NCBI RefSeq assembly: GCF_000176915.2
Contig: NC_014844.1
Location: 3,410,001 to 3,474,000, forward strand
DNA: 64,000 bases
Direction: 5' to 3'
From: Pseudodesulfovibrio aespoeensis Aspo-2
GTDB lineage: Bacteria > Desulfobacterota > Desulfovibrionia > Desulfovibrionales > Desulfovibrionaceae
The position numbers were made by a program, and so were the translations under genes. The number at the start of each line of letters is the position of its first letter. The first letter of the stretch is position 1. The notes beneath the pieces are model-generated. The model saw only the letters and a program-made list of their open reading frames with translations. It did no database searches and was not told the DNA's origin. Of the stretch, positions 1-64,000 are shown in pieces.

Positions 1-710
1 TCGGTGAACGGGCCGAGCCACGTCCGGACGATCTGCGGCGAGGTGTAGTAGAGCCGGTCCGACACGTCATCTTCCGAGGCGAAGCGGTGATGCAGGATGT
101 TGGTAACCACAGGCTCGCCCTTGGCGTCGAAATACACGTCAATGGCGTATTCCTCGCCCTGGATGGCCGCCTCGACGATGAACTCGCCCGCGTCCACCAC
201 GCTTTCGGGATACTGGGCGTTCATGGTCGCCCGTTCGCGCTCAAGGGCCGCCGCCGTGGCGGGCCACTGGCTGTCCAAACAGACCACATGCACGCCGAGG
301 CTGAAGAATCCGCGCGAGGGCTTGATCACGAACGGCTTGGGAAACCCTGCCGGGTCGAACGCTCCCAGCCCTTCCGCCGTCACCCGCGCAAAGCGATAGT
401 CCGGGTACAGGCAGGCCGTGACCTCCCGAAAACGCGCCTTGTCCTTGCACACCTCGATCTGCCGGGCCAGATCGCTGCCCTCGGCAGCCGCCAGGACCAG
501 ATCAAGCGAGTTCTCGGAATTGGCCAGCACCCGCTCGCCCGCGACAATCCGCCGGGCCAGCTCCGCCTGATCGACGAAAAGCAGCCGGTCCCGCGCCGCC
601 CTGTCGCAGACCACGGCCCGCGCTCGGTCCGTATCCAGCACAGGCTGGCCCAGCCGCGCGGCGGTCTCGCACAAATACTCCGACACATAAGGGGCGTCGA
701 GGAGCAGCAT
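1..710 (-). CDS. ATP-grasp domain protein (3' end outside window)
   Basis: The C-terminus is missing because the frame runs off the left edge of the window. The visible 236 residues start MLLLDAPYVSEYL and include CKDKARFREV followed by PFVIKPSRGFFSLGVHVV and a later GEFIVEAAIQGEEYAIDVYF stretch. This order (lid lysine, PFVIKP strand, glycine-rich loop, GEEYxIDVYF) is typical of ATP-grasp carboxylate-amine ligases. The substrate cannot be told. The start ATG lies 1 base after the stop of the upstream DUF4276 gene, with an AAGGAT ribosome site inside that gene's last codons, so the two are co-transcribed. Its base composition is GC-rich like the main genome, unlike the two genes upstream of it. 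Confidence 0.75.
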   Translation of the reverse strand, partial: MLLLDAPYVSEYLCETAARLGQPVLDTDRARAVVCDRAARDRLLFVDQAELARRIVAGERVLANSENSLDLVLAAAEGSDLARQIEVCKDKARFREVTACLYPDYRFARVTAEGLGAFDPAGFPKPFVIKPSRGFFSLGVHVVCLDSQWPATAAALERERATMNAQYPESVVDAGEFIVEAAIQGEEYAIDVYFDAKGEPVVTNILHHRFASEDDVSDRLYYTSPQIVRTWLGPFT

Positions 711-711
711 G

Positions 712-1281
712 CTATCCTTGGGCTATGCGCCTGATTCCAGAAATGAAAGCCTGAAAGCTCCTGGACATATTGGCATTCGGCTCAAGGGATAGTTCTTGCC
801 CGATGAGAGAAGATCCGCTCTTCTTCATGTAGTTTGGGACAAGTTTCTTCAACTCTGTGGCCGGAGACCCAAGCTTGTCCGGCTCTGAGAATTTTGCCTT
901 GCTTTGGTTCTTGACCAATTTGGGCTTATGGAACGCAGCAGCAACAGCAGCGAGGTCCCCAATGTACCATGACTCCAATTCCCGGCAGACTATACGGATC
1001 AACGAGGCTTGCCTGCCTGACTGTTCACACAGATTGACCAGGTGCTGTTTGATCGTTTTGCAGTCGCCGCTGTCCTGGTCCCGCAGTATAACAAAAAGGT
1101 CATCTGGATAATTCCAGCTTCTGAGTTTTCTCGGAAGAGATTTTTCCAGGTGCTGCTTTCCGTCGTGGGAGATGAAAAGGTAGTCTCGTCCCTCCAGGGA
1201 GCCCGGCAAAAGGCGAGGAAGTAATCCTTTCAGACAGCGGACCATGGACTCTTCTTCGAGCATGAATATGAGCCGGGCCAT
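712..1281 (-). CDS. DUF4276 family (Toprim-like) protein
   Basis: This 189-aa protein begins MARLIFMLEEESM; an ATG 11 codons earlier exists, but the chosen start forms a TGATG junction with the stop of the ATPase gene, a classic coupled start. The EEES motif, an ILRDQDSGDC stretch and CRELESWYIGD match the DUF4276 pattern (early acidic residue, DxD-like acidic cluster, ExW). The family is thought to be Toprim-like and commonly sits next to AAA ATPases. By analogy with ATPase-Toprim pairs such as PARIS or Gabija, a nuclease effector in an anti-phage pair is plausible, but this is inference. The region is visibly more AT-rich than its neighbours. Confidence 0.7.
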   Translation of the reverse strand: MARLIFMLEEESMVRCLKGLLPRLLPGSLEGRDYLFISHDGKQHLEKSLPRKLRSWNYPDDLFVILRDQDSGDCKTIKQHLVNLCEQSGRQASLIRIVCRELESWYIGDLAAVAAAFHKPKLVKNQSKAKFSEPDKLGSPATELKKLVPNYMKKSGSSLIGQELSLEPNANMSRSFQAFISGIRRIAQG

Positions 1282-2468
1282 CAGATATCCGTCCTGAATA
1301 AGCCTTCTTTCCAAAGATAACCGGGGAGATCTCCTTCTTCAACGAGCTTCACCAACTGCTCGATTTCCCCGGCTTTGAAAACCGTGGTGACTCCCTCGTT
1401 CTTCTCAAGCCAGAAGATGCTGGCAAGCGGGACCGCGTTGAGAAAATCCGGAGAGTGGGTTGTCACGAACACTTGCCCACCTCTCCGGGCATATTCTTCA
1501 AACTCCTCGGCAAGTTCACCAAGAAGCATCGGGTAGAGCTGGTTCTCCGGTTCTTCCACACACAGGAGCGGGTGCGGCTTTGGATCATAGAGCAACACGA
1601 GGTACGCAAACATCTTGATGGTGCCGTCGGAAACGTAGCGATCCACAAAAGGGTCGGCGAATGAGCCATCTTGAAATTTGAGGACAATTCTTCCGTCAGG
1701 CGTATCCGTCGCTTCAACATTTTTGATTCCGGGGACACGTTCGCGCATTTTGCCAAGTATGCGCGAGAATACATCAGGATGATTGTCGTAAATATGCTGT
1801 GCAACCAGCTGAAGGTTGTCGCCGGTTGTGGAAAGATGTTCGGCAACGCCTGCATCCTTGCTGCCGCGAGCATCATTTATGTGAAAATTCGAAACATGCC
1901 AGCTTTCGATCAATTGCCGGAAGGCGCTTGCGGCTTTGAACCTCTGGAACTGACCTACGCCTTTGATGGCTAAAATATCCGGGGCTTCAAGTTGCTCCCA
2001 CTCGCGCTCCAGAGCTTCCTCCTCTTTGTCGAAGTCCTCCTCGTTTGTGACCGCGTAGCCTGACCCTTTGGCAAATTCCAGAAAATGGTACGGCTTGCCG
2101 TTTCTGCCTCTCTTGTATCTCAAAATTTCTCTGGTCACTTCGGGCCGGTTGAGTTCACTGTCATACCCGATCTGCAAATGATAGGTTACGAGCCTTTCCT
2201 TGCCACCAATGGGCATTCTGAATTTGATTTCGATAAGGATGGCTTCACCGCCGTGCCCTCTGGTTACGACTTCTTTAAAGCCTCCCCTTTTTTGTAAGGC
2301 TTGTCGCACATTATGTTGCAACGAGTCTTTGAGAAAGCCGATGACATCGAAAAACGTGGATTTTCCCGACCCATTCGGCCCGAGAAGAACGCAAAAGGAT
2401 GGCAGGTCCTTAAAGGTGACCTTCCGAAATGCTCTGAAATTCCGGATGTGAATCTGTTCAATTTTCAC
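1281..2468 (-). CDS. AAA family ATPase (AAA_21/OLD-like)
   Basis: A 395-aa SMC/RecF-type ATPase. The N-terminus IRNFRAF is the usual RecF/OLD signature; Walker A GPNGSGKST is at residues 30-38, Walker B CVEEPEN near 303-309, and the H-loop VTTHSPDFLN near 337. No nuclease domain is fused, so the coupled DUF4276 protein downstream probably supplies it. It is the first gene of an apparent three-gene cistron (ATPase, DUF4276, ATP-grasp), 12 bp beyond the 3' end of the NtrC-type gene. Base composition is clearly lower in GC than the flanks, suggesting transfer. Exact defence family not determined. Confidence 0.8.
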   Translation of the reverse strand: MKIEQIHIRNFRAFRKVTFKDLPSFCVLLGPNGSGKSTFFDVIGFLKDSLQHNVRQALQKRGGFKEVVTRGHGGEAILIEIKFRMPIGGKERLVTYHLQIGYDSELNRPEVTREILRYKRGRNGKPYHFLEFAKGSGYAVTNEEDFDKEEEALEREWEQLEAPDILAIKGVGQFQRFKAASAFRQLIESWHVSNFHINDARGSKDAGVAEHLSTTGDNLQLVAQHIYDNHPDVFSRILGKMRERVPGIKNVEATDTPDGRIVLKFQDGSFADPFVDRYVSDGTIKMFAYLVLLYDPKPHPLLCVEEPENQLYPMLLGELAEEFEEYARRGGQVFVTTHSPDFLNAVPLASIFWLEKNEGVTTVFKAGEIEQLVKLVEEGDLPGYLWKEGLFRTDI

Positions 2469-2480
2469 TTTTGCTTCCCC

Positions 2481-3860
2481 TTATTTCGCCTTGCCCATCA
2501 GGTCGTATTTCTTCAATTTATATTGCAGGTTGCTCTTGGAGAGGCCGAGCATCTCGGCAGCCTTGACCTGGATGAAGTCCGCCCTGGCCAGGGCGCGCTT
2601 GACCAGAGCGCCCTCGATCTTGTCCATGGTCTCGGCCAGGTTCAGCTCGGATGGCAGCAGGTCCACCGCGCTCTTGAACTGGGCCTCCTCGTCCTTGATC
2701 TCGGGCGGCAGGTCGTCGGCGTCGATGGTGTCAGACCGGGCCAGCACCGTGCACCGCTCCACCACGTTCTCCAACTGGCGGACATTGCCCGGCCATTCGT
2801 AGGCGGTCAGGTAGTCCATGGCCGCGCCGGTGAACCCGGCGATCTCCACCTGGTTCTCCTTGGTGTACTTGTCGAGAAAGTGGGCGGCCAGCAGCGGGAT
2901 GTCCTCGCGCCGCTCGCGCAGGGGGGGCAGAAAGATGGAGACCACGTTGAGCCGGTAAAAAAGATCCTCGCGGAACTCGCCGCGCGACACCGCCTCCTGG
3001 AGATTCTTGTTGGTGGCGGCCACGATGCGGATGTCCACGTCGAATGTCTCGGTGCCGCCCACGCGCTCGATCTGGTGCTCCTGAAGCACGCGCAGCAGCT
3101 TGACCTGGAGCTCGGGCGTCAGTTCGCCGATCTCGTCGAGGAACAGGGTGCCCTTGTTGGCCTGCTCGAACCGCCCCTTGCGCATGGCCATGGCCCCGGT
3201 GAACGAGCCCTTCTCGTGGCCGAACAGCTCGCTTTCGAGCACGCCGGGGCTGAGCGCCATGCAGTTGACCGTGATGAACGGCTCGTCGCGGCGCGGGGAC
3301 GAGGTGTGGATGGCGCGGGCCACCAGCTCCTTGCCCGTGCCTGATTCGCCGAGGATGAGCACCGTGGAGCGGCTGGGCGCGGCCCGGTCCACCATGTCCA
3401 TGACCTGCTGCATGCCCTTGCCCCGGGCAATGATGTTGCCCTTGCCGAATCGGTCGCGGATCTCGCGCTTGAGGCGGATGTTCTCCTGCTGGGTGGCGGC
3501 GAACTGCACTGCCTTGGAGATGGAGAGGAGCAGCTCCTCGTTGGCAAACGGCTTGGTGATGTAGTCAAAGGCCCCGATGCGCATGGCCTCCACCGCGGCC
3601 TCGATGGAGCCGTAGGCGGTCATGATCAGCACCGGGATGTGCGGGTAGTTCTTCTTGCAGTGTTCGAGCACGTCCTGTCCCGAGAGCTTGGGCATCTTCA
3701 TGTCCGTCAGGATGATGTCCACCTCGGATTCCTCGAGGTAGGCCAGGCCCATCTCCGGATCGGGCAGGGTGGTCACGCTGTACCCCTCGTCCTCCAGGAT
3801 GGATTCGAGGATGAGCAGGTAGTTCTTTTCGTCGTCAAGGACCAGGATATGGGCGGGCAT
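2481..3860 (-). CDS. sigma-54-dependent response regulator, NtrC/AtoC type
   Basis: 459 aa with three domains: an N-terminal receiver (phospho-acceptor Asp in ILTDMKMP, K in ITKPF), a central AAA+ sigma-54 activation domain (Walker A GESGTGKE, Walker [11 protein letters not shown]) and a C-terminal Fis-type helix-turn-helix ([20 protein letters not shown]). The sigma-54 contact loop reads GSFTGA rather than the consensus GAFTGA, a tolerated variant. It would activate sigma-54 promoters when phosphorylated. No histidine kinase is adjacent; the kinase near 7.7-9.4 kb is the nearest candidate. Targets are not evident from this window. Confidence 0.92.
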
Positions 3861-4031
3861 GTACTCTCCGGCTTTTTTTCAAGGGATGTGGATCAGGATA
3901 AAGCAAGACGGCCCGAAAACCAAGCGGGCATTTGGACCGCCTGTCGCGGGCGCATCACGAAAAGATGTCGAGAAAGCCACATTCTTGATTCGCCGCTGGA
4001 TTGTGCCCCTGGCCCGTGGTATAATGCGCGC

Positions 4032-4613
4032 ATGAGTGACATTGACAAGAAACGGTTGCGCGGCGAGATGCTGGCCCGCCGGAGCACGCTGACCGCCGGA
4101 CAGACGCGCGAGGCGGGCGAGGACGTGGCGGCCCTGATCCGCTCCCTGCCGGAGTGGCGGCAGGCGCGCGAGGTGCTGGTCTACTGGCCCATGCGCGGCG
4201 AGGTGGACGTGCGCCCCCTGGTGGAAGAGCTGTGGCAGCGCGGCTGCCGGGTGCTCCTGCCCCGCTGTCGGCCCGACGCCTACGGCGAGATGGACCTGGC
4301 CTGCGCGGCCTGCGAGGATGAGCTGTCGCCCGGTCCCTTCACCCTGATGGAGCCTGACGCAGCCAGATGCCCGGCCATCAAGTCGTGCAGCCCGGACCTG
4401 GCCCTGATCCCCGGCGTCTGCTTTGACCGGCGCGGCTACCGGCTGGGCTACGGCGGCGGCTACTACGACCGGCTGCTGGACTCCGGGACCATGGGCCGCC
4501 CCCTGCTCATCGGCATCGGCCACGCCTTCCAGCTGGTGGACGAGCTGCCGGTCCAGCCCTGGGACATGCCCGTGGACGTGGTCTGCACCGAAGAGGAATT
4601 ATGGCGCCCATAG
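4032..4613 (+). CDS. 5-formyltetrahydrofolate cyclo-ligase
   Basis: 193 aa. It converts 5-formyl-THF to 5,10-methenyl-THF using ATP in the cytoplasm. Family hallmarks are the basic N-terminus KKRLRGEMLARR, the central YWPMRGEVDVRPL, and the C-terminal substrate/Mg loop GVCFDRRGYRLGYGGGYYDR. The ATG at 4032 was chosen because the family begins just here (about 190 aa); an in-frame opening further upstream overlaps the promoter of the divergent regulator. Its last 13 bases overlap the start of the next gene, so the two are translationally linked. Confidence 0.93.
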   Translation: MSDIDKKRLRGEMLARRSTLTAGQTREAGEDVAALIRSLPEWRQAREVLVYWPMRGEVDVRPLVEELWQRGCRVLLPRCRPDAYGEMDLACAACEDELSPGPFTLMEPDAARCPAIKSCSPDLALIPGVCFDRRGYRLGYGGGYYDRLLDSGTMGRPLLIGIGHAFQLVDELPVQPWDMPVDVVCTEEELWRP

Positions 4614-5365
4614 CCTTTTTTCCGTTCCCGTTCGCGGCCATCCCGAGCGTTGGCTGCGCCTTTACCTCGCGCCGCGGCGGGGTGAGCGAGCCGCCCCACG
4701 ACACGGCCAATCTCTCCTTTGAGGTCGGCGACGAGCCGGACGCGGTGCGCCAGAACCGCAGGCTGCTCCACGACCGCCTGGGCCTGACCGGCTGGTGCGA
4801 ATGCCGCCAGGTGCACGGCGACGTGATCCACTTCGACCCCGCCCCCGCCGCGCCCGAGGCCGAGCCGGTCCTTGAGGGCGACGGCCTGGCCACGGCCACC
4901 CCCGGCATCGGGCTGGTCATCAAGACCGCCGACTGCCAGCCCCTGCTCCTGGCCCACAACTCGGGCCGCTACGTGGCCGCCCTGCACGTGGGCTGGCGCG
5001 GCAACCGGATCAACTTCCCGGGCACGGGCGTGGCCCGCTTCTGCGCCCACTATGGCCTCTCGCCCGTTGACATCCACGCCTCGCGCGGCCCCAGCCTCGG
5101 CCCTGCCGCCGCCCAGTTCGTCAACTTCGACACCGACTTCGGCCCCGGCTTCGAGCCCTATCACGACCCGGCCAGCCGCACCGTGGACCTCTGGCGCCTG
5201 ACCCGCGACCAGCTCCTGGCCGCCGGAATCCCGGCCCATCAGATATTCGGCATGAACCAGTGCACCGTGAGCCACGAGGACACCTTCTTCTCCTACCGCA
5301 AGGCCTGCGCCTCCCCCATCAAGGCCACAGGCCGACAAGCCGGAGTGATCTGGATCAAGGGGTGA
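4601..5365 (+). CDS. YfiH-type laccase-domain protein (purine nucleoside phosphorylase / peptidoglycan editing factor)
   Basis: 254 aa, polyphenol-oxidase/YfiH family (DUF152). Seen in order: FTSRRGGVSEPP, CRQVHGD, IKTADCQPLLL, HVGWRG and a C-terminal SHEDTFFSYRK. These carry the conserved His and Cys zinc ligands (CRQVHG, TADC, HVGWRG). Members have been shown to act as purine nucleoside phosphorylases/adenosine deaminases and to edit peptidoglycan precursors. It overlaps the 3' end of the cyclo-ligase gene by 13 bases, so they form an operon. Confidence 0.9.
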   Translation: MAPIAFFPFPFAAIPSVGCAFTSRRGGVSEPPHDTANLSFEVGDEPDAVRQNRRLLHDRLGLTGWCECRQVHGDVIHFDPAPAAPEAEPVLEGDGLATATPGIGLVIKTADCQPLLLAHNSGRYVAALHVGWRGNRINFPGTGVARFCAHYGLSPVDIHASRGPSLGPAAAQFVNFDTDFGPGFEPYHDPASRTVDLWRLTRDQLLAAGIPAHQIFGMNQCTVSHEDTFFSYRKACASPIKATGRQAGVIWIKG

Positions 5366-5394
5366 GGGGAAAACCCTTCCTTGAGTCCCACCGA

Positions 5395-5445
5395 TGAGAC
5401 ACAAACCCCGTTGTGTCTCATAAATCGTGATATGCGAGACACAAG
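5395..5445. promoter_or_regulatory. Palindromic operator-like cluster upstream of alkyl sulfatase
   Basis: TGAGACACAA (5395-5404) and TTGTGTCTCA (5411-5420) form a perfect 10-bp inverted repeat with a 6-base spacer. A third copy, GAGACACAA, follows at 5436-5444 in direct orientation, giving a second TGTGTCTC/GAGACACA inverted pair. Three half-sites in 50 bp suggest a binding site for a dimeric regulator of the sulfatase gene. A terminator for the preceding gene is less likely because no T-run follows. Confidence 0.45.
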
Positions 5446-5502
5446 CCGGGCTCTCACAGAGACAGACGGCAACCAACAACCCCATAAGCGGTTCCTGGCA
5501 AA

Positions 5503-5640
5503 CCGCCTCCCCCCCAAGACATTCCTCCCCAAATCTGGTATGCGGCGGAAAGGTCTGCTTTTTACGGTCGCCAGCCTGGGGTTGGCGTTTGCCGTCGCGG
5601 GGTTGTTCACCAGGGGCAGGGCGGGGCGCGCCCTGAACAA
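5503..5640 (+). repeat. Degenerate paralogous copy of the 58-aa membrane-protein gene and its leader
   Basis: The stretch matches the region at 9632-9770. Shared pieces are CCCCAAGACATTCCTC, then CAAATCnGGTA, then GGGTTGG.GTTT and GTTCACCAGGGGCA. Here an ATG at 5540 opens a frame (RRKGLLFTVASLGLAFAVAGLFTRG) resembling the N-terminal half of the small protein at 9682 (GLVFLIAGLFTRGK), but it has no stop and runs in frame into the sulfatase signal peptide. It is probably a truncated duplicate. No ribosome site precedes ATG 5540. Confidence 0.6.
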
Positions 5641-5650
5641 AGGAGTTGGC

Positions 5651-7642
5651 ATGCACGGGAAGCGGGTTGGATGGATGGCATTGGCTCTTGTGCTCGGGAT
5701 GGCCCTCTCTCTGGTCCGGGCCGGGTACGCCACGGCGGAGGACATGCCGCCCAAGCCTGCCACGGAGCAGACGAAGCGGGTCAACGACTCCTTTTTCAAG
5801 GCATACGATTTTGCCGACATGCAAGATTTCGAGGATGCCCGACGCGGCTTCGTCGCTCCCCTGGAAAACCAGGGGGTGATCCTGAACGAGGCCGGGCAGC
5901 CTGTCTGGGACATGACCAGATATCAATTCATCCTCAATGCCGAGGCCGCCCCGGCCACGGTCAATCCCGGCCTGTGGCGGCAGATGCGCCTCGTGCTCAC
6001 AGGCGGGTTGTTCAAGGTCTGCGACGGGCTGTATCAGGTCAGGAACGCGGACCTCTCGAACCTGACCGTGTTCGAGGGCGCAACCGGCATCATCGTGGCT
6101 GATCCGCTCGTGTCGGTGGAGACGGCGAGGGCCGCGCTGGAACTCTACTACAAGCACCGGGGCCGCAGGCCCGTGGTCGCGGTCATCTATTCGCACAGCC
6201 ATGTGGACCACTACGGCGGCGTGAAGGGCGTTGTCTCGGAGGAGGATGTCAAGTCCGGCAAGGTGCAGATCATCGCCCCGGAAGGGTTCCTTGAGGCGGC
6301 GGTGGCCGAAAACGTGTTCGCCGGAACCGTCATGGCGCGCCGGGCCTCTTACATGTACGGAAACCTGCTGCCCCCCTCCGCCACCGGACAGGTGGGCGCG
6401 GGGCTGGGGACCACGACCTCCTCGGGAAGAATCTCGCTCATCGCGCCCACCGTGACTGTGACCAAAACCGGGCAGAAGATGCACATCGACGGGCTGGACT
6501 TTGAATTCATGCTCGCCCCCGGCTCCGAGGCGCCATCGGAGATGCACTGGTATGTCGAGCAGTTCAAGGCCGTCACTGCGGCGGAAAACTGCGTCCACAC
6601 CCTGCACAACACCTATTCGCTGCGCGGGGCCAAGGTCCGCGATCCCCTGCTGTGGTCCAAGTACCTCGACGAGACCATCGCCATGTGGGGGGACAGGGCG
6701 CAGATCATGTACGGCATGCACCACTGGCCGGTGTGGGGCAATGACATCGTCGTCGCCAACCTGAAGATGGGACGGGACGGCTACCGATTCATCAACGACC
6801 AGACCCTGCGCCTCGCCAACCACGGGTTGACCCCGGAAGAGATCGCGGAACAGATCGCATTCACGGGAGAACTCGGCAAGCATTGGGCCATGCGCGGCTA
6901 CTATGGCTCCATGTACCACAATGTCAGGGCTACCTATGTCCTGCATCTGGGATGGTTTGACGGCAATCCCTCCCGGCTGCACCCGCTGCCCCCGGTGGAC
7001 GCCGCCAAGAAGTACGTGGAATTCATGGGCGGGGCCGACGCGGTCATGGACAAGGCCCGGAAGTCGTTTGCAGCAGGCGAGTACCGCTGGGTGGCACAGG
7101 TCATGAACCACGTCGTGTTCGCCGAGCCGGACAACGTCGAGGCGCGCCAGTTGACGGCGGACGCGCTTGAGCAGTTGGGCTACCAGTCGGAGTCCGGCCC
7201 ATGGAGAAACTTCTATCTGACCGGTGCCCAGGAGCTGCGCTACGGGGTGCAAAAGCTGCCCATCCCGGTGGGCAGCAGCGACACCGCACAGGCCATGGCC
7301 CTGGACATGTTCCTGGACTACCTCGGCACCCGCATCGACAGCGCCAAGGCGGGCAACAGGCACATCGTGCTCAACATGACCTTCACGGACAAGGGCCAGA
7401 CGTGCCTCCTGGAGCTTGAAAACGGGGCGCTCAGCCACAGGATGAACGCGAGCGCCACCAACGCCGACGCCACGGTCACCATCTCCCGCGCTGTCCTCGG
7501 CAAGATCGCCCTGGGCAAGACGACCCTGCCCCAGGAGACCGCGTCCGGCGAGGTTAAGATCACCGGCGACCAGACCGCGCTCGCCGACCTGTTGGCCATG
7601 CTGGACACCTACGAGTTCTGGTTCAACCTGGTCACGCCCTGA
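5651..7642 (+). CDS. Periplasmic linear primary-alkyl sulfatase (SdsA/BDS1 type, metallo-beta-lactamase fold)
   Basis: 663 aa. It hydrolyses alkyl sulfate esters such as dodecyl sulfate. The zinc-binding motif SHSHVDHYGG is present, followed by the family's GSEAPSEMHWY and NTYSLRGAKVRDPLLWSKYL regions, an alkyl-sulfatase dimerisation domain and a C-terminal SCP2-like lipid-binding domain. The N-terminus MHGKRVGWMALALVLGM is a signal peptide cleaved near AGYATA, so the enzyme is periplasmic. The start at 5651 has AAAGGAG six bases upstream; a longer in-frame start at 5540 exists but lacks a ribosome site and reads through a degenerate duplicated gene. A palindromic operator-like cluster lies about 230 bp upstream. 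Confidence 0.92.
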   Translation: MHGKRVGWMALALVLGMALSLVRAGYATAEDMPPKPATEQTKRVNDSFFKAYDFADMQDFEDARRGFVAPLENQGVILNEAGQPVWDMTRYQFILNAEAAPATVNPGLWRQMRLVLTGGLFKVCDGLYQVRNADLSNLTVFEGATGIIVADPLVSVETARAALELYYKHRGRRPVVAVIYSHSHVDHYGGVKGVVSEEDVKSGKVQIIAPEGFLEAAVAENVFAGTVMARRASYMYGNLLPPSATGQVGAGLGTTTSSGRISLIAPTVTVTKTGQKMHIDGLDFEFMLAPGSEAPSEMHWYVEQFKAVTAAENCVHTLHNTYSLRGAKVRDPLLWSKYLDETIAMWGDRAQIMYGMHHWPVWGNDIVVANLKMGRDGYRFINDQTLRLANHGLTPEEIAEQIAFTGELGKHWAMRGYYGSMYHNVRATYVLHLGWFDGNPSRLHPLPPVDAAKKYVEFMGGADAVMDKARKSFAAGEYRWVAQVMNHVVFAEPDNVEARQLTADALEQLGYQSESGPWRNFYLTGAQELRYGVQKLPIPVGSSDTAQAMALDMFLDYLGTRIDSAKAGNRHIVLNMTFTDKGQTCLLELENGALSHRMNASATNADATVTISRAVLGKIALGKTTLPQETASGEVKITGDQTALADLLAMLDTYEFWFNLVTP

Positions 7643-7723
7643 GTCGGCAAGCCGCTCGGGCAAGAAGCGGCACAAGGCTGACGGCTTTTTCGAGGCCGCC
7701 CGTGCGGATGCGATCTTTGGCCG

Positions 7724-9436
7724 CTATTCGATTTCCAACTCGGCCTGGGTCGGCAGTGTCAGTTGCACCATCGTGCTGCATCCCGCATGTTCGGAAACCG
7801 GCGAACGGATGGCGAGCCCTCCATGGAATATTTGCACAACCCGTTTGGCCTTGGCCAGACCGAGCCCTGTCCCGTGCGGTTTGGTGGAGAAAAAAGGATC
7901 CATCACATGGGGGAAAATTTCGGTGGAGATACCTTTCCCCGAGTCGCAGACGGTGAGTACATAGCATTTCCCGTTTGGGGCCAGGATATCCTCGGCACAA
8001 AGACGGGGCGTTTCCCATTTGCCGGAGATTGCTATGGTTATGGTGTCTTCCTCCCGGGCTTCGAGCGCATTTGTCAGGATTTCATGCAGGGCCTTTCCTA
8101 CCAGGATTTCATCCAAAGGCAGTTCGGCCGCTTCAAGGGCGATGTGCCAAATGACGGCTTGCTCCGGCGGATTCACCCCGGCCATGGCGGTTGACAAGGA
8201 TTTGGCGACCATGGATTCCACATTGAACGGCACCCTTGCGGCAGGGACGATGTGGATATAATCCCTGACTGAGGCAACCACCTGTTCCAATTCCATGCAG
8301 CAGCGGATAATGGTTCCAAGGTGTGCTTTTATGCTTTCGTCCTCGGGCAGCTTTCGTTTCAGCAGGTTGGCATTGCCCCCGATTCCCAGGAGCGGATTGC
8401 GGATCTGGTGGGCGATGGAGTCCGCCAGCTGCCTGAGGGACTCCTCCCGTTCCCTGTCTATCCGTCGTGCCCGCCTGGACGACTCGACTCTGAGCTCCAT
8501 GCGGGCCTTCATCCGTTGCGCCTTGACGAGCAGCAATGCTGCCAACGTCACCATGCTTGCAAGGCCAGCGGCGAGCGCCTTGATCAGACTGTTGTCCGTC
8601 ATGTCCGACCACGGGACAAGGGCAAGCAATTCCCATCCCGTACCCTGAATCCGATGCTCGTTGAGTAAATACCGCAAACCGCCTATTTCAATCCACCGGG
8701 CCTCCATGCTCACCCCTTGAACAACCTCAAGCCGGGCAGGGAAAGCGCCAATGTCCAGGCCCTCGCTACGGGGCACCTCTGGTCGGCTTTCTGACAGCGG
8801 AACAAAGGTGCCGTAGAGCCAATCCCTATTGCTTGAAAAAGCGATGACGCCGTTGGGATCTATTGCGATCATGACGCTTTTGGCAGCCTTCCAGGCATCC
8901 TGCAGTTCGGACATGCCGATCTTGATTGCCGCCACGCCGATGATCTTCGAGTCCAGGGTGATGGGGTACGAAAGGTGGTAGCCGGGACTGTTGGCCGCGT
9001 TTCCCATGACAAACGTGGAACCTTCCCGGCCGCTCATGGCCCATTCAAAGAAGGAGTGGCGATCAAAGCTCGTGCCGATGAGGCTGTCCGGCTGGTCGTA
9101 GTCGCTCGATGCAATGACTTGGCCCTTCCCGTTCATTGCATAGACTGCGGATGCGCCGGAGCGAACCTGAATAGCCTTGAGCAGGATGTTCACCTCAAGC
9201 CTGTCAGCGCGTTTCTCGAAGAGTCTCAGGACCGTTCTTTCCCGTGAAATGGCGAATGGCAGGTGCCGGGAGTTGTCGATGCTCGACAGAAAGATGTTTT
9301 GATAGGCCTCAAGTTGAGCCCTGGATCCGTTCTGGGCAATATCGATCTGACGCTTCATGGAGATGGAATAGGTTGTCAAAACCACCGCCGCCACCGCCAT
9401 GAAGCTGAGCATACTGAATAGGACGACACGTTTCAT
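7724..9436 (-). CDS. Membrane-bound sensor histidine kinase with periplasmic Cache-type sensor
   Basis: 570 aa. Order: TM1 (MKRVVLFSMLSFMAVAAVVL), a periplasmic double-Cache-like region of about 300 aa (SSDYDQPDSLIGTSFDRHSFF), TM2 (KALAAGLASMVTLAALLL), a HisKA dimerisation helix with the phospho-acceptor His in SIAHQIRNPLLGIGG, and HATPase_c with the N box (EILTNALEA), G1 (VCDSGKGIS) and G2 (GTGLGLAKAKR). The start at 9436 has GGGGAA upstream. No response regulator is adjacent; the NtrC-type regulator at 2.5-3.9 kb is a possible partner. Cache domains usually sense small organic ligands. Confidence 0.88.
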   Translation of the reverse strand: MKRVVLFSMLSFMAVAAVVLTTYSISMKRQIDIAQNGSRAQLEAYQNIFLSSIDNSRHLPFAISRERTVLRLFEKRADRLEVNILLKAIQVRSGASAVYAMNGKGQVIASSDYDQPDSLIGTSFDRHSFFEWAMSGREGSTFVMGNAANSPGYHLSYPITLDSKIIGVAAIKIGMSELQDAWKAAKSVMIAIDPNGVIAFSSNRDWLYGTFVPLSESRPEVPRSEGLDIGAFPARLEVVQGVSMEARWIEIGGLRYLLNEHRIQGTGWELLALVPWSDMTDNSLIKALAAGLASMVTLAALLLVKAQRMKARMELRVESSRRARRIDREREESLRQLADSIAHQIRNPLLGIGGNANLLKRKLPEDESIKAHLGTIIRCCMELEQVVASVRDYIHIVPAARVPFNVESMVAKSLSTAMAGVNPPEQAVIWHIALEAAELPLDEILVGKALHEILTNALEAREEDTITIAISGKWETPRLCAEDILAPNGKCYVLTVCDSGKGISTEIFPHVMDPFFSTKPHGTGLGLAKAKRVVQIFHGGLAIRSPVSEHAGCSTMVQLTLPTQAELEIE

Positions 9437-9631
9437 GATTGTTCCCCGGCAACGTTGCAGCCCCGGCGGGGCAGTCGAGAGGCGCAAATAATACAGACAC
9501 CTTTCATGGTACAGGATATTCATGGGAGCGCAATGATTTGGCCTCGGTTTTCGACGAGGGTCCGCAACCAGCCAAGACCAACTCTTCGGCAACGAAGCCT
9601 GTCCGGGGCCAATCCCGCTGAATTGATGCAG

Positions 9632-9770
9632 CCGCCCCCTCTCCCCAAGACATTCCTCTTCAAATCCGGTACACACTGCGCATGGGCATACTTTTCAAGA
9701 TCATCGTCATCCTGGGGTTGGTGTTTCTCATCGCCGGGCTGTTCACCAGGGGCAAGGCAGAGCGGGCGGC
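9632..9770 (+). repeat. Leader and N-terminus copy paralogous to 5503-5640
   Basis: This is the intact counterpart of the degenerate copy upstream of the alkyl sulfatase. It shares CCCCAAGACATTCCTC and CAAATC.GGTA in the leader and the GLFTRG-encoding region in the gene. Conservation of the non-coding leader as well as the coding part suggests a duplicated segment or a shared regulatory leader. Confidence 0.55.
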
Positions 9771-9858
9771 GCGGCGCAACCGGACCACCAACGTGCTGCT
9801 GGGGGTGCTCATCACCATGCTGGCCCTCTCCATCGTCATAGGACTCGTCAACCGGTAG
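9682..9858 (+). CDS. Small integral membrane protein, 58 aa
   Basis: The frame encodes MGILFKIIVILGLVFLIAGL, then FTRGKAERAARRNR, then TNVLLGVLITMLALSIVIGL. That is two hydrophobic helices joined by a positively charged loop. The family is not recognised. It ends 27 bases before the radical SAM gene, so the two may be co-transcribed. A truncated paralogue of its N-terminal half and leader occurs in front of the alkyl sulfatase at 5.5 kb, which supports this being a real gene. Confidence 0.6.
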   Translation: MGILFKIIVILGLVFLIAGLFTRGKAERAARRNRTTNVLLGVLITMLALSIVIGLVNR

Positions 9859-9885
9859 TGCGGTGACAGGAGCAGCGAGCGGACA

Positions 9886-11280
9886 ATGACCCGGCCCGCA
9901 TATCCAAATCTGGCATGGTCCGGGGGCGAACCGGGCGCGGTGCGCGTCCTGGGCATCAATCCGTGGATCACGGATTTCGCGGCCTTCAACCTGTGGTCCA
10001 GGCCCGTGGGACTGCTCGCCTGCCTGTCCATGGTCCGCGACGCGGGCGCGTCCATAGCCCTCATGGATTGCCTGGACCCCACCTGGGAGGGCGTGCGCTG
10101 GCCCAGGCCGGGCCGGTACGGCACCGGCCACTATCCCAAGCAGGAGTTGGAACCGCCCAAGGCCCTGGCCTTCACGGGCCGCCGCTACAGCCGCTACGGC
10201 CTGGACCGCGACATGGTACGCGAGGCCCTGGCCCAGCTCGATCCCGCGCCCGACGCGGTCATGGTCTCGTCGGTCATGACCTACTGGTATCCCGGCGCCA
10301 TCAACGCCCTGGACCTGGCCCGCGAGCTGTGGCCCGACGCGGTGCGCATCCTGGGCGGTCCCTACGCCACCCTGTGCGCGGACCACGCCCAACGCCACGC
10401 CCGGCCCGACCTGCTCGTGCGCGGCTCGCTGGAAACGCCGGAGAACTGGGCGCAATTGTGGGCGGCTCTGGGCCGCATCGCGCCGCCCCTGCCGGAACGC
10501 GCCGGGCTGAACCTCGCCCTTGATCTCTACAATGATCCCGGCTACGCCCCGGTCCTCGGCTCCCGCGGCTGTCCCTTTTCCTGCGACTATTGCGCCAGCC
10601 GCGCCCTGTATCCGGGATTCACCCAGTCCGGACCCGGCCCCATTCTGGCTTTGATGGAGGCGGAGCAGGCGCGCGGGGTGCGCGACTTCGCCTTCTACGA
10701 CGACGCCCTGCTGGTGGCCCCGGACCGCTGGCTGTGGCCGGTGCTCGACGCGGTGAGCGACCGCTGGCCCCAGGTGCGGCTGCACACGCCCAACGCCATG
10801 CATGTGCGCAGGCTGACGCCCGACGCCTGTGGCCGCCTGAAACGCGGCGGCCTGACCACCGTGCGCCTGGGTCTGGAAACCACGGATTTCGACCTTCGCC
10901 ACGATGTCAAGCTGACCCGGCGCGAGTGGGAGGACGGGGCCAGAAACCTCGTGGACGCGGGCTTTGATCTGGCCGACATCGGCGTCTATATCCTCTTCGG
11001 CCTGCCCGGCCAGGACCTGGCCCGCGTGGAGGAGGCGGTGCGCCATGTGCGCGGATTCGGCTTCAGGCCGCATCTGGCCCACTACACGCCCATCCCAGGC
11101 AGCCCCATGTTCGAGGCCGCGCGCCAGGCCAGCCCCTATCCCATCGCCGAGGAGCCGCTCTTCCAGAACAACTCCATCTGGCCGTGCGTGCCCGGCGGAT
11201 TCGACTGGGATCAGGCCGCCCGCTGGAAGGCGCTGCTCCAGGGGCTGCCCGCACCCGGCCACGGCACTGCCGCTGATTGA
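9886..11280 (+). CDS. B12-binding-type radical SAM protein
   Basis: 464 aa. The N-terminal ~170 residues look like a cobalamin-binding (Rossmann) domain (VRVLGINPWITDFAAFNLWSR, later VMVSSVMTYWYPG). The radical SAM cluster motif is CPFSCDYC (CxxxCxxC) near residue 228, followed by DFAFYDDALL and LGLETTD segments typical of the Elp3/MiaB-like TIM barrel. Such enzymes carry out methylations or rearrangements via 5'-deoxyadenosyl radical; the substrate is unknown. It follows the 58-aa membrane protein gene by 27 bases. Strongly GC-rich, native-looking composition. Confidence 0.82.
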   Translation: MTRPAYPNLAWSGGEPGAVRVLGINPWITDFAAFNLWSRPVGLLACLSMVRDAGASIALMDCLDPTWEGVRWPRPGRYGTGHYPKQELEPPKALAFTGRRYSRYGLDRDMVREALAQLDPAPDAVMVSSVMTYWYPGAINALDLARELWPDAVRILGGPYATLCADHAQRHARPDLLVRGSLETPENWAQLWAALGRIAPPLPERAGLNLALDLYNDPGYAPVLGSRGCPFSCDYCASRALYPGFTQSGPGPILALMEAEQARGVRDFAFYDDALLVAPDRWLWPVLDAVSDRWPQVRLHTPNAMHVRRLTPDACGRLKRGGLTTVRLGLETTDFDLRHDVKLTRREWEDGARNLVDAGFDLADIGVYILFGLPGQDLARVEEAVRHVRGFGFRPHLAHYTPIPGSPMFEAARQASPYPIAEEPLFQNNSIWPCVPGGFDWDQAARWKALLQGLPAPGHGTAAD

Positions 11281-11308
11281 CGCCAGCCCCGGCCACGCCC
11301 GCTCCCGA

Positions 11309-11349
11309 CCGACACCAGCCCCGCGCCGACACCAGCCCCGCGCCGACAC
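11309..11349. repeat. 17-bp tandem repeat, 2.4 copies
   Basis: CCGACACCAGCCCCGCG occurs twice back to back (11309-11325, 11326-11342), followed by a partial third copy CCGACAC. It lies in the 219-bp gap between the radical SAM gene and the SPOR lipoprotein gene. No function is evident. Confidence 0.8.
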
Positions 11350-11499
11350 GATCCAGCCAGCAAGGTCAGGCCGAGACCTCGCCTGGAACGCCTTGCCAAC
11401 CCGCACCAGCCGGGACATTTTAGATTTATTCTAGACTTTACGCCACACCGTGTGCTACTTGCAGAAGCACGAAAAGACCAACGCAAGGGGGCGAAGCAT

Positions 11500-12162
11500 A
11501 TGAAAATTCACGGAAAATCAGGGCTGCTAATCGCGGCGGCCTACCTGATCGCAACTTTGGCACTCGGCGGCTGCGCCCGCCAGCACATTGTCTCGTCGCC
11601 GCCCGCCCAGCGCCCGGCAGACCGCGCCATGCCCACGCCCGCGCCAGGACCGGCGGAAACGGCGGAAACGGCAGGCGCAACCGCCAGCAGGTCCGCCGAT
11701 GAACAATGGCAGGGCAGCGAGGGGGTCTCTGTGGTGGACGCCCCGGCGACCGGGGAATCCAAGGCCGTGTTTGAGGATGACCTGGACGAGGAACCGGGCT
11801 GGGTCAAGGCCACCTCGCCCGCGACCACGGCACCGCCAGAAGCGGCGCAGCCCGCTGCGGCAGCATCGGCCAGCACGGAACCAGCCCAGTCAGCGGCAAT
11901 TGCCCCGGACGCGGCCACAGTGGCCATGACCCAAGGCGGGAAATATTACGTGCAGGTGGGGGCGTTCTCTGATCTGGAAAACGCGAACCGAGCCCTCGCA
12001 CGCCTCATTAAAGAGGGGTACAAGGGCTCGAAACTGGACGCGACCGCTGACGGGATCTACCGCGTTCAGGCCGGCGCATTTGCCGACCCTGTCGAGGCAG
12101 GGGCGGCTCTGGACCAGCTGCGGGCGGAATACCCCAAGGGCTTCGTGCTTAAGACGGATTGA
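11500..12162 (+). CDS. SPOR-domain lipoprotein
   Basis: 220 aa. A lipoprotein signal (MKIHGKSGLLIAAAYLIATL) ends in the lipobox LGGC, then comes a Pro/Ala-rich linker of about 120 residues and a C-terminal SPOR domain from about residue 147 (GKYYVQVGAFSDLENANRAL with a second YRVQAGAFADPVEA repeat). SPOR domains bind glycan strands lacking stem peptides at the division septum, so a role in cell division or wall remodelling is likely. The start at 11500 was chosen because it opens the lipoprotein signal. Its last 14 bases overlap the 3' end of the convergent IHF/HU gene. Confidence 0.85.
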   Translation: MKIHGKSGLLIAAAYLIATLALGGCARQHIVSSPPAQRPADRAMPTPAPGPAETAETAGATASRSADEQWQGSEGVSVVDAPATGESKAVFEDDLDEEPGWVKATSPATTAPPEAAQPAAAASASTEPAQSAAIAPDAATVAMTQGGKYYVQVGAFSDLENANRALARLIKEGYKGSKLDATADGIYRVQAGAFADPVEAGAALDQLRAEYPKGFVLKTD

Positions 12163-12436
12163 GCTCGGAGCGAAACTTGCGGGACAGCCGGAACACGACC
12201 ACCTTGCGCGGGGGCAGGGTGATGGTCTGGCTGGTCTGGGGGTTGCGCCCCTTGCGCGCCCGCTTGTCGTAAGCCTCGAACTTGCCGAACCCGCTGACGA
12301 GCAGGGCATGGTCCTTCTTGATCGAGGTCTTCATGATTTCGAGGATCGTCTCGACCAGATCCTTGATCTCGGCGCGGTTGCTCTCGGTGCGCTCGTAGAT
12401 GTAGTCAACGATGCCGGCTTTGGTGAGGGTGCTCAT
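12149..12436 (-). CDS. Integration host factor / HU family DNA-binding protein
   Basis: 95 aa, the usual size for the family. MSTLTKAGIVDYIYERT gives the helical dimer body, VSGFGKFEAYDKRARKGRNPQT the beta arm with the DNA-intercalating proline (GRNP), and PPRKVVVFRLSRKFRSEL the C-terminal helix. The arm and the LTKAGIVDYIYE start are closest to IHF-alpha, but an HU assignment cannot be excluded. It bends DNA in nucleoid organisation and sigma-54 activation. The preceding gene (HIT) is 29 bases upstream on the same strand. Confidence 0.88.
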   Translation of the reverse strand: MSTLTKAGIVDYIYERTESNRAEIKDLVETILEIMKTSIKKDHALLVSGFGKFEAYDKRARKGRNPQTSQTITLPPRKVVVFRLSRKFRSELNPS

Positions 12437-12465
12437 TGATCGCCTCCAAAAATGGGTTTCAAAGC

Positions 12466-12891
12466 TTATTTCAGCAGGCCGGCGATGATTTTCGCCAACC
12501 CGCTCATCTCGTCGGAACTCTCGTAACCCGACTGGGGCCACAGGGTCAGCCCGTCGCCCGCGTGTCTCGGAATGAGATGAAAATGCGCATGGTGGACCAC
12601 CTGGCCCGCCGCCTCGAAATTGTTCTGCATCAGGTTGAGGCCGTCGGCTGCCGTGGCCTCCATCACCGCCTTCCCGACCCTGGACAGGGTGGCGGTCAGG
12701 TCCGCGCCCAGCTCGGCTGGGATATCCATGAGCGTGGCATAATGGCCCTTGGGCATGACCAGGACGTGGCCCGGATGCACGGGCGCAATGTCCAGAAAGG
12801 CAAGGCAATGCTCGGTCTCAAAGACCTTGGCACAGGGGATGGCCCCTGCCACGATCTTGCAGAAGATGCAGTCCTTGTCCCTTGGCGTCAT
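12466..12891 (-). CDS. HIT family nucleotide hydrolase
   Basis: 141 aa. DCIFCKIVAGAIP with a CxxC metal site starts the domain, and the catalytic histidine triad reads HAHFH within VVHHAHFHLIPRH. HINT-type proteins hydrolyse AMP-N/P-linked nucleotides. The start at 12891 was chosen because AGGAAAGAG sits just upstream and the family begins with CIFC near residue 8. It is followed by the IHF/HU gene on the same strand. Confidence 0.9.
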   Translation of the reverse strand: MTPRDKDCIFCKIVAGAIPCAKVFETEHCLAFLDIAPVHPGHVLVMPKGHYATLMDIPAELGADLTATLSRVGKAVMEATAADGLNLMQNNFEAAGQVVHHAHFHLIPRHAGDGLTLWPQSGYESSDEMSGLAKIIAGLLK

Positions 12892-13201
12892 CTCTTTCCT
12901 CGCCCGTAGGGGCCGTTTTTCGCGGCCAGCCGGGGATTTTCCAGGTTTCTCCGATGTTCCGGGCGGTTGGTGACGCCAGGCGACACTGGTCAACAGCGGG
13001 CAACATCGGGGGCCATTATCATGCCTAACACCACTAGTAACCGTGAAATTCATTTAAATCAAGTCGGTTGACCGGATTTTCTCGAATATTCCACACAGAC
13101 GGCACCCTGAAAAGTCTAGATATCGTCTTGAAAATCGGACAGTTGCCCGGTTTTCATCCGGCCCCGTCGTGACAATGTTAGAATTTATCACATAAAATAA
13201 G
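12892..13201. other. 310-bp gap: AT-rich intergenic, no gene seen
   Basis: The right two-thirds (about 13020-13200) is markedly AT-rich (AATTCATTTAAATCAAG and TTAGAATTTATCACATAAAA) compared with its surroundings. It should hold the promoter of the HIT-IHF pair on the minus strand and the end of the sugar-biosynthesis operon. No tRNA, hairpin terminator or small ORF stands out. Confidence 0.5.
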
Positions 13202-15064
13202 CTAGTTACCCTCAGGGGTGTATTCCGGCACGAGCCGCTTGAGGCTGGCGCGGATGGCCTGGCCGTCGTGGGCGTCCGCTGCGCGCGACAGGGCCGCTAT
13301 CTCACGGTCCAGGTCCTCGACACGGACCGGGGTGTCGCTGCCCACCACCAGGATCTTGCGGTGCTCGGTGCGCACGATGCCCTCGCCCTCGGTGATCAGC
13401 TCCTCAAAGAGTTTCTCCCCCTCGCGCAGGCCGGTGAACACGATCTCCACATCCACGCCCGGTTCCTTGCCAGAGAGGCGGATAAGGTCGTGGGCCATGT
13501 CCGCGATGCGCACCGGCACGCCCATGTCGAGGACAAACACCTCGCCGCCGGTCCCGGCCTCGCCCATGCTGCCCGCCTGAAGAATGAGCTGGGTGGCCTC
13601 TGAAATGCTCATGAAGTAGCGGGTCACGTCCGGATGGGTCACGGTGACCGGTCCGCCCGCCGCTATCTGCCGCCGAAACAGCGGGACCACCGAGCCGCTG
13701 GAGCCGACCACGTTGCCAAAACGCACGGCCATGAACCGGGTGCCCTGGCCGGACATGGACTGCATCAGCAGCTCGGTCACGCGCTTGCTCGCGCCCATGA
13801 CATTGGTGGGCCGCACCGCCTTGTCCGTGGACACGACCACGAACCGCTCCACCCCGGCGGTCACGGCGGCCCGCATTACCGCGCGCGAGCCCTCGATGTT
13901 GTTGCGCACGGCCTGCCACGGGTTGCGCTCCAGCATGGGCACGTGCTTGTAGGCCGCAGCGTGGAAGACCGTGGACGGCCTGTGGGTCTGGAAGGTGCGG
14001 TCCATGAGCGGCCTGTCCGCCACCGAGCCGAGCACGGTGGTGCAGTCGGCAAAGCCCAGGCTGTTGCGCAGCTCCATCTCGATCTCGTAGAGATTGAACT
14101 CCCCGGCGTCGACCAGCACGAGGTGACGCGGACGAAAGCGCACGATCTGGCGGCACAGCTCTGAGCCGATGGACCCGCCGCACCCGGTGACCAGCACGGT
14201 CTGGCCGGTCAGGTACTGCTCGATGCGCTCGGTGTCGAGGCTCACGGGCGAGCGGCCCAGCAGGTCGAGATAATCGATGTCACGCAGGGTCTTGATGCCC
14301 ACCTTGCCGTCGATGATCTCGGTCATGGCGGGCAGGATCTTGTAGGGCACGCCCGTATCCTTGCAGATGTCCACCATGCGCCGCATCTCTTCGCCAGAGG
14401 CCTCGGACACGGCGATGAAGATTTCGTCCACCCCAAGCCGATCCGCCACGGTGCCCATGACCTCCACTTGGCCGAGCACGGGCCTGCCGTGGATGGTCCG
14501 CCCTTTGAGGCCGGGGTCGTCGTCCAGGAAGCCCACGAGGTTGTAATGGGCCGGGTTGGCCGTCAGTTCGCGGCTGATCTTTTCGGCAGACGCGCCAGCG
14601 CCGACCATGAGCACGTTCCTCCTGCCCGGCGCGGAACCGGTCAGGACCACGGTCCGGGTGTAGAAGGCGCGGATCGTGAGCCGCAGGCCGCTGCACAGGA
14701 CCAGGGTCAGCACCCAGTCGATGACAAAGATGGAGCGCGGCACGCCGATGAAGGAGAAGCGGAAGCCCACGAAAGATACGAGGATCAGGCTCTGGAGGGC
14801 CGTGACCCGCAGCAGCTTCCAGTAGTCGTCGAGGCTGGTATAGCGCCACATGCCGCGATACAGCCCGAAAAGGAGAAAGAGCGCGCCCTTGAAGACCAGC
14901 ACGTACTTGAGCAGCCCCACGTACTGGGCCGAAAAGGGTCGCGGCACCTCGAAATCGAAACGGAAAAGATAGGCCAGATGCAGGGCCAGGGCAAAGATGG
15001 CCAGGTCCGCCAGGAGCATGGCGTAAAAGTTGAAGTTGCGAAAATTGGGCAGGTTCAGCCTCAT
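13202..15064 (-). CDS. Membrane-anchored UDP-GlcNAc 4,6-dehydratase, PglF/WbpM/CapD type
   Basis: 620 aa. Four membrane helices occupy about the first 150 residues (NFYAMLLADLAIFALALHLAYLF and following), then a CoA-binding-like domain (VLMVGAGASAEKISREL) and an SDR dehydratase domain with the NAD motif VTGCGGSIGSELCRQI. STDKAVRPTNVMGASKRVTE carries the catalytic region in which the usual Tyr is replaced by Met, as in the WbpM/PglF group. The family converts UDP-GlcNAc to the 4-keto-6-deoxy sugar. It starts with an ATGA overlap with the stop of the aminotransferase gene upstream, and forms a trio with PglE- and PglD-like genes. Confidence 0.88.
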   Translation of the reverse strand: MRLNLPNFRNFNFYAMLLADLAIFALALHLAYLFRFDFEVPRPFSAQYVGLLKYVLVFKGALFLLFGLYRGMWRYTSLDDYWKLLRVTALQSLILVSFVGFRFSFIGVPRSIFVIDWVLTLVLCSGLRLTIRAFYTRTVVLTGSAPGRRNVLMVGAGASAEKISRELTANPAHYNLVGFLDDDPGLKGRTIHGRPVLGQVEVMGTVADRLGVDEIFIAVSEASGEEMRRMVDICKDTGVPYKILPAMTEIIDGKVGIKTLRDIDYLDLLGRSPVSLDTERIEQYLTGQTVLVTGCGGSIGSELCRQIVRFRPRHLVLVDAGEFNLYEIEMELRNSLGFADCTTVLGSVADRPLMDRTFQTHRPSTVFHAAAYKHVPMLERNPWQAVRNNIEGSRAVMRAAVTAGVERFVVVSTDKAVRPTNVMGASKRVTELLMQSMSGQGTRFMAVRFGNVVGSSGSVVPLFRRQIAAGGPVTVTHPDVTRYFMSISEATQLILQAGSMGEAGTGGEVFVLDMGVPVRIADMAHDLIRLSGKEPGVDVEIVFTGLREGEKLFEELITEGEGIVRTEHRKILVVGSDTPVRVEDLDREIAALSRAADAHDGQAIRASLKRLVPEYTPEGN

Positions 15065-16209
15065 CGCTTCCGCTCCCTGCCTGCCATGCCCGAAATAACA
15101 CGGGCCACGCGCGTCAGGTCCGCCTCGGTCAGGGCCGTGCCCGAAGGCAGGCACAGGCCGCGCAGGAACAGATCCTCGCTCACCTGGCCGCCGGTGCACG
15201 GGACATCCCTGAACACGGGTTGCAGATGCATGGGCTTCCAGACCGGGCGCGACTCGATGTTCTCCGCCTCCAGGGCCAGCCGCACGTCCTCGGGCGCGGC
15301 CCCGAACGCGGCCTCGTCCAGGAGCATCACGGTCAGCCAGCGGTTGCCCTGGCCATAGGCGGCCTCTGGCATGAACGAGACGCCCGGCAGATGCGAGAGC
15401 GCCTCGCGGTACCAGTCGAAGATACCCCTGCGCCGGGCCACGAAGGTTTCGAGCATGGCGAGCTGGCCCAGGCCGATGGCCGCGGCCACGTTGCTCATGC
15501 GGTAGTTGTAGCCGATGGTGGTGTGCTCATAGTGCGGGGCCGGATCGCGCGCCTGCTGCGAGAGCCGGCGGGCCTCGGTTATGAACGCCTTGTCGTCGCT
15601 GGACAGCAGCCCGCCGCCGCCCGTGGTGATGATCTTGTTGCCGTTGAAAGAATAGGCCGAGGCAACCCCCCGACATCCGGCGTGGCGTCCCTTGTAGGTG
15701 GCGCCCACGGACTCGGCGGCGTCCACGAACAGCGGCACGTCGAGCGGATCACACACGGCCAAAAGGGCGTCATAGTCCGCGCACTGGCCGTAGAGATCGG
15801 TGGGGACCACGGCGGCCACGCGGCGCCCCTGCGCCCGGATGGCGGCCACGGCATCGGCCAGCAGGGCCGGGTCCATGGTCCAGGTGGCCGCGTCGCAGTC
15901 CACGAAATGGAGGTCAGCGCCCAGGAAGGTGGCCGGGGAGATGGAGCCGATGAAGGTCAGGGTGGAGGCCACCACCACGTCGCCTGGGCCGACCCCGAGC
16001 AGGCGCAGCCCCAGATGGATGGCCGCCGTGCCGCTGGACACGGCCACACAATGGGCATGGCCGGTCAGCCTGGAGCACCCGGCCTCGAACTCGGCCAGCT
16101 GCGGCCCCAGGGGCGCGATGAAGTTGGACTCGAACGCCTGATGCACGAAACCGAGTTCCGAACCGCCCATGTGGGGCGGGGAGAGATATATTCTGTCGTT
16201 GGTCGCCAT
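15061..16209 (-). CDS. PLP-dependent sugar aminotransferase, DegT/DnrJ/EryC1/StrS family (PglE-like)
   Basis: 382 aa. Substrate region IYLSPPHMGGSELGFVHQAF at the N-terminus, a VSSGTAAIHLGLRLLGVGPGD cofactor loop, DAAESVGATY, and the PLP lysine in SFNGNKIITTGGGG. It would aminate the 4-keto sugar made by the neighbouring dehydratase. It overlaps the dehydratase gene by 4 bases (ATGA) and lies 9 bases after the acetyltransferase gene. The three-gene order acetyltransferase, aminotransferase, dehydratase matches bacillosamine pathways. Confidence 0.9.
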   Translation of the reverse strand: MATNDRIYLSPPHMGGSELGFVHQAFESNFIAPLGPQLAEFEAGCSRLTGHAHCVAVSSGTAAIHLGLRLLGVGPGDVVVASTLTFIGSISPATFLGADLHFVDCDAATWTMDPALLADAVAAIRAQGRRVAAVVPTDLYGQCADYDALLAVCDPLDVPLFVDAAESVGATYKGRHAGCRGVASAYSFNGNKIITTGGGGLLSSDDKAFITEARRLSQQARDPAPHYEHTTIGYNYRMSNVAAAIGLGQLAMLETFVARRRGIFDWYREALSHLPGVSFMPEAAYGQGNRWLTVMLLDEAAFGAAPEDVRLALEAENIESRPVWKPMHLQPVFRDVPCTGGQVSEDLFLRGLCLPSGTALTEADLTRVARVISGMAGRERKR

Positions 16210-16218
16210 AGTGTCCTG

Positions 16219-16836
16219 CTAGGTTCTTTCGCGGGCCGGAACGCCGACCACGGATCTGCCTGCGCCCACGTCGCGGATGACCGCGGCTCCGGCACCCACC
16301 ACGACCCACTGGCCCAAGGTCACGCCCGGAATGACGCACGCGCCAATGCCGATGAACGCGCCATTGCCCACGGTCACCCCGCCCGCCAGGTTCACGCCCG
16401 GCGCGATGTGCACGTGATCGCCCAGCACGCAGTGGTGGTCCACGGTGCAGCCGGTGTTGAGAATGGTGTTGCGCCCGATGGTCGCGCCCGGATTGACCAC
16501 CACGCCCGCACAGACCATGCAGCCCGGCCCCATGGCCACACCCGGCGCAATGACCGCCGAGGGATGGATGGCCGACACCAGGGTCTCGCCCTGGGCTGTC
16601 AGCCTCTCGGCCACCTCCATGCGCACCCGGTTGTCGCCGATGGCCACCACCACCCCGTCATGCGCGATGGTCGCGATGGCGGCTTCATCCCCCAAGCGGG
16701 GCAAACCCACAAGATCGACCTGACCCGGCGGGGGTTCCGGGGCGATATAGCCGAGGACGGACACGCCCGCGCACGCCGCAAGAATGTCGGCCACAACAGA
16801 GGCATGTCCGCCGCCGCCGAGAATCAACACTTTCAT
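16219..16836 (-). CDS. Sugar O/N-acetyltransferase, left-handed beta-helix (PglD-like)
   Basis: 205 aa. The N-terminal Rossmann-like UDP-binding part starts MKVLILGGGGHASVVADIL, then hexapeptide repeats run from about residue 90 to 195 (AVIAPGVAMGPGCMVCAG, TIGRNTILNTGCTVDHHCVL). The catalytic His is expected in VDHHC. PglD-type enzymes N-acetylate UDP-4-amino sugars to give UDP-diacetylbacillosamine, which feeds O- or N-glycans, pili or flagella. It is the first gene of the trio; the promoter must lie in the 241-bp divergent gap to fabD. Confidence 0.88.
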   Translation of the reverse strand: MKVLILGGGGHASVVADILAACAGVSVLGYIAPEPPPGQVDLVGLPRLGDEAAIATIAHDGVVVAIGDNRVRMEVAERLTAQGETLVSAIHPSAVIAPGVAMGPGCMVCAGVVVNPGATIGRNTILNTGCTVDHHCVLGDHVHIAPGVNLAGGVTVGNGAFIGIGACVIPGVTLGQWVVVGAGAAVIRDVGAGRSVVGVPARERT

Positions 16837-17077
16837 GGCTGTCGCCGTTGCGTCCTGCGGGCACGCTGGATTGTCTTGATTTTCAAAGGTGTATCCATCC
16901 CCATCTCCTACCCCGTTGTGATTTTTACTGTCAACCCACAGCGTCACACCGCTTTCTGGAACAGGCCCGCCTTGACGCGTCTTGCCTGGCCGGGATATCC
17001 CGGTTGCCAGCGGATGATCCGGTCGACCCAGCCAGTTGGGCATGCGGGTCACCCTCGTCCACCACAAGGAGACGACA

Positions 17078-18004
17078 ATGAACAGGACAGCGATACTTTT
17101 TCCGGGGCAGGGCTCCCAGGAGCAGGGCATGGGCCGCGATGTGGCCGAGAGCCGCGACGAGGCCATGGACCTGTGGCTTTTTGCCGAGCGGGAGTCCGGG
17201 CTTCCACTGCGTGAAATCTACTGGGACGGCGGCAGTGGCGACATGGCCGACACCCGCGCCCTGCAACCGGCCCTGACCGTGGTCAACCTCTCCCTGTGGC
17301 TGGCCGCCAGGGACCGGCTGACCCCGGTGGCCGCAGCCGGGCACAGCCTGGGCGAATTCGCGGCCCTGGCTGCCAGCGGCGCGCTGGACGGACGCGACGC
17401 CATCCGGGCCGTCTGCCTGCGCGGCAGGCTCATGGCCGAGGCCGGGGGCGAGGGCCACGGCATGGCCGCCGTGGTCAAGCTCGACCAGACCGAGGTGGAG
17501 CGGATCGTGGACCAGGCCGCCAGCGACACGGGCCGGGAGCTGCGCATCGCCAACTACAATTCGCCCGGCCAGTTCGTCATCAGCGGCGAGCGCGAGCCGC
17601 TGGAGGCCGCGGCCGCGCTGGTCAAAGAGGCCAAGGGACGGGCCATCCCCTTGGCCGTGTCCGGCGCGTTCCACAGCCCGCTCATCCGCGAGGCCGCCGA
17701 CGAGTTCGCCGCCTTTCTGGCCGGACTGACCTGGAAAAGCCCGACCTTTCTGGTTCACCACAACGCCACGGCCCTGCCCGAGCCGGACCCGGCAGGCATC
17801 GCCCTGGTCATGCAGCGGCAGATGACATCCTCGGTCCTCTGGATCCAGACCATCCAAACCATGTGGCTGGCCGGGGTGCGCCACTTTGCCGAGGTCGGCC
17901 CCAAGAACGTCCTGACCAAGCTGCTCGCGCCCAATCTCAAGGACATGACCGAGGCATGGACCTCGACCACCATCGGCAGCCTGGAACAGGCCGCATCCCT
18001 GTGA
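17078..18004 (+). CDS. fabD: Malonyl CoA-acyl carrier protein transacylase
   Basis: 308 aa. FPGQGSQEQGMG starts the acyltransferase fold; the nucleophile Ser lies in GHSLGEFAAL and the catalytic His in SGAFHSPLI. It transfers malonyl from CoA to ACP for fatty-acid synthesis. The start at 17078 follows AAGGAGA at a normal distance. The next gene, aroE, starts 16 bases after its stop. No other fab genes are adjacent, which is unusual for fabD but not unknown. Confidence 0.93.
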   Translation: MNRTAILFPGQGSQEQGMGRDVAESRDEAMDLWLFAERESGLPLREIYWDGGSGDMADTRALQPALTVVNLSLWLAARDRLTPVAAAGHSLGEFAALAASGALDGRDAIRAVCLRGRLMAEAGGEGHGMAAVVKLDQTEVERIVDQAASDTGRELRIANYNSPGQFVISGEREPLEAAAALVKEAKGRAIPLAVSGAFHSPLIREAADEFAAFLAGLTWKSPTFLVHHNATALPEPDPAGIALVMQRQMTSSVLWIQTIQTMWLAGVRHFAEVGPKNVLTKLLAPNLKDMTEAWTSTTIGSLEQAASL

Positions 18005-18020
18005 GCCGGGAGACGCGACC

Positions 18021-18839
18021 GTGACCGCCCGATACGGCATCATCGGCTGGCCCCTGGGCCACACCATGAGCCCGACCCTGCACAACTGGGGGTTCGGCCA
18101 GATCGGCCTCGACGCCGTGTACAAGGCATGGCCCCTGGAGCCGGAAGGCGTGGCCGACTTCATCCGCCGCGTGCGAACCGAGCCGATCATGGGCGCAAGC
18201 GTGACCATCCCCCACAAGCGGGCGGTCATGCCGCTTCTGGACCGGCTGACCGACCGCGCCAGGACCGTGGGCGCGGTCAACACCCTGTACTGGGACGGCG
18301 ATCAGCTCTGCGGCGAGAACACTGACGTGACCGGCCTCGTGGCCCCGCTCAGGCAGCTGGGCCAGCTGCCCGGATCGGCCCTGGTCCTGGGCGCGGGCGG
18401 CGCGGCCAGGGCCGCGGTTATCGGATTCCGGGAGCTCGGCGTCCCGGACATCAGGATCGCCAACCGCACGCCGGACAAGGCGCGCGCAATCGCCAGCGAG
18501 CTTTCGGTGCGCGCCGTGGCCTGGGAGGCGCGCATGGACCAGGGCGCGGGCATCGTCTGCAACACCACGCCCCTTGGCATGTCCGGCGATCTGGCACAGG
18601 CCACCCCGTGGGACGCGGACCGGTTCGAGCCGGGCATGATCGCCTACGACATCGTCTACAACCCCCTGCGCACCCGTTTCCTGCGCGAGGCCGGGGCCGC
18701 CGGGTGCCGGACCGTGTCGGGTCTGGAGATGTTCCTGCACCAGGGGCTGGCCCAGTTCCAGCTGTGGACCGGCCATGCCCTGGACGAGGGAGGGGCCAGG
18801 GAACTCCTGCTTGCCATTCTCGACAGGCCGGACCGTTGA
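18021..18839 (+). CDS. aroE: Shikimate dehydrogenase
   Basis: 272 aa with a GTG start. GWPLGHTMSPTLHN is the shikimate-binding loop, ASVTIPHKRAVM carries the catalytic Lys, and GENTDVTGL the Asp. The NADP loop is GAGGAARAAVIGF, and the NRT motif (IANRTPDKARA) indicates NADP preference. It reduces 3-dehydroshikimate in aromatic amino-acid synthesis. It is in an apparent operon with fabD. Confidence 0.94.
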   Translation: MTARYGIIGWPLGHTMSPTLHNWGFGQIGLDAVYKAWPLEPEGVADFIRRVRTEPIMGASVTIPHKRAVMPLLDRLTDRARTVGAVNTLYWDGDQLCGENTDVTGLVAPLRQLGQLPGSALVLGAGGAARAAVIGFRELGVPDIRIANRTPDKARAIASELSVRAVAWEARMDQGAGIVCNTTPLGMSGDLAQATPWDADRFEPGMIAYDIVYNPLRTRFLREAGAAGCRTVSGLEMFLHQGLAQFQLWTGHALDEGGARELLLAILDRPDR

Positions 18840-18898
18840 TTTGACGGGCGGTTTTGGGTAGGCTCTGCTTTCAAAAGACAAGAAAAAGGTGATTACCC

Positions 18899-19564
18899 AT
18901 GAGAAAAATCGAGATTTTTATCGGCACACTGCTCCTGACCTGTCTGCTCGGCCTGCCCTGGGGCACGGCCTGGGCCCAGGGTGGAGGCCCCAACCCGGTG
19001 GTGGTCTTTGACACGAGCATGGGGCGGTTCATGGTCATGCTCTACCCGGGCGAGGCCCCGGAGACGGTCAAGAATTTCCTGCGCTATGTGGACGAGGGCT
19101 TCTACGACGGCACCCTCTTCCACCGCGTGGTCACGGACAAGGACTTCAAGCGCAACAACGTGGCCGGGCACAACCCCATCCCCTACAACATCATCCAGGG
19201 CGGCGGCTTCGAGATGGGCATGCGCATGAAACAGACCCACCCGCCCATCGCCAACGAGGCGATCAAGGCCATGGTCAACCAGAAGGGCACCATTGCCATG
19301 GCCCGCGGCAATGCCCCGGACTCGGCCACGGCCCAGTTCTTCATCAACATCAAGGACAACCCCTCCTTTGACTACAAGACGATCCCGGACCGCATTGATC
19401 CGGACAAGGTCATCATCAAGGAAGGCTACTGCGCCTTTGGCAGGGTGATCAGGGGGATGGACGTGGTCGAGGAGATCAGCCAGGTGGAGACCGCCACCCT
19501 GGCCCCGCACGAGAACGTGCCCGTCAAGCCGGTGGTCATCATCAAGGCCTACAGGCCGCAATAG
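18899..19564 (+). CDS. Exported cyclophilin-type peptidyl-prolyl cis-trans isomerase
   Basis: 221 aa. A signal peptide (IGTLLLTCLLGLPWGTAWAQ) is followed by a cyclophilin domain: GRFMVMLYPGEAPETVKNFL, GTLFHRVV with the catalytic Arg, IIQGGGFEMGM, and an MARGNAPDSATAQFFIN stretch. It would assist folding of proline-containing proteins in the periplasm. A strong intrinsic terminator follows, so fabD-aroE-ppi may be a single transcript. Confidence 0.92.
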   Translation: MRKIEIFIGTLLLTCLLGLPWGTAWAQGGGPNPVVVFDTSMGRFMVMLYPGEAPETVKNFLRYVDEGFYDGTLFHRVVTDKDFKRNNVAGHNPIPYNIIQGGGFEMGMRMKQTHPPIANEAIKAMVNQKGTIAMARGNAPDSATAQFFINIKDNPSFDYKTIPDRIDPDKVIIKEGYCAFGRVIRGMDVVEEISQVETATLAPHENVPVKPVVIIKAYRPQ

Positions 19565-19586
19565 TCCGACCGACAGTCAGGTTGCC

Positions 19587-19620
19587 AAGACCGGGAGGGT
19601 GTCCGCCTTCCCGGTCTTTT
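19587..19620 (+). terminator. Intrinsic terminator after the cyclophilin gene
   Basis: AAGACCGGGA pairs with TCCCGGTCTT across an 11-base loop and is followed by TTTT. It stands between convergent genes and may also serve the HDOD gene on the other strand (AAAAGACC run). Confidence 0.85.
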
Positions 19621-19624
19621 ACAT

Positions 19625-20494
19625 TCACACGGGGCAGGCATCCTCGGCGCACTCAAGGAACAGGCTCCAGACCGTGCGCAGTTCGACCACGACATTGGCG
19701 CTGACCCTGTCCACTATCTCCGCCGTCAGCCCGAGGCGCTGGATGACGGCTGCGGACGGGACGTAGTTGAGACCGTCCACGCCGAGCCCCACGCCGATCA
19801 TCTTGGCCAGGGCATTGCCGATGTGGACCAGATCGAGGACCACGCCCGGCTCCGGAGATTCGTCGGGCCGCAGGTGGTGGCAGACGACCTCGGTGATATC
19901 AAGAGGCAATCCCCAGGACTGGAGCAGGATGCCGCCCAACTCGGCGTGGTTGATGCCGAGCACGGCGTCCTCGGCCTGGTCGAAGCTCAGCCCTTGCTCC
20001 ATGGCCAGGGCCAGGATGGGTTTGGCATTAATTTTTACATAGGTGCCCAGCAGGATCTTGCCGATGCCCGAGAGCAGCCCGGCGGTGAAGGTGTGCTCCG
20101 GAGCGTCCAGGCCGAGCACCCGGCCCAGCTCCCTGGCCGCCATGGCCACGGCCACCGAATGTTGCAGGTGCATGCTCGGCGCCAAATCGTAGCCGTCGAT
20201 CCTGTGCACAAAGGAGGGGGCCACGCCCGTGGAGATGATGAACTGGAGCACCTGCAGGGTGCCCAGACGGCGGATGGCCTCGCGGGCCGTGAGCATGGGC
20301 TTGCCGCCGCCGAAGAAGGAGGCGTTGACGATCTTGAGCAGGTTTGCTGTCAGGCCGGGATCATGCTCGATGATCAGGGCCAGTTCCGCCATGTCCGCGT
20401 CCGGGTCGCACAGCATTGCCGCCGCCTTGGTGGCGCAGCAGGGGATGGCGACGACCCGCGAGACTGTGGACAGAATCTCTTCGCGTCTGGTCAT
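19625..20494 (-). CDS. HDOD domain protein
   Basis: 289 aa. Family features include MLCDPDADMAELALIIEHDPGLTANLLKIVNASFF, EAIRRLGTLQVL and a degenerate HD region (SVAVAMAARELGRVLGL, TAGLLSGIGKILLG). HDOD proteins are thought to act as signalling scaffolds linked to c-di-GMP, stress or motility; most lack phosphodiesterase activity. Its start codon overlaps the cheD stop (ATGA), so the two are translationally coupled, which points to a chemotaxis or motility role. Confidence 0.87.
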   Translation of the reverse strand: MTRREEILSTVSRVVAIPCCATKAAAMLCDPDADMAELALIIEHDPGLTANLLKIVNASFFGGGKPMLTAREAIRRLGTLQVLQFIISTGVAPSFVHRIDGYDLAPSMHLQHSVAVAMAARELGRVLGLDAPEHTFTAGLLSGIGKILLGTYVKINAKPILALAMEQGLSFDQAEDAVLGINHAELGGILLQSWGLPLDITEVVCHHLRPDESPEPGVVLDLVHIGNALAKMIGVGLGVDGLNYVPSAAVIQRLGLTAEIVDRVSANVVVELRTVWSLFLECAEDACPV

Positions 20495-20967
20495 ATGTCT
20501 TTCTCCTCTCCCAGGGAACGGACCACAACACGGCCCGTATCCAGATGCAAAAACATGGTTCGGGGAATGGTGCCGCCGACATTGGAGGCGGACAGGGTGA
20601 CAGAGTTGCGGTCGAGCAGCTTGTCCAGGGCTTCGAAGTTGCGCGCCCCGGTGTTGAAGAGGTTGTCACCGCGCATGTTTGCTCCCCCGGCGGCCTTGAA
20701 GATGATGCGCCGCTTCTCGGCCCCCCGGTCCATGAGCTTGCGGACCATCATGGCCACCCCGGTGTTGACGAACATGTAGGGGTTGGCGCGCGCCTTGTCC
20801 CTGGCCGCCCCGGCGTGGGGGAGCAGGCAATGGACCATCGCGCCTATGCCGGCCTTGGGGTCGTAGACCGTGACGCCAAGGCAGGAGCCCAGGGAATAGG
20901 TGACAATGACGTCCTCCCGGTCCGCCGAGAGCTTCATGTCGGATATGTTGACGATATGCAGGGCCAT
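20491..20967 (-). CDS. cheD: Chemoreceptor glutamine deamidase
   Basis: 158 aa. The catalytic Cys lies in SLGSCLGVTVYD and the His in MVHCLLPH; the Thr-containing stretch FKAAGGANM follows. CheD deamidates glutamines in methyl-accepting chemotaxis receptors and adapts signalling with CheC/CheX. It is translationally coupled to the downstream HDOD gene and lies 35 bases after the ABC transporter gene. No other che genes are near. Confidence 0.92.
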   Translation of the reverse strand: MALHIVNISDMKLSADREDVIVTYSLGSCLGVTVYDPKAGIGAMVHCLLPHAGAARDKARANPYMFVNTGVAMMVRKLMDRGAEKRRIIFKAAGGANMRGDNLFNTGARNFEALDKLLDRNSVTLSASNVGGTIPRTMFLHLDTGRVVVRSLGEEKDI

Positions 20968-21002
20968 GTTTGGTCCAGGCGCTCACAGGCGCGCGGCAGG
21001 GC

Positions 21003-22769
21003 CTACCGGATGGAGTCGTCGAACTGCATCTGGTAGAGACGGTTATAGAGCGGGCAGGATGCGAGCAGATCCTTGTGGGAGCCCGTGGCAACGACTTTGC
21101 CCTGTTCCATGACCACGATGACATCGGCGGTGAAAATGGTGGACAGCCGGTGCGCGATGACCAGGGAGGTGCGGCCCTGCATCAGGTTTTCCAACGCGTC
21201 CTGGACCACCCGCTCGGATTCGGTGTCCAGCGCGCTGGTGGCTTCGTCGAGGATGAGCAGGGAGGGATTCTTCATGATGGCCCGGGCAATGGTCAGCCGC
21301 TGCTTCTGGCCGCCGGAGATCTTGACCCCGCCCTCGCCCACCACGGTGTCATAGCCTTGGGGCATGGCCATGATGAAGTCATGGGCATAGGCGCTGCGGG
21401 CCGCGCACTCCACCTCTTCCATCGCATACTCGTCGCGGGCATAGGCGATGTTCTCGCGCATGGACAGGTTGAAGAGAAAGGTGTCCTGGGAGACGAGCCC
21501 AAGGCCCCGGCGCAGGCTGTTCAGGGTGTAGTCGCCAAGGGGCGTCCCGTTGAGCAGGATGCGCCCCTGCTGGGGGTCGTAGAAGCGGGGGATGAGGTTG
21601 ACCAGCGTGGTCTTGCCCGAGCCGCTGGGGCCGACGATGGCCACGCGCTGCCCGGCCTTGATGGTCAGGGACACCCCGTTGATGGCGGGCGACGCTGTGC
21701 CGGGGTAGGAAAAGTGGATATCCTCGAGCCGCAACTCGTCAAAGGTGCCGTCAAAGACGACGTCCCCCTCGTCCTCGACCTGAATCTCCGGGGAGTCGAA
21801 GATGTCGAAGACCCGCTCCGCGCCGGCCAGACCGGCCTGGATCTGGTGGTTGGACATGTTGATCTTCTTGATCGGCTCGTAGAGCTGGACCAGACAGAGC
21901 AGGAAGGCGGTCAGGTCGCCAGGGGTGATGATGCCCTCCACCACGCGGCTGCCGCCGACCCATAGAACCGTGGCCCCGGCCCCGGCAGCCACTAAATCCA
22001 TGACCCGTGACGAGCTCTCGTTGTAGAAAATCTGCCGGATGACGATCTTGGTCAGTTTTTCGTTTTCCACGTTGAAGCGCAGCCCCTCGCGCACCTCGTT
22101 GGCAAAGGCCTTGATCACCTTGATGCCCGAGAACCCCTCTTCAAGGATGACGTTGACCCCGGACAGTTCGGCCTGGATCTTGCGCCCGTACTTGCGCACC
22201 TTTTTTCCGAAAAAGACGATGGGGTACAGGGCCAGGGGCATGACCACCAGACTCCAGAAGGCCAGGGAGGCGTCGAGATAGATGACCGTGCCGATCAGGC
22301 CGATGAGGGTGAATATCTGGCGCACGAACATGATGATGCTCGGCAGGCTCTGGCGCACGGCCACCACGTCGTTGATGATCCGGCTCATGAGCATGCCTAT
22401 CTCGCTCTCGGCGAAAAACGGCATGGGCAGGCGCACGATCTTGTTGAACAGGTCGCGGCGCATGTCTTTGAGCACCAGGATGCCGGTGGCGTTCATGATG
22501 TATGTCTGGACGAACTGGAACACGCCCTTGAGAACGATCAGGATGACAAAGCCGAAGATGCACATTTTGAGCACGCTCAAGTCTTTGGCCACCAACACGT
22601 CGTCGGTGACGTATTTGGTCAGCCAGGCCAGGGCCGGGGCGATGGGCGCGTAGAGGAGCATGGCGATGACGGCGAAAACCACCCGCCCCTTGTAGGGGGC
22701 GAAATAGCCGATGCTGCGCTTGAGCAGGTGGGCATTCCCGAGATAATGCAGGTTGGTGGAACGGGCCAA
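21003..22769 (-). CDS. MsbA-like ABC exporter (membrane and ATPase fused)
   Basis: 588 aa. The N-terminal six-helix exporter domain (VVFAVIAMLLYAPIAPALAWL) contains the coupling-helix MPFFAESEIGMLMSRIINDV, typical of lipid A flippases. The C-terminal ATPase has Walker A GPSGSGKTT, signature ISGGQKQRL and Walker B LLILDEATSAL. It likely exports lipid A-core across the inner membrane. The start at 22769 is TTG, chosen because AGGAGA sits six bases upstream and the family begins here; no suitable ATG exists nearby. Confidence 0.88.
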   Translation of the reverse strand: MARSTNLHYLGNAHLLKRSIGYFAPYKGRVVFAVIAMLLYAPIAPALAWLTKYVTDDVLVAKDLSVLKMCIFGFVILIVLKGVFQFVQTYIMNATGILVLKDMRRDLFNKIVRLPMPFFAESEIGMLMSRIINDVVAVRQSLPSIIMFVRQIFTLIGLIGTVIYLDASLAFWSLVVMPLALYPIVFFGKKVRKYGRKIQAELSGVNVILEEGFSGIKVIKAFANEVREGLRFNVENEKLTKIVIRQIFYNESSSRVMDLVAAGAGATVLWVGGSRVVEGIITPGDLTAFLLCLVQLYEPIKKINMSNHQIQAGLAGAERVFDIFDSPEIQVEDEGDVVFDGTFDELRLEDIHFSYPGTASPAINGVSLTIKAGQRVAIVGPSGSGKTTLVNLIPRFYDPQQGRILLNGTPLGDYTLNSLRRGLGLVSQDTFLFNLSMRENIAYARDEYAMEEVECAARSAYAHDFIMAMPQGYDTVVGEGGVKISGGQKQRLTIARAIMKNPSLLILDEATSALDTESERVVQDALENLMQGRTSLVIAHRLSTIFTADVIVVMEQGKVVATGSHKDLLASCPLYNRLYQMQFDDSIR

Positions 22770-22906
22770 GGCGTCTCCTCGTGGCGTTGGATGCAAGGCT
22801 TGGCGAAACGGATGCGCCGCCACGCTTCCTTTATATCTTTGATGACCGCGAGTAAAGCCCTGCCGCAGGACTTGCGCCCGGGCCGTTTTTTTCCGACAAT
22901 GCAATC

Positions 22907-23686
22907 ATGAGCATGCCTGAAAGCGGACAATACCCCCTGGCCGTGCTGGCCGATATCCACGGCAATGCCGACGCCCTGGCAGCGGTGCTGCTGGACGCGA
23001 GGCAACGCGGCGCGGTCCGGTTCGTCAACCTGGGCGACACCTTCTACGGCCCGCTCGACCCTGCCGAAACATGGCGGATGCTGCGGGCCATGCCCATGGA
23101 GGCCGTGCTCGGCAACCAGGACCGCATCCTGCTCGACCCGGACGGGCCCATGGCCGGGATGCCCGCCTTCCGGGCCGCGCGTGAGGCACTGGGCGGCGAG
23201 GGGCTGGCCTGGCTGGCCGCGCTCCCGGCCACGCTGGTCACGGCCACCACGCGGGTCACGGACAGGAGCATCTTCCTGTGCCACGGCACGCCCGCCAGCG
23301 ACACCGCCTACCTGCTGGAGGACGTGGCCACCGGAAGGCCGGTGCAGCGCGACAGGGTAGCCATCGAGACCGACCTGACCCTTGTCCCGCCCGGCTGCAC
23401 CCTGGTCCTGGCCGGACACAGCCACCACCAGGGCATGGCAGTGTGCGGGCGGATCACGGTGGTCAATCCCGGCAGCGTCGGCCTGCCCGCCTACGACGAC
23501 GATGCACCGCCCCACGCCATGGCCTCGGGCTCGCCACACGCCCGGTACGCTCTGCTGTCGCCCTCGCCCTCAGGCTGGGACGTGCTGCTAACGGCTGTGC
23601 CTTACGACTGGGAGCGCGCTGCCCGACTGGCGCAGGCCAATGGCCGCAGCGACTGGGCGCGCTGGCTGGCGACTGGCCTGGCCTGA
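22907..23686 (+). CDS. Metallophosphoesterase, YfcE/calcineurin-like
   Basis: 259 aa. The dimetal motifs are DIHGNADAL (DxH), NLGDTFYGP (GDxxxxG), LGNQDRILL (GNxD), CHGTP and LAGHSHHQG (GHxH). The substrate is not predictable. A second, related phosphoesterase is encoded at 26.96 kb. The start has no clear ribosome site; an ATG two codons later is an alternative. Confidence 0.85.
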   Translation: MSMPESGQYPLAVLADIHGNADALAAVLLDARQRGAVRFVNLGDTFYGPLDPAETWRMLRAMPMEAVLGNQDRILLDPDGPMAGMPAFRAAREALGGEGLAWLAALPATLVTATTRVTDRSIFLCHGTPASDTAYLLEDVATGRPVQRDRVAIETDLTLVPPGCTLVLAGHSHHQGMAVCGRITVVNPGSVGLPAYDDDAPPHAMASGSPHARYALLSPSPSGWDVLLTAVPYDWERAARLAQANGRSDWARWLATGLA

Positions 23687-23808
23687 CCCTTCCGGAAGCG
23701 CGAAAGCCTCTTCATCCCACCGGGATTTCAGACGGTTACGGCAATCCAGGAGACCAACGACTGGCACCATGTCCACGCTGCGCCGGGTGTGGGTGGGCAA
23801 CCGGCGAC

Positions 23809-23827
23809 CGGCACGATGCCGTTTTTT
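23809..23827 (+). terminator. Possible short terminator after the phosphoesterase gene
   Basis: CGGCA and TGCCG form a 5-bp stem with a 3-base loop followed by six T. The stem is short, so function is uncertain. It lies in the 282-bp gap before the amidase gene. Confidence 0.4.
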
Positions 23828-23968
23828 CCACAGAAACCGCATTCTTCTCTGGACTTTTTTTAGATTTTTCTGAAAACTACCAAAACACTGTGGTTCCCAA
23901 GCCCCTTCAGCGCATTCAGAAACGTGCACGCTGCGGGTGGACAGATACCGCCGCCACGGTCAGGACTT

Positions 23969-25813
23969 ATGATACCGCGTTTTGGCAGACACACTCTTTT
24001 CCTTTTGCCCGCACTGCTGGTGCTGGCCGCGATTTTGGCGTGGCCGTCTTCGGGCGTGGCCGCTTCGGCCTCGTCCCTGTTCACCCTGGGCCATGCCGAG
24101 TTCCACACCCTGATCAAGGATCCGCGCAAGGCCAAGTACCGGGCCAACTGGGAAAAGGTGGAGCAGCGGTTCAGCCAATGCCTGCGGGCAGACCCTGACG
24201 GGCCGAACGCACCCAAGGCCCTCTACTACATAGGCCGCGTCCACGAGGAGCTTGGGGTGCAAAGCGGCTCCGGTGCCGACTTTCGCCGCGCCATAGATTA
24301 CTTTGGCCGGGTGGTCAGCCGCTATCCCCGCCACGGATGGGCCGACGACTGCCTGTACCGCCGCGCCGACATCAATGCCCGACGGCTCAAGGAGACCGAG
24401 GCCGCGCGCCTCGATCTGGCCAGGATACTGGTGGAATACCCGCGCTCGGACATGTACGCCAAGGCCGATGCCGCCCTGCGCAAGCTCGGCGGATATGACA
24501 AGGCCGTGGCCAAGATGTCTGGCAAGTCGGTGCAGAAATCCCTGGACGAGGTGGCCCGCCGGGTGGCGGAAACGCCCCAGCCGGCCAAGCCGGAAACCGT
24601 CGTCGACGCCGACGGGGACAAGCGCATCGTACCCAGCGACCCGTCCGGCCTCGCCCACCTCGACATGGTCCGCTACCGCTCCAGCGACGAATACACCCGC
24701 GTGGTGCTCGAACTCGACAGCCGGGTCACCTACCGCTATCAGGTGCTCGACCCCAACCCCGAAGTGGGGCGGCCCCACCGGCTCTACATAGACCTCCAGA
24801 ACTCGCGGCTGGGCCACGATGTGACTGCGGCCACCACGGTCTCCGACGGCATCCTGCGCTCCATCCGCACCGGCCAGTACGACAAGGACACTACCCGCGT
24901 GGTTCTCGATTTCCTGTCCATGCAGGAATACAAGGTCTTTCCCCTGGACAATCCCTTCCGCATTGTCGTCGATGTCTACTCGCCCGATCCGGAAGCGGCC
25001 CAGGCCCAGGCCGAGGCCAAGGCGGCCAGGGCGGTGCAAAAGGCCCAGGCCAAAAAGGGCACCACCAAGATATCCTATCGCACGCCGAGCGGCAGCAAGC
25101 AGATGGTCGGCGACCTGCTGGAGCAGCTCGGGCTCACGGTCAGGACCATCATGATCGACCCCGGCCACGGCGGCAAGGACCCCGGAGCCGTGGCCAACGG
25201 CCTCAAGGAAAAGGACATCAACCTGCGCTTTTCCTTCATCCTCGGCAAGATGCTGGAGGAAAAGGGCTTTGCCGTGCATTACACCCGGACCACGGACATT
25301 TTCATCCCCCTTGAACAGCGCACGGCCATGGCCAACGTCAAGAAGGCGGACCTCTTCCTCTCCATCCACTGCAACGCCAACCACAGCGCCAAGGTCAGCG
25401 GCATCGAGACCTACAGCCTCAACCTGGCCAAGACCAACGATGCGGTGCGCATCGCGGCCCGGGAAAACGCCGTGGACCCGCGCGCCATCTCCGACCTCCA
25501 GTTCATCCTCACGGACCTGATGGTCAACTCCAAGATCAAGGAAAGCCGCGATCTGGCCACGGACGTGCAGGACAACACCCTGGCCCATGTGCGCCGCAAG
25601 TGGCAGGTCAAAAGCAACGGCGTGCGCGAGGCCCCCTTCTACGTGCTCATGGGTGCCAAGATGCCGTCCATCCTCGTGGAGATCGGCTACATCACCAACA
25701 AGAACGAGGCCAAGCTGCTCAAGTCCGACCCCTACCTGGAATATCTGGCCAGGGGCGTGGTGGACGGCGTGATGGCCTACAAGGGCAAGATCGAACGCTA
25801 CGCCATGCGCTGA
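23969..25813 (+). CDS. Periplasmic N-acetylmuramoyl-L-alanine amidase (AmiC-like)
   Basis: 614 aa. A signal peptide (FLLPALLVLAAILAWP) is followed by a TPR-like region (about residues 40-170: AEFHTLIKDPRKAKYRANW), an AMIN domain (about 210-320: VRYRSSDEYTRVVLELDS) and a C-terminal amidase_3 catalytic domain (about 390-610). Zinc ligands are visible in IDPGHGGKDPG, NGLKEKDIN and SIHCNANH, and the catalytic Glu in ILVEIGYITN. It cleaves septal peptidoglycan during division. The TPR-AMIN-amidase order is longer than E. coli AmiC. Start taken at the methionine opening the signal sequence. A strong terminator follows. Confidence 0.92.
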   Translation: MIPRFGRHTLFLLPALLVLAAILAWPSSGVAASASSLFTLGHAEFHTLIKDPRKAKYRANWEKVEQRFSQCLRADPDGPNAPKALYYIGRVHEELGVQSGSGADFRRAIDYFGRVVSRYPRHGWADDCLYRRADINARRLKETEAARLDLARILVEYPRSDMYAKADAALRKLGGYDKAVAKMSGKSVQKSLDEVARRVAETPQPAKPETVVDADGDKRIVPSDPSGLAHLDMVRYRSSDEYTRVVLELDSRVTYRYQVLDPNPEVGRPHRLYIDLQNSRLGHDVTAATTVSDGILRSIRTGQYDKDTTRVVLDFLSMQEYKVFPLDNPFRIVVDVYSPDPEAAQAQAEAKAARAVQKAQAKKGTTKISYRTPSGSKQMVGDLLEQLGLTVRTIMIDPGHGGKDPGAVANGLKEKDINLRFSFILGKMLEEKGFAVHYTRTTDIFIPLEQRTAMANVKKADLFLSIHCNANHSAKVSGIETYSLNLAKTNDAVRIAARENAVDPRAISDLQFILTDLMVNSKIKESRDLATDVQDNTLAHVRRKWQVKSNGVREAPFYVLMGAKMPSILVEIGYITNKNEAKLLKSDPYLEYLARGVVDGVMAYKGKIERYAMR

Positions 25814-25842
25814 GCCGCCATACTGCATGCCACCTTCATCAG

Positions 25843-25867
25843 GCCGCTCCCCACGAGCGGCTTTTTT
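25843..25867 (+). terminator. Intrinsic terminator after the amidase gene
   Basis: GCCGCTC and GAGCGGC form a 7-bp stem with a 5-base loop, followed by six T. Confidence 0.9.
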
Positions 25868-26062
25868 CGTGGCCGATCTCTAAAAACACAGCCGCCCATC
25901 TGGCCCGCACAGGGCGCACGCCGAGCCCGTACCCCTTCGCCATCCTTCTCCCGGTTTCTGGCCCGGCTTGTCTCTTGACACTTGGCCGAGGACGCTGTAG
26001 CCATACATCAATATATCCGTATATGAGGATTTAGTGATTTATTGCCACCCAAGGAGGGCGTC

Positions 26063-26935
26063 GTGCGTATTCCCGATCTGATCGGTTCCCTGTCCAGGCC
26101 GTTTGTCTCCATCGAGCTGCTGCCGCCGCGCCGCGAGGCGGAGCTGGCCGGGTTCGGCCAGGCGGTGCAGGCCCTCAAGGGCATGAAGCCGCTGTTCGCG
26201 GCCGTGACCTGTGGTGCGGGCGGGCGCGGGGCCGTTGGCACCCTGGAGACGGCGCGCGACCTGGCCGAGGACCACGGGTTCACGGTCATGCCGCACCTGA
26301 CCTGTGTGCATGTGCCGCCCGCGGCCCTGCCCGGCCAGTTGGACGCGCTGCGTACCTGCGGCATCCGGAACGTGCTGGCCGTGCGCGGCGATTTTCCGGC
26401 AGGCATGGAGCCTGTGTCCAAGGGCTTCCGCCACGCCTCGGATCTGGTGGCCAGGGTGCGCCAGCTGGCCCCGGACATGGCCGTGGGCGTGGCCGCCTAC
26501 CCGGACGGCCACCCGGATTCGCGCTCCATCCTCGAAGACATCGGGTTCCTGCGCTTCAAGCTCGACCAGGGCGCGAGCTTTGCCGTGACCCAGCTCTTCT
26601 TCGACAACCGCCGCTATTTCGACATGGTGGACCGGCTGGCTGCCATGGGCTGCACCAAGCCGATCATCCCGAGCATCCTGCCCATCCGCAGCCTGGGCCA
26701 GATCAAGCGGGTCATGGAGCTGTGCGACGCGCCCGTGCCGGGCACACTGCTGGCCGACATCGAGGCAGCCCACGCCAAGGATGGCGACGCGGGCGTGCGC
26801 CGGTATGGCGTGGCCCAGGCCGCGTCCCAACTGTCCGAGCTGCTGGAGCAGGGCGCGCCGGGTGTCCACCTCTATCCCTTCAACCGGGCCGACATGTGCC
26901 TGGAGGTGGTACAGCGGGCCGGGCTGTTGCCCTGA
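26063..26935 (+). CDS. metF: Methylenetetrahydrofolate reductase family protein
   Basis: 290 aa, the size of bacterial MetF. Seen: FVSIELLPPRREAELAGFGQAV (substrate Glu region), VTCGAGG, MPHLTCVHV, NVLAVRGDFP (FAD-binding RGD) and FAVTQLFFDNRRYFDMV. It reduces 5,10-methylene-THF to 5-methyl-THF, or may work with an iron-sulfur partner as in acetogen-like MetF. The start is GTG at 26063, with AAGGAGG six bases upstream; an earlier TTG is less likely. Confidence 0.88.
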   Translation: MRIPDLIGSLSRPFVSIELLPPRREAELAGFGQAVQALKGMKPLFAAVTCGAGGRGAVGTLETARDLAEDHGFTVMPHLTCVHVPPAALPGQLDALRTCGIRNVLAVRGDFPAGMEPVSKGFRHASDLVARVRQLAPDMAVGVAAYPDGHPDSRSILEDIGFLRFKLDQGASFAVTQLFFDNRRYFDMVDRLAAMGCTKPIIPSILPIRSLGQIKRVMELCDAPVPGTLLADIEAAHAKDGDAGVRRYGVAQAASQLSELLEQGAPGVHLYPFNRADMCLEVVQRAGLLP

Positions 26936-26961
26936 ACCGGGCATGCGTATATCGTGGGTGC

Positions 26962-27693
26962 ATGCCGCGCCTCGCCATCATGTCCGACCCCCACGCCAAT
27001 CTGGAGGCGTTGACCCAGGTGCTGCACGACATCGCCGGGCAGGGCGCGGATGAGACTTACTGCCTGGGCGACGCCATCGGCTACGGCCCACAGCCCCAGG
27101 AATGCTGCGACCTGCTGCGCGAGGCCCAAGTGACAACGCTCATGGGCAACCACGAGCAGGGGCTGATCAACATCCACTACCTGCGGGACTTCAACCAGCC
27201 CGCTGCCGACGCCCTGCGCCGCACCCGCGAGATGCTCGACGAGGCCACCTATCACTGGCTCGTCTCGCGGCCCAAGGCCCTGGTGGCCCACGGTTGCCGC
27301 ATGGTCCACGGCACCCCGCCCGACTCGATCACGGAATACATCTGGAAACACGAGACGGCCATGGATGCGGTCTTTTCCCGGTATCCCGAGGCTGTCTGCT
27401 TTGTGGGCCACACCCACGACCTGATGCGCTTCACCCATGGGGTTGGCGTCGGGGCCAGCCGCAAGTTGCCGCTGTTGCCGGGCGAGACTGCCCTTGAGCC
27501 GGGCCTGCGCCACCTGATCAACGTGGGTGCAGTGGGCCAGCCCCGGGACGGCGACAACCGCGCCAAATACGTGCTCCACGACACCGACGCCAGAACCGTG
27601 ACCCTGCGCCGCGTCCCCTACGACATCGCCAGGACCGCCGCGCTGATCGCGGCCAGGGGCTTTTCCAAGGCCTTTGCCGACAGGCTCTGGTAA
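26962..27693 (+). CDS. Metallophosphoesterase, calcineurin-like (second copy)
   Basis: 243 aa. Metal motifs are MSDPHANLEAL (with DPH instead of the usual DIH), CLGDAIGYGPQP, MGNHEQGL, VHGTP and FVGHTHDLMRF. The fold matches the phosphoesterase at 22.9 kb but the sequence is clearly divergent. It begins 26 bases after the metF stop, so they probably form one transcript, ended by the hairpin at 27748. Confidence 0.85.
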   Translation: MPRLAIMSDPHANLEALTQVLHDIAGQGADETYCLGDAIGYGPQPQECCDLLREAQVTTLMGNHEQGLINIHYLRDFNQPAADALRRTREMLDEATYHWLVSRPKALVAHGCRMVHGTPPDSITEYIWKHETAMDAVFSRYPEAVCFVGHTHDLMRFTHGVGVGASRKLPLLPGETALEPGLRHLINVGAVGQPRDGDNRAKYVLHDTDARTVTLRRVPYDIARTAALIAARGFSKAFADRLW

Positions 27694-27695
27694 CG

Positions 27696-27713
27696 ATACC
27701 CCCCAGGGGGTAT
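27696..27713. promoter_or_regulatory. CsoR/CstR-type palindrome after the phosphoesterase gene
   Basis: ATACCCCCCAGGGGGTAT is an 18-bp palindrome with 8-bp arms that starts 2 bases past the stop codon. DUF156-family repressors bind ATACCC(N)GGGTAT-type sites, and this one resembles the two near the operon promoter and near cstR. It lies 131 bp upstream of the operator in the promoter and could be an auxiliary site. A role as an RNA hairpin is possible. Confidence 0.55.
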
Positions 27714-27747
27714 CACCGAAGACTCAAAAAAATTGACGACCTCCGTG

Positions 27748-27780
27748 ACAGGCGTGCTCATGTGCGCCTGTTTTCTTTTC
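27748..27780 (+). terminator. Intrinsic terminator of the metF-phosphoesterase transcript
   Basis: ACAGGCG and CGCCTGT pair in a 7-bp stem with a 10-base loop, followed by TTTCTTTTC. Confidence 0.8.
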
Positions 27781-27834
27781 TATTATGGCTGGTTATAAAT
27801 CATACCTCCGGCGTCGATTTATTTGCCAACCCCC

Positions 27835-27863
27835 TTGACACCTATACCCGGTATGGGTATGTA
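27835..27863 (+). promoter_or_regulatory. Sulfur operon promoter with CstR-type operator in its spacer
   Basis: TTGACA (27835-27840) is a perfect -35, followed by a 17-base spacer and TATGTA (27858-27863) as a -10. The palindrome ATACCCGGTATGGGTAT (27844-27860) occupies the spacer and touches the -10. A bound repressor would block RNA polymerase. The site matches the ATACCC/GGGTAT class bound by CsoR/CstR-family proteins, and a member is encoded at 35.2 kb. Confidence 0.8.
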
Positions 27864-27976
27864 TTGAGCAAAGGAAACCATTCCGGGCGAAGTTATAATA
27901 GCCCCGGCCCGGCTGGGTGGTATGTGTTTGATGGTGGGGCTGCATTTTGTTGAACAACCTGATCACTGGAGGGAAT

Positions 27977-28300
27977 ATGAACCGCACAGCAATGACGATA
28001 GTCGCGTCCGCCCTGGTCGTTATGATGACCGTGTCCATGGCCTTTGCCCTGGGCGACGGCAATGGCCGCAAGGGCAAGTTTCTCTACCGCAAGAACTGCC
28101 GCTCCTGTCACGACGGGAAGAGCGCGGCGGACCTGAGCCCGGCGGACCGGACCCAGGCCGAGTGGAAGGCCACCTTTGCCGACATGGGCAAGATCAAGTG
28201 CAGCGACGGCTGGACCATCAGCAAGGAAGAGCTCAACGACATCTACACCTACCTGTACGAGTACGCCAAGGATTCTCCGTCCCCGGCCAAGTGCAGCTAA
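27977..28300 (+). CDS. Periplasmic monoheme c-type cytochrome
   Basis: 107 aa. A signal peptide (IVASALVVMMTVSMAFAL) precedes one heme site, CRSCH, near residue 50. It is probably the periplasmic electron carrier for the reductase encoded next. The start at 27977 follows GGAGGGAAT. This is the first gene after the operator-controlled promoter; a strong GC-rich hairpin separates it from the molybdoenzyme gene and may stabilise or attenuate the message. Confidence 0.87.
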   Translation: MNRTAMTIVASALVVMMTVSMAFALGDGNGRKGKFLYRKNCRSCHDGKSAADLSPADRTQAEWKATFADMGKIKCSDGWTISKEELNDIYTYLYEYAKDSPSPAKCS

Positions 28301-28351
28301 GACACCCCGCCCGCGACGCCGCTTTTTGTGCGGCGCGCTGACAACGGCCAT

Positions 28352-28386
28352 GCCGTCCCCGCCTCGCCCCCCGGGGCGGGGACGGC
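28352..28386 (+). other. Long GC-rich intercistronic hairpin
   Basis: GCCGTCCCCGCC (28352-28363) pairs with GGCGGGGACGGC (28375-28386), a 12-bp perfect stem between the cytochrome c and molybdoenzyme genes. AAAAAA follows rather than a T-run, so it is more likely an mRNA-processing or attenuation element than a terminator. Confidence 0.55.
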
Positions 28387-28445
28387 AGCCAAAAAAGGCG
28401 AACCGCGTCGCTGTCGCGACCCCTACGCCAGGAGGCAGATCCCCA

Positions 28446-30650
28446 ATGCCGGACTCCACCACCACGCTCTCCCGCCGCGACTTCTTCAAGGCCTCCGGCC
28501 TGATGGCGGCTGCCGCCGTGGGCGGCCCGGCCCTGCTGGGCGGCCTGCGCAAGGCCCATGCAGCCACCATGACCCCTTCCATGGCTCCGGCCCGGGACTC
28601 GAAGTTCTCGGTCTGCGACATGTGCTTCAACAAGTGCGGGCTGATCGCCCGCGTCGAGAACGGCGTGGTCGCCAAACTCGATCCCAACCCCAAGTTTCTC
28701 AAGTCGCGCGGCATGTTGTGTGCGCGCGGCAATGCGGGCATCAGCCACGTCTATGACCCGGACCGGCTCAAGCACCCCCTGCTGCGCAAGGGCGAGCGGG
28801 GCGAGGGCAAGTGGCAGCGCATCCCGTGGGACGAGGCCCTGGACATGGCCGCCCAGAAGATGGCCGAGGTGCGCGAAAAGTACCTGCCCTGCGGCCACCT
28901 CTTCTCAGCCGGGACCGACATGCACTCCCTGTTCGTGGGGCGGCTGGCCGAGGTCTACGGCTCGTTCAACATCACCTCCCACGAATCCCTGTGTCTGGTT
29001 TCGGGCAACCGAGCCTTTCTCGACACCTTTGGCGAGGAACCCTTTGCCGACGTGCTCCACTCCAAGTACGTGATCATGGCCGGGGCCAACCGCTTCGAGG
29101 CGCTGGTCACCCCGGACTCCATGGACCTGATGACCGCCATGCGCGAGCACGGCTGCAAGCTGGTGACGCTCGACCCGCGCTACACCAAGACCGCGGCCCT
29201 GTCCGACGAGTGGTATCCCATCAAGCCCGGCACGGACATGGCCTTCATGCTCGCCCTGGCCCACGTCATCATCGGCGAGGGGCTTTACGACCCCCAGTGG
29301 ATCGCGGAGAAGACCTACGGCATGGAACAGCTCATGGAGCACGTCAAACAGTACACCCCGGAATTCGCCGCCGCAGAGTGCGGGGTTCCGGCCTCGGACA
29401 TCGCCCGCATCGCCCGCGAGCTGGCCGCGGCAGCCCCGGCCTCCATGGTCTATCCGGGTCGCCGCAGCTCGGACTACGAGAACTCCACCCAGATCCGCCG
29501 CTCGTTCGCCATCGTCAACGGGCTGCTGGGCAACTGGGACCGCCCCGGCGGACTGCTGGCCGCCCGTGCCGTCGGGCTGCGGGGCGTGCCCTACGACGCG
29601 CCCTGGTACGACGAGAACCACGAGGACCGCATCGAGGCGGGCAAGGTGCCCATGATGTTCGAGCACGAGGGCAGCTTCATGGTCACGCGCGACTCGGTGC
29701 TGGCCGACGACCCGTATCCCATCCGGGGCTGGTTCATCTACAAGACCAACCCCATGGCCACCGCACCGGACCGCAAGAAGACCATCGAGATGATGCACAA
29801 GATGGATTTCGTCACCGTGGTGGACATCGCCATGTCCGACACGGCCTGGTACGCGGACCTGGTCCTGCCCTCCCAGAGCTATCTGGAGCGCATCGACCCC
29901 TGCTCCGGCCTCCAGGGCTCGTCCGCCTGCGCCTGCGTGGTCAAGCGCGACCCGGTCATCGAGCCGCTCTACGAATCGCGCTCGATCTTCGACATCCTCA
30001 AGGGCATCGCCGGTCGGCTCGACCTTGGCGAATACTTTGACTTCACCATCGAGGAATTCCGCGAAAAGCAGCTGGCCGGGCTGCCCGGCGCCGAAGGGAT
30101 CATGGACCGCGACGGCGTCTACTACAATCCGAGCAAGGTCTACGGCATCTATGAAGGCATGGTCTACAAGACCCTGTCCCAGAAGGTGGAGCTGTACAAC
30201 CAGCGCTACGAGCAGATGGGCATCGACCCCCTGCCCCGCTACACCCCGCCGACTGAGCCGCCCAGGAACCAGTTCCGGCTGGTCATCGGGCGCAACGCCA
30301 TGGTCACCCAGGGATCCACCACCAACAACGCCCTGCTGCACGAATTCGTGCCTACCAACACCCTGTGGATCAACCCCGGCCCTGCCGCACAGCTGGGCAT
30401 CGCTGACAATGATCTGGTGGAGGTGTCGAGCGCGGTGGGCCGCCAGTCGCTGCGGGCCGAGGTCACGGACAAGATCCGCGAGGACACGGTCTACATGCTG
30501 ACCGGGTTCAACACCCTGTCCACCCAGCAGAAGCTGGCCCACGGCAACGGCGCGAGCATCGCCGAGATACTCGATGGCCGCTACGACACCGTGACCGGCA
30601 ACGCGGCCCTGCACCAGACATTTGTGACCGTAACAAGGAAGGTGGCATGA
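28446..30650 (+). CDS. Tat-exported molybdopterin oxidoreductase, polysulfide/thiosulfate reductase type (PsrA/PhsA-like)
   Basis: 734 aa, matching catalytic subunits of polysulfide or thiosulfate reductases. The twin-arginine signal is SRRDFFKASG. The [4Fe-4S] ligands are the Cys in CDMCFNKC plus the one in GMLCARG, spaced as in the DMSO-reductase superfamily. The Mo ligand is the Cys in SHESLCLVSG, so the active site uses Cys, not Sec. The C-terminal Mo-cofactor domain is seen at NQFRLVIGRNAMVTQG. The location is periplasmic. The FeS and cytochrome b partners follow with overlapping codons. Substrate among polysulfide, thiosulfate and tetrathionate is not settled by sequence, but the rhodanese and persulfide-sensor context favours polysulfide/persulfide. 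Confidence 0.9.
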   Translation: MPDSTTTLSRRDFFKASGLMAAAAVGGPALLGGLRKAHAATMTPSMAPARDSKFSVCDMCFNKCGLIARVENGVVAKLDPNPKFLKSRGMLCARGNAGISHVYDPDRLKHPLLRKGERGEGKWQRIPWDEALDMAAQKMAEVREKYLPCGHLFSAGTDMHSLFVGRLAEVYGSFNITSHESLCLVSGNRAFLDTFGEEPFADVLHSKYVIMAGANRFEALVTPDSMDLMTAMREHGCKLVTLDPRYTKTAALSDEWYPIKPGTDMAFMLALAHVIIGEGLYDPQWIAEKTYGMEQLMEHVKQYTPEFAAAECGVPASDIARIARELAAAAPASMVYPGRRSSDYENSTQIRRSFAIVNGLLGNWDRPGGLLAARAVGLRGVPYDAPWYDENHEDRIEAGKVPMMFEHEGSFMVTRDSVLADDPYPIRGWFIYKTNPMATAPDRKKTIEMMHKMDFVTVVDIAMSDTAWYADLVLPSQSYLERIDPCSGLQGSSACACVVKRDPVIEPLYESRSIFDILKGIAGRLDLGEYFDFTIEEFREKQLAGLPGAEGIMDRDGVYYNPSKVYGIYEGMVYKTLSQKVELYNQRYEQMGIDPLPRYTPPTEPPRNQFRLVIGRNAMVTQGSTTNNALLHEFVPTNTLWINPGPAAQLGIADNDLVEVSSAVGRQSLRAEVTDKIREDTVYMLTGFNTLSTQQKLAHGNGASIAEILDGRYDTVTGNAALHQTFVTVTRKVA

Positions 30651-31414
30651 TGGCACGGCAACTGGCAATGGTCATCGACGCGGCCAAGTGCATAGACTGC
30701 AAGGCCTGCGTGGCTTCCTGCAAGGTGGCCAACCACACGCCCGAGGGCCAGTGGCGCAACTGGATCAAGCATGAGGACGCCTCGCCCTCTCCGGGCGCGG
30801 GCACAAGCAAGACACGCTTCCAGCCCGGCGCGTGCATGCACTGCGACAACCCCACCTGCGTGGCCGCCTGCCCCACCGGGGCCACCTACAAAGACCCGGA
30901 AACCGGCGAAGTGGTCATTGACGACGGGCTGTGCATCGGCTGCGGCAACTGCATCCCGGCCTGCCCCTACCACGCCCGGTTCCGCAACGCCCAGAAGCGC
31001 AAGGCGGACAAGTGCAACTACTGTCCGGAGCGTCGGGCCGCCGGGCTCTCGCCCGCCTGCGTGGACACCTGCCCGACCAAGGCGCGCGTGTTCGGCGACA
31101 TCAACGACCACCAGAGCGAGGCCGGACGGCTCTATCTGGCCAACAAAGACCGGCTGACCAGGGTGACTGCCCTGACCGACACCAAGCCCAACATGTTCTA
31201 CCTCGGCGACCCCGGCCCCGGCGCCTGGGGCGGCGAGGCCGTGGTGCCCGCCTCCATGGTAGCCATGAAGCAGTCGGCCCCGTTCATCAAGGGCATCGTG
31301 GCCCTGTCGGGCCTCGGCGTGCTGGTCATGCTCGGCCGCCAGCTGCTGGTCGGGAGTGGCGACAAATCCTCGGATTCCGATCATTCCAGCGGCAAGGAGG
31401 ATTCCGATGCCTAG
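30647..31414 (+). CDS. Four-cluster ferredoxin subunit of the molybdoenzyme (PsrB/PhsB-like) with C-terminal anchor
   Basis: 255 aa. Cys motifs for four [4Fe-4S] clusters: CIDCKACVASC, CMHCDNPTCVAACP, CIGCGNCIPACP and the CNYC...CVDTCP pair. A hydrophobic helix (IKGIVALSGLGVLVML) near residue 225 is followed by a Ser/Asp-rich tail, which would anchor the subunit to the membrane. It carries electrons between cytochrome b and the Mo subunit. The start overlaps the previous stop by ATGA; 8 bases overlap the next gene. Confidence 0.92.
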   Translation: MMARQLAMVIDAAKCIDCKACVASCKVANHTPEGQWRNWIKHEDASPSPGAGTSKTRFQPGACMHCDNPTCVAACPTGATYKDPETGEVVIDDGLCIGCGNCIPACPYHARFRNAQKRKADKCNYCPERRAAGLSPACVDTCPTKARVFGDINDHQSEAGRLYLANKDRLTRVTALTDTKPNMFYLGDPGPGAWGGEAVVPASMVAMKQSAPFIKGIVALSGLGVLVMLGRQLLVGSGDKSSDSDHSSGKEDSDA

Positions 31415-32123
31415 GACGCACAAGCGGCACGACCGCTCCGACATCTTCATCCATTGGTTCAATGCGGCCTGCTGGCTGCTGCTCCTGCTCACCGGCGTGG
31501 GGCTGATCCAGAACCCGGCCATCGACCCCTTTGGCTCCGGATACCCGCAGGCCCTGCGCTCGCTGGTGGGCGGCGGAGCCGCCCTGCTTGCCCTCCACGA
31601 GGGCATCGGGGTGCTGTGGATACTCGGCTTTGTCTTCTATCTGATTGTCAACTTCAAGGGAGCCAGGTTCTTCCTGGCCGAAATATTCTCGGTCAGCCCG
31701 GCCCGCGACATGGCCTGGATGGTCAGGAAGATGGTTCTGATGACCCTGGGCCCCAAGGCGCTCAAGGGAGTGGGCATGGACCCGGAGCTGCCCGACCAGG
31801 GCTACTACAACATGGGTCAGAAGGCGTTCGCCCAGGCCAGCGTGGTCGGCGGCGTGGTCATCGCTGCGACCGGCGTGATCATGCTCCTGTCCGACCGCAC
31901 CTTTGGCGCGGACTCGACCGGGCTGGTCGGCTGGGCCGTGACCCTGCACTTCATCGCCGTGGGACTGGTCTTCGCCGGGCTGCTGGTCCACATCTACATG
32001 GCGGCCATCTCGCCCGAGGAGCGCCCTGGCTTCAAGTCCATGTTCACCGGCGTGGTGCCCGACGGCTACGCCAAGCACCACCACCGGCTGTGGTGGGAAA
32101 AGATCAGGAACGACGGCGAGTGA
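31407..32123 (+). CDS. Cytochrome b membrane subunit (PhsC/FdnI-like)
   Basis: 238 aa with four hydrophobic helices (FNAACWLLLLLTGVGLI, GIGVLWILGFVFYLIVNF, ASVVGGVVIAATGVIMLL, TLHFIAVGLVFAGLLVHIYM). His residues placed as in di-heme cytochrome b are seen in FIHWFNAACW, LHEGIG, LHFIAVG and LVHIYM. It is the quinol-oxidising anchor of the reductase. It is of the FdnI/PhsC type rather than the NrfD type found in many Psr complexes. The start at 31407 follows AAGGAGG. Confidence 0.88.
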   Translation: MPRTHKRHDRSDIFIHWFNAACWLLLLLTGVGLIQNPAIDPFGSGYPQALRSLVGGGAALLALHEGIGVLWILGFVFYLIVNFKGARFFLAEIFSVSPARDMAWMVRKMVLMTLGPKALKGVGMDPELPDQGYYNMGQKAFAQASVVGGVVIAATGVIMLLSDRTFGADSTGLVGWAVTLHFIAVGLVFAGLLVHIYMAAISPEERPGFKSMFTGVVPDGYAKHHHRLWWEKIRNDGE

Positions 32124-32218
32124 CGCCGCCGGAACGGATATGAGGGAAGGAAACGCCCCGCCCGACAGCGAGGGGCTGGCGGGCCGGACAAACGACACAT
32201 CAATGAAGGGAGTGTACC

Positions 32219-33316
32219 ATGCACAAGACACGCATTCTGATAGCCATGCTGCTGGCCCTGGCCCTGGCAGCGGCCACCCCGGCCCTGGCCGAGGAGGGCG
32301 CCAAGCCCAAGTTCAAGGAATTCCATTCCATCGTGGATTACGCCTTTGTGGCCAAGCATGCCAAGATGCCCAAGCCCAAGGACGTGATGATCATCGACTC
32401 GCGGCCCTACAAGCCCACCTTTGTGGCCGGATACATCCCCACGGCGGTATCCATCCCCACCAGCCAGTTTGAGAAGATGACCGACCAGCTGCCCGCGAAC
32501 AAGGCGGCCACGCTGATCTTCTACTGCGGCGGGTTCGACTGCCCGCTCTCGCACAAGGCGGCCTTCATGGCCGAGGCGCTGGGCTACACCAACGTCCATG
32601 TCTACGCTGCCGGGTATCCGGACTGGAAGAAGAAGGCCCCCTACCATTCCATCGGGGTGGAGACGGTCATGGAGATGATGACCAAGGGCGAGAAGTACAT
32701 CCTGGTGGACGCCCGCCCGGCCAAGCTCTTCCTGGAAGGGTCCATCCCGTCCTCCATCTCCATCCCTGAGCGGGAGTTCGCGGACAAGCGGGGCATGCTG
32801 CCCGTGGGCAAGGACGAGGTCTCCCTGGTCTACTACTGCGGCGGGTATGACTGCGTGCTCTCCCACAAGTCGGCCATCAAGGCCCGCGCGCTGGGCTACA
32901 AGAACGTCCTGGTGGCCGAGGCCGGATACCCCGCATGGCAGAAGCTCTATGGCTCCGCGGGCGGCGTGGCCGTCAAGGCGGGCGAGGCCGAGGGAGCCAT
33001 CGACCTTGAGCAGTTCAAGGCCATCCTCAAGGACAAGCCCGAATCCATCATGCTCATCGACGTGCGCGACCGCGAGGAGTTTGCCGTCAGCCACTTCCCC
33101 ACTGCGGTCAACATGACCGTGGACATGGTCGAGAAGCAGGCCGCCCAGATGCCCGTGGACAAGCCCATCGTCTTTGTCTGTGCCACGGGCGCGCGCTCGG
33201 GCGAGGCATACTACCTGCTCAAGGACCTGCGCCCCGAGATCAAGGATGTCTACTACCTTGAGGCGACCATCAAGTTCGGCGACAACAACAGTTACGAGAT
33301 CACACCCAACAAGTAG
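32219..33316 (+). CDS. Periplasmic triple-rhodanese sulfurtransferase
   Basis: 365 aa. A signal peptide (MLLALALAAATPALAEE) precedes three rhodanese domains. Active-site loops: domain 1 YCGGFDC (Cys103, Cys108), domain 2 YCGGYDC (Cys207, Cys212), domain 3 VCATGARS (Cys321). Domains 1 and 2 have a six-residue CxxxxC loop instead of the simple CxxGxR(S) loop. The protein probably carries sulfane sulfur to or from the reductase. It sits 95 bases after the cytochrome b gene. Three tandem domains are uncommon; two is usual for thiosulfate sulfurtransferases. Confidence 0.9.
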   Translation: MHKTRILIAMLLALALAAATPALAEEGAKPKFKEFHSIVDYAFVAKHAKMPKPKDVMIIDSRPYKPTFVAGYIPTAVSIPTSQFEKMTDQLPANKAATLIFYCGGFDCPLSHKAAFMAEALGYTNVHVYAAGYPDWKKKAPYHSIGVETVMEMMTKGEKYILVDARPAKLFLEGSIPSSISIPEREFADKRGMLPVGKDEVSLVYYCGGYDCVLSHKSAIKARALGYKNVLVAEAGYPAWQKLYGSAGGVAVKAGEAEGAIDLEQFKAILKDKPESIMLIDVRDREEFAVSHFPTAVNMTVDMVEKQAAQMPVDKPIVFVCATGARSGEAYYLLKDLRPEIKDVYYLEATIKFGDNNSYEITPNK

Positions 33317-33419
33317 CCATTGACCACTGCGGGGCCGGGAAGGCACAACCCCTGTCACCTCCTCCATCCCGGCCCCGCGCCCTCCCTGCCATGCCAGGGA
33401 GGGGAGGAGCGCGCGGAAG

Positions 33420-34442
33420 ATGAAGCCCCTTTCTATGGCCATCTGGCTGCTCATCGCCCTGCTTCCCGCCCTGTTCCCCGACGCCCGCGCGGACGCCGAC
33501 ACAGACGGGGACGAAGCACTCTGGTGGTCCGCCGCCCAGGCCGAGAGCGAGCGCGACGGCTACAAGCTCATCGACACCGACCAGTTGCTCATGCTGATCA
33601 ACTCCGGCCAGCCCCCCCTGATCATCGATGTCCGGGCCGACTACGAGTTTGAGGCCGGACATGTGACCGGGGCCGCGAATCTCGAATTCGACCTGGGCGA
33701 CCGGGGTGACCTGGACACGGCCAAGCGCACGGCCTTCGCAGCCCTGGCCGGGCCGGACAAATCGCGGCCCATCGTCTTCTATTGCCGCAGCTTCAGGTGA
33801 CTGCGCAGCGGCATTGCAGCGCGCTGGGCAGCGCGCATGGGGTATGAGAAGGTGTACAGACACCCAGGCGGATTCCACGAGTGGGAGGCGGCCCATCCGG
33901 AGCTGGTGGTCGGAACCGTGCCCGAACAGCGCGCCCTGGCGCCGGGCGATTCCTTCCCGGATTGCCGTCTGGCGCTGTTGAGCGGCGACCACGACCGCGA
34001 GTATCTGGACCTGCCCGCCGACGCCAAGTGGCTCGCCCTTGCCGACCTGAGGGCGCGCTTCGTGCTCATCCAGCTCTACAACACCATGTGCCACGAGTGC
34101 GTGCGCGAGACCAAGATGCTCAGCCGGTTCTTCGAGCGGGTGGAGGCCGACCCGGTCCTGGCAGGCCGGCTCAAGATCATCGGGGTGGGGATATACGACA
34201 CCAACCTCAAGGTGGTGAAGTTCCGGAAGCATTACGACGTGCTCTACCCGCTGTTCGCGGATCAGCACGGGGAGATCTTCGGCTGCCTGGGCCAGGCCCA
34301 GGTGCCGCTGGCCTACCTGCTGCGGGCCAGGGGCGACGGAACCTGGAACATCGAGCTGATCAAGCGGGGGTATTTCGAGCCGGACGAAACCTTCCTGAAC
34401 ACACTCCGGGATGCGGTCATCCGCTCGGACTGCACCGACTAG
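33420..34442 (+). CDS. Rhodanese-thioredoxin fusion with an in-frame TGA, candidate selenoprotein
   Basis: 340 residues if TGA at 33798-33800 is read as selenocysteine (residue 127). A signal peptide (SMAIWLLIALLPALFP) is followed by a rhodanese domain whose loop reads YCRSFR-U-LRSGIAARWAARMGY. Aligned to the triple rhodanese (YCGGFDCPLSHKAAFMAEALGY) the spacing is identical to the following GY and GG, and the TGA falls exactly on the second Cys. The first Cys (122) is kept. The reading frame stays open and homologous past the stop to residue 340, with a thioredoxin/TlpA-like domain carrying CHEC (about 224-227). A SECIS-like hairpin follows. The alternative is a recent nonsense mutation. Confidence 0.75.
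33819..33836 (+). promoter_or_regulatory. Putative bacterial SECIS hairpin
   Basis: GCGCGCT (33819-33825) and AGCGCGC (33830-33836) pair perfectly over 7 bp with the loop GGGC. The loop starts 25 bases after the TGA at 33798-33800. This agrees with the bacterial SECIS consensus (upper stem 4-16 bp, apical loop 3-14 nt with a G in its first two positions, about 16-37 nt from UGA). The GC content of this genome makes chance hairpins more frequent, so this alone is not proof. Confidence 0.6.
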
Positions 34443-35092
34443 GTGTGGGCCGGGATATCTCCGGGGTTTCGATCAAGGATATCAAGGACATCGAGCAGCA
34501 GCCCGGCGCTGGCTGCGTAGATCGGATGCGGACGGCCACTTTCAAGAGCCCTGGCGAACCGGCCCACCCAGGGGCGCATGACCTCGCGGGCAAAGGCGAG
34601 CCCGCTGGCCTCTGACTGGCCCTCGTTCTGCGCCCAGGCCGTGGCCAGCAGGTGGTAGAGGTATTCGAGCTCCACGGCCAGATGGTCGGGCGGCTCGTTT
34701 GCCGGGCCATGGATTTCCAGCCCGGCATCGGCCAGCCGCTGGCGCATGGCCAGGGCGCTTTGGCCCATGACACGCGGCGCGGTGCCCAGGTGGCACGATT
34801 CGTAGAGCGGGGCGGCCACCCCGCCGCTGGCCGCGATGAACAGGCGGACGTATTCGGTTTCCAGGTCAGCCAGGCCATCAGGAGCGCCGGGAGCCGCGTC
34901 TTGCAGATTGTCGAGGATGGCCGTAAGGTGCGCGAACCGGGACGGGACCTGCCCCTTGAGCTCGGGCAGTCCGGCCTCGAAAAGGGCCTGCCAGCCCGCC
35001 TGCGACGGGCCGCGAAACACGGCCACCACAAGCTCGATGGCATTGAGCAGAAAGACCTGCTCGGCTTGATTGGTGATGGTAAAACCGGCCAT
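34439..35092 (-). CDS. TorD/DmsD-family molybdoenzyme maturation chaperone
   Basis: 217 aa. The all-helical chaperone family is shown by ETEYVRLFIAASGGVAAPLYESC, then VELEYLYHLLATAWA and REVMRPWVGRFARAL. Such proteins bind the Tat signal of the Mo subunit until cofactor insertion, which fits the PhsA-like protein. It lies on the opposite strand, convergent with the Sec rhodanese gene and overlapping it by 4 bases (CTAG). An ATG ten codons earlier overlaps the operator at 35121, so the start at 35092, with GAGGGG upstream, was chosen. Confidence 0.85.
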   Translation of the reverse strand: MAGFTITNQAEQVFLLNAIELVVAVFRGPSQAGWQALFEAGLPELKGQVPSRFAHLTAILDNLQDAAPGAPDGLADLETEYVRLFIAASGGVAAPLYESCHLGTAPRVMGQSALAMRQRLADAGLEIHGPANEPPDHLAVELEYLYHLLATAWAQNEGQSEASGLAFAREVMRPWVGRFARALESGRPHPIYAASAGLLLDVLDILDRNPGDIPAHT

Positions 35093-35120
35093 GGCGGACA
35101 CCCCTCTGTTGTCTGTGCAC

Positions 35121-35142
35121 ATACCCTACGAGAGTAGGGTAA
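35121..35142. promoter_or_regulatory. CstR-type operator between the chaperone and regulator genes
   Basis: TACCCTAC (35122-35129) and GTAGGGTA (35134-35141) form an inverted repeat with spacer GAGA, keeping the ATACCC...GGGTA half-sites. It sits between the divergent chaperone gene and the regulator gene, suggesting autoregulation and control of the chaperone. Confidence 0.75.
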
Positions 35143-35243
35143 TTCAGCCGGACACGCAATGTCGGCGGCCGCGAAACGAGTGATCACGAAACAAGCCAAC
35201 GGTCTGCCGACAGCAGGCCGCAGTGACGGGCAAGGAGAACGCC

Positions 35244-35555
35244 ATGAACGCGAATGCGAGCACGAGCGAGAAGGAGCAGGAGCAGATCAAGCACAATGTC
35301 CTCTCGCGCATGAAGCGTATCGAAGGACAGGTGCGAGGCATCCAGCGCATGATCGAGGATGGCAAGGAATGCGAAGACATTCTGGTCCAGGTGCGCGCTG
35401 TGCGCTCGGCGCTCCAGTCGGCCAACAAGCTCATCCTCAAACGGTACATGCTGCGCTGCTACAACGAGGCCGTGCTGGAAAGCCACGACGGCCACGACGA
35501 GCATGAAGCCCTGGAAAAGTTCATCAAGGTGCTGACCGGATTCCTGGAGGGCTAG
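35244..35555 (+). CDS. CsoR/CstR-family (DUF156) transcriptional regulator, probably persulfide-sensing
   Basis: 103 aa. The helical DUF156 core reads SRMKRIEGQVRGIQRMIEDGKECEDIL and VRSALQSANKLIL. Cys43 and Cys72 are 29 residues apart, as in copper CsoR and in CstR. The copper-ligand His four residues before the second Cys is Tyr68 (KRYMLRC), so this is not a normal Cu(I) sensor and fits the dithiol persulfide sensor CstR, in which reactive sulfur crosslinks the Cys pair and releases DNA. Three ATACCC-type palindromes flank the neighbouring sulfur genes. The start at 35244 follows AAGGAGA. Confidence 0.85.
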   Translation: MNANASTSEKEQEQIKHNVLSRMKRIEGQVRGIQRMIEDGKECEDILVQVRAVRSALQSANKLILKRYMLRCYNEAVLESHDGHDEHEALEKFIKVLTGFLEG

Positions 35556-35561
35556 CCTTCC

Positions 35562-36470
35562 CTATTCGCCAAGGCCCATGGCGCGCAGGAAGCCGGGATC
35601 CTCGGTCCAGCCGTCGCGCACCTTGACCCACAGCTCCAGGTGGACCTTGGTCTCCAACAGCTCGGCGATCTCCAGGCGCGCCTCGGAGCCGATCTTCTTG
35701 AGATTCGCGCCCTGCTTGCCGATGATCATGCCCTTGTGGTTCTTCTGGGCCGTGTAGATGACCGCGTTGATCACGGTCATGCCCTCGCGCGAGGTCTCGT
35801 CCCAGGCCTCGATCTCCACGGCGGTGGTGTAGGGCAGTTCCTGACGCAGGGTGTAGAACAGCTTCTCCCTGATGATCTCCGAGGCCATGAACCGGACCGG
35901 GGCCGTGGATATCTGGTCTTCCGGGAACATGGCCGGGCCTTCGGGAATAAAGTCGAGGATGCGCTTGAGGAGCACGTCCGTGCCCTGGCCCCTGAGGGCG
36001 GAAACCGGAATGAACTCCGCCGCGGGCCACAGCTCGGCCGCACGGGCCAGCACAGGCAGCATGCCCGCCTTGTCCTTGATCCGGTCGATCTTGTTGACGG
36101 CCACCAGCACAGGCCTGCCGGTCTCGGCCACGGGCTTGACCAGCGGCTTGATCTCCTTGTCCATCATGTACGGCTTGGCCGCATACAGGGACGCGTCGAG
36201 CAGGACCACCACCACGTCAGCCCCGGCCAGGGCGCTCCAGGCCGCCTCCAGCAGAAAGCGGTTCATCTTGCCGCGCAGCTGGTGGATGCCCGGCGTGTCG
36301 AGAAACACCACCTGGGCCTCGTCCGTGGACAGGATGCCGCTGATGCGGTTGCGCGTGGTCTGGGGCCTGGGCGACACAATGGCCACCTTCTGCCCCAATA
36401 GCTGGTTCATCAGGGTGCTCTTGCCCGCGTTGGGGGGGCCGATGAGAGCCACGGTTCCGAATTTGTGCAT
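35562..36470 (-). CDS. era: GTPase Era
   Basis: 302 aa. G1 [10 protein letters not shown]2 region [10 protein letters not shown]3 DTPG, G4 NKID and G5 VSAL are all visible, and a C-terminal KH domain ([25 protein letters not shown]) binds 16S rRNA. It acts in 30S subunit maturation and cell-cycle coupling. The start at 36470 gives the standard N-terminus [14 protein letters not shown]. It is convergent with the CstR gene, 6 bases apart. Confidence 0.95.
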
Positions 36471-36767
36471 GTCAGTGCCTCTGGTCTTGGGCCTGGCCCG
36501 TTGCTGTGGCGGCCCGCTGGCCGTGCCATGGCCTAGCGGCCTTTGCGGGAAAAGACAACCGGAAAGACGTGGGGCAAACCATCGCCGCCGCCAGGACAAC
36601 GCTAGCAGCAAGGGCGGCCACCGGCAACCGGGTACCCGCGTAAAGCGGGCGGTCAGGTTGCTTTCCGACCAAGTAGCGCATATCCGCGCCTTGTTTTTTC
36701 CGATGGCATGGACTACTCTCAGCTCACTGGATTTTCCCTGAAACCACGAACGCACAGGCTGCCACCA

Positions 36768-39503
36768 ATGCCCGATCACAACGACCAGCCCTCCCCCCAG
36801 CTATTCGGCTCTCCGGCAGCCCAACCCAGGGATATGCTGGCCCAGCTCGACCAGCCTTCCCAGTTCCAGCCGGGCAGCATGCCGCCGCCCGGATACCAGG
36901 ACCCCGACGACGGGAATGCGCCCGATTCCGGCGACGCCCCCGCCCCTGGAGGCGCACCCGGGACAGGCGACAACGGGTTGAGCGGCCAAGGGATGGACGG
37001 CGAGGGAGCAGGGACAGACTCCGGAGACCAGGACGCGCCGGGCGGGCTGCTTCCCGGCCAGGGGACGGCGGGATTCGGCGACCTGACGAATTTATACGGG
37101 ACCGGTCTGGGCAGCGACTTTGGCGGCGGCCCCCTGTTCGGCGGCGGTCTGGGCGGCGGTCTGGGCAGCGGGTTCGGCGGCGGCCTGGGCAGCGATCTGG
37201 GCTCCATGCCCGGCGGCAATCTCTTTGGCGGCGGGTTCGCCTTTGGGGGCGGCGCTCCCGGCCCACTGCTCGACATCCCGTACACGCCGCCAAGCCTGGG
37301 CAGCCCCTTTGGCCCGGCACCGGGCACGGGCCAGCATTCCGGATTCGCTGACGAGGACGACTATCCGGACGACAACAAGGACGACCCGGTGGTCAGCCCG
37401 TTCGACCCGCTCTTCTCCCAGCAGTGGTACATCAGGAACACCACGGGCGGCGTGGACCTCAACGTGGTCAAGGCCTGGGAGGACTACACCGGTGCAGGCA
37501 TCCGCGTGGCCGTGTGCGACGACGGCATCGACTACAACCACCCGGACCTCCAGCCCAATTATCTCAAAGATCAGGGTTACAACCAGACCACTGGGGAAGA
37601 CGGCTACCCCGCTGTCGGCCAAAACCACGGCACCGCCGTCTCCGGATTCATCGCCGCGGCCAAAAACGGCTTCGGCATCCAGGGCATCGCTTATGACGCC
37701 AAAATCGCCTCCTTTGTCGATGGCACCGCCGAAGGCATGCTGGCGCCGGTCATGCTGCGCCAGACCTCCTTCGACATCTCCCAGAACAGCTGGACCCTGT
37801 CTCCCTTTGCCAACGCGACAACGGTGGCGGCTTCAGTGCAGACCCTGGCCGAAGTTGGACGCGGCGGGCTGGGCACGGTGGTGGTTTTCGCGGGTTCCAA
37901 CGAGCGCGACCAGGATATCATGTCCACCTACTACAACACCAACAACACCCCCTACGCCTTTTCTGTGGGTGCCGTGGACAGCACCGGAAAGTACGCCTGG
38001 TTCAGTTGCGCCGGGCCCAACCTGCTGGTCACCGCACCGGGCCAGGACGTGCTGACCACGGACAGGACGCCCCCGGCAGGCAGCGACCCCAACTCCTATT
38101 TCCATTCGGGAGACGGGACGTCCTATTCCTCGCCCATGGTCAGCGGCGTCATCGCTCTGATGCTCGAAGCCAACGCCAACCTGGGCTACCGCGACGTGCA
38201 GACTATCCTCGCCGCCACTGCGGTGCGTACCTTGGGCATGGTCTCCGCCGAGGGCAAGCCCTGGGACTGGCAGATCAACAGCGCGGAAAACTGGAATGGC
38301 GGCGGCATGCACGCCAGCCACGACTACGGCTTCGGCCTCGTGGACGCCGCTGCGGCCGTGCGCCTGGCCGAATCCTGGGACAACGGCGCGCACACCGTAG
38401 CCAATCAGGCGCAGCAGACTGCCTCGGCAACCCCCAACCTGACCATACCGGACAACACCGGGGCCAGCCTCACCTCCTCGGTCACCATCGCGGGCGACAT
38501 TGTCGTGCAGCAGGCCGTGGTCACCGTGAACATCACCCACCCCCGCTTCGACGACCTCGAAATCACCCTGACTTCGCCCGACGGCACGTACAGTGTGCTC
38601 ATGTATCACCCCAGCATTGAGGGTATCGCCCAGGAGCTGGGGGTCGGCACCACGGAATATCTGGCCGCCAAGAAGTTCACCTTCAACACCACCGACAACA
38701 CATGGTCCTTCATGACCGTGACCCCGTTTGGCGAGTTCGGCGAGGGCAACTGGGTGCTGACGGTCAAGGACACGGTTTCCGGCGACATCGACGACATCTG
38801 CAACTTCAACGGCTGGACCCTGACCCTGTACGGCGACAATCCCTCGGCGGACGACTACTACATCTATACCGACGAATATGCCGACATGGTGGCCGCAGAC
38901 GTGTCCAGGGCCACCCTGGAGGACGGCGGCGGCACCGACACCATCAACGCCTCTGCCGTGACCGGAAACAGCATCGTCAACCTGACGCCCGGCTCGGTCA
39001 GCACCCTGGCGGGCACCTCCCTGACCATTGCGGCGGGCACCACCATCGAGCATGCCCACACCGGCGACGGCAACGACATCCTCACCGGCAACGATGCCAA
39101 CAACAACCTCTTTGGCTGGCGCGGCAACGACGCCATCTCGGGCGGCGCAGGCAACGACCTGCTTTACGGCGGCACGGGCAGCGACACCCTGACCGGCGGC
39201 ACGGGCAACGACACCTTCTATTATGGCTTGCCCGGTGAAGGCGGCGACCACATCATGGATTTCAGCAGCTTCGACGATGTCTTCCACTTCGCCTTTGCCG
39301 CCTTCGGCCAGTCGGCCGCAGGCACCCTGGCCGCAGAATACTTCTTCAATTCCGCCAGCTCCATCAATGTCTCGGATGCCTGTTTCTACTTTGAGGCAGA
39401 CACCCTCTGGTACGACGCCGACGGCATGAACGACGACACCGCCGTGCAGATAGCCCTGGTCATGGGCGACGCCGTGCAGGTGAGCGATATCGTCTTCGTG
39501 TAA
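36768..39503 (+). CDS. Secreted subtilisin-family protease with P domain and RTX repeats
   Basis: 911 aa from the ATG at 36768; an in-frame ATG 60 bases earlier is possible, and neither has a clear ribosome site. The first 200 residues are Pro/Gly-rich, with a GGG.GGG-type stretch (about 120-175). The S8 triad is Asp in VAVCDDGID, His in NHGTAVSG and Ser in [12 protein letters not shown] proprotein-convertase-like P domain follows ([31 protein letters not shown]). Near the C-terminus are hemolysin-type calcium repeats ([30 protein letters not shown]). No N-terminal signal peptide is seen, which fits type I secretion through a C-terminal signal. No secretion genes lie nearby. Confidence 0.88.
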
Positions 39504-39543
39504 GCCGGGCGGGCAGGATGGGGGAGGCCTCCGGCGGTAAGGG

Positions 39544-40935
39544 TCAGTCCAGGACGTCCAGGTTCCAGGGTTGGCGGATGAACATGCCAGGGCGAATCTC
39601 CGGGTGGTCGCAGATGAGCAGGGCGCGCTGGCCTGGGTGGGAGACAGTCAGGCCGATGCCCAGATCGTTCTCCACGCCATAGTCCTCGGAGGAGATGCGC
39701 GGGCGGATCAGGCCGGGGATGAGCAATTCCATGTCCTGGTCGGTCTGCCAGCGGGCCTTGGTCTGGATGTGCCATCTGCCGTCGCCAGCCTGCGACAGCA
39801 CCCGCGCCAGCACGGGCCGTTTCTCGCCCTCGTCGGGCGGCAGGGCGATGGCCCCGCGTCGGTCCGGGTCGAAAAAGCCGGTGGTCAGGGGGCGCGAGGC
39901 CGCATTGACCAGCTCCGAGAGGTATTTCTCCGGCATGAATTTGCCCTTGGCAATGTCGCGCAGGGCCGTGCCGTAGGCATCCACCACCTGGGCCAGATAG
40001 GCCGAGCTCTTGGTCCGCCCCTCCAGCTTCACCGAGGCCACGCGCATGCGCGAGAACCACTCCAGATAATGCAGCAGACACAGATCCTGGGCCGCGAAAA
40101 ACGCGGACCAGCCGCCGGTCTCGTGGGCCAGGGTCAGGGCCGGGTCCGCCGGGGTTTCAGGGCGCGCCTCTTCATCGCCCAGCGGCTCGAAGGAAAACTC
40201 GTCGTCCGCGCACTCGAAGGTGAACTCCTCGCCCGTGCCGTACTCGCGCACCTCCCAGAGCGGCTCGCCGGGCCGGGTGCGCTCTTCGAAGGTCACGGCC
40301 AGGGGGCGGTATTCATAGCGACACGGATGGGAGCACTCGCCCAGGTTGCCGGGCCGGTTGTTGAGCAGGGCCGAAAGATAGCAGCGGCCCGACACGGCCA
40401 TGCACATGGCTCCATGCACGAATATCTCCACCTCCATGTTCGGCATCTGCTTGCGGGTGATGGCCAGCATCTCCAGAAGCTCCTGGGCACGCAGCTCGCG
40501 GGCCACATTGACCCGACTGGCCCCGCACTCGCGCCAGAAGCGCACAGCCTCGGAGTTGGAGGTGTTGGCCTGGGTGGAGACATGGACCGGTACCTCGGGC
40601 AGCTCGCGGCGCAAGAGCCGGATAACGCCCGGATCAGCGGCGATGATCCCGTCAGGCTTCAGCTCGCCAAGCATCTCGATATACCGGCGCACCGCAGGCA
40701 TCATGCTCTCGCGCGGATACACGTTGAGGGTGAAGTACGCCTTGACCCTGGCCGCGCGGGCCTTGGCCAGCCCTTCGGCAAGCTCGCTCTCCGAGAATCC
40801 TCCGGCCCCGGCGCGCAGGTTCAGGCTGCCGCCGCCCAGATAGACCGCGTTGGCCCCGTACAAAATGGCGGTTTCGAGCTTTTCCATGTCCCCGGCAGGG
40901 GCGAGCAGTTCTGGCGTGTGGATGGTGGCGGGCAT
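39544..40935 (-). CDS. Peptidase U32 family protein (YegQ/RlhA-like)
   Basis: 463 aa. PELLAPAGDMEKLETAILYGANAVYLGG is the family start; the Cys-containing signature EIFVHGAMCMAVSGRCYLS is followed by ECSHPCRYEYR, then the conserved LEGRTKSSAYLAQVVDAY. U32 proteins include RNA-hydroxylation factors (RlhA, TrhP) and former collagenase-like entries. The pairs MCMAVSGRC and CSHPC look like iron-sulfur cluster ligands. The start at 40935 was chosen over ATG 40962 by its GAGAGG ribosome site. Confidence 0.88.
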   Translation of the reverse strand: MPATIHTPELLAPAGDMEKLETAILYGANAVYLGGGSLNLRAGAGGFSESELAEGLAKARAARVKAYFTLNVYPRESMMPAVRRYIEMLGELKPDGIIAADPGVIRLLRRELPEVPVHVSTQANTSNSEAVRFWRECGASRVNVARELRAQELLEMLAITRKQMPNMEVEIFVHGAMCMAVSGRCYLSALLNNRPGNLGECSHPCRYEYRPLAVTFEERTRPGEPLWEVREYGTGEEFTFECADDEFSFEPLGDEEARPETPADPALTLAHETGGWSAFFAAQDLCLLHYLEWFSRMRVASVKLEGRTKSSAYLAQVVDAYGTALRDIAKGKFMPEKYLSELVNAASRPLTTGFFDPDRRGAIALPPDEGEKRPVLARVLSQAGDGRWHIQTKARWQTDQDMELLIPGLIRPRISSEDYGVENDLGIGLTVSHPGQRALLICDHPEIRPGMFIRQPWNLDVLD

Positions 40936-41049
40936 GCTTCCTCTCACGGACAAAATCATTTGAAATGCGGCACAGCGGGCATCACGATACAGCAAAGCGC
41001 ATGCCCGCGCCAGATGCAATGTGTCGGCTCGGCGCGCCGCCCCACAAGC

Positions 41050-41085
41050 GGCAGGCCCCCAGACCGTCTGGTCCGGGGGCCTGCC
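41050..41085 (-). terminator. GC-rich hairpin after the Hsp20 genes
   Basis: GGCAGGCCCCC (41050-41060) pairs with GGGGGCCTGCC (41075-41085), an 11-bp perfect stem. No T-run follows on the minus strand, so termination strength is uncertain. Confidence 0.5.
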
Positions 41086-41119
41086 TGTGGGGGTCAAGGC
41101 AATGGCTCTGAAACAATTC

Positions 41120-41485
41120 TTACGCGCTGACGATCTCGATCTTCCTGGGCTGGACCTTCTCCACCTTGGGTAGATGCAGCTCCAGCACGCCGCCTGAGAG
41201 GTTCGCCTTGATCTTGTCGCGGTCGATGATGTCGCTCACGGAGATGGCGCGGACATACTCGCACTCGCCAAACTGCATCTCGGCAAAGTGCTCGTCCTGG
41301 CCGTGGGCCAGGGTGGTCCGCCCCTGCACGGTCAACTCGTCGTCCTGCAGGTCTATGGCCAAATCCTCCCGCTTCACGCCGGGCAGATCCATGTAGATGT
41401 AAAATCCGTCCTCGCGCTCCAGGATGTCCGTGGCGGGCCGGTAGCGGGCCAGGCTCCTGTCTTCCTTTTTCACGATCTCGCTCAT
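41120..41485 (-). CDS. Small heat-shock protein, Hsp20 family
   Basis: 121 aa. The alpha-crystallin domain spans residues 20-110 (DGFYIYMDLPGVKREDLAIDL, GGVLELHLPKVEKVQPRKIEI). It acts as an ATP-independent holdase. It follows the second Hsp20 gene by 13 bases, so they form an operon. Confidence 0.92.
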   Translation of the reverse strand: MSEIVKKEDRSLARYRPATDILEREDGFYIYMDLPGVKREDLAIDLQDDELTVQGRTTLAHGQDEHFAEMQFGECEYVRAISVSDIIDRDKIKANLSGGVLELHLPKVEKVQPRKIEIVSA

Positions 41486-41498
41486 GTCCGCACCTCCC

Positions 41499-41912
41499 TT
41501 ACGCTATTTCGATGTTGATGGAACGGGGCCTGACATCCTCGGCCTTGGGCAGGGTCACAGTCAGCACGCCGTCGGCCATCACGGCCTTGACCTTGTCCCG
41601 GTCCACCGGGACAGCGATGTTGACAACCCTGTGGAAAACGCCGCTCTGACGCTCCTGACGATAGTATTTTCCCTGGGGCGCGCTCCGCTCGCCCTTGAGC
41701 ACCAGGGTCTTGTCCGACAAGGTCAGTTCCACGTCCGCAAGTTCGACTCCGGGCAGCTCGGCGCGCACATAGATGTTCGCGTCGTCGTTGCTCAGGTTGA
41801 GCGGAGGGTAGGCCAGACGGCGTTCATCCCCCATCGGGGATTTGAAGAACTCCTCGAACACCCGGTCAAAGCGCGAGGGAAAATTGTACAGGGTATTGAA
41901 ATCGATAACCAT
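41499..41912 (-). CDS. Small heat-shock protein, Hsp20 family (second)
   Basis: 137 aa. The alpha-crystallin domain includes NIYVRAELPGVELADVELTL and DGVLTVTLPKAEDVRP; the N-terminal extension (FNTLYNFPSRFDRVFEEFF) matches the usual oligomerisation arm. The start at 41912 follows AAGGAGG. It is the first of a pair with a slightly different partner, as in other genomes with class A/B-type sHsp pairs. Confidence 0.92.
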   Translation of the reverse strand: MVIDFNTLYNFPSRFDRVFEEFFKSPMGDERRLAYPPLNLSNDDANIYVRAELPGVELADVELTLSDKTLVLKGERSAPQGKYYRQERQSGVFHRVVNIAVPVDRDKVKAVMADGVLTVTLPKAEDVRPRSINIEIA

Positions 41913-41982
41913 GGGATACACCTCCTTGCTTCGTTGTTTCAGGAGAAATAACCATGGTTCTTTTCCCGTCAAGCCTGCCTGT

Positions 41983-42022
41983 GGAAAAATAACGCTCCGC
42001 CGCGGATGACCGAGGCGGAGCG
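41983..42022 (-). terminator. Intrinsic terminator after Trm112
   Basis: CGCTCCGCC (41993-42001) pairs with GGCGGAGCG (42014-42022), a 9-bp stem. On the minus strand it is followed by TTATTTTTCC. Confidence 0.75.
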
Positions 42023-42047
42023 CTTGCAAACATGGCTGTTCCGAGTG

Positions 42048-42242
42048 TCAGGGCTGGCTGGAACCGGTCCACGCCTCTTCGGATACCGCCTGATCAACCA
42101 GCATGATGGGGATGTCGTCCCTGACCGGGTAGACCACCCGGCAGGCAGGACAAAAAAGCCCGTCCCCAGCCGGGAGCAGCGTCACGCTCCCCGTGCACTT
42201 CGGGCAGGCCAGGATGTCTGTGAGTTCCTTGTCGAGCGCCAT
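42048..42242 (-). CDS. Trm112/UPF0434 family zinc-ribbon protein
   Basis: 64 aa. Two Cys pairs, CPKC and CPAC, form a zinc ribbon; the end reads YPVRDDIPIMLVDQA, as in the UPF0434 (YcaR) family. Members activate methyltransferases or accompany lipid A kinase genes. No partner is obvious here. Confidence 0.92.
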   Translation of the reverse strand: MALDKELTDILACPKCTGSVTLLPAGDGLFCPACRVVYPVRDDIPIMLVDQAVSEEAWTGSSQP

Positions 42243-42381
42243 GGGTTCCTCCTTGCGGTCTGCCCGTCATCTACACGCATCGCTCCGGGCTGGCAACACG
42301 CCCTTTACCTGACCGCCCCCCGCCTGCTACCATCGCGCCGGGCAATGACGCCCCGAACAGCACACCACAGGACCAGCCGCC

Positions 42382-43242
42382 ATGAGCATTGACCTGCATA
42401 CCCACTCCACCGCCTCGGACGGCACCCTGTCGCCCACCGAACTGGTCCGCCTTGCCAGGGAGATCGGCCTGGACGCCATCGCCCTGACCGATCACGACAC
42501 CCTGGGCGGCCTCGACGAAGCCGTTGAGGCGGGCAAGACCTGTGGCATCGAAGTCATCCGGGGCTGCGAACTCAGCCTCGAATCGCCGCGCGGCGCAGGC
42601 TGGATGCACGTGGTCGCCCTCTGGGTGCCCGAACAGGCCGACGAACTCCAGGCCGCCTTTGAATGGGTCATCGAAGGCCGACTGATCCGCAACCACGAGA
42701 TCGTCAACAAACTGCGGACCCTTGGCGTGAACATCACCTACGAGGCCGTGGCCGCACGCGCGGGCGGCACCATAGGCCGACCCCATTTTGCCCAGGAAAT
42801 GCTCGCCCTGGGCGTGGTCTCGTCCATGGACGAAGCCTTCAAGGTCTGGCTGGGCGACAATGGCCGCGCCTACGTGCCCAAACGAAAACTCAAACCCGCC
42901 CAGGCCCTGGGCATCCTCAAGCGGGCCGGAGCCACTAGCATTCTGGCACACCCCTTCATGCTCGGACTCGATCTGCCCAACACCGAAGCCCTGGTCCGCG
43001 AACTCATGACCCACGGACTCGACGGCATCGAAGTCCACTATCCCGAACACGACGACGCCACCACCAAGACCTTCAAACTCCTGGCCGAACGCCTCGGCCT
43101 GCTCATCAGCGGCGGCTCCGACTTCCACGGCAGCGTCAAACCAAAAATCTCCCTGGGCACAGGCAAAGGCGGACTGCACGTTCCCACCGCCCTGCTCCAC
43201 GCCATGAAAGCACACCGCCACGCCCAAGGACTGCCCTGCTGA
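42382..43242 (+). CDS. PHP-domain phosphatase (RNase AM / 3',5'-nucleotide bisphosphatase type)
   Basis: 286 aa. The metal motifs DLHTHSTASDGTL, LTDHDTLGG, RGCELS, ILAHPFMLG and SGGSDFHG are those of the PHP family. The group degrades nucleoside 3',5'-bisphosphates and short RNA 5' ends. Its start lies 140 bases from the divergent Trm112 gene. Confidence 0.88.
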   Translation: MSIDLHTHSTASDGTLSPTELVRLAREIGLDAIALTDHDTLGGLDEAVEAGKTCGIEVIRGCELSLESPRGAGWMHVVALWVPEQADELQAAFEWVIEGRLIRNHEIVNKLRTLGVNITYEAVAARAGGTIGRPHFAQEMLALGVVSSMDEAFKVWLGDNGRAYVPKRKLKPAQALGILKRAGATSILAHPFMLGLDLPNTEALVRELMTHGLDGIEVHYPEHDDATTKTFKLLAERLGLLISGGSDFHGSVKPKISLGTGKGGLHVPTALLHAMKAHRHAQGLPC

Positions 43243-43256
43243 ACCCCCACGCCCCT

Positions 43257-43340
43257 AATGCCTCCGGCGGCCAGGGCGCTGCCCTGGACCCGCCAAGGGC
43301 CTAAGGCCCCTGGACCCCAAGCGAGCCTCCGGCGGGAAGA
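43257..43340. repeat. REP-like intergenic repeat
   Basis: GCCTCCGGCGG occurs at 43260-43270 and again at 43325-43335, enclosing GGGCGCTGCCC and GGGCCTAAGGCCC palindromes. Similar GC-rich elements are familiar in intergenic regions of Desulfovibrionaceae. A genome-wide count would decide whether it is repeated. Confidence 0.5.
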
Positions 43341-43344
43341 GCCG

Positions 43345-43402
43345 CGTGAAACAGCGATGGCCTGCCCACCCTCCGGGATGGACAGGCCATCGCTGTTTCA
43401 CG
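43345..43402. repeat. 20-bp perfect inverted repeat with 18-base loop
   Basis: CGTGAAACAGCGATGGCCTG (43345-43364) is repeated exactly inverted at 43383-43402; allowing two mismatches the stem continues several bases into the loop. No T-run follows. It may be a small mobile or REP/MITE-like element, or a very strong transcriptional barrier after the PHP gene. Confidence 0.7.
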
Positions 43403-43856
43403 CTGCAGGGTTAAATTCAGAAGAATCCTTTGATCTTGTCTTATGTCCTGCCCAGCCACACCAACCCCAACCTCCCTTCGCCAGCCCCGCAATGGGCAGG
43501 AGCGTCGTGGCACCAGTTGCATCGGCCTGCGGCAGGGCGAAACCCGGCGGGAGCGGAGTCTTCGACCGCTCCCAACTGTTTCGCCAGCAGGTCGATGTTA
43601 CTGGTGTCCGACGCGGGAGACCCGATCACAGACTCTTAAAAAGTGGTTTTTGCTTACTTTTGGCCGCTTTGGCCCAAAAGTAAGTCGCGACGGAGGAGCG
43701 AAATCCTCACCCAACTCCCCATTCCGCCGAAGGCGGCTTCCTTATCTCTCCCCTTCCTCTTCCTCTCCCTCTCCTCTTTCCGCTGATCCGACCCAAAAAG
43801 AAAAACGCCCGCCCCGGAATATCCGGAGCGGGCGCGACAATCCAGCCGACTCCCCT
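43403..43856. other. Repeat-rich gap: second hairpin and no convincing gene
   Basis: CTTACTTTTGG (43653-43663) pairs with CCAAAAGTAAG (43674-43684), a second palindrome of the type common in intergenic DNA. The remainder (43405-43640 and 43690-43790) has open frames but none with a recognisable protein or ribosome site. The terminator of the following minus-strand gene lies at 43795-43834. Confidence 0.5.
43795..43834 (-). terminator. Intrinsic terminator of the nucleotidyltransferase-HD gene
   Basis: CGCCCGCCCCGG (43806-43817) pairs with CCGGAGCGGGCG (43823-43834), 12 bp with one mismatch. On the minus strand it is followed by TTTTTCTTTTTGGG. Confidence 0.88.
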
Positions 43857-45182
43857 CTACAATTCGTCCCGGTACCTGAGCACAAACGCCTCGGCCTGCT
43901 CCATCGAGCTGACATCATTGGCGATCTGCGCCTTCAGCAGGGCCTCTCGGATCACCCCGATGATGGGCCCGGGCTTGAGCCCGGTGATGATCATGATCTT
44001 GTTGCCGTCGAGCAGCGGCTCGATCTCGTCTTCCGGGATATCGGCGCGCTCGGCCATCTTGAGGTTATGGTTGAACTCCCGCCAGGAGCCGCCCCTGGCC
44101 TTGATATCCGCCCGGACCATCTCCATGATGCGCGGATACTCGTCCAGCGAACGCAACCGGCGGATGCCCTTGTCCGTGAGCATGAAATGAGGCCGCATGT
44201 GGTTCTTGACCAGATCGCAGATCAGCTCGATGTCCTGCTCCTCAAAGCGCAGCCGCTTGAGGATCTTGCGCGTCACCTTGGCGCCCACCCGGTGGTGCTG
44301 CAGGAAGTTCCAACGGCCCTCGTAGAACTCCGCCGTGTAGAGCTTGCCCACGTCGTGAAAGAGGCAGGCCACGGTGCCGAACCAATCATAGGGCAACTCT
44401 TCGGGGTAGGCCTTCATCGAGGCCAGGGTGTGCTCAAGCACGGTTTCCAAGGCGTCGCTGTCGGCGTTCCTGATCTGCTGGACCCGCGACAGGGCCGCGA
44501 TCTCCGGGATCAGGCCGTGCAGGAGCATGGAATCAAACAGCAGGCGGAAGAAGCGGTGCATGGACTCGGCCTCGACCTTGCGCCACTCGTCGAGAAAATC
44601 GCTCATGGGCACGTAGTCGAGCACGCGCCGGACATTGCGCACGATGGCGATCCAGGAGTTGGCCTCGATGTCCTTGTCGAAGTTGGCGGCAAAACGCAGA
44701 GCGCGGTAGGCCAGGGAGTAGTCCTTCTTGAGCGCCTGATCGGGCACGCCCTTGAAGCGGATGAAACCCTCGGAGAAGTCCGCGAAATCCGCGTACAGGT
44801 CCTTGGCCTTGGGGATGAACGGGCAGACCGCCGAGAGCGGGATGTCGCCGCGCTTCTCAAGCCTGCGCAGCAGCCTCGGCGTCATGGTCGAGACGGCCTC
44901 CTCGGTATAGGAGGCGTCGTCCACATCCGCAGGGTAAAAGAAATAGGTCACGCCGCCCTCGTTCAGGGTGCCCAGCGTGCCCTTGTCCCTGGATTCCACG
45001 ATGGAGGGGAAATACTTCTGCAGCTCGGAGAATCCGGCCTCGGTGCAGATGTCGAGCTCGCGCTCGCTGCCGGTCTGGTCCAGGGTCAGGGCCTGAAGCC
45101 GGACATTGACCACATAAGCGTCGTAGCCGTTGCGCATGATGGTTTTGCAAAAGCCCACGGCGTCCTTGAAAGGCTGACTCAT
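43857..45182 (-). CDS. Degenerate nucleotidyltransferase-HD domain protein (CCA-transferase/polyA-polymerase-like)
   Basis: 441 aa. The N-terminal part (GYDAYVVNVRLQALTLDQTGSERELDICTEAGF) aligns with the CCA-adding head, but the GG of the GGxVRD motif is NV and the catalytic DxD is replaced by ELD. A neck region follows (YSLAYRALRFAANFDKDIE). The C-terminal HD domain (ACLFHDVGK, HHRVGAKVTRKILKRLRF, LVKNHMRPH) has intact His/Asp residues. It may therefore be a phosphodiesterase or binding protein rather than an active polymerase. The start at 45182 follows GAGGAGAT. It lies just downstream of pyrC. Confidence 0.75.
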   Translation of the reverse strand: MSQPFKDAVGFCKTIMRNGYDAYVVNVRLQALTLDQTGSERELDICTEAGFSELQKYFPSIVESRDKGTLGTLNEGGVTYFFYPADVDDASYTEEAVSTMTPRLLRRLEKRGDIPLSAVCPFIPKAKDLYADFADFSEGFIRFKGVPDQALKKDYSLAYRALRFAANFDKDIEANSWIAIVRNVRRVLDYVPMSDFLDEWRKVEAESMHRFFRLLFDSMLLHGLIPEIAALSRVQQIRNADSDALETVLEHTLASMKAYPEELPYDWFGTVACLFHDVGKLYTAEFYEGRWNFLQHHRVGAKVTRKILKRLRFEEQDIELICDLVKNHMRPHFMLTDKGIRRLRSLDEYPRIMEMVRADIKARGGSWREFNHNLKMAERADIPEDEIEPLLDGNKIMIITGLKPGPIIGVIREALLKAQIANDVSSMEQAEAFVLRYRDEL

Positions 45183-45251
45183 ATATCTCCTCACGAAATG
45201 CTTGCTTGATGGGACCACCTGTCCGCGCAACCTCTGGTTCCGCAGCCAAGC

Positions 45252-46535
45252 CTATACAATCTTTTTGCCCTGAATGAAATGGGTTTTTACCCGCCCCTTC
45301 AGGACAGCCCCGGCAAGCGGCGTGTTCTTGCCCTTGGAGTGCAGAGTGGCTGGCCCAACCGTCCACTCCTCGTCCGGGTCAAACAGGAAGAAATCCGCTG
45401 GATCGCCCGGCGCAAAGGTGTTCACCGGCAGGCCGAATATCCCGCACGGCCCGGTGGTCCAGGCGCGCAGGAAGGTCTCGCGTGAGAGTTTGCCCTCGGC
45501 CACCAAGGTCCAGGTCGTGGACAGGGCGGTGTCCAGGCCGGTGATGCCGCACGGGGCCACGTCGAACTCGGTCTCCTTTTCGTGGGCCGCGTGGGGTGCG
45601 TGGTCCGTGGCCAGGATGTCGATGGTGCCGTCGGCCAGCGCGTCGAAGAGCGCCTGCTGGTCATCGGACGTGCGCAGCGGCGGGTTGACCTTGGCGTTGG
45701 TGTCGTATTCGGTGGCCTCGGCCCCCAGGTAGGCTTCGGTCAGAATCAGGTAATGCGGCGCGGTCTCTGCCGTGACCCTGACCCCACGCGCTTTGGCAAA
45801 GCGGATGAGGTCCACGGACTTACGGCAGGAGATATGGGCCAGATGGATGGGCAGGTCCAAGTACTGGGCCAGCAGGATGTCGCGGGCCACCTGGAGCGCC
45901 TCGGCCACGTCAGGCTGGGCGGGCAGACCCAGGCGGCTCGACACCGCGCCCTCGTTGACGCCCGCGCCAACGCCCAGGTAGGGGTCCTCGCAGTGGTCGA
46001 TGACCATCTTGCCCCAGTCCGAGGCGTATTCCATGGCCCGGCGGAACAGCTCCGTGGACTTGATTGGCACGCCATCGTTGGAAAAGGCCACGCACCCGGC
46101 CTTGGCCAGCTCGGCCATGGGGGCCAGCTCCTCGCCCGCAAGCCCCTTGGTCAGCGCGCCGATGGGAAACAGGCGCGGCCCCTTGGGCCACGACCGGCGG
46201 GCTTTTTCGAGCATCAGCTCGGTCACGGAGTCGTCGTCGTTGACCGGTTTGGTGTTGGCCATGCACATGATGTTGGAGAACCCGCCCCAGGCTGCGGCGC
46301 GCAGCCCGGACTCGATGTCCTCCTTGTACTCGAAGCCCGGCTCGCGCAGGTGCACGTGGGCATCGGTCATGGACGGCATGAGCGTCAGGCCAAACGCCTC
46401 CTCCACCACCGCGTCCCCCGGCTCAAGCGTCTTGGCCGAGGGCGTCACCTCGACAATCTTGCCCCGGCCCACGAACACGTCCACGTCCCTGCCGTCGAGC
46501 TTCGCCCTGCGGACGATCAAATCAATCCTGGCCAT
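45252..46535 (-). CDS. pyrC: Dihydroorotase
   Basis: 427 aa, class I size. The metal motif is DAHVHLREPGFEYKEDI, with later HCEDPYLG, HLAHISCRKSVD and ATDHAPHAAHEK supplying further His and Asp ligands. It converts carbamoyl-aspartate to dihydroorotate. The start at 46535 has GGAG eight bases upstream; the earlier ATG at 46541 is too close to it. It is the second gene after pyrB (110 bases apart). Confidence 0.93.
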   Translation of the reverse strand: MARIDLIVRRAKLDGRDVDVFVGRGKIVEVTPSAKTLEPGDAVVEEAFGLTLMPSMTDAHVHLREPGFEYKEDIESGLRAAAWGGFSNIMCMANTKPVNDDDSVTELMLEKARRSWPKGPRLFPIGALTKGLAGEELAPMAELAKAGCVAFSNDGVPIKSTELFRRAMEYASDWGKMVIDHCEDPYLGVGAGVNEGAVSSRLGLPAQPDVAEALQVARDILLAQYLDLPIHLAHISCRKSVDLIRFAKARGVRVTAETAPHYLILTEAYLGAEATEYDTNAKVNPPLRTSDDQQALFDALADGTIDILATDHAPHAAHEKETEFDVAPCGITGLDTALSTTWTLVAEGKLSRETFLRAWTTGPCGIFGLPVNTFAPGDPADFFLFDPDEEWTVGPATLHSKGKNTPLAGAVLKGRVKTHFIQGKKIV

Positions 46536-46644
46536 CTTCATTTCTCCATCGCCTTGAGTCTCAGCCAATCACTGCATTGTCGCAAGGCTGTTCAAATGTG
46601 TTCGAGTGCAGCAAAACGACAATCGTGCATTTTTCAACACCTTG

Positions 46645-47574
46645 CTACATTTCGCCCTTGCGGGTCATGTAGAGAAAGAGCAGGGCCATGCGCACCACCA
46701 CGCCGCTTGAGACCTGATCGAGGATCAGGGAGTCGGCGCAGTCGGCCAGCTCGGAATTGATCTCTACCCCCCGGTTGATGGGGCCTGGGTGCAATATCTT
46801 GACCTCGGGCCGGGCCAGCTCCACATGGCGCGGGCCAAGGCCGTAGGTGCGCGCGTACTCGCGCAGGTCGGGCAGCAGGCCGTCCTGCTGGCGCTCCAGT
46901 TGCAGGCGCAGGCACATGACCGCGTCCACGCCGCGCACCGCCTCGTTCAGGTCCGAATACACCGTCACCGGCCAGGAGCGGGCCGCCGGCGGCAGCAGGG
47001 TGCGCGGGGCGCACAGGCGCACCCTGGCCCCCAGCATGGTGAGCAGGAGGACGTTGGACCGGGCCACACGGCTGTGGGCGATGTCGCCGAGGATGAGGAT
47101 CGTCTTGCCCGCCACCTCGCCCCATTCCTGGTGCAGGGTGAAGCTGTCGAGCAGCGCCTGGGTGGGGTGGGCGTGCCGCCCGTCGCCCGCGTTGATGACC
47201 GAACACTCCACCCGCCGGGACAGGAACCTGGCCGCGCCGCTGCACCAATGGCGCATGACGATGGCGTCCGGGGCCATGGCCTGGAGCGTCAGGGCCGTGT
47301 CCTTGAGGGTCTCGCCCTTGATCAGGCTGGACGAGCTCTTGGTCAGGGAGAAGGTGTCTGCCGAGAGCCGCTTGCCCGCCACATCAAAACTCGTCTTGGT
47401 GCGCGTGCTCGGCTCGGCAAAGAACAGGATCACGCTACGCCCCTTGAGGGTGGGCACCTTCTTGACGGGCCGCTCCTGCAATTCCTGAAACCGCCCTGCG
47501 GTCTCGAAGATTGCCATGACCTCGGGCCGCGACAGCTGGGACACGTCCAGCAGATCCTTGTGTAGCCACTTCAT
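46645..47574 (-). CDS. pyrB: Aspartate carbamoyltransferase, catalytic subunit
   Basis: 309 aa. [17 protein letters not shown] binds carbamoyl phosphate, [11 protein letters not shown] and [17 protein letters not shown] follow, and the C-terminal loop reads [11 protein letters not shown]. It starts pyrimidine synthesis. No pyrI regulatory subunit is adjacent. It overlaps the amidohydrolase gene by 4 bases and precedes pyrC. Confidence 0.95.
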
Positions 47575-48728
47575 ATACTCTCATGCCTCCGGCGCTGGTG
47601 AAAATGGTCGATGATGGTCGCAGGGACAGTGGAAAACAAGGCTGCCCGGCCCGGCTCGATGGTCCCCAGCCGATCAGCCGCGCCCAGGATGCGGGCCGGG
47701 GTCCGGGTGATCATGGCCAGGAGGTCGGTCAGGGACAGATCGCCCTCGAACCCCCCGGCGAAATAGGCGGCCTCGGCATAGAGGTCGAGATCGTGGTTGG
47801 AGGCCAGGGAGTCGGTGCCCAGGCACACGGGCGCGCCCGAGGCGACCCATTTCTCCCACGGGGCGCGGTCGCCGCCGATATAGTGATTGGAGCGGGGGCA
47901 CAGACAGACCGTGGCCCCGGACCCGCGCACGGTTTCAATGTCCTGGTCCGTGACCTTGACGCAGTGCACGGCCAGAGTCGTGGCGTCGAGCAATCCGAGG
48001 TCAACGGCGTGCTGCACCGGGCGTTTCCTGGGCGGGGTGAAGTCGAGCAACCGGCCCCGGTTGCGGAGCAGGTCCAGGAACGCGCTCGGCTCCCCGGCCA
48101 TGATGGCGGCCTCGTCGTCGTGCTCGGCCAGATGGAGCGAAAAGGGCAGGTTGCGCGTCCCGGCTTCGGCCTTGGCCGCGCACAGCACGTTGCGATGGGT
48201 GGTGTAGAGGGAGTGCCCGGCGACAGACAGGATACCTCGGCCGTACCCGGCCTGGGGGATGAAGCTCTTTTTGGGCACCGCCTCGCCGATGGCCTCGGCA
48301 AAGACCACGAAAAAAAGGCCGGAAGCTTCGAGCGTTCCGGCCATCTCCTTTGCAAAGCGGGTGGCGATGTCTCCGACCATGACGGTCCCGGTTCGTTTCA
48401 GCTCGCAAAGGGCCGTGTCGAGCAGCGCGGGGTCGAGGTCGAAGATGGGCCGGGTCAGCAGGTCCTCGACCCAGGCCACGAATCCCCGGCCCTGGGGGCA
48501 GAGGCCGCGCAGGTGGGCCAGTTCGAGATGGGAATGGGCGTTGACCAGACCTGGCGCGATGGTGACATCGCCCAGGTCGGTGACAGGTCCGCAGTGGGTC
48601 GGGGCAAGGTGGCGGTAGGTGCCGAGCTCGATGACAATCCCCTGGCTGACGACGATGGCCGCGTCGTCGATGACAGGCGCGCCGGGGATCATGGTCGCGG
48701 CCTTGGCCGCACGAAACAATTCAGACAT
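47571..48728 (-). CDS. Amidohydrolase, TRZ/ATZ or MtaD-like deaminase family
   Basis: 385 aa. Metal motifs: [11 protein letters not shown] (HxH), [22 protein letters not shown] and [13 protein letters not shown]. These are the signatures of aminohydrolases acting on S-adenosylhomocysteine, methylthioadenosine, guanine or related bases. The substrate is not settled. It is the first gene of an amidohydrolase-pyrB-pyrC set, which may reflect nucleobase metabolism. Confidence 0.85.
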
Positions 48729-48892
48729 TCGCTGTTCCGGCTTCCCCCTGGTCAGGGCTGTTTGGCTGGTGACGTGTCCGCGCACGGACTGAAACTAGTG
48801 AGTACCGTTTTTTGCCGTCATGGTCCAGGGAAATCGGGCCGCAAGGCGTCTTCGGCCAGAAAGGGACAGGCGCAGGACCGAAGGGGGCCGGG

Positions 48893-49756
48893 CTATACAG
48901 CCATGTCCATGAATTGCGGGGAGGCGGCCTGGATGTCGGCGTAGGCAGCCATGGCCGCCTGGGTCAGGGCGCGCGGCGCGCCCGCCTGCGAAAGACCGAA
49001 TTCCTCTCTGAGCTGGCTGGCCAGATCCTGGAGCCCGGCTGTTTCCTCAAGGCTCTGCTTGAGGGCGTCGAGGAGCTGGGCCGTGGGGTCCGGGGCATTG
49101 CTGTCCCCTGCCGCAGCCTGCGCGGCGCGCAAAAAGGAACGGGCGGACATGGACTGGCCGGAGTCGGTTTCGCCGCTCTGGGCAGCGTGAAATATTTCGC
49201 TCTGGCCGTTGTCGAAATAGGCGTTGAGTTGCTCGTTGACGCCCGAGTTGAAGCGGGCAATGGCCTGATCCCCGGAAGCGATGCCCTGGGTGCGGTCGAT
49301 GAACCGGAGCACATCGAGCAGCCCTTCTCCCAGCGTCTCCTCGCTCACCCCGCCGCTGGTGGCGGCCAGGAGCATGCCCGAGGCCGCAGCCCCGGTCTCG
49401 TCGCCGAAGCTGCCACGCACCCAGTCCAGAGTTGAAGCCAGGGAGTCGCGCAGCCCGCTCGCGTCCATGGCCTGCCCGTTTGCATCGACCGGCGCACTGT
49501 CCATGCGCCGGACGATCTCGTTGGCCACGGTCAGTCCAAGGGTCTGGGAGCCGGATTCCGGCAGGGAGCCGGGCTGGACGCCCGAGTCCGGGACCGACAG
49601 GCCGTCTGCCAGCCGGGAGCCGACGCCCTCTGAGGGCAGGGGCTGGGCCGGGGTCGCAAACCTCGACCCGGCGGGGCTTTTGCCCGTCTGCACCTGCTGC
49701 ATGGCGCCGAGGCTCATATGGCTTGCCTGGATGATCATGCCCGTCTTATCGGCCAT
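48893..49756 (-). CDS. Hypothetical protein, low-complexity N-terminus
   Basis: 287 aa, no recognised domain. Residues 1-80 are rich in Gly, Ser, Pro and Gln with no signal peptide (MADKTGMIIQASHMSLGAMQ). The rest is predicted mostly helical (LTVANEIVRRMDS, TAQLLDALKQSLEETAGLQDLA). The Gln/Ala/Ser bias resembles flagellar or secreted structural proteins, but no homology is claimed. It ends 77 bases from the CopZ gene on its upstream side. Confidence 0.6.
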   Translation of the reverse strand: MADKTGMIIQASHMSLGAMQQVQTGKSPAGSRFATPAQPLPSEGVGSRLADGLSVPDSGVQPGSLPESGSQTLGLTVANEIVRRMDSAPVDANGQAMDASGLRDSLASTLDWVRGSFGDETGAAASGMLLAATSGGVSEETLGEGLLDVLRFIDRTQGIASGDQAIARFNSGVNEQLNAYFDNGQSEIFHAAQSGETDSGQSMSARSFLRAAQAAAGDSNAPDPTAQLLDALKQSLEETAGLQDLASQLREEFGLSQAGAPRALTQAAMAAYADIQAASPQFMDMAV

Positions 49757-49833
49757 GGCCGGGATTACTTTACTGCCCGGCAGGCCGAAAGGACGGACTT
49801 TTTTCCAGGCGCGGCCCGCTCATGGGGGGGGGA

Positions 49834-50034
49834 TTACAGACCGACCACCTCGAAGCCGATCCGGCCGATGGCCCGCTTGATCTCCGCCGTGTCGATGGGG
49901 GCGGATTCCTCGAAGGTCACGTTGCCTGAGGACAGGTCAACCTGGACGTTTTTCGCGCCCAGGGCTTCCAGGACCTCGGTCACGGATTTGGCGCAGTGCT
50001 GGCAGCTCATTCCCTTTACTTTGACAACAGGCAT
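49834..50034 (-). CDS. CopZ-type heavy-metal chaperone
   Basis: 66 aa, a complete HMA domain. The metal motif is MSCQHC, with VEVxEA-type core strands (VQVDLSSGNVTFEES). It binds Cu(I) and hands it to a P-type ATPase. No copper ATPase is in this window. Confidence 0.9.
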   Translation of the reverse strand: MPVVKVKGMSCQHCAKSVTEVLEALGAKNVQVDLSSGNVTFEESAPIDTAEIKRAIGRIGFEVVGL

Positions 50035-50094
50035 GGCGGTCTCCTTTTTTTGATCTCGGGTCGGGCGTTGACTGCCCGGCCCGCATTTGAGCCG

Positions 50095-50757
50095 CTATAT
50101 GGCCCAGGTGTCAAGGTCGATGAGTCCGAGCCGGGCCGCGTAACGGATCAGTTCCACCGTGCTGTGCAGGCCGAGCTTCTTCATCAGGTTGGTGCGGTGG
50201 TTTTCCACGGTCTTGGGGCTGATGAAGAGCTTGGCGGCCACCTCCCTGGCGGTCATGCCCTCGGCCAGCATGCGCAGCACCTCCTGCTCGCGCGCGGTCA
50301 GGGTGGTGTAGGGGTCGCGGCCGCTCCCCTGGCCGTCCTTGGCCTGCATCAGCTTGTAGACCACCTCCTGGGACAGGGCGTCGTCCAGGAACAGCTCGCC
50401 CCGGGCCACGGCGTCGAGCCCCCGGATGAGGTTCCCGGCGGCGGACTCCTTGATCATGTAGCCCGAGGCCCCGGCCCTGAAGGCCTCGACAATGTAGTCG
50501 GCCTCGGAATGCATGGAGATGATGATGAACCGGGTCTCGGGCAGGGTCTGCTTGAGTTCGCGGATCATCTGGATGCCGTTCTTGCCGGGCATGGAGATGT
50601 CCACCAGCATGATGGCGGGCCTGTGCCGCTTGCCCAGGCGGATGCCGTCCGCGCCGTTGCCAGCCTCGCAGACCACGGTGTATTTCTCATCGCGGCTGAC
50701 GATGGTCTTGAGCCCTTCCCTGAACAGGGGATGGTCGTCGACGATCATGAGTTCCAT
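50095..50757 (-). CDS. NarL/LuxR-family response regulator
   Basis: 220 aa. Receiver with the phospho-acceptor Asp in LVDISMPGKNG and the Lys in MIKESAAGN; LuxR helix-turn-helix (LTAREQEVLRMLAEGMTAREVAAKLF) at the C-terminus. It ends a two-gene set with the PAS kinase upstream, 2 bases apart, and is its likely partner. Confidence 0.92.
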   Translation of the reverse strand: MELMIVDDHPLFREGLKTIVSRDEKYTVVCEAGNGADGIRLGKRHRPAIMLVDISMPGKNGIQMIRELKQTLPETRFIIISMHSEADYIVEAFRAGASGYMIKESAAGNLIRGLDAVARGELFLDDALSQEVVYKLMQAKDGQGSGRDPYTTLTAREQEVLRMLAEGMTAREVAAKLFISPKTVENHRTNLMKKLGLHSTVELIRYAARLGLIDLDTWAI

Positions 50758-50759
50758 GC

Positions 50760-53549
50760 CTAGGCGCTCCTTTTGAGGGTGTCGAGTGGGATTTTGAAGA
50801 CGATGCGGGTGCCGGTCCCAACACGGGACTGGATTTCCATGACGCCGCAGACGAGCCGGGCGCGCTCTTCCATGCTGCGCAACCCCATGCGGTTCTCGGC
50901 CAGGGCCTCGGCCATGCGCCTGTCCACGTCAAACCCCTGGCCGTTGTCCTCGATGCGCACGAGCAGCTCGGGATGGCTCTTGACCATGCGCACCGCCACC
51001 CGGCTGGCCCGGGCGTGCCGGGCCGTGTTGTTCAGGGCTTCCTGCACCATGCGGTAGAGGTTGATCTCGGCGTCGAAGCTGAGGGGGACGTCGTCCATGC
51101 CCACGGCCTGGAAGCGGACCTCCAGCCCGGTGCGCCGGGCCGTTTCGGCGCAGTGGTTCTCCAGGGCGAGGAGCAGGCCGAGCTGATCGAGCGCGGGCGG
51201 GCGCAGGCCATAGGCGATCTCGCGCACGGCGGCGATGGCCCCGCGCACCACCTCGGTCACGGCCTCGCCGCGCTGGCGCAGCACCTCGTCCACCCAGGCG
51301 CAGCCGTCGAACAGGGTCTCCATGTTCAGGACAATGGACGAAAGATCCTGGGCCACCTTGTCGTGCAGGTCGCGGGCGATGCGCTGACGCTCGTTCTCCT
51401 GGGCGTGGATGAGCTGCTGGGTCAGGGAGAGGATGCGCTCCTGGGCCAGCCTGCGCTCCTCGGCCTCGGCCATGAGCCGGGTGTTGGCCTCGGAGAGTTC
51501 GGCGGTGCGCAGCCTGACCCGGTTCTCCACCTCGGCGTGGGCGGCCCGCAGCTCCTCTTCGAGCAGTTTGTGGCCGGTCACGTCGGCCAGGATCTCCAGG
51601 TGGGCCTGCTGGCCGTTCCACATGATGGGCTTGATGCTCAGGGTGACCCACTTGATCCCGCCGTCGCCGGTAACCACGCGGAAAGGGGCAAAGGCCACGG
51701 CCTTGCGGCCCCCCAGGTGGATGGCCACCTGCTCGCGGATTCCGGGCATGTCGTCGGGATGGATCAGTTGCAGCGGATTGAGGGCCTGCAACTCCTGGCG
51801 GGCGTAGCCGAAGACGTGGGTCATGGCGTCGTTGATGAACAGGATGGACTGGCCCTGGATGACGGCCACGCCCTCCTGGGCGTTTTCCACCAGGGCGCGG
51901 TAGCGTCCCTCGGATTCCATCAGGGCCTGCTCGGCCCGCTTCCTGGGGGTCACGTCGAGCAGGGAGACAATGACCCGCGACAGGGTCTGCCTGTGTTCGG
52001 GCGGCACGGAAAAGTGGACCATGACCCAGATGATCTGGCCGTCCAGGGTGCGGTGGGTGATCTCGCCGCAGTATTCATGGCCGCCCGAGGCGAGCACGAT
52101 CATCTCCTCGGTGAAGGCGTTCATGGAGCTTTCGGTCAGGACCTTGTCGAGGTTGCCGAGCAGGTCCCCCCGGCTTTCGGCCCTGAGCAGTTGCAGGGTG
52201 GCCTTGTTGACCGCGACCACGTCCACCAGGGCGGCGCAGCGGGCCAGATCTTCCGGGTGGGCGCTGAAATGGGCGCGGAAATCCGTCACCCCGCGCGCCT
52301 TGAGGGTGTCGAAATGCGCCTTGAGCCGGGTCAGGTCCTCCTCCCACAGCGAAATGGGCGAATCCTCGAACAGGGCGCGGAACCGGGCCTCGCTCTTCCT
52401 GAGGGCCTCCACCGTGTGCATGTATTCGGTGGCGTCGCTGGCCATGCCCTCGATGGCGATGGGGTTGCCCTGCGTGTCCTTGTGCATGACCACGCGCTGG
52501 CGCGCCCAGCGCACCTCGCCCGACTTGTGGATGAACTGAAAGACGTATTCGGACCTGACCACGCCCCGGCACAGCTCGGCCCAGGTCTTCCGGAAATAGT
52601 CATGCCAGTCAGGGTGGATGAGCTCGCGGACAAAGAGCGGCTGCGCCTGGTACTCGGCCAGGGGGTATCCCGAGAATTTCTCCACCGAGGGGCTCAGGTA
52701 GTCGTAGGTGCCCTCCGGGATGGCCATGCGGAAGAAAATGTCGCTGGTGGAGGAGGAGATGAAGTTGAGGCTCTTCTGGGCCACGGCCAGCATCTCCTGG
52801 GCCTCGTGCCGCCGGGTGATGTCCGAGAGGATGCCTTCCAGGGCCGTGGCGGTGCCGTCGGCCTCCCTGTCCAGGGTCACGCGCTGGTTGATCCAGCGCA
52901 GGGAGCCGTCCTTGTGGATCAGGGGGAATTCGTATTCGTCGCGGCACACGCCGTCGAGCATCTCGCGCCACCACAGGTCGAAGACCCCGGCCCATTCGCC
53001 CGGCATGAGCCGGTCAAAAAGCCCCGGAATCTCGTAGAATTCCTGCGGGGAATAGCCCGTGATGCTCTGCACCGCCGGACTGATGTAGTCGAACCGCCTG
53101 TCTGCCACGCGCAGCCGGAAGAGGCAGTCGCGGGTGTTTTCGGTCAGAAAGTGGAGGTGGCGCTCGCTCTGGGTCAGGGCGTTGCGCAGCCGCAGACTGG
53201 CCGAGGCGTCGCGCATGATGGAGATGACGTGGGTCAGGCGGCCCGCGTCGTCCAGCACCGGGTCAAATCGGCCCCAGACCGGGCAGAGCCGGCCACTGGC
53301 CGTGCGGATGGCGTATTCCCCCTCCCAGCTTTGGCCCGCGCGGACCATGGGGCGAACGGTCTGGTCGAGCAGCGACTGGGTCTTGCCGGGCAGGATGTCC
53401 TCGGCCCTGCCCCCGACGATCTCGGCCAGGGAATACCCGTAGAAACCCGTGAAGGCCTGGTTGGCGAAGATGGGTCGCAGATTCTTGTCGCGGATGGCCA
53501 TGGCCACACCGGACGCGCTGAGAACCTGCGCGAAGAGGTGCGGGTTCAT
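50760..53549 (-). CDS. Cytoplasmic multi-PAS histidine kinase, NarX-type catalytic domain
   Basis: 929 aa. About five PAS/PAC segments (FYGYSLAEIVG; SITGYSPQEFYEI; KFSGYPLAEYQA; a degenerate fourth; VFGYARQELQA) precede a coiled coil (about 660-720), the HisKA_3 motif NERQRIARDLHDKVAQDLSS and a HATPase domain with DNGQGFDV. No membrane helix is seen, so it is a soluble sensor, perhaps of redox, oxygen or small ligands. It ends 2 bases before its likely partner regulator. The start is uncertain: ATG 53549 was chosen; a GTG 18 codons earlier has no ribosome site. Confidence 0.85.
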   Translation of the reverse strand: MNPHLFAQVLSASGVAMAIRDKNLRPIFANQAFTGFYGYSLAEIVGGRAEDILPGKTQSLLDQTVRPMVRAGQSWEGEYAIRTASGRLCPVWGRFDPVLDDAGRLTHVISIMRDASASLRLRNALTQSERHLHFLTENTRDCLFRLRVADRRFDYISPAVQSITGYSPQEFYEIPGLFDRLMPGEWAGVFDLWWREMLDGVCRDEYEFPLIHKDGSLRWINQRVTLDREADGTATALEGILSDITRRHEAQEMLAVAQKSLNFISSSTSDIFFRMAIPEGTYDYLSPSVEKFSGYPLAEYQAQPLFVRELIHPDWHDYFRKTWAELCRGVVRSEYVFQFIHKSGEVRWARQRVVMHKDTQGNPIAIEGMASDATEYMHTVEALRKSEARFRALFEDSPISLWEEDLTRLKAHFDTLKARGVTDFRAHFSAHPEDLARCAALVDVVAVNKATLQLLRAESRGDLLGNLDKVLTESSMNAFTEEMIVLASGGHEYCGEITHRTLDGQIIWVMVHFSVPPEHRQTLSRVIVSLLDVTPRKRAEQALMESEGRYRALVENAQEGVAVIQGQSILFINDAMTHVFGYARQELQALNPLQLIHPDDMPGIREQVAIHLGGRKAVAFAPFRVVTGDGGIKWVTLSIKPIMWNGQQAHLEILADVTGHKLLEEELRAAHAEVENRVRLRTAELSEANTRLMAEAEERRLAQERILSLTQQLIHAQENERQRIARDLHDKVAQDLSSIVLNMETLFDGCAWVDEVLRQRGEAVTEVVRGAIAAVREIAYGLRPPALDQLGLLLALENHCAETARRTGLEVRFQAVGMDDVPLSFDAEINLYRMVQEALNNTARHARASRVAVRMVKSHPELLVRIEDNGQGFDVDRRMAEALAENRMGLRSMEERARLVCGVMEIQSRVGTGTRIVFKIPLDTLKRSA

Positions 53550-53729
53550 CTCCTGCCCTGAAGCGGGCGGGGAGGGACTTGGTGCGGGCGGGATTTGCTT
53601 CACGCGTGTTCAGCCGTCAGGGGTGGATGGACCGGGACTCGTGCCGAAATATACCCATAGCCCATTCGTTGGGGGATGTGAAGGCGAACCCGTTGCAACA
53701 TGGGGTTGTTTCGATGCCCTGCGGATCAA

Positions 53730-55376
53730 TCAGGGCTGCCGGGGCAGGCCGGTTATCCACGATGCGCCCAGGCGGGCGTGTTCCTCGGTCACCTGCTCGA
53801 CCCAGCCGGAGAGTTCGCTCTGGGCGGCCTGCACCTCGCGGCTCGCCTTGAGCGGGGCCATGACTATGGTGAAGGCGCGCCTGTCCGTGCCGTGCAGCCC
53901 ATGATCGCGCAGCCCTTCGAGCATGGCTACGAAGGATTGCCAGCGGCCCAGGCTGCGCCCCGTGATCAGCCACAGCACGGGCATGTCCAGAGCGGCCAGT
54001 TCCTGGCGTCCGGGCAGCCCGTCCGGCCCCACGGTATCGTCGAGCAGGCAGACCACATAGGCGGGCCTGACCGCGTCCGATCCGGCTTCGGTCTTCTTCC
54101 GGGAGATGGCCTGAAGGGCGGCCCGGAGGGCGGCGTTCGCACCAGGGCCGTTGCCCCAGATGCCCACCCGCGCACGGTCGATCTGGTCAAGCCCGGCGAA
54201 ATGGTTCACAGCGGCCACGGTCTCCGCCACCTGCCGGGCCAAAGGCTGGACCACGGGCTGGGAGACCGGGAGCCCCTCCGGATCGTTGCAGCCGCTCGGC
54301 ACAAAGGAGAAGACCGCCAGCCCGGAAACGGACAGGGAGCGCGTGAAGCCCTGGATCAACCCCTCGTCCACGCATTTCCCGCCATAGGCCAGGACCACGC
54401 CGGGATGCCCCGTGCCCGTGGGCGGCAGGGTGGTGCGCCCGGCACGCTCCTCCGTGCTTTCCTCCCTGCTCCCCTTTTCTTCACCCGGAACAGGAAAGCG
54501 CACGTCGCTCTCGCGCACATGGACCTTGACCGGAAAGTGGGCCAGACGGTCGTCGTCGGTCATCAGGATGAACCGCTCGATGCGGTCGTCCTTGGCCAGG
54601 AAGGTCACGGTGCCTGCCACCGGCTCGTCCGCGTCCAGGGACGGCCCGATGGTGTAGACGTATTTGCCGAATTCCTTGAGGCGGCGCAGGGTCTTGTTCT
54701 TGGAGTCGTAGATCAGGAAGCGTCCGTATTTGGTGTCGCGGGCGTCGATGATGGAGATGACCCGGTCGTCGCGCGTCCTGAACTGGCCGGAGAATTCCGT
54801 GGCCTCGTAGGAGTAGTGGTCGGCCATCATGGATCGGCCAAAACGGGCCTCGTGGCCCCGGTGGGCGATGATGTCGTGGCGGCTCACCTCGATGGGCGGC
54901 GCCTTGTCCTCCCGGACTTGCGCCGGGTCCGCGGGCTTGGCCAGCGACTCCTCTCTGGGCGACTCTTCGAGGGGCGGCCCTTCCTTGACCGGGCTGATCT
55001 CGACGGCCCCGGATTCCGGCACCACCTCGGCGGCTGGTTCGGGCGCGGCCAGAGGCTCGGGCGGCGGCGCGTCGTCGAGCAGAATGGTCTTGTCCATGGG
55101 CAGGGCCGGGGGGAGCGGCGCGTTTGTCATTTCCGACTCGGGAATTTCAGGCTCGACCACTTCAGGCTCGACCACGTCAGGCTCGGGCACAGGGGGCGGA
55201 GGCAGGGGCACGGGAAGGGGCGCGAAGAGTGCTTCGGGCTCGGCCTGCGCGATCCGGGTCAGGTCCAGCTCCATCAGCTCGCGCAGGTCCGGCTGGGCCA
55301 GATGCATGGTCTGGACCAACACCACGACAAGGGCCGTGTGCAGGAGAAGGGAGAGGAGCCAGCTGAACGCGCGCAT
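53730..55376 (-). CDS. TonB-like membrane-anchored protein fused to an alpha/beta-hydrolase-like domain
   Basis: 548 aa. A single N-terminal helix (FSWLLSLLLHTALVVVLVQTM) is followed by a Pro/Glu-rich spacer (about 45-200; VPEPDVVEPEVVEPEIPESE), as in TonB energy transducers. The C-terminal half (about 320-548) looks like an alpha/beta hydrolase: HPGVVLAYGG, DQIDRARVGIWGNGPGANAA. The elbow reads GNGPG where a catalytic Ser is expected (GxSxG), so hydrolase activity is doubtful. No ExbB/ExbD or receptor genes are adjacent. The role is unknown. Confidence 0.65.
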   Translation of the reverse strand: MRAFSWLLSLLLHTALVVVLVQTMHLAQPDLRELMELDLTRIAQAEPEALFAPLPVPLPPPPVPEPDVVEPEVVEPEIPESEMTNAPLPPALPMDKTILLDDAPPPEPLAAPEPAAEVVPESGAVEISPVKEGPPLEESPREESLAKPADPAQVREDKAPPIEVSRHDIIAHRGHEARFGRSMMADHYSYEATEFSGQFRTRDDRVISIIDARDTKYGRFLIYDSKNKTLRRLKEFGKYVYTIGPSLDADEPVAGTVTFLAKDDRIERFILMTDDDRLAHFPVKVHVRESDVRFPVPGEEKGSREESTEERAGRTTLPPTGTGHPGVVLAYGGKCVDEGLIQGFTRSLSVSGLAVFSFVPSGCNDPEGLPVSQPVVQPLARQVAETVAAVNHFAGLDQIDRARVGIWGNGPGANAALRAALQAISRKKTEAGSDAVRPAYVVCLLDDTVGPDGLPGRQELAALDMPVLWLITGRSLGRWQSFVAMLEGLRDHGLHGTDRRAFTIVMAPLKASREVQAAQSELSGWVEQVTEEHARLGASWITGLPRQP

Positions 55377-55742
55377 GTCGGTTCCGGGTTGTCGCCTTGT
55401 GCCCCGCCCCGCCGGACAGTGGGCCGGCACCAGGGGGTGGAGCCGGAGCAAGACGTGTTCATGAAGACGCCGGTCGGACACGATGATCCCGGCCATGCTC
55501 AACCAATACGCCCCGCCCAGCCATATGGCAAGAAAAGGCTGCGTAACCGGCTGTCTTTTCAGACGGTTGAGGTCTGCAATTCGGCCCGCCGGGGGGGCGC
55601 TGACCAGTGCGGAAGCCTTGGCCTGTGCCGTGTCGTTGCATTTTCGACCACGAACGACTAAACTTGTGTTCATGTGCGTCGTTCAGGCGTCATTCGGGCG
55701 TCACAGAGAGCAGGACGCGGGACGGACACAAGGGAGGGAGCT
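55377..55742. other. 366-bp divergent gap with phased 11-bp repeats
   Basis: GCGTC occurs at 55676-55680, 55687-55691 and 55698-55702, spaced exactly 11 bp, 41 bp before the CBS gene. Such helix-phased repeats often bind an activator. No gene or terminator was seen elsewhere in the gap. Confidence 0.4.
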
Positions 55743-56420
55743 ATGCTGGTCAGAGATTGGATGACGGTCAACGTCATGACCCTTGGGGTCAATTCGTCGG
55801 TCATGGACGCGGCAGACATCCTGCGCCAGAAGGACATCCGCCAGTTCCCGGTCGTTGACGGCCAGGGCGTGCTGGTGGGCATCGTGTCCGACCGCGACAT
55901 CCGGGACGCCATGCCGTCCAAGTTCATCCCCGGCGACTGTACCGATGGCCGCGAGGGCGGCCTGAACACCCTGACCGCAGGCGACATCATGACCCCCGGC
56001 CCGCTGACCGTGGCCCCGGACACGGCCATCAACGCCGTGGCCGAGATCCTGGTCAGGCACAAGATCGGCGGGCTGCCCGTGGTTGAAGGTGGGAAACTGG
56101 TGGGTATCATAACCCAGGCGGACGTGATGCGCTTTTTGTGCGCGGCCTCCGGGTCGCTGCGCTCCGGCACCCAGCTCGCCTTCCGGCTTGAGGCGCGCCC
56201 CGGCCCCCTGGCCGCGCTCCTGACCGACATGCGCGAGTTGGGGCTGACCTTCACCAGCGTGTTCACGGCCAACGACATCAAGCAGCCGGGCAACCGCAAC
56301 GCCTACATCCGCGTGGAGGGGCTGGGCGGCAGGTCCGTGGAACAACTGGTGGAACTGTTCCAGAAGAAATACGTCGTGCTTTTCTACGTCAACGAGGGCG
56401 TCACCGTGGACGTGGCTTAG
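55743..56420 (+). CDS. CBS-domain pair plus ACT-like domain (AcuB-type) protein
   Basis: 225 aa. CBS1 (WMTVNVMTLGVNSSVMDAADIL to VGIVSDRDIRDA) and CBS2 (IMTPGPLTVAPDTAINAVAEIL to VGIITQADVMRFL) form a Bateman module that binds adenosyl ligands; an ACT-like C-terminus follows (LAFRLEARPGPLAALLTDM). A regulatory role in metabolism is likely; the partner is unknown. Confidence 0.87.
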   Translation: MLVRDWMTVNVMTLGVNSSVMDAADILRQKDIRQFPVVDGQGVLVGIVSDRDIRDAMPSKFIPGDCTDGREGGLNTLTAGDIMTPGPLTVAPDTAINAVAEILVRHKIGGLPVVEGGKLVGIITQADVMRFLCAASGSLRSGTQLAFRLEARPGPLAALLTDMRELGLTFTSVFTANDIKQPGNRNAYIRVEGLGGRSVEQLVELFQKKYVVLFYVNEGVTVDVA

Positions 56421-56442
56421 GCAGGCCCGCAGGAAGCCAGAC

Positions 56443-56481
56443 AGCGAGGCCGCATCCCCTTCCGGGGGGTGCGGCCTCGCT
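56443..56481. terminator. Bidirectional hairpin between CBS and CheY genes
   Basis: AGCGAGGCCGCA (56443-56454) pairs with TGCGGCCTCGCT (56470-56481), a 12-bp perfect stem, with CCCC/GGGG continuing inside the loop. No clear T-run. Confidence 0.75.
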
Positions 56482-56489
56482 GGTTCCGG

Positions 56490-56858
56490 TCAGTCGGCCA
56501 GGGCCTTCTTGACCGAGTCCACCAGCTTGCGGGTGTCGATGGGTTTGGTAAAGGTGTCCACCACGTCAAAGACCTTGGCCAGCTCGACAATGGCTTCGGG
56601 GTTGAAGGCCTCGCCCCCGGAGATGGCGATGAACTTGTGCGAGCTGTCGGACTTGATCAGCTCGCCCATGACCTGGAGGCCGCCCTTCTTGGGCAGGAAG
56701 ATGTCAATGATGCTCAGGTCGATGGTCCTGTCCTTGAACATGCGCAGCGCCTCTTCGCCGTCCCCCGCCTCGATCACCGCGAACCCCTCGGCCTCCAGCA
56801 CAGATTTGAGCAGCTCCCGGATCATGGGGGCGTCGTCAACTATCAGTATGGTCTTCAT
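56490..56858 (-). CDS. CheY-like single-domain response regulator
   Basis: 122 aa. VDDAPMIRELL gives the acidic pocket, the phospho-acceptor Asp is in LSIIDIFLPKKGG, and the Lys in TFTKPID. It has no output domain. It lies 35 bases downstream of a truncated hybrid kinase and may have been its phosphorelay partner. Confidence 0.92.
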   Translation of the reverse strand: MKTILIVDDAPMIRELLKSVLEAEGFAVIEAGDGEEALRMFKDRTIDLSIIDIFLPKKGGLQVMGELIKSDSSHKFIAISGGEAFNPEAIVELAKVFDVVDTFTKPIDTRKLVDSVKKALAD

Positions 56859-56892
56859 CTTCGCACTCCTCGCGTTGATGGTCGTGTCAATG

Positions 56893-57800
56893 TCATTTTC
56901 GGCCTGCCGCCTGCTTCAGGAACTCTAGCGCGGAAAACGCCTCGGATTCAAGTGTCTTATACTCTCGCGCGGCAGATGCGGCGTCCTTTTGCCGACAGAA
57001 GAACTCCACCTGCTCGGCCTGGGCCCCGGCCCGACGCACACCCACGGTGCGCGCCGACCCCTTGATGGAATGGGCCAGCCGCATGGCGTTTTCCCAGTCC
57101 CCTGCCTTGATGCTTTGCCCCAGTTCGGCCAGCTCGCCGGGCGTGTCGCGCACAAAGATCGCGTCCATGCGTCCGAGCAGGTCGGCCCTGCCGCCGAGCA
57201 TGTCCAGAGCCCCTTCCCGGTCAAAGGCGTCGCAGCTGTTGCCACCCTTTTCCCTGTTCACGCAGTCCGCGCCCGCCGGGCCGGGGTTGCCGATGCCGCC
57301 CTCAGGAGCGTCTTCCCTGGCTGGGTGGCTTGCCCGGTCGCGGGAGACCACCTCGGCCACGGTCGAATAAAAGGTGTCGATCTTGATGGGCTTGGGTATG
57401 TAATCGTTCATCCCCGCCGCCAGGAAACGCTCCCGGTCGCCCTTGAGGGCGTGGGCGGTCAGGGCCACGATGGGGACCGACGGATCAAGAGCGCCCGAGC
57501 CGGGATCGCGGATGGCCCTGGTGGCCGTGATGCCGTCCATGATCGGCATCTGCACGTCCATGAGCACCAGGTCGAACAACTCGCGCTTGACCGCCTCCAG
57601 GGCCTGGGCTCCGTTTTCCACAGCCACAGCCGTGTAGCCTTGCTCGGTCAGCAGGTCCAGGGCCAGCCTGCGGTTGAGGGCGTTGTCGTCGGCCAGCAGC
57701 ACCTTGAGCCCAGACAGGGGGGGGGCTGGCTCGGCCCCGGCCCGCCCGCTGCGGATGGCCGCCGGATCGCCCACCGCGAACTGGCCGATGAAAAAGAATG
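56893..57800 (-). pseudogene. 5'-truncated hybrid histidine kinase (receiver plus HPt), cut by an IS element
   Basis: The surviving 3' part has the end of a HATPase-like strand (FFFIGQFAVGD), a receiver domain (LADDNALNRRL; Asp in LMDVQMPIMDG; IPKPIKI) and an HPt domain (HSIKGSARTVG with the phospho-His). The sensor, dimerisation and ATP domains are missing; the IS1595-type element begins where they should join. The open frame continues into the IS antisense strand, so a fused short product is conceivable but not a kinase. A matching upstream part is not found on the far side of the IS. Confidence 0.85.
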
Positions 57801-58509
57801 GGGGCTGTACCAGATAACTCCTCTGGGTTATCAGTATGGCAATGCGAAAAAGTCGTTTGAGCAAGGACAAGCAGCTTCGTTTAATCGAACATTTTGTTGC
57901 CGGCACGACAGCTCGTTGTGCTGCTGATCTGGTTGGTGTGAACGTCAAAACAGCCGCCTATTACTTTCACCGGCTCCGGGAAATCATAGCGGAAGAAGAG
58001 TCCTGTGAAGGGATGGATTTTGGCGAATTTGAGGTCGATGAAAGCTACTTCGGTGGCAAGCGAAAGGGCAAAAGAGGACGTGGGGCGGCTGGTAAGGTTC
58101 CTGTTTTTGGAATCCTTAAAAGGGGTGGGAAGGTATATACACAGGTGATTCCTGATGCAAAAGGTAAAACCTTGCTTCCCATTATTCAGGAAAGAATCCA
58201 GCCAGACAGTGTGGTTTACTCGGACTGCTGGTATGGCTACAATGTCCTCGATGTGTCAGCATTCAAACACTTCCGAATCAACCACTCGAAGCTGTTTGCA
58301 GATAGCCACAACCACATCAATGGAATCGAGAATTTTTGGAACCAGGCCAAACGCCATATGAGGAAATTCAACGGCATTCCAACCAAGCATTTTTCTCTGT
58401 TTTTAAAGGAATGCGAGTGGCGTTTTAATAACAGCAATCCGCGAAGTCAGTTTAAACAGCTGAAACAGTGGGTTAGAAGGTATATGGGCTAGTTATCTGG
58501 CACAGCCCC
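57801..58509 (+). mobile_element. IS1595-family insertion sequence
   Basis: The 709-bp element is bounded by inverted repeats: GGGGCTGTACCAGATAACT (57801-57819) on the left and its near-perfect complement (58491-58509, 18 of 19 matching) on the right. It holds one complete transposase gene. The flanking 8 bases (AAAGAATG left, ATATCCTT right) differ, so the target duplication typical of this family is absent. Confidence 0.9.
57836..58492 (+). CDS. IS1595-family (ISXO2-like) transposase
   Basis: 218 aa, intact. A HTH region (FVAGTTARCAADLVGVNVKTAAYYFHRL) is followed by an ISXO2-like DDE/DDxN domain: VDESYFGGKRKGKRGRG, SDCWYGYN, then DSHNHINGIENFWNQAKRHM. The gene lies wholly inside the inverted repeats. 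Confidence 0.93.
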   Translation: MAMRKSRLSKDKQLRLIEHFVAGTTARCAADLVGVNVKTAAYYFHRLREIIAEEESCEGMDFGEFEVDESYFGGKRKGKRGRGAAGKVPVFGILKRGGKVYTQVIPDAKGKTLLPIIQERIQPDSVVYSDCWYGYNVLDVSAFKHFRINHSKLFADSHNHINGIENFWNQAKRHMRKFNGIPTKHFSLFLKECEWRFNNSNPRSQFKQLKQWVRRYMG

Positions 58510-59028
58510 ATATCCTTTTGCCGGAGCTTGCGCGTTGGTCTGGGGGCGTCATATGGTAGGGCATATCCGTTGGATAATTTCGTAATCAAAAGGAGGTATG
58601 ACGCAACCAAGGCGCGTTCATAAGTTTTGACGAAGTCTAAACTGATGAACGCTTAAAGTGGCACTAACATGCCGTAACACCGAGCACTTCGCTGCCGTTC
58701 ATTTCCAAACGGCACAGTTTCACATCCAAACGCCAGGCTGGAACACAGCACCCCCGCCGGACAAACGGTAGATGTCTAGAAATCTGCCGTTGTCGAAATT
58801 CCCCCACGGCCACCGCTTTGTGCGCAGGACGAACGAGCCTGCGTGATGGTACCCCTTATTGACTGGATTTTCAGGATTTTTCTTCTGTGGGAAACGGACA
58901 TTGATTTGTCTCGTGTCGGTTGTTGTGTGGCGCATTCGCGCCATAGGCAGGTCATTCCCCGGCAAACGGGGAAGGTCCGACCTGCTTTGTCCCGGGGCGC
59001 TGCCCCGAACTTCAGGAAGGAGATCCAT
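58510..59028. other. 519-bp gap after the IS, no gene supported
   Basis: The composition is mixed and lower in GC than the chromosomal average. A hairpin CGGGGC/GCCCCG lies at 58992-59006 before the next gene. Frames here are short and lack recognisable domains; an AAGGAGGTATG at 58590-58600 opens only a 10-codon frame. No continuation of the kinase cut by the IS is visible. Confidence 0.5.
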
Positions 59029-59325
59029 ATGAAGTGCGCGAACAGGGCAACCCTGTCCGGCCCCAAATCGAAACAGTACAGGACCCACCAAAACGCCAAG
59101 GCCTTTGCCAGGCGGCTTCGCCGTGCGGGCTTGGGTGTTCGCAAATGGACCAATATCACGAGCACGCATTTTGCGGCAGTTGCCCGGCAAATGGAAGACG
59201 ATGGCAGGGGTGACGGGTGCATCGCCGAAGTTTTTCCGGCGGCCCGTGACGACATCAAAGTCACTGCCGGCCATTCCCCCACCCGCCGTGACGTGTCCGA
59301 TGCCTGCCTTGGCAACAGCCATTGA
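59029..59325 (+). CDS. Small protein resembling an integrase SAM-like N-terminal domain
   Basis: 98 aa with a strong ribosome site (AGGAAGGAG) and its own terminator just after the stop, so it looks like an expressed gene. The sequence (AKAFARRLRRAGLGVRKWTNI, HFAAVARQMEDDGRG, VFPAARDD) resembles the SAM-like N-terminal, core-binding domain of phage integrases, without any catalytic domain. It could be a truncated integrase remnant or a stand-alone DNA-binding protein of the integrated element. Confidence 0.55.
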   Translation: MKCANRATLSGPKSKQYRTHQNAKAFARRLRRAGLGVRKWTNITSTHFAAVARQMEDDGRGDGCIAEVFPAARDDIKVTAGHSPTRRDVSDACLGNSH

Positions 59326-59328
59326 CAG

Positions 59329-59355
59329 AACCCCGCTTCGGCGGGGTTTCCTTTC
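59329..59355 (+). terminator. Intrinsic terminator after the SAM-like gene
   Basis: AACCCCGC and GCGGGGTT form an 8-bp stem with a TTCG loop, followed by TCCTTTC. Confidence 0.9.
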
Positions 59356-59690
59356 GGGCGTGAGGTCGCCAAATGAGGTCCGCTACCTGGGAACGAGTAT
59401 CGATTTCGTCAGATGAGGTTGCGAGGCGCAGCGGTTGAGATTGACTCGTTCATTCAATCCGGCAGCGCTCTGGCATCAGACCGATGGCGCCGGTCTCTGC
59501 ACCAAAAATGGTGCTCAAGAGCGAGGAGGCCCGAGTGCCACCGGGAAAAATGTCACTTTCTGAAATTTTCCCCCTTGCCGAGCTTGCGTTTTCATATTCC
59601 GGGAGTGTCAAACTGACCTGTGGGGCGACAATCCATGTCGGCTCACGGCGGACAGGGCGAGAGATTCAATGAAAAGACCGGGGAAGAATC
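59356..59690. other. 335-bp gap before the excisionase gene
   Basis: No coding frame with a recognisable domain. The last 80 bases should carry the promoter of the excisionase-integrase pair. No attachment-site core could be identified. Confidence 0.4.
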
Positions 59691-60026
59691 GTGGGCTTTG
59701 ACAACGAAGCGAAACCGAGCATACTCACCGTAAAGGATGTCGCAGACTATCTGGGCAAAAGCGTGGACTGGGTCTACGACCATGCCGAAGACATCGGCGG
59801 CGTCAAACGCGGTGGGTCATGGTTCTTCCCTTCCCGGAGGGACATTTATGACCATCTATTCCAAAGCCGGAAAAGGGTTCCGGTACGACTTCATGGTGAA
59901 GGGCAAGCGCTACACCAAGGCGTGGTTTCGGACAAAACGCGAAGCGCAGGCGGCGCAGGCGCAAAGAAAAAAGGAGGTGGCGAAGGCAGACAAGATGGCC
60001 GAAAGGAACGACATGGGCTTGCTTGA
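59691..60026 (+). CDS. Excisionase-like helix-turn-helix protein, overlapping the integrase
   Basis: 111 aa with GTG start. The first 57 residues are an AlpA/excisionase type HTH_17 (ILTVKDVADYLGKSVDWVYDHA, GSWFFPSRRDIYDHLF), a DNA-bending helper for site-specific recombination. The rest reads through the integrase start in another frame and is low-complexity (GAGAKKKGGGEGRQDGRK), so the biologically relevant part may be the first ~60 residues. The overlap with the integrase gene is 179 bases, unusually long. Confidence 0.65.
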   Translation: MGFDNEAKPSILTVKDVADYLGKSVDWVYDHAEDIGGVKRGGSWFFPSRRDIYDHLFQSRKRVPVRLHGEGQALHQGVVSDKTRSAGGAGAKKKGGGEGRQDGRKERHGLA

Positions 60027-60915
60027 CATGCTCAACAGGCGACTTGACACATTGCAGGAGCGCTCGTTTTCGACCCAGTATTACAAGAACACCCGCTACG
60101 CCGCCCAGCGGTTGCTCAAGCACTTCGGCGATGTGCCGTGCAGCACCATTACCAGCAGAATGGCTGACGATTACTTGCTGTCCCGGTCCAGGTCGTCGAC
60201 GCCCCTGGCGGCCAATGCCGACCTGCTGCTCCTGCGGGCGACATTCGCCTGGGCCATGAAAAGGGGACAGCGGTTCATCGCCGACAACCCCTTTGCCGGG
60301 CTGGAATCGTTTCCAAGCCATTTGGCCGAGAAGAAGAGGCGGACACCGGATTCCCAGACTCTGGACCGGATCATCGCGGCGGCCAAACCTGAAGACCAAC
60401 CATACCTGTGGGTGATCCGCGAGACCCTGGCCCGAAGCGTCGAGGTGCATCGGTTGAAATGGAAGCGGGTCAACTTCGAGGACCGGTACGTGGAGTTGAA
60501 GACCTTCAAGAACAAGGACCGAAAGCCCGTGCTCCGGCAGGTGCCGATGACCGACAAGCTGTACGAGGTGCTCAGTGAACTGTATGCCAGGCGCGACCCA
60601 GAAAAGGAATGGGTGTTCTGGTGCCGCAGCTACAGCCACAAGCTGAAACGGATGGTGGACGGGCCCTACACCAAGGGCCGCTACACCATGCTCAAGACGG
60701 CGTGCAGGAAGGCCGGTGTCGGCTACTATTCGTTCCATCGCTTCCGGGCATCGGGTGCTTCGGTGATGGACAACAACGGCGCGCTCATCTCGGGCATTCA
60801 GCATCTGCTGGGGCATGCCGACCGACGGAGCACCGAGATCTATCTGGAAAAGCTGCGGAACGTGGAACGGGACGCCATGGCAATCTATGAAGCGCAAAGC
60901 CGCCGGGTTGCCTGA
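59848..60915 (+). CDS. Tyrosine recombinase (phage-type integrase)
   Basis: 355 aa. N-terminal arm-binding region (TIYSKAGKGFRYDFMVKGKRYTK), SAM-like core-binding domain (about 70-160), and the catalytic domain with all six residues visible: Arg in ARSVEVHRLKW, Lys in TFKNKDRK, HxxR in FHRFRASG, His in LLGHADRRST and Tyr in EIYLEKL. It should be active. The start at 59848 follows CGGAGGGACATTT. It marks a genomic island or prophage remnant. Confidence 0.93.
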   Translation: MTIYSKAGKGFRYDFMVKGKRYTKAWFRTKREAQAAQAQRKKEVAKADKMAERNDMGLLDMLNRRLDTLQERSFSTQYYKNTRYAAQRLLKHFGDVPCSTITSRMADDYLLSRSRSSTPLAANADLLLLRATFAWAMKRGQRFIADNPFAGLESFPSHLAEKKRRTPDSQTLDRIIAAAKPEDQPYLWVIRETLARSVEVHRLKWKRVNFEDRYVELKTFKNKDRKPVLRQVPMTDKLYEVLSELYARRDPEKEWVFWCRSYSHKLKRMVDGPYTKGRYTMLKTACRKAGVGYYSFHRFRASGASVMDNNGALISGIQHLLGHADRRSTEIYLEKLRNVERDAMAIYEAQSRRVA

Positions 60916-60947
60916 CGGATTCACACACGGTAGTCACACACAAAGAT

Positions 60948-60981
60948 CAACGGGCTGCGACCAATCGGTCGCAACCCGTTG
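60948..60981 (+). terminator. Terminator-like hairpin after the integrase
   Basis: CAACGGGCTGCGACC (60948-60962) pairs with GGTCGCAACCCGTTG (60967-60981), 15 bp with one mismatch and the loop AATC. AAAACAG follows. It could also be an attachment-site palindrome. Confidence 0.65.
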
Positions 60982-61056
60982 AAAACAGAAGGCAAGAGCC
61001 GATAGTCCCACACAAGGTGGCGGCTATTTCCAAAAGTTTTCCCCCCGGAATCTCTC

Positions 61057-61077
61057 ACCCCAACCCCAACCCCAACC
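61057..61077. repeat. CCCCAA hexamer microsatellite
   Basis: About three and a half copies of CCCCAA lie between the integrase terminator and the PagL-like gene. Such a tract could slip, but it lies outside coding sequence. Confidence 0.7.
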
Positions 61078-61088
61078 ACTCCGCGTCC

Positions 61089-61646
61089 TTAGAAGCGGTA
61101 GCCGAGGCGGAGGCCGGCGTTGTCCATGCCTTCGTTGGGATTGGCGATGTAGGCGTTGGACATGTGTTCAAACTGCAGGGAGATATTGATTTTTTCGGTG
61201 ATGTTGTAGCCCAGGGCCGCGCCGAGGCGGAAGAGCACGGGCGAGCCCAGGGATTTGCGATTGGAGTCGTCGGTGTCGAGCTTGCCGTTATGGGCGGCCA
61301 GACCAAGATTGGCGTCCACAAAGAAGTCAGCGGGCAGGTCGTATTCCCAGGTCAGGCCGGAATAGAGGAAGGAGGTCTTGCCATCGGTGTTGATGGTGGC
61401 GCCCAGGTGCGGGCGCGGCGACCAGACGGTTTCGAGAAACGAAGGCGAGACAAAGAGCACCTCGCCGTTGATGTCCGCGCCGTTTTCGCGGTGGAAGCTC
61501 CAGAAGCTGATGTCGTGGGCATAGACACCCCCCCGGACCTCGGAGATCACCTGATCCGGGTCGGCAGCGTGCGATCGGGTCGGTGCCGCAAGGGCCACGG
61601 CCAGAAGCGCGGCCAGGGTCAGCAGCATGGACAAGATTTTTTTCAT
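61089..61646 (-). CDS. Acyloxyacyl hydrolase, PagL-like lipid A deacylase
   Basis: 185 aa. A signal peptide (ILSMLLTLAALLAVALAAPTRSHA) is followed by a beta-barrel pattern. The C-terminal motif is FEHMSNAYIANPNEGMDNAGL, with the active His-Ser of the PagL HxSN motif, ending in YRF as outer-membrane proteins do. It removes a 3-O-acyl chain from lipid A in the outer membrane. The start at 61646 follows AGGAGGC. Confidence 0.88.
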   Translation of the reverse strand: MKKILSMLLTLAALLAVALAAPTRSHAADPDQVISEVRGGVYAHDISFWSFHRENGADINGEVLFVSPSFLETVWSPRPHLGATINTDGKTSFLYSGLTWEYDLPADFFVDANLGLAAHNGKLDTDDSNRKSLGSPVLFRLGAALGYNITEKINISLQFEHMSNAYIANPNEGMDNAGLRLGYRF

Positions 61647-61702
61647 GACAGCCTCCTTCGGGATTCCAACTGTATGACGGGTACGCCGGGAGTGCACTCC
61701 TG

Positions 61703-62197
61703 TCAAGGATTGGGGGGAAAGCAAAAGGCGTCGAGCATGGCTGGCTGATCGGTCGGCGGTGCGCTGACCCAGTAGACGAGGTCTGCGCTGTACCAGATGA
61801 GATGGACCTGCCCCATGCCGTGAAACCGGTAGACGGCCACGCCCTTGTGATCGAGGCGGGCCGGGTTCTTGAAGGGCGATTTGGGGTTCTCGTACATCAT
61901 GTGGACCATCTGCCCGGTCTGCCGCCGGGCCTCGGCCTCGGACAAGACGCGCGACACCCAGACCTCTGCCGGGCGATCCGCGGAGCCGGACCGGGCATAG
62001 CGGGCCACGAGGCTCTCTTCGGCGGGCAGGGGCTTGCCGTGCAGCGTGTCCACCTCGGCCTGGGCAGCAAGGCCGGTGACAAGCTCGATACGAACCAGAT
62101 CGGCCACGGTCTGGGGCATGGTCGGCAGCGTCCCGCCAGCCCAGCCCATGGCCGGGATCAGGAGGACGGCCAGGAGGAGCGCAAGCATCTGTTTCAT
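61703..62197 (-). CDS. Hypothetical periplasmic protein
   Basis: 164 aa. The signal peptide is MLALLLAVLLIPAMGWAG; no domain is recognised in the rest (LVRIELVTGLAAQAEVDTL). It starts one base after the stop of the ChaN-PDZ gene upstream and is probably co-transcribed with it. It ends 57 bases before the PagL-type gene. Confidence 0.75.
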   Translation of the reverse strand: MKQMLALLLAVLLIPAMGWAGGTLPTMPQTVADLVRIELVTGLAAQAEVDTLHGKPLPAEESLVARYARSGSADRPAEVWVSRVLSEAEARRQTGQMVHMMYENPKSPFKNPARLDHKGVAVYRFHGMGQVHLIWYSADLVYWVSAPPTDQPAMLDAFCFPPNP

Positions 62198-63484
62198 CTA
62201 TCTTCCCCTTCCGGTTTCAGGTTTGGTTTGGGACGAGTCCGAAGATTTCGGCATCTGAGTTCCCTCAGCCGTGGCAGAGCTCTTCGGCATGGTCTTCCCG
62301 GCCTTGGTGCCGAGCTTGCCCAGGTCCGCCTTGAACGTCTGACCGCCGCGCCAGACTGTGAACACCAGCGGCTCGTCCGCCTCATGGACCTTGAACCCGG
62401 CCATGTGCAGGTCCATGAGCCGGTCCAGGGGCACGCCCGTGGCTTCGAGCAGGGTGTCGCCGGGCCGCAGCCCGGCCACGTCGGCCCGGGATCCGCGCGT
62501 GACCGACTCCACCAGCAGGCCGCCCCGGCCCGTGGCCGTCAGGGTCGCGCCCATTTTGGATTCATAGGTTTCCGGGCAGAAAATGAAGGCGTCGCCCGAA
62601 CCGCTGTCGAATTCGTCGCCGCGCCAGGGCATGATCAGCAGGACCTTGGCGCCCGGATCGAACTGCCGGATGCGCCGGGCAATGCCCCAGCCGTTTTCCA
62701 CATGGCCGCCGCCCGCCACCACCAGCACGGGCCAGTCGTATTGCCGGTGCATGGCCACGGCCACCTCGGCCATCTTGGAATCCCAGATGGCCTGGACCAG
62801 GAAGAACCGCTCGCGCCGGGTGGCCTCGTCGAGCGGCAGCTCGCGGGCGTCGCGCGCCAGGTGCTGTTCAAGGACCATGTCCAGGAACGGGGCCTGGGCG
62901 TTGGCCACGGGCACGATCTCGGCAGGGAGCCAGGCGCGCTCGTCCTGGGTCAGGGCGTCCAGGCCTTCGCGCGCGATCTTGCGGGTCACTGCCGAGGGCA
63001 CGTTGAGCCCGGCCACGGGCAGGCTGTGCCGCCGGATGGTCTCGAAGTGACCGCGAAAGAGCGCGTAGGGATATCCCCAGCGCTCGCTCCACTTGAGCTC
63101 CGCCTCCAGACCGTCCACATCCACCTGCCCTGCGGCGAACCGGTCCAGGGCGGGCTGCATGTCCACGGCCACCATCTCCAGCCCGACCACGGGCGGCGCG
63201 CTGGATTCGGCCAGCCCGGCCAGCAGCCGCTGCTGCACTGTGTGATCACAGGCATTCCGATGGTCCTCGCCCACGAGGATGTAGTCCTTGCCCTCGGCCA
63301 GCTTGAGCACCTCGGCAAAGGAGAGCCGCTCGCCCACGCCGGACACGAACTCGCCGGACCGGGGCAGGAAGGTCACCCCAAGGGGCGGGTGCGCGACCTT
63401 GGCCGTACACGCCCCAAGGGCCATGGCCAGAACCAGCAGCAGGGCCAGACGCGGCGCGGTCGGCCAGAAAAGTCGCATGTGCAT
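62198..63484 (-). CDS. ChaN/DUF399-family lipoprotein with PDZ domain
   Basis: 428 aa. Lipobox LGAC is at residue 25. The DUF399 (ChaN) domain spans about 60-290: VGEDHRNACDH, GLEMVAVDMQP, LVVAGGGHVENGWGIARRI. ChaN proteins have been linked to heme binding and iron uptake. A PDZ domain (about 315-400) carries GSRADVAGLRPGDTLLEATG. The C-terminal tail is Lys/Ser-rich. It lies just before the hypothetical periplasmic protein gene. The substrate is unknown. Confidence 0.82.
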   Translation of the reverse strand: MHMRLFWPTAPRLALLLVLAMALGACTAKVAHPPLGVTFLPRSGEFVSGVGERLSFAEVLKLAEGKDYILVGEDHRNACDHTVQQRLLAGLAESSAPPVVGLEMVAVDMQPALDRFAAGQVDVDGLEAELKWSERWGYPYALFRGHFETIRRHSLPVAGLNVPSAVTRKIAREGLDALTQDERAWLPAEIVPVANAQAPFLDMVLEQHLARDARELPLDEATRRERFFLVQAIWDSKMAEVAVAMHRQYDWPVLVVAGGGHVENGWGIARRIRQFDPGAKVLLIMPWRGDEFDSGSGDAFIFCPETYESKMGATLTATGRGGLLVESVTRGSRADVAGLRPGDTLLEATGVPLDRLMDLHMAGFKVHEADEPLVFTVWRGGQTFKADLGKLGTKAGKTMPKSSATAEGTQMPKSSDSSQTKPETGRGR

Positions 63485-63491
63485 GGAATCC

Positions 63492-64000
63492 TCAGCAATT
63501 GTTGAAATCGTGATACCAGATGGCCATGGGCAGCCCGGTCCCGTCGCGCTCCGGCGGATCGGGCATGGGCGTGGGACGCCCCTGGCAGCAAGCGGCGCTC
63601 GCGGCCAGGATCATGGCGTCGAGCATGTCGTCGGTGGCCACCGCGGTGCGCGGATACCGGCCACGGGCGTCCGCGAGCATGGCCTGCGCGTCGGCAATCC
63701 GCTGTTCGACCAGCCGCAGCCGCTCAAGCCCGCCCAGGAACTCCTTCTTGGAATAGACCATGGGCGCGCCCCCGGCCAGGGAAAAACAGACCTCGGGATG
63801 CGCCTCGAAGACTCTGCCCCGCGCCTCTGGCGTGGCGAGCAAGAAAGCGTCCACCTCAAGAATCTTTGGCACAATACAAAGGGATTGCTCAGAAAGTGAC
63901 TTACCGGAAAGCTTTCGGTTGGCATCCCGTGCCGCAGCCTTGCGTACAGCCGAAGGCGTGTCCTCGCGCCCCATGGCCAGGGCCGCCTGCCGGGCCGGGA
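63492..64000 (-). CDS. DUF429 domain protein (5' end outside window)
   Basis: At least 160 aa of the C-terminal part are visible; the frame is open to the right edge. The pattern SEQSLCIVPKILEVDAFLL (usually QSxxILPKIREVD), PEVCFSLAGGAPMVYSKKE and ATDDMLDAMILAASA matches DUF429, an RNase H-fold family of unknown function. It ends 7 bases before the ChaN-like gene, so they may be co-transcribed. Confidence 0.75.
   Translation of the reverse strand, partial: PARQAALAMGREDTPSAVRKAAARDANRKLSGKSLSEQSLCIVPKILEVDAFLLATPEARGRVFEAHPEVCFSLAGGAPMVYSKKEFLGGLERLRLVEQRIADAQAMLADARGRYPRTAVATDDMLDAMILAASAACCQGRPTPMPDPPERDGTGLPMAIWYHDFNNC

Follow-up and report, generated by a model that had tools for sequence, protein, structure and literature searches.

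Several forms of rhodanese selenoproteins have been described. The available parts of a 2026 review list the forms UxxS, UxxG, CxU, UxxG, and UxxxxU, and contain no CxxxxU form (PMC13188914). Excerpts of earlier surveys also present rhodanese-related selenoproteins and hold no CxxxxU motif (PMC1088965, PMC2398784, PMC9312934). A marine deltaproteobacterium has a Sec-bearing rhodanese-like domain together with a sulfurtransferase; since the accessible text gives no motif for it, this protein could be of the Cys-x4-Sec type (PMC8318568). Rhodanese is absent from the main text of the deep-Sep paper. A literature search, which covered part of the relevant texts, found no description of a Cys-x4-Sec rhodanese, and the original description of TsoB, a rhodanese/DsbD fusion-like protein, may contain one. 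In the phylum considered here, six TsoB-type genes (L100, L101, L105, L148, L161, and L162) have two in-frame TGA codons, and their loop reads UAGLTU in five and UAGLAU in one.

The window analysed in this study is a stretch of 64,000 nt of Pseudodesulfovibrio aespoeensis Aspo-2, a bacterium related to sulfate reducers with a genome of 3.63 Mb in one contig. The product of its gene at 33420–34442 has TsoB (NF045694) as the best NCBIfam match, with 100 bits over residues 33–158 and a cut-off of 805 bits. TsoB membership is ruled out by this score and by the first loop residue, where all 48 fusions have Cys and so depart from UxxxxU. No match above the TsoB cut-off was found in the genome of the strain, and the window protein and nine further Cys-x4-Sec proteins all stay below every listed NCBIfam cut-off. 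The first-pass annotation of this DNA was aware of no described selenoprotein with such a fusion of rhodanese and thioredoxin-like domains. The literature search agrees with it as far as the covered texts go, but the Sec position itself has a precedent in TsoB, which also carries Sec at the second loop position. Judged from the sequence, the selenoprotein gene is real, and its CxxxxU rhodanese is a variant not found described in the portions of the literature at hand.

Gene structure and the in-frame TGA codon

The gene lies on the plus strand and runs from ATG 33420 to TAG 34440–34442. The TGA at 33798–33800 is the sole in-frame stop between them and, when read as Sec127, gives a protein of 340 residues. 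Reading of the frame thus bears out the first-pass annotation, which had placed a single TGA inside a rhodanese loop with the frame open on both sides. The rhodanese domain (residues 54–157) scores 64.9 bits with PF00581 against a cut-off of 22.2, and its catalytic Cys is C122, encoded at 33783–33785 on the plus strand. The loop motif is C122-RSFR-U127, in which the TGA stands five residues past the rhodanese Cys. CRSFR-TGA-LRSGIAARWAARMGY aligns with CGGFDC and CGGYDC of the triple rhodanese at 32219–33316 with identical Cys-x4-Cys spacing, and the TGA falls on the second Cys, as had been claimed. The loop, from the Cys to the RS turn, is 2 residues longer than in the canonical rhodaneses 6mxv and 3d1p to which it was aligned.

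The C-terminal thioredoxin-like domain with a CHEC motif, also proposed earlier, is present. It is a ResA/AhpC-like domain of about residues 175–330 that scores 29.5 bits with PF00578 (AhpC-TSA) over a cut-off of 26 and aligns with ResA structures. Its CxxC is the CHEC of residues 224–227, encoded at 34089–34100 on the plus strand, and both Cys residues are found in 43 of the 48 fusions. The N-terminus of the gene product is signal-like, which suggests export. An AlphaFold2 model from five sequences has a mean pLDDT of 62.5 and a pTM of 0.50 and is too poor for the Cys-Sec distance.

The standard code breaks the gene at the TGA, leaving ORFs of 126 residues and, from ATG 33837, 201 residues, so that a conserved component of a sulfur-respiration-like operon can escape annotation. 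There are 14 rhodanese matches in the genome, and only 33420–34442 has an internal stop. The observation goes beyond chance, because other species also conserve the frame, the column with Sec or Cys, and the choice of codons just after the TGA. It is almost certain that gene 33420–34442 encodes a selenoprotein.

Selenocysteine machinery

The genome contains selA (600 bits), selB (372 bits), selC (82.3 bits), and selD (326 bits), all above their cut-offs. These are the four genes to which the first-pass annotation had pointed, and selB and selC, whose absence would have spoken against Sec insertion, are both among them. Moreover, selD contains an in-frame TGA, as does one fdhA gene out of the two full-length formate dehydrogenase genes of the same genome. 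Of 74 genomes tested, 73 have a tRNA-Sec that scores at least 71 bits, among them each of the 10 tested with no-stop forms of the gene; the cut-off is 47 bits, and some ordinary tRNAs also clear it, at 47–53 bits. That the Cys forms arose because the Sec machinery was lost is ruled out by the scores of these 10 genomes. Reading of the TGA as Trp is ruled out as well, by the Cys found in relatives and by the adjoining molybdopterin and cytochrome b genes, which end in TGA.

Homologues and the Sec/Cys position

Homologues were gathered at two levels. The class survey covered 348 genomes, 76 of which gave matches with E of 1e-20 or lower, and 70 of 84 match rows were read. The phylum survey covered 395 genomes, with 103 matching at E 1e-15 or better, and 30 loci were read, of which 29 were new. 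Seven C-terminal-only loci were dropped from the residue counts and repeats were merged, leaving 90 distinct rhodanese rows including 48 fusions. Only these seven loci failed the motif filter, and L138, which has a differing flank, was taken with a looser pattern. Loci of about 196–340 residues (open frame) in other families of the phylum are related to the C-terminal domain only (L143, L144, L146, L152, and L155–L157).

Among 36 genomes of the genus, including that of Aspo-2, the TGA form is present in 24 and the no-stop form in five; one (G288) has a distant match only, with its row outside the counts, and six have none. Four Pseudodesulfovibrio assemblies (L025–L028) with 63–69% identity have the TGA at the same site. 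In another family of the phylum, f21, the fusion is found in five genomes, with TGA in two and Cys in three. Decay of the gene in this strain alone, named at the outset as a way for the selenoprotein reading to fail, was not found; it is ruled out by the 24 genus genomes with the TGA form and by the codon constraint downstream of the TGA.

In the 48 distinct full-length fusions, column 127 is Sec in 40, Cys in eight, and another residue in none, and the first loop residue is always Cys. A Cys homologue at the TGA column, which the first-pass annotation had regarded as the key evidence, is provided by L039 (TGC) and seven further distinct fusions. L039 belongs to the same genus, has 74% identity, and is the nearest row of the window protein on the tree with a support of 99/94. 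The 90 distinct rhodanese rows divide into 57 Cys/Sec, 27 Cys/Cys, and six Sec/Sec. Relatives with any other sense codon, which would have counted against Sec, number none of these 90 rows, for which the motif filter itself required Sec or Cys. The Sec/Cys label switched five times, at least four of them forced by starred branches, on a tree that was built without the Sec/Cys column under a simple model and that has a long-branch warning at its deep forks. As would be expected for a redox pair, Cys122 is invariant in the fusions and Sec127 is swapped only with Cys.

The partner domain is less constant than the loop. Five of the 48 fusions, all of one genus (L076–L079 and L082), retain Sec after the CxxC is gone, and 17 Cys/Sec rows have no thioredoxin-like domain. 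A CGFxKC (Cys-x4-Cys) rhodanese family with the same loop shows no Sec in the rows read (L102–L104, L106, L140–L142, L145, L147, L149–L151, L153, L154, and L158–L160).

Candidate SECIS hairpin

A 7-bp hairpin with a GGGC loop had been described after the TGA, and it is present at 33819–33836 on the plus strand, with the loop at 33826–33829 and 25 bases from TGA to loop. Its use as stand-alone evidence did not hold. A hairpin of equal strength appears in 30% of 60 synonymous re-codings of the same peptide, so the lone hairpin is no evidence by itself and was rejected as proof. The same re-coding test gives a value of 0.1 or less in 10 of 58 distinct Sec sequences versus two of 11 Cys sequences. 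An Rfam scan of 33400–34450 returned two matches only, both far below their gathering scores.

Comparison among species is more informative. Across 23 distinct genus sequences, 89% of the stem cells are paired, and slid controls do not exceed 67%. For 13 sequences from the family's other genera, the value is 84%, with controls of no more than 68%. Pairing is 43% in 22 Sec rows that are more distant and include TsoB, with slid controls up to 56%, and 44% in 11 Cys rows. The distant rows are no better than their controls, and the stem is therefore not shared beyond the family. Distant Sec rows of other families (L083–L088, L064–L069, and others) are without the family hairpin; they must use another stem, or none was found. 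Two sister rows show changes on both sides of a single stem pair, with His replacing Arg and Val replacing Ala in the protein.

Codon choice was compared in 24 Sec genes of the genus. The excess codon identity is 0.41 at codons +1 to +16 versus 0.09 upstream (11 codons) and 0.16 downstream (151 codons), with p 0.004, and the loop-closing Ala codon is GCA in 20 of 23 genus sequences, where GCA makes up 10% of the Ala codons in those genes; because the rows are related, the p values of both are too generous, that for GCA by far. The four 16-codon windows with the highest codon identity begin at −2 to −5. Synonymous codons are also conserved in a second peak, which has 0.45 in the same 24 genes and lies at codons of about +111 to +127 after the TGA, and the first peak is thus not unique. 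Within the genome, the hairpins behind the TGA of selD (−12.6 kcal/mol, loop at +21), fdhA (−10.9 kcal/mol, +24), and the window gene (−11.8 kcal/mol, +26) are of like strength and like spacing.

Gene neighbourhood

The genes upstream resemble a sulfur-respiratory complex and are all on the plus strand. A small cytochrome c (27947–28300, mechanical ORF start; PF13442, 32.3 bits) is followed by a PsrA/PhsA-like molybdopterin catalytic subunit (28446–30650), an FeS subunit (30647–31414; PF13247, 98.3 bits), a cytochrome b561-type membrane subunit (31356–32123, mechanical ORF start; PF01292, 67.2 bits), and the triple rhodanese (32219–33316), which has the loops CGGFDC, CGGYDC, and CATGAR. The molybdopterin subunit scores 534.6 bits with PhsA (NF012032), under the curated cut-off of 694. 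Its best solved relative is 2vpw at 387 bits, whose entry name is thiosulfate reductase and which we take to be the Thermus polysulfide reductase. Its start, SRRDFFKASG, is presumably a twin-arginine-like motif. Downstream of the selenoprotein gene lie a TorD-like maturation chaperone on the minus strand (34439–35122; PF02613, 94.6 bits) and a CsoR-family regulator on the plus strand (35223–35555; PF02583, 93.7 bits). In the regulator, which is perhaps a persulfide sensor, Tyr takes the position of a His found in its CsoR and InrS relatives. In the CsoR family, loss of that His goes with persulfide sensing, as in CstR.

Across a chosen set of 20 neighbourhoods, the molybdopterin, FeS, cytochrome b, and triple-rhodanese genes are present in all 20 and the cytochrome c in 19. 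The triple rhodanese adjoins the gene in 19 of the 20 and lies about 2 kb farther off at L131. The CsoR-family regulator is found in 17 and the TorD-like chaperone in 16, and in four a stand-alone Cys-x4-Sec rhodanese replaces the fusion. This gene content points to sulfane-sulfur respiration as the putative function of the operon.

Proposed mechanism and alternative explanations

The gene product is best explained as an exported selenoprotein that joins a rhodanese with a Cys122-x4-Sec127 pair to a ResA-like thioredoxin domain and is made by ordinary SelB-dependent UGA reading. In the proposed cycle, Cys122 would form a persulfide with sulfane sulfur drawn from polysulfide or thiosulfate. Sec127 would then attack the Cys122 persulfide, releasing sulfide and forming a Cys-Sec bond. 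Finally, the CHEC domain would reduce the Cys-Sec pair, with another thioredoxin-like protein taking its place where the CxxC is absent. By this presumed chemistry, the role of the protein is likely periplasmic sulfane-sulfur reduction, and a selenoprotein with a sulfane-sulfur role together with its operon is the probable reading of the locus. Assignment of Sec127 as the resolving residue is slightly favoured. The fused CxxC is proposed more tentatively as the reductant of the Cys-Sec pair in the window protein. The earlier suggestion of the CHEC domain as reductant stands in so far as this domain is the obvious candidate, but it does not hold everywhere: in the five fusions that lack the CxxC and the 17 Cys/Sec rows that lack the domain, another reductant must serve.

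The regulator next to the gene gives the best-surviving alternative, in which the protein serves redox defence or persulfide detoxification and merely shares the cluster. Persulfide sensors exist in the CsoR family, and this member is without the His of its relatives and has homologues in most of the chosen neighbourhoods. The linkage to the respiratory complex is nevertheless tight, holding in 20 of 20 neighbourhoods, and makes this explanation unlikely. A second alternative, with a somewhat smaller chance still, is that the Sec protein supplies the maturing molybdoenzyme, or its cofactor, with sulfur or selenium and takes no part in sulfane-sulfur reduction. Rhodaneses can act as sulfur carriers, and the TorD-like chaperone gene is nearby in 16 of 20 neighbourhoods. 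Cofactor maturation, on the other hand, is cytoplasmic and the signal-like N-terminus suggests export; a redox residue pair with a thioredoxin-like partner also better suits reduction. Finally, a true stop, with a short rhodanese and a separate protein from ATG 33837 or a decayed gene, is hardly credible: even though standard translation does give the 126-residue and 201-residue ORFs and the lone hairpin is ordinary, 24 genus genomes retain the TGA inside a frame that is intact on either flank, the stretch from the TGA to ATG 33837 is conserved in frame, many relatives have Leu codons instead of that ATG, Cys replaces the TGA in relatives, and the codon positions downstream of the TGA differ as in a coding gene (0.243, 0.185, and 0.445).

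Significance

Many related species hold Sec or Cys at the loop site beside the genes of a sulfur-respiration-like complex. It is an even call whether the Cys-x4-Sec rhodaneses, as a family not found described, are an ancient and regular accessory to PsrABC/PhsABC-like sulfur respiration in the periplasm, both in the class of the window and beyond, forming a natural series with the Cys-x4-Cys loops of the neighbouring triple rhodanese and the Sec-x4-Sec loop of TsoB. If true, the series of Cys/Cys, Cys/Sec, and Sec/Sec shows how selenium tunes sulfane-sulfur reduction. Such natural loops would allow direct measurement of the value of selenium in persulfide chemistry, and the series would link selenium supply with sulfur cycling.

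Comparison with known systems

TsoB: Like the window protein, TsoB has Sec at the second loop position with the same spacing. In contrast, TsoB also has Sec at the first loop position and a DsbD-like part, whereas the window protein has Cys first and a ResA-like partner.

Other rhodanese selenoproteins: The forms UxxS, UxxG, CxU, and UxxG, as given in the available parts of the review (PMC13188914), are predicted selenoproteins that share the rhodanese fold and Sec with the window protein. Their motifs differ from CxxxxU.

ResA/TlpA thiol-disulfide oxidoreductases: The C-terminal domain of the fusion aligns with ResA structures and has CxxC in 43 of 48 fusions. The window protein differs in that this domain is fused to a Sec rhodanese, and it scores 37.7 bits against the 170 bits of NCBIfam ResA.

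PsrABC/PhsABC: The catalytic and FeS subunits of the window cluster are of the same kind as those of PsrABC/PhsABC. The window cluster further includes a cytochrome c, a cytochrome of the b561 type, and a pair of rhodanese genes, of which one has Sec.
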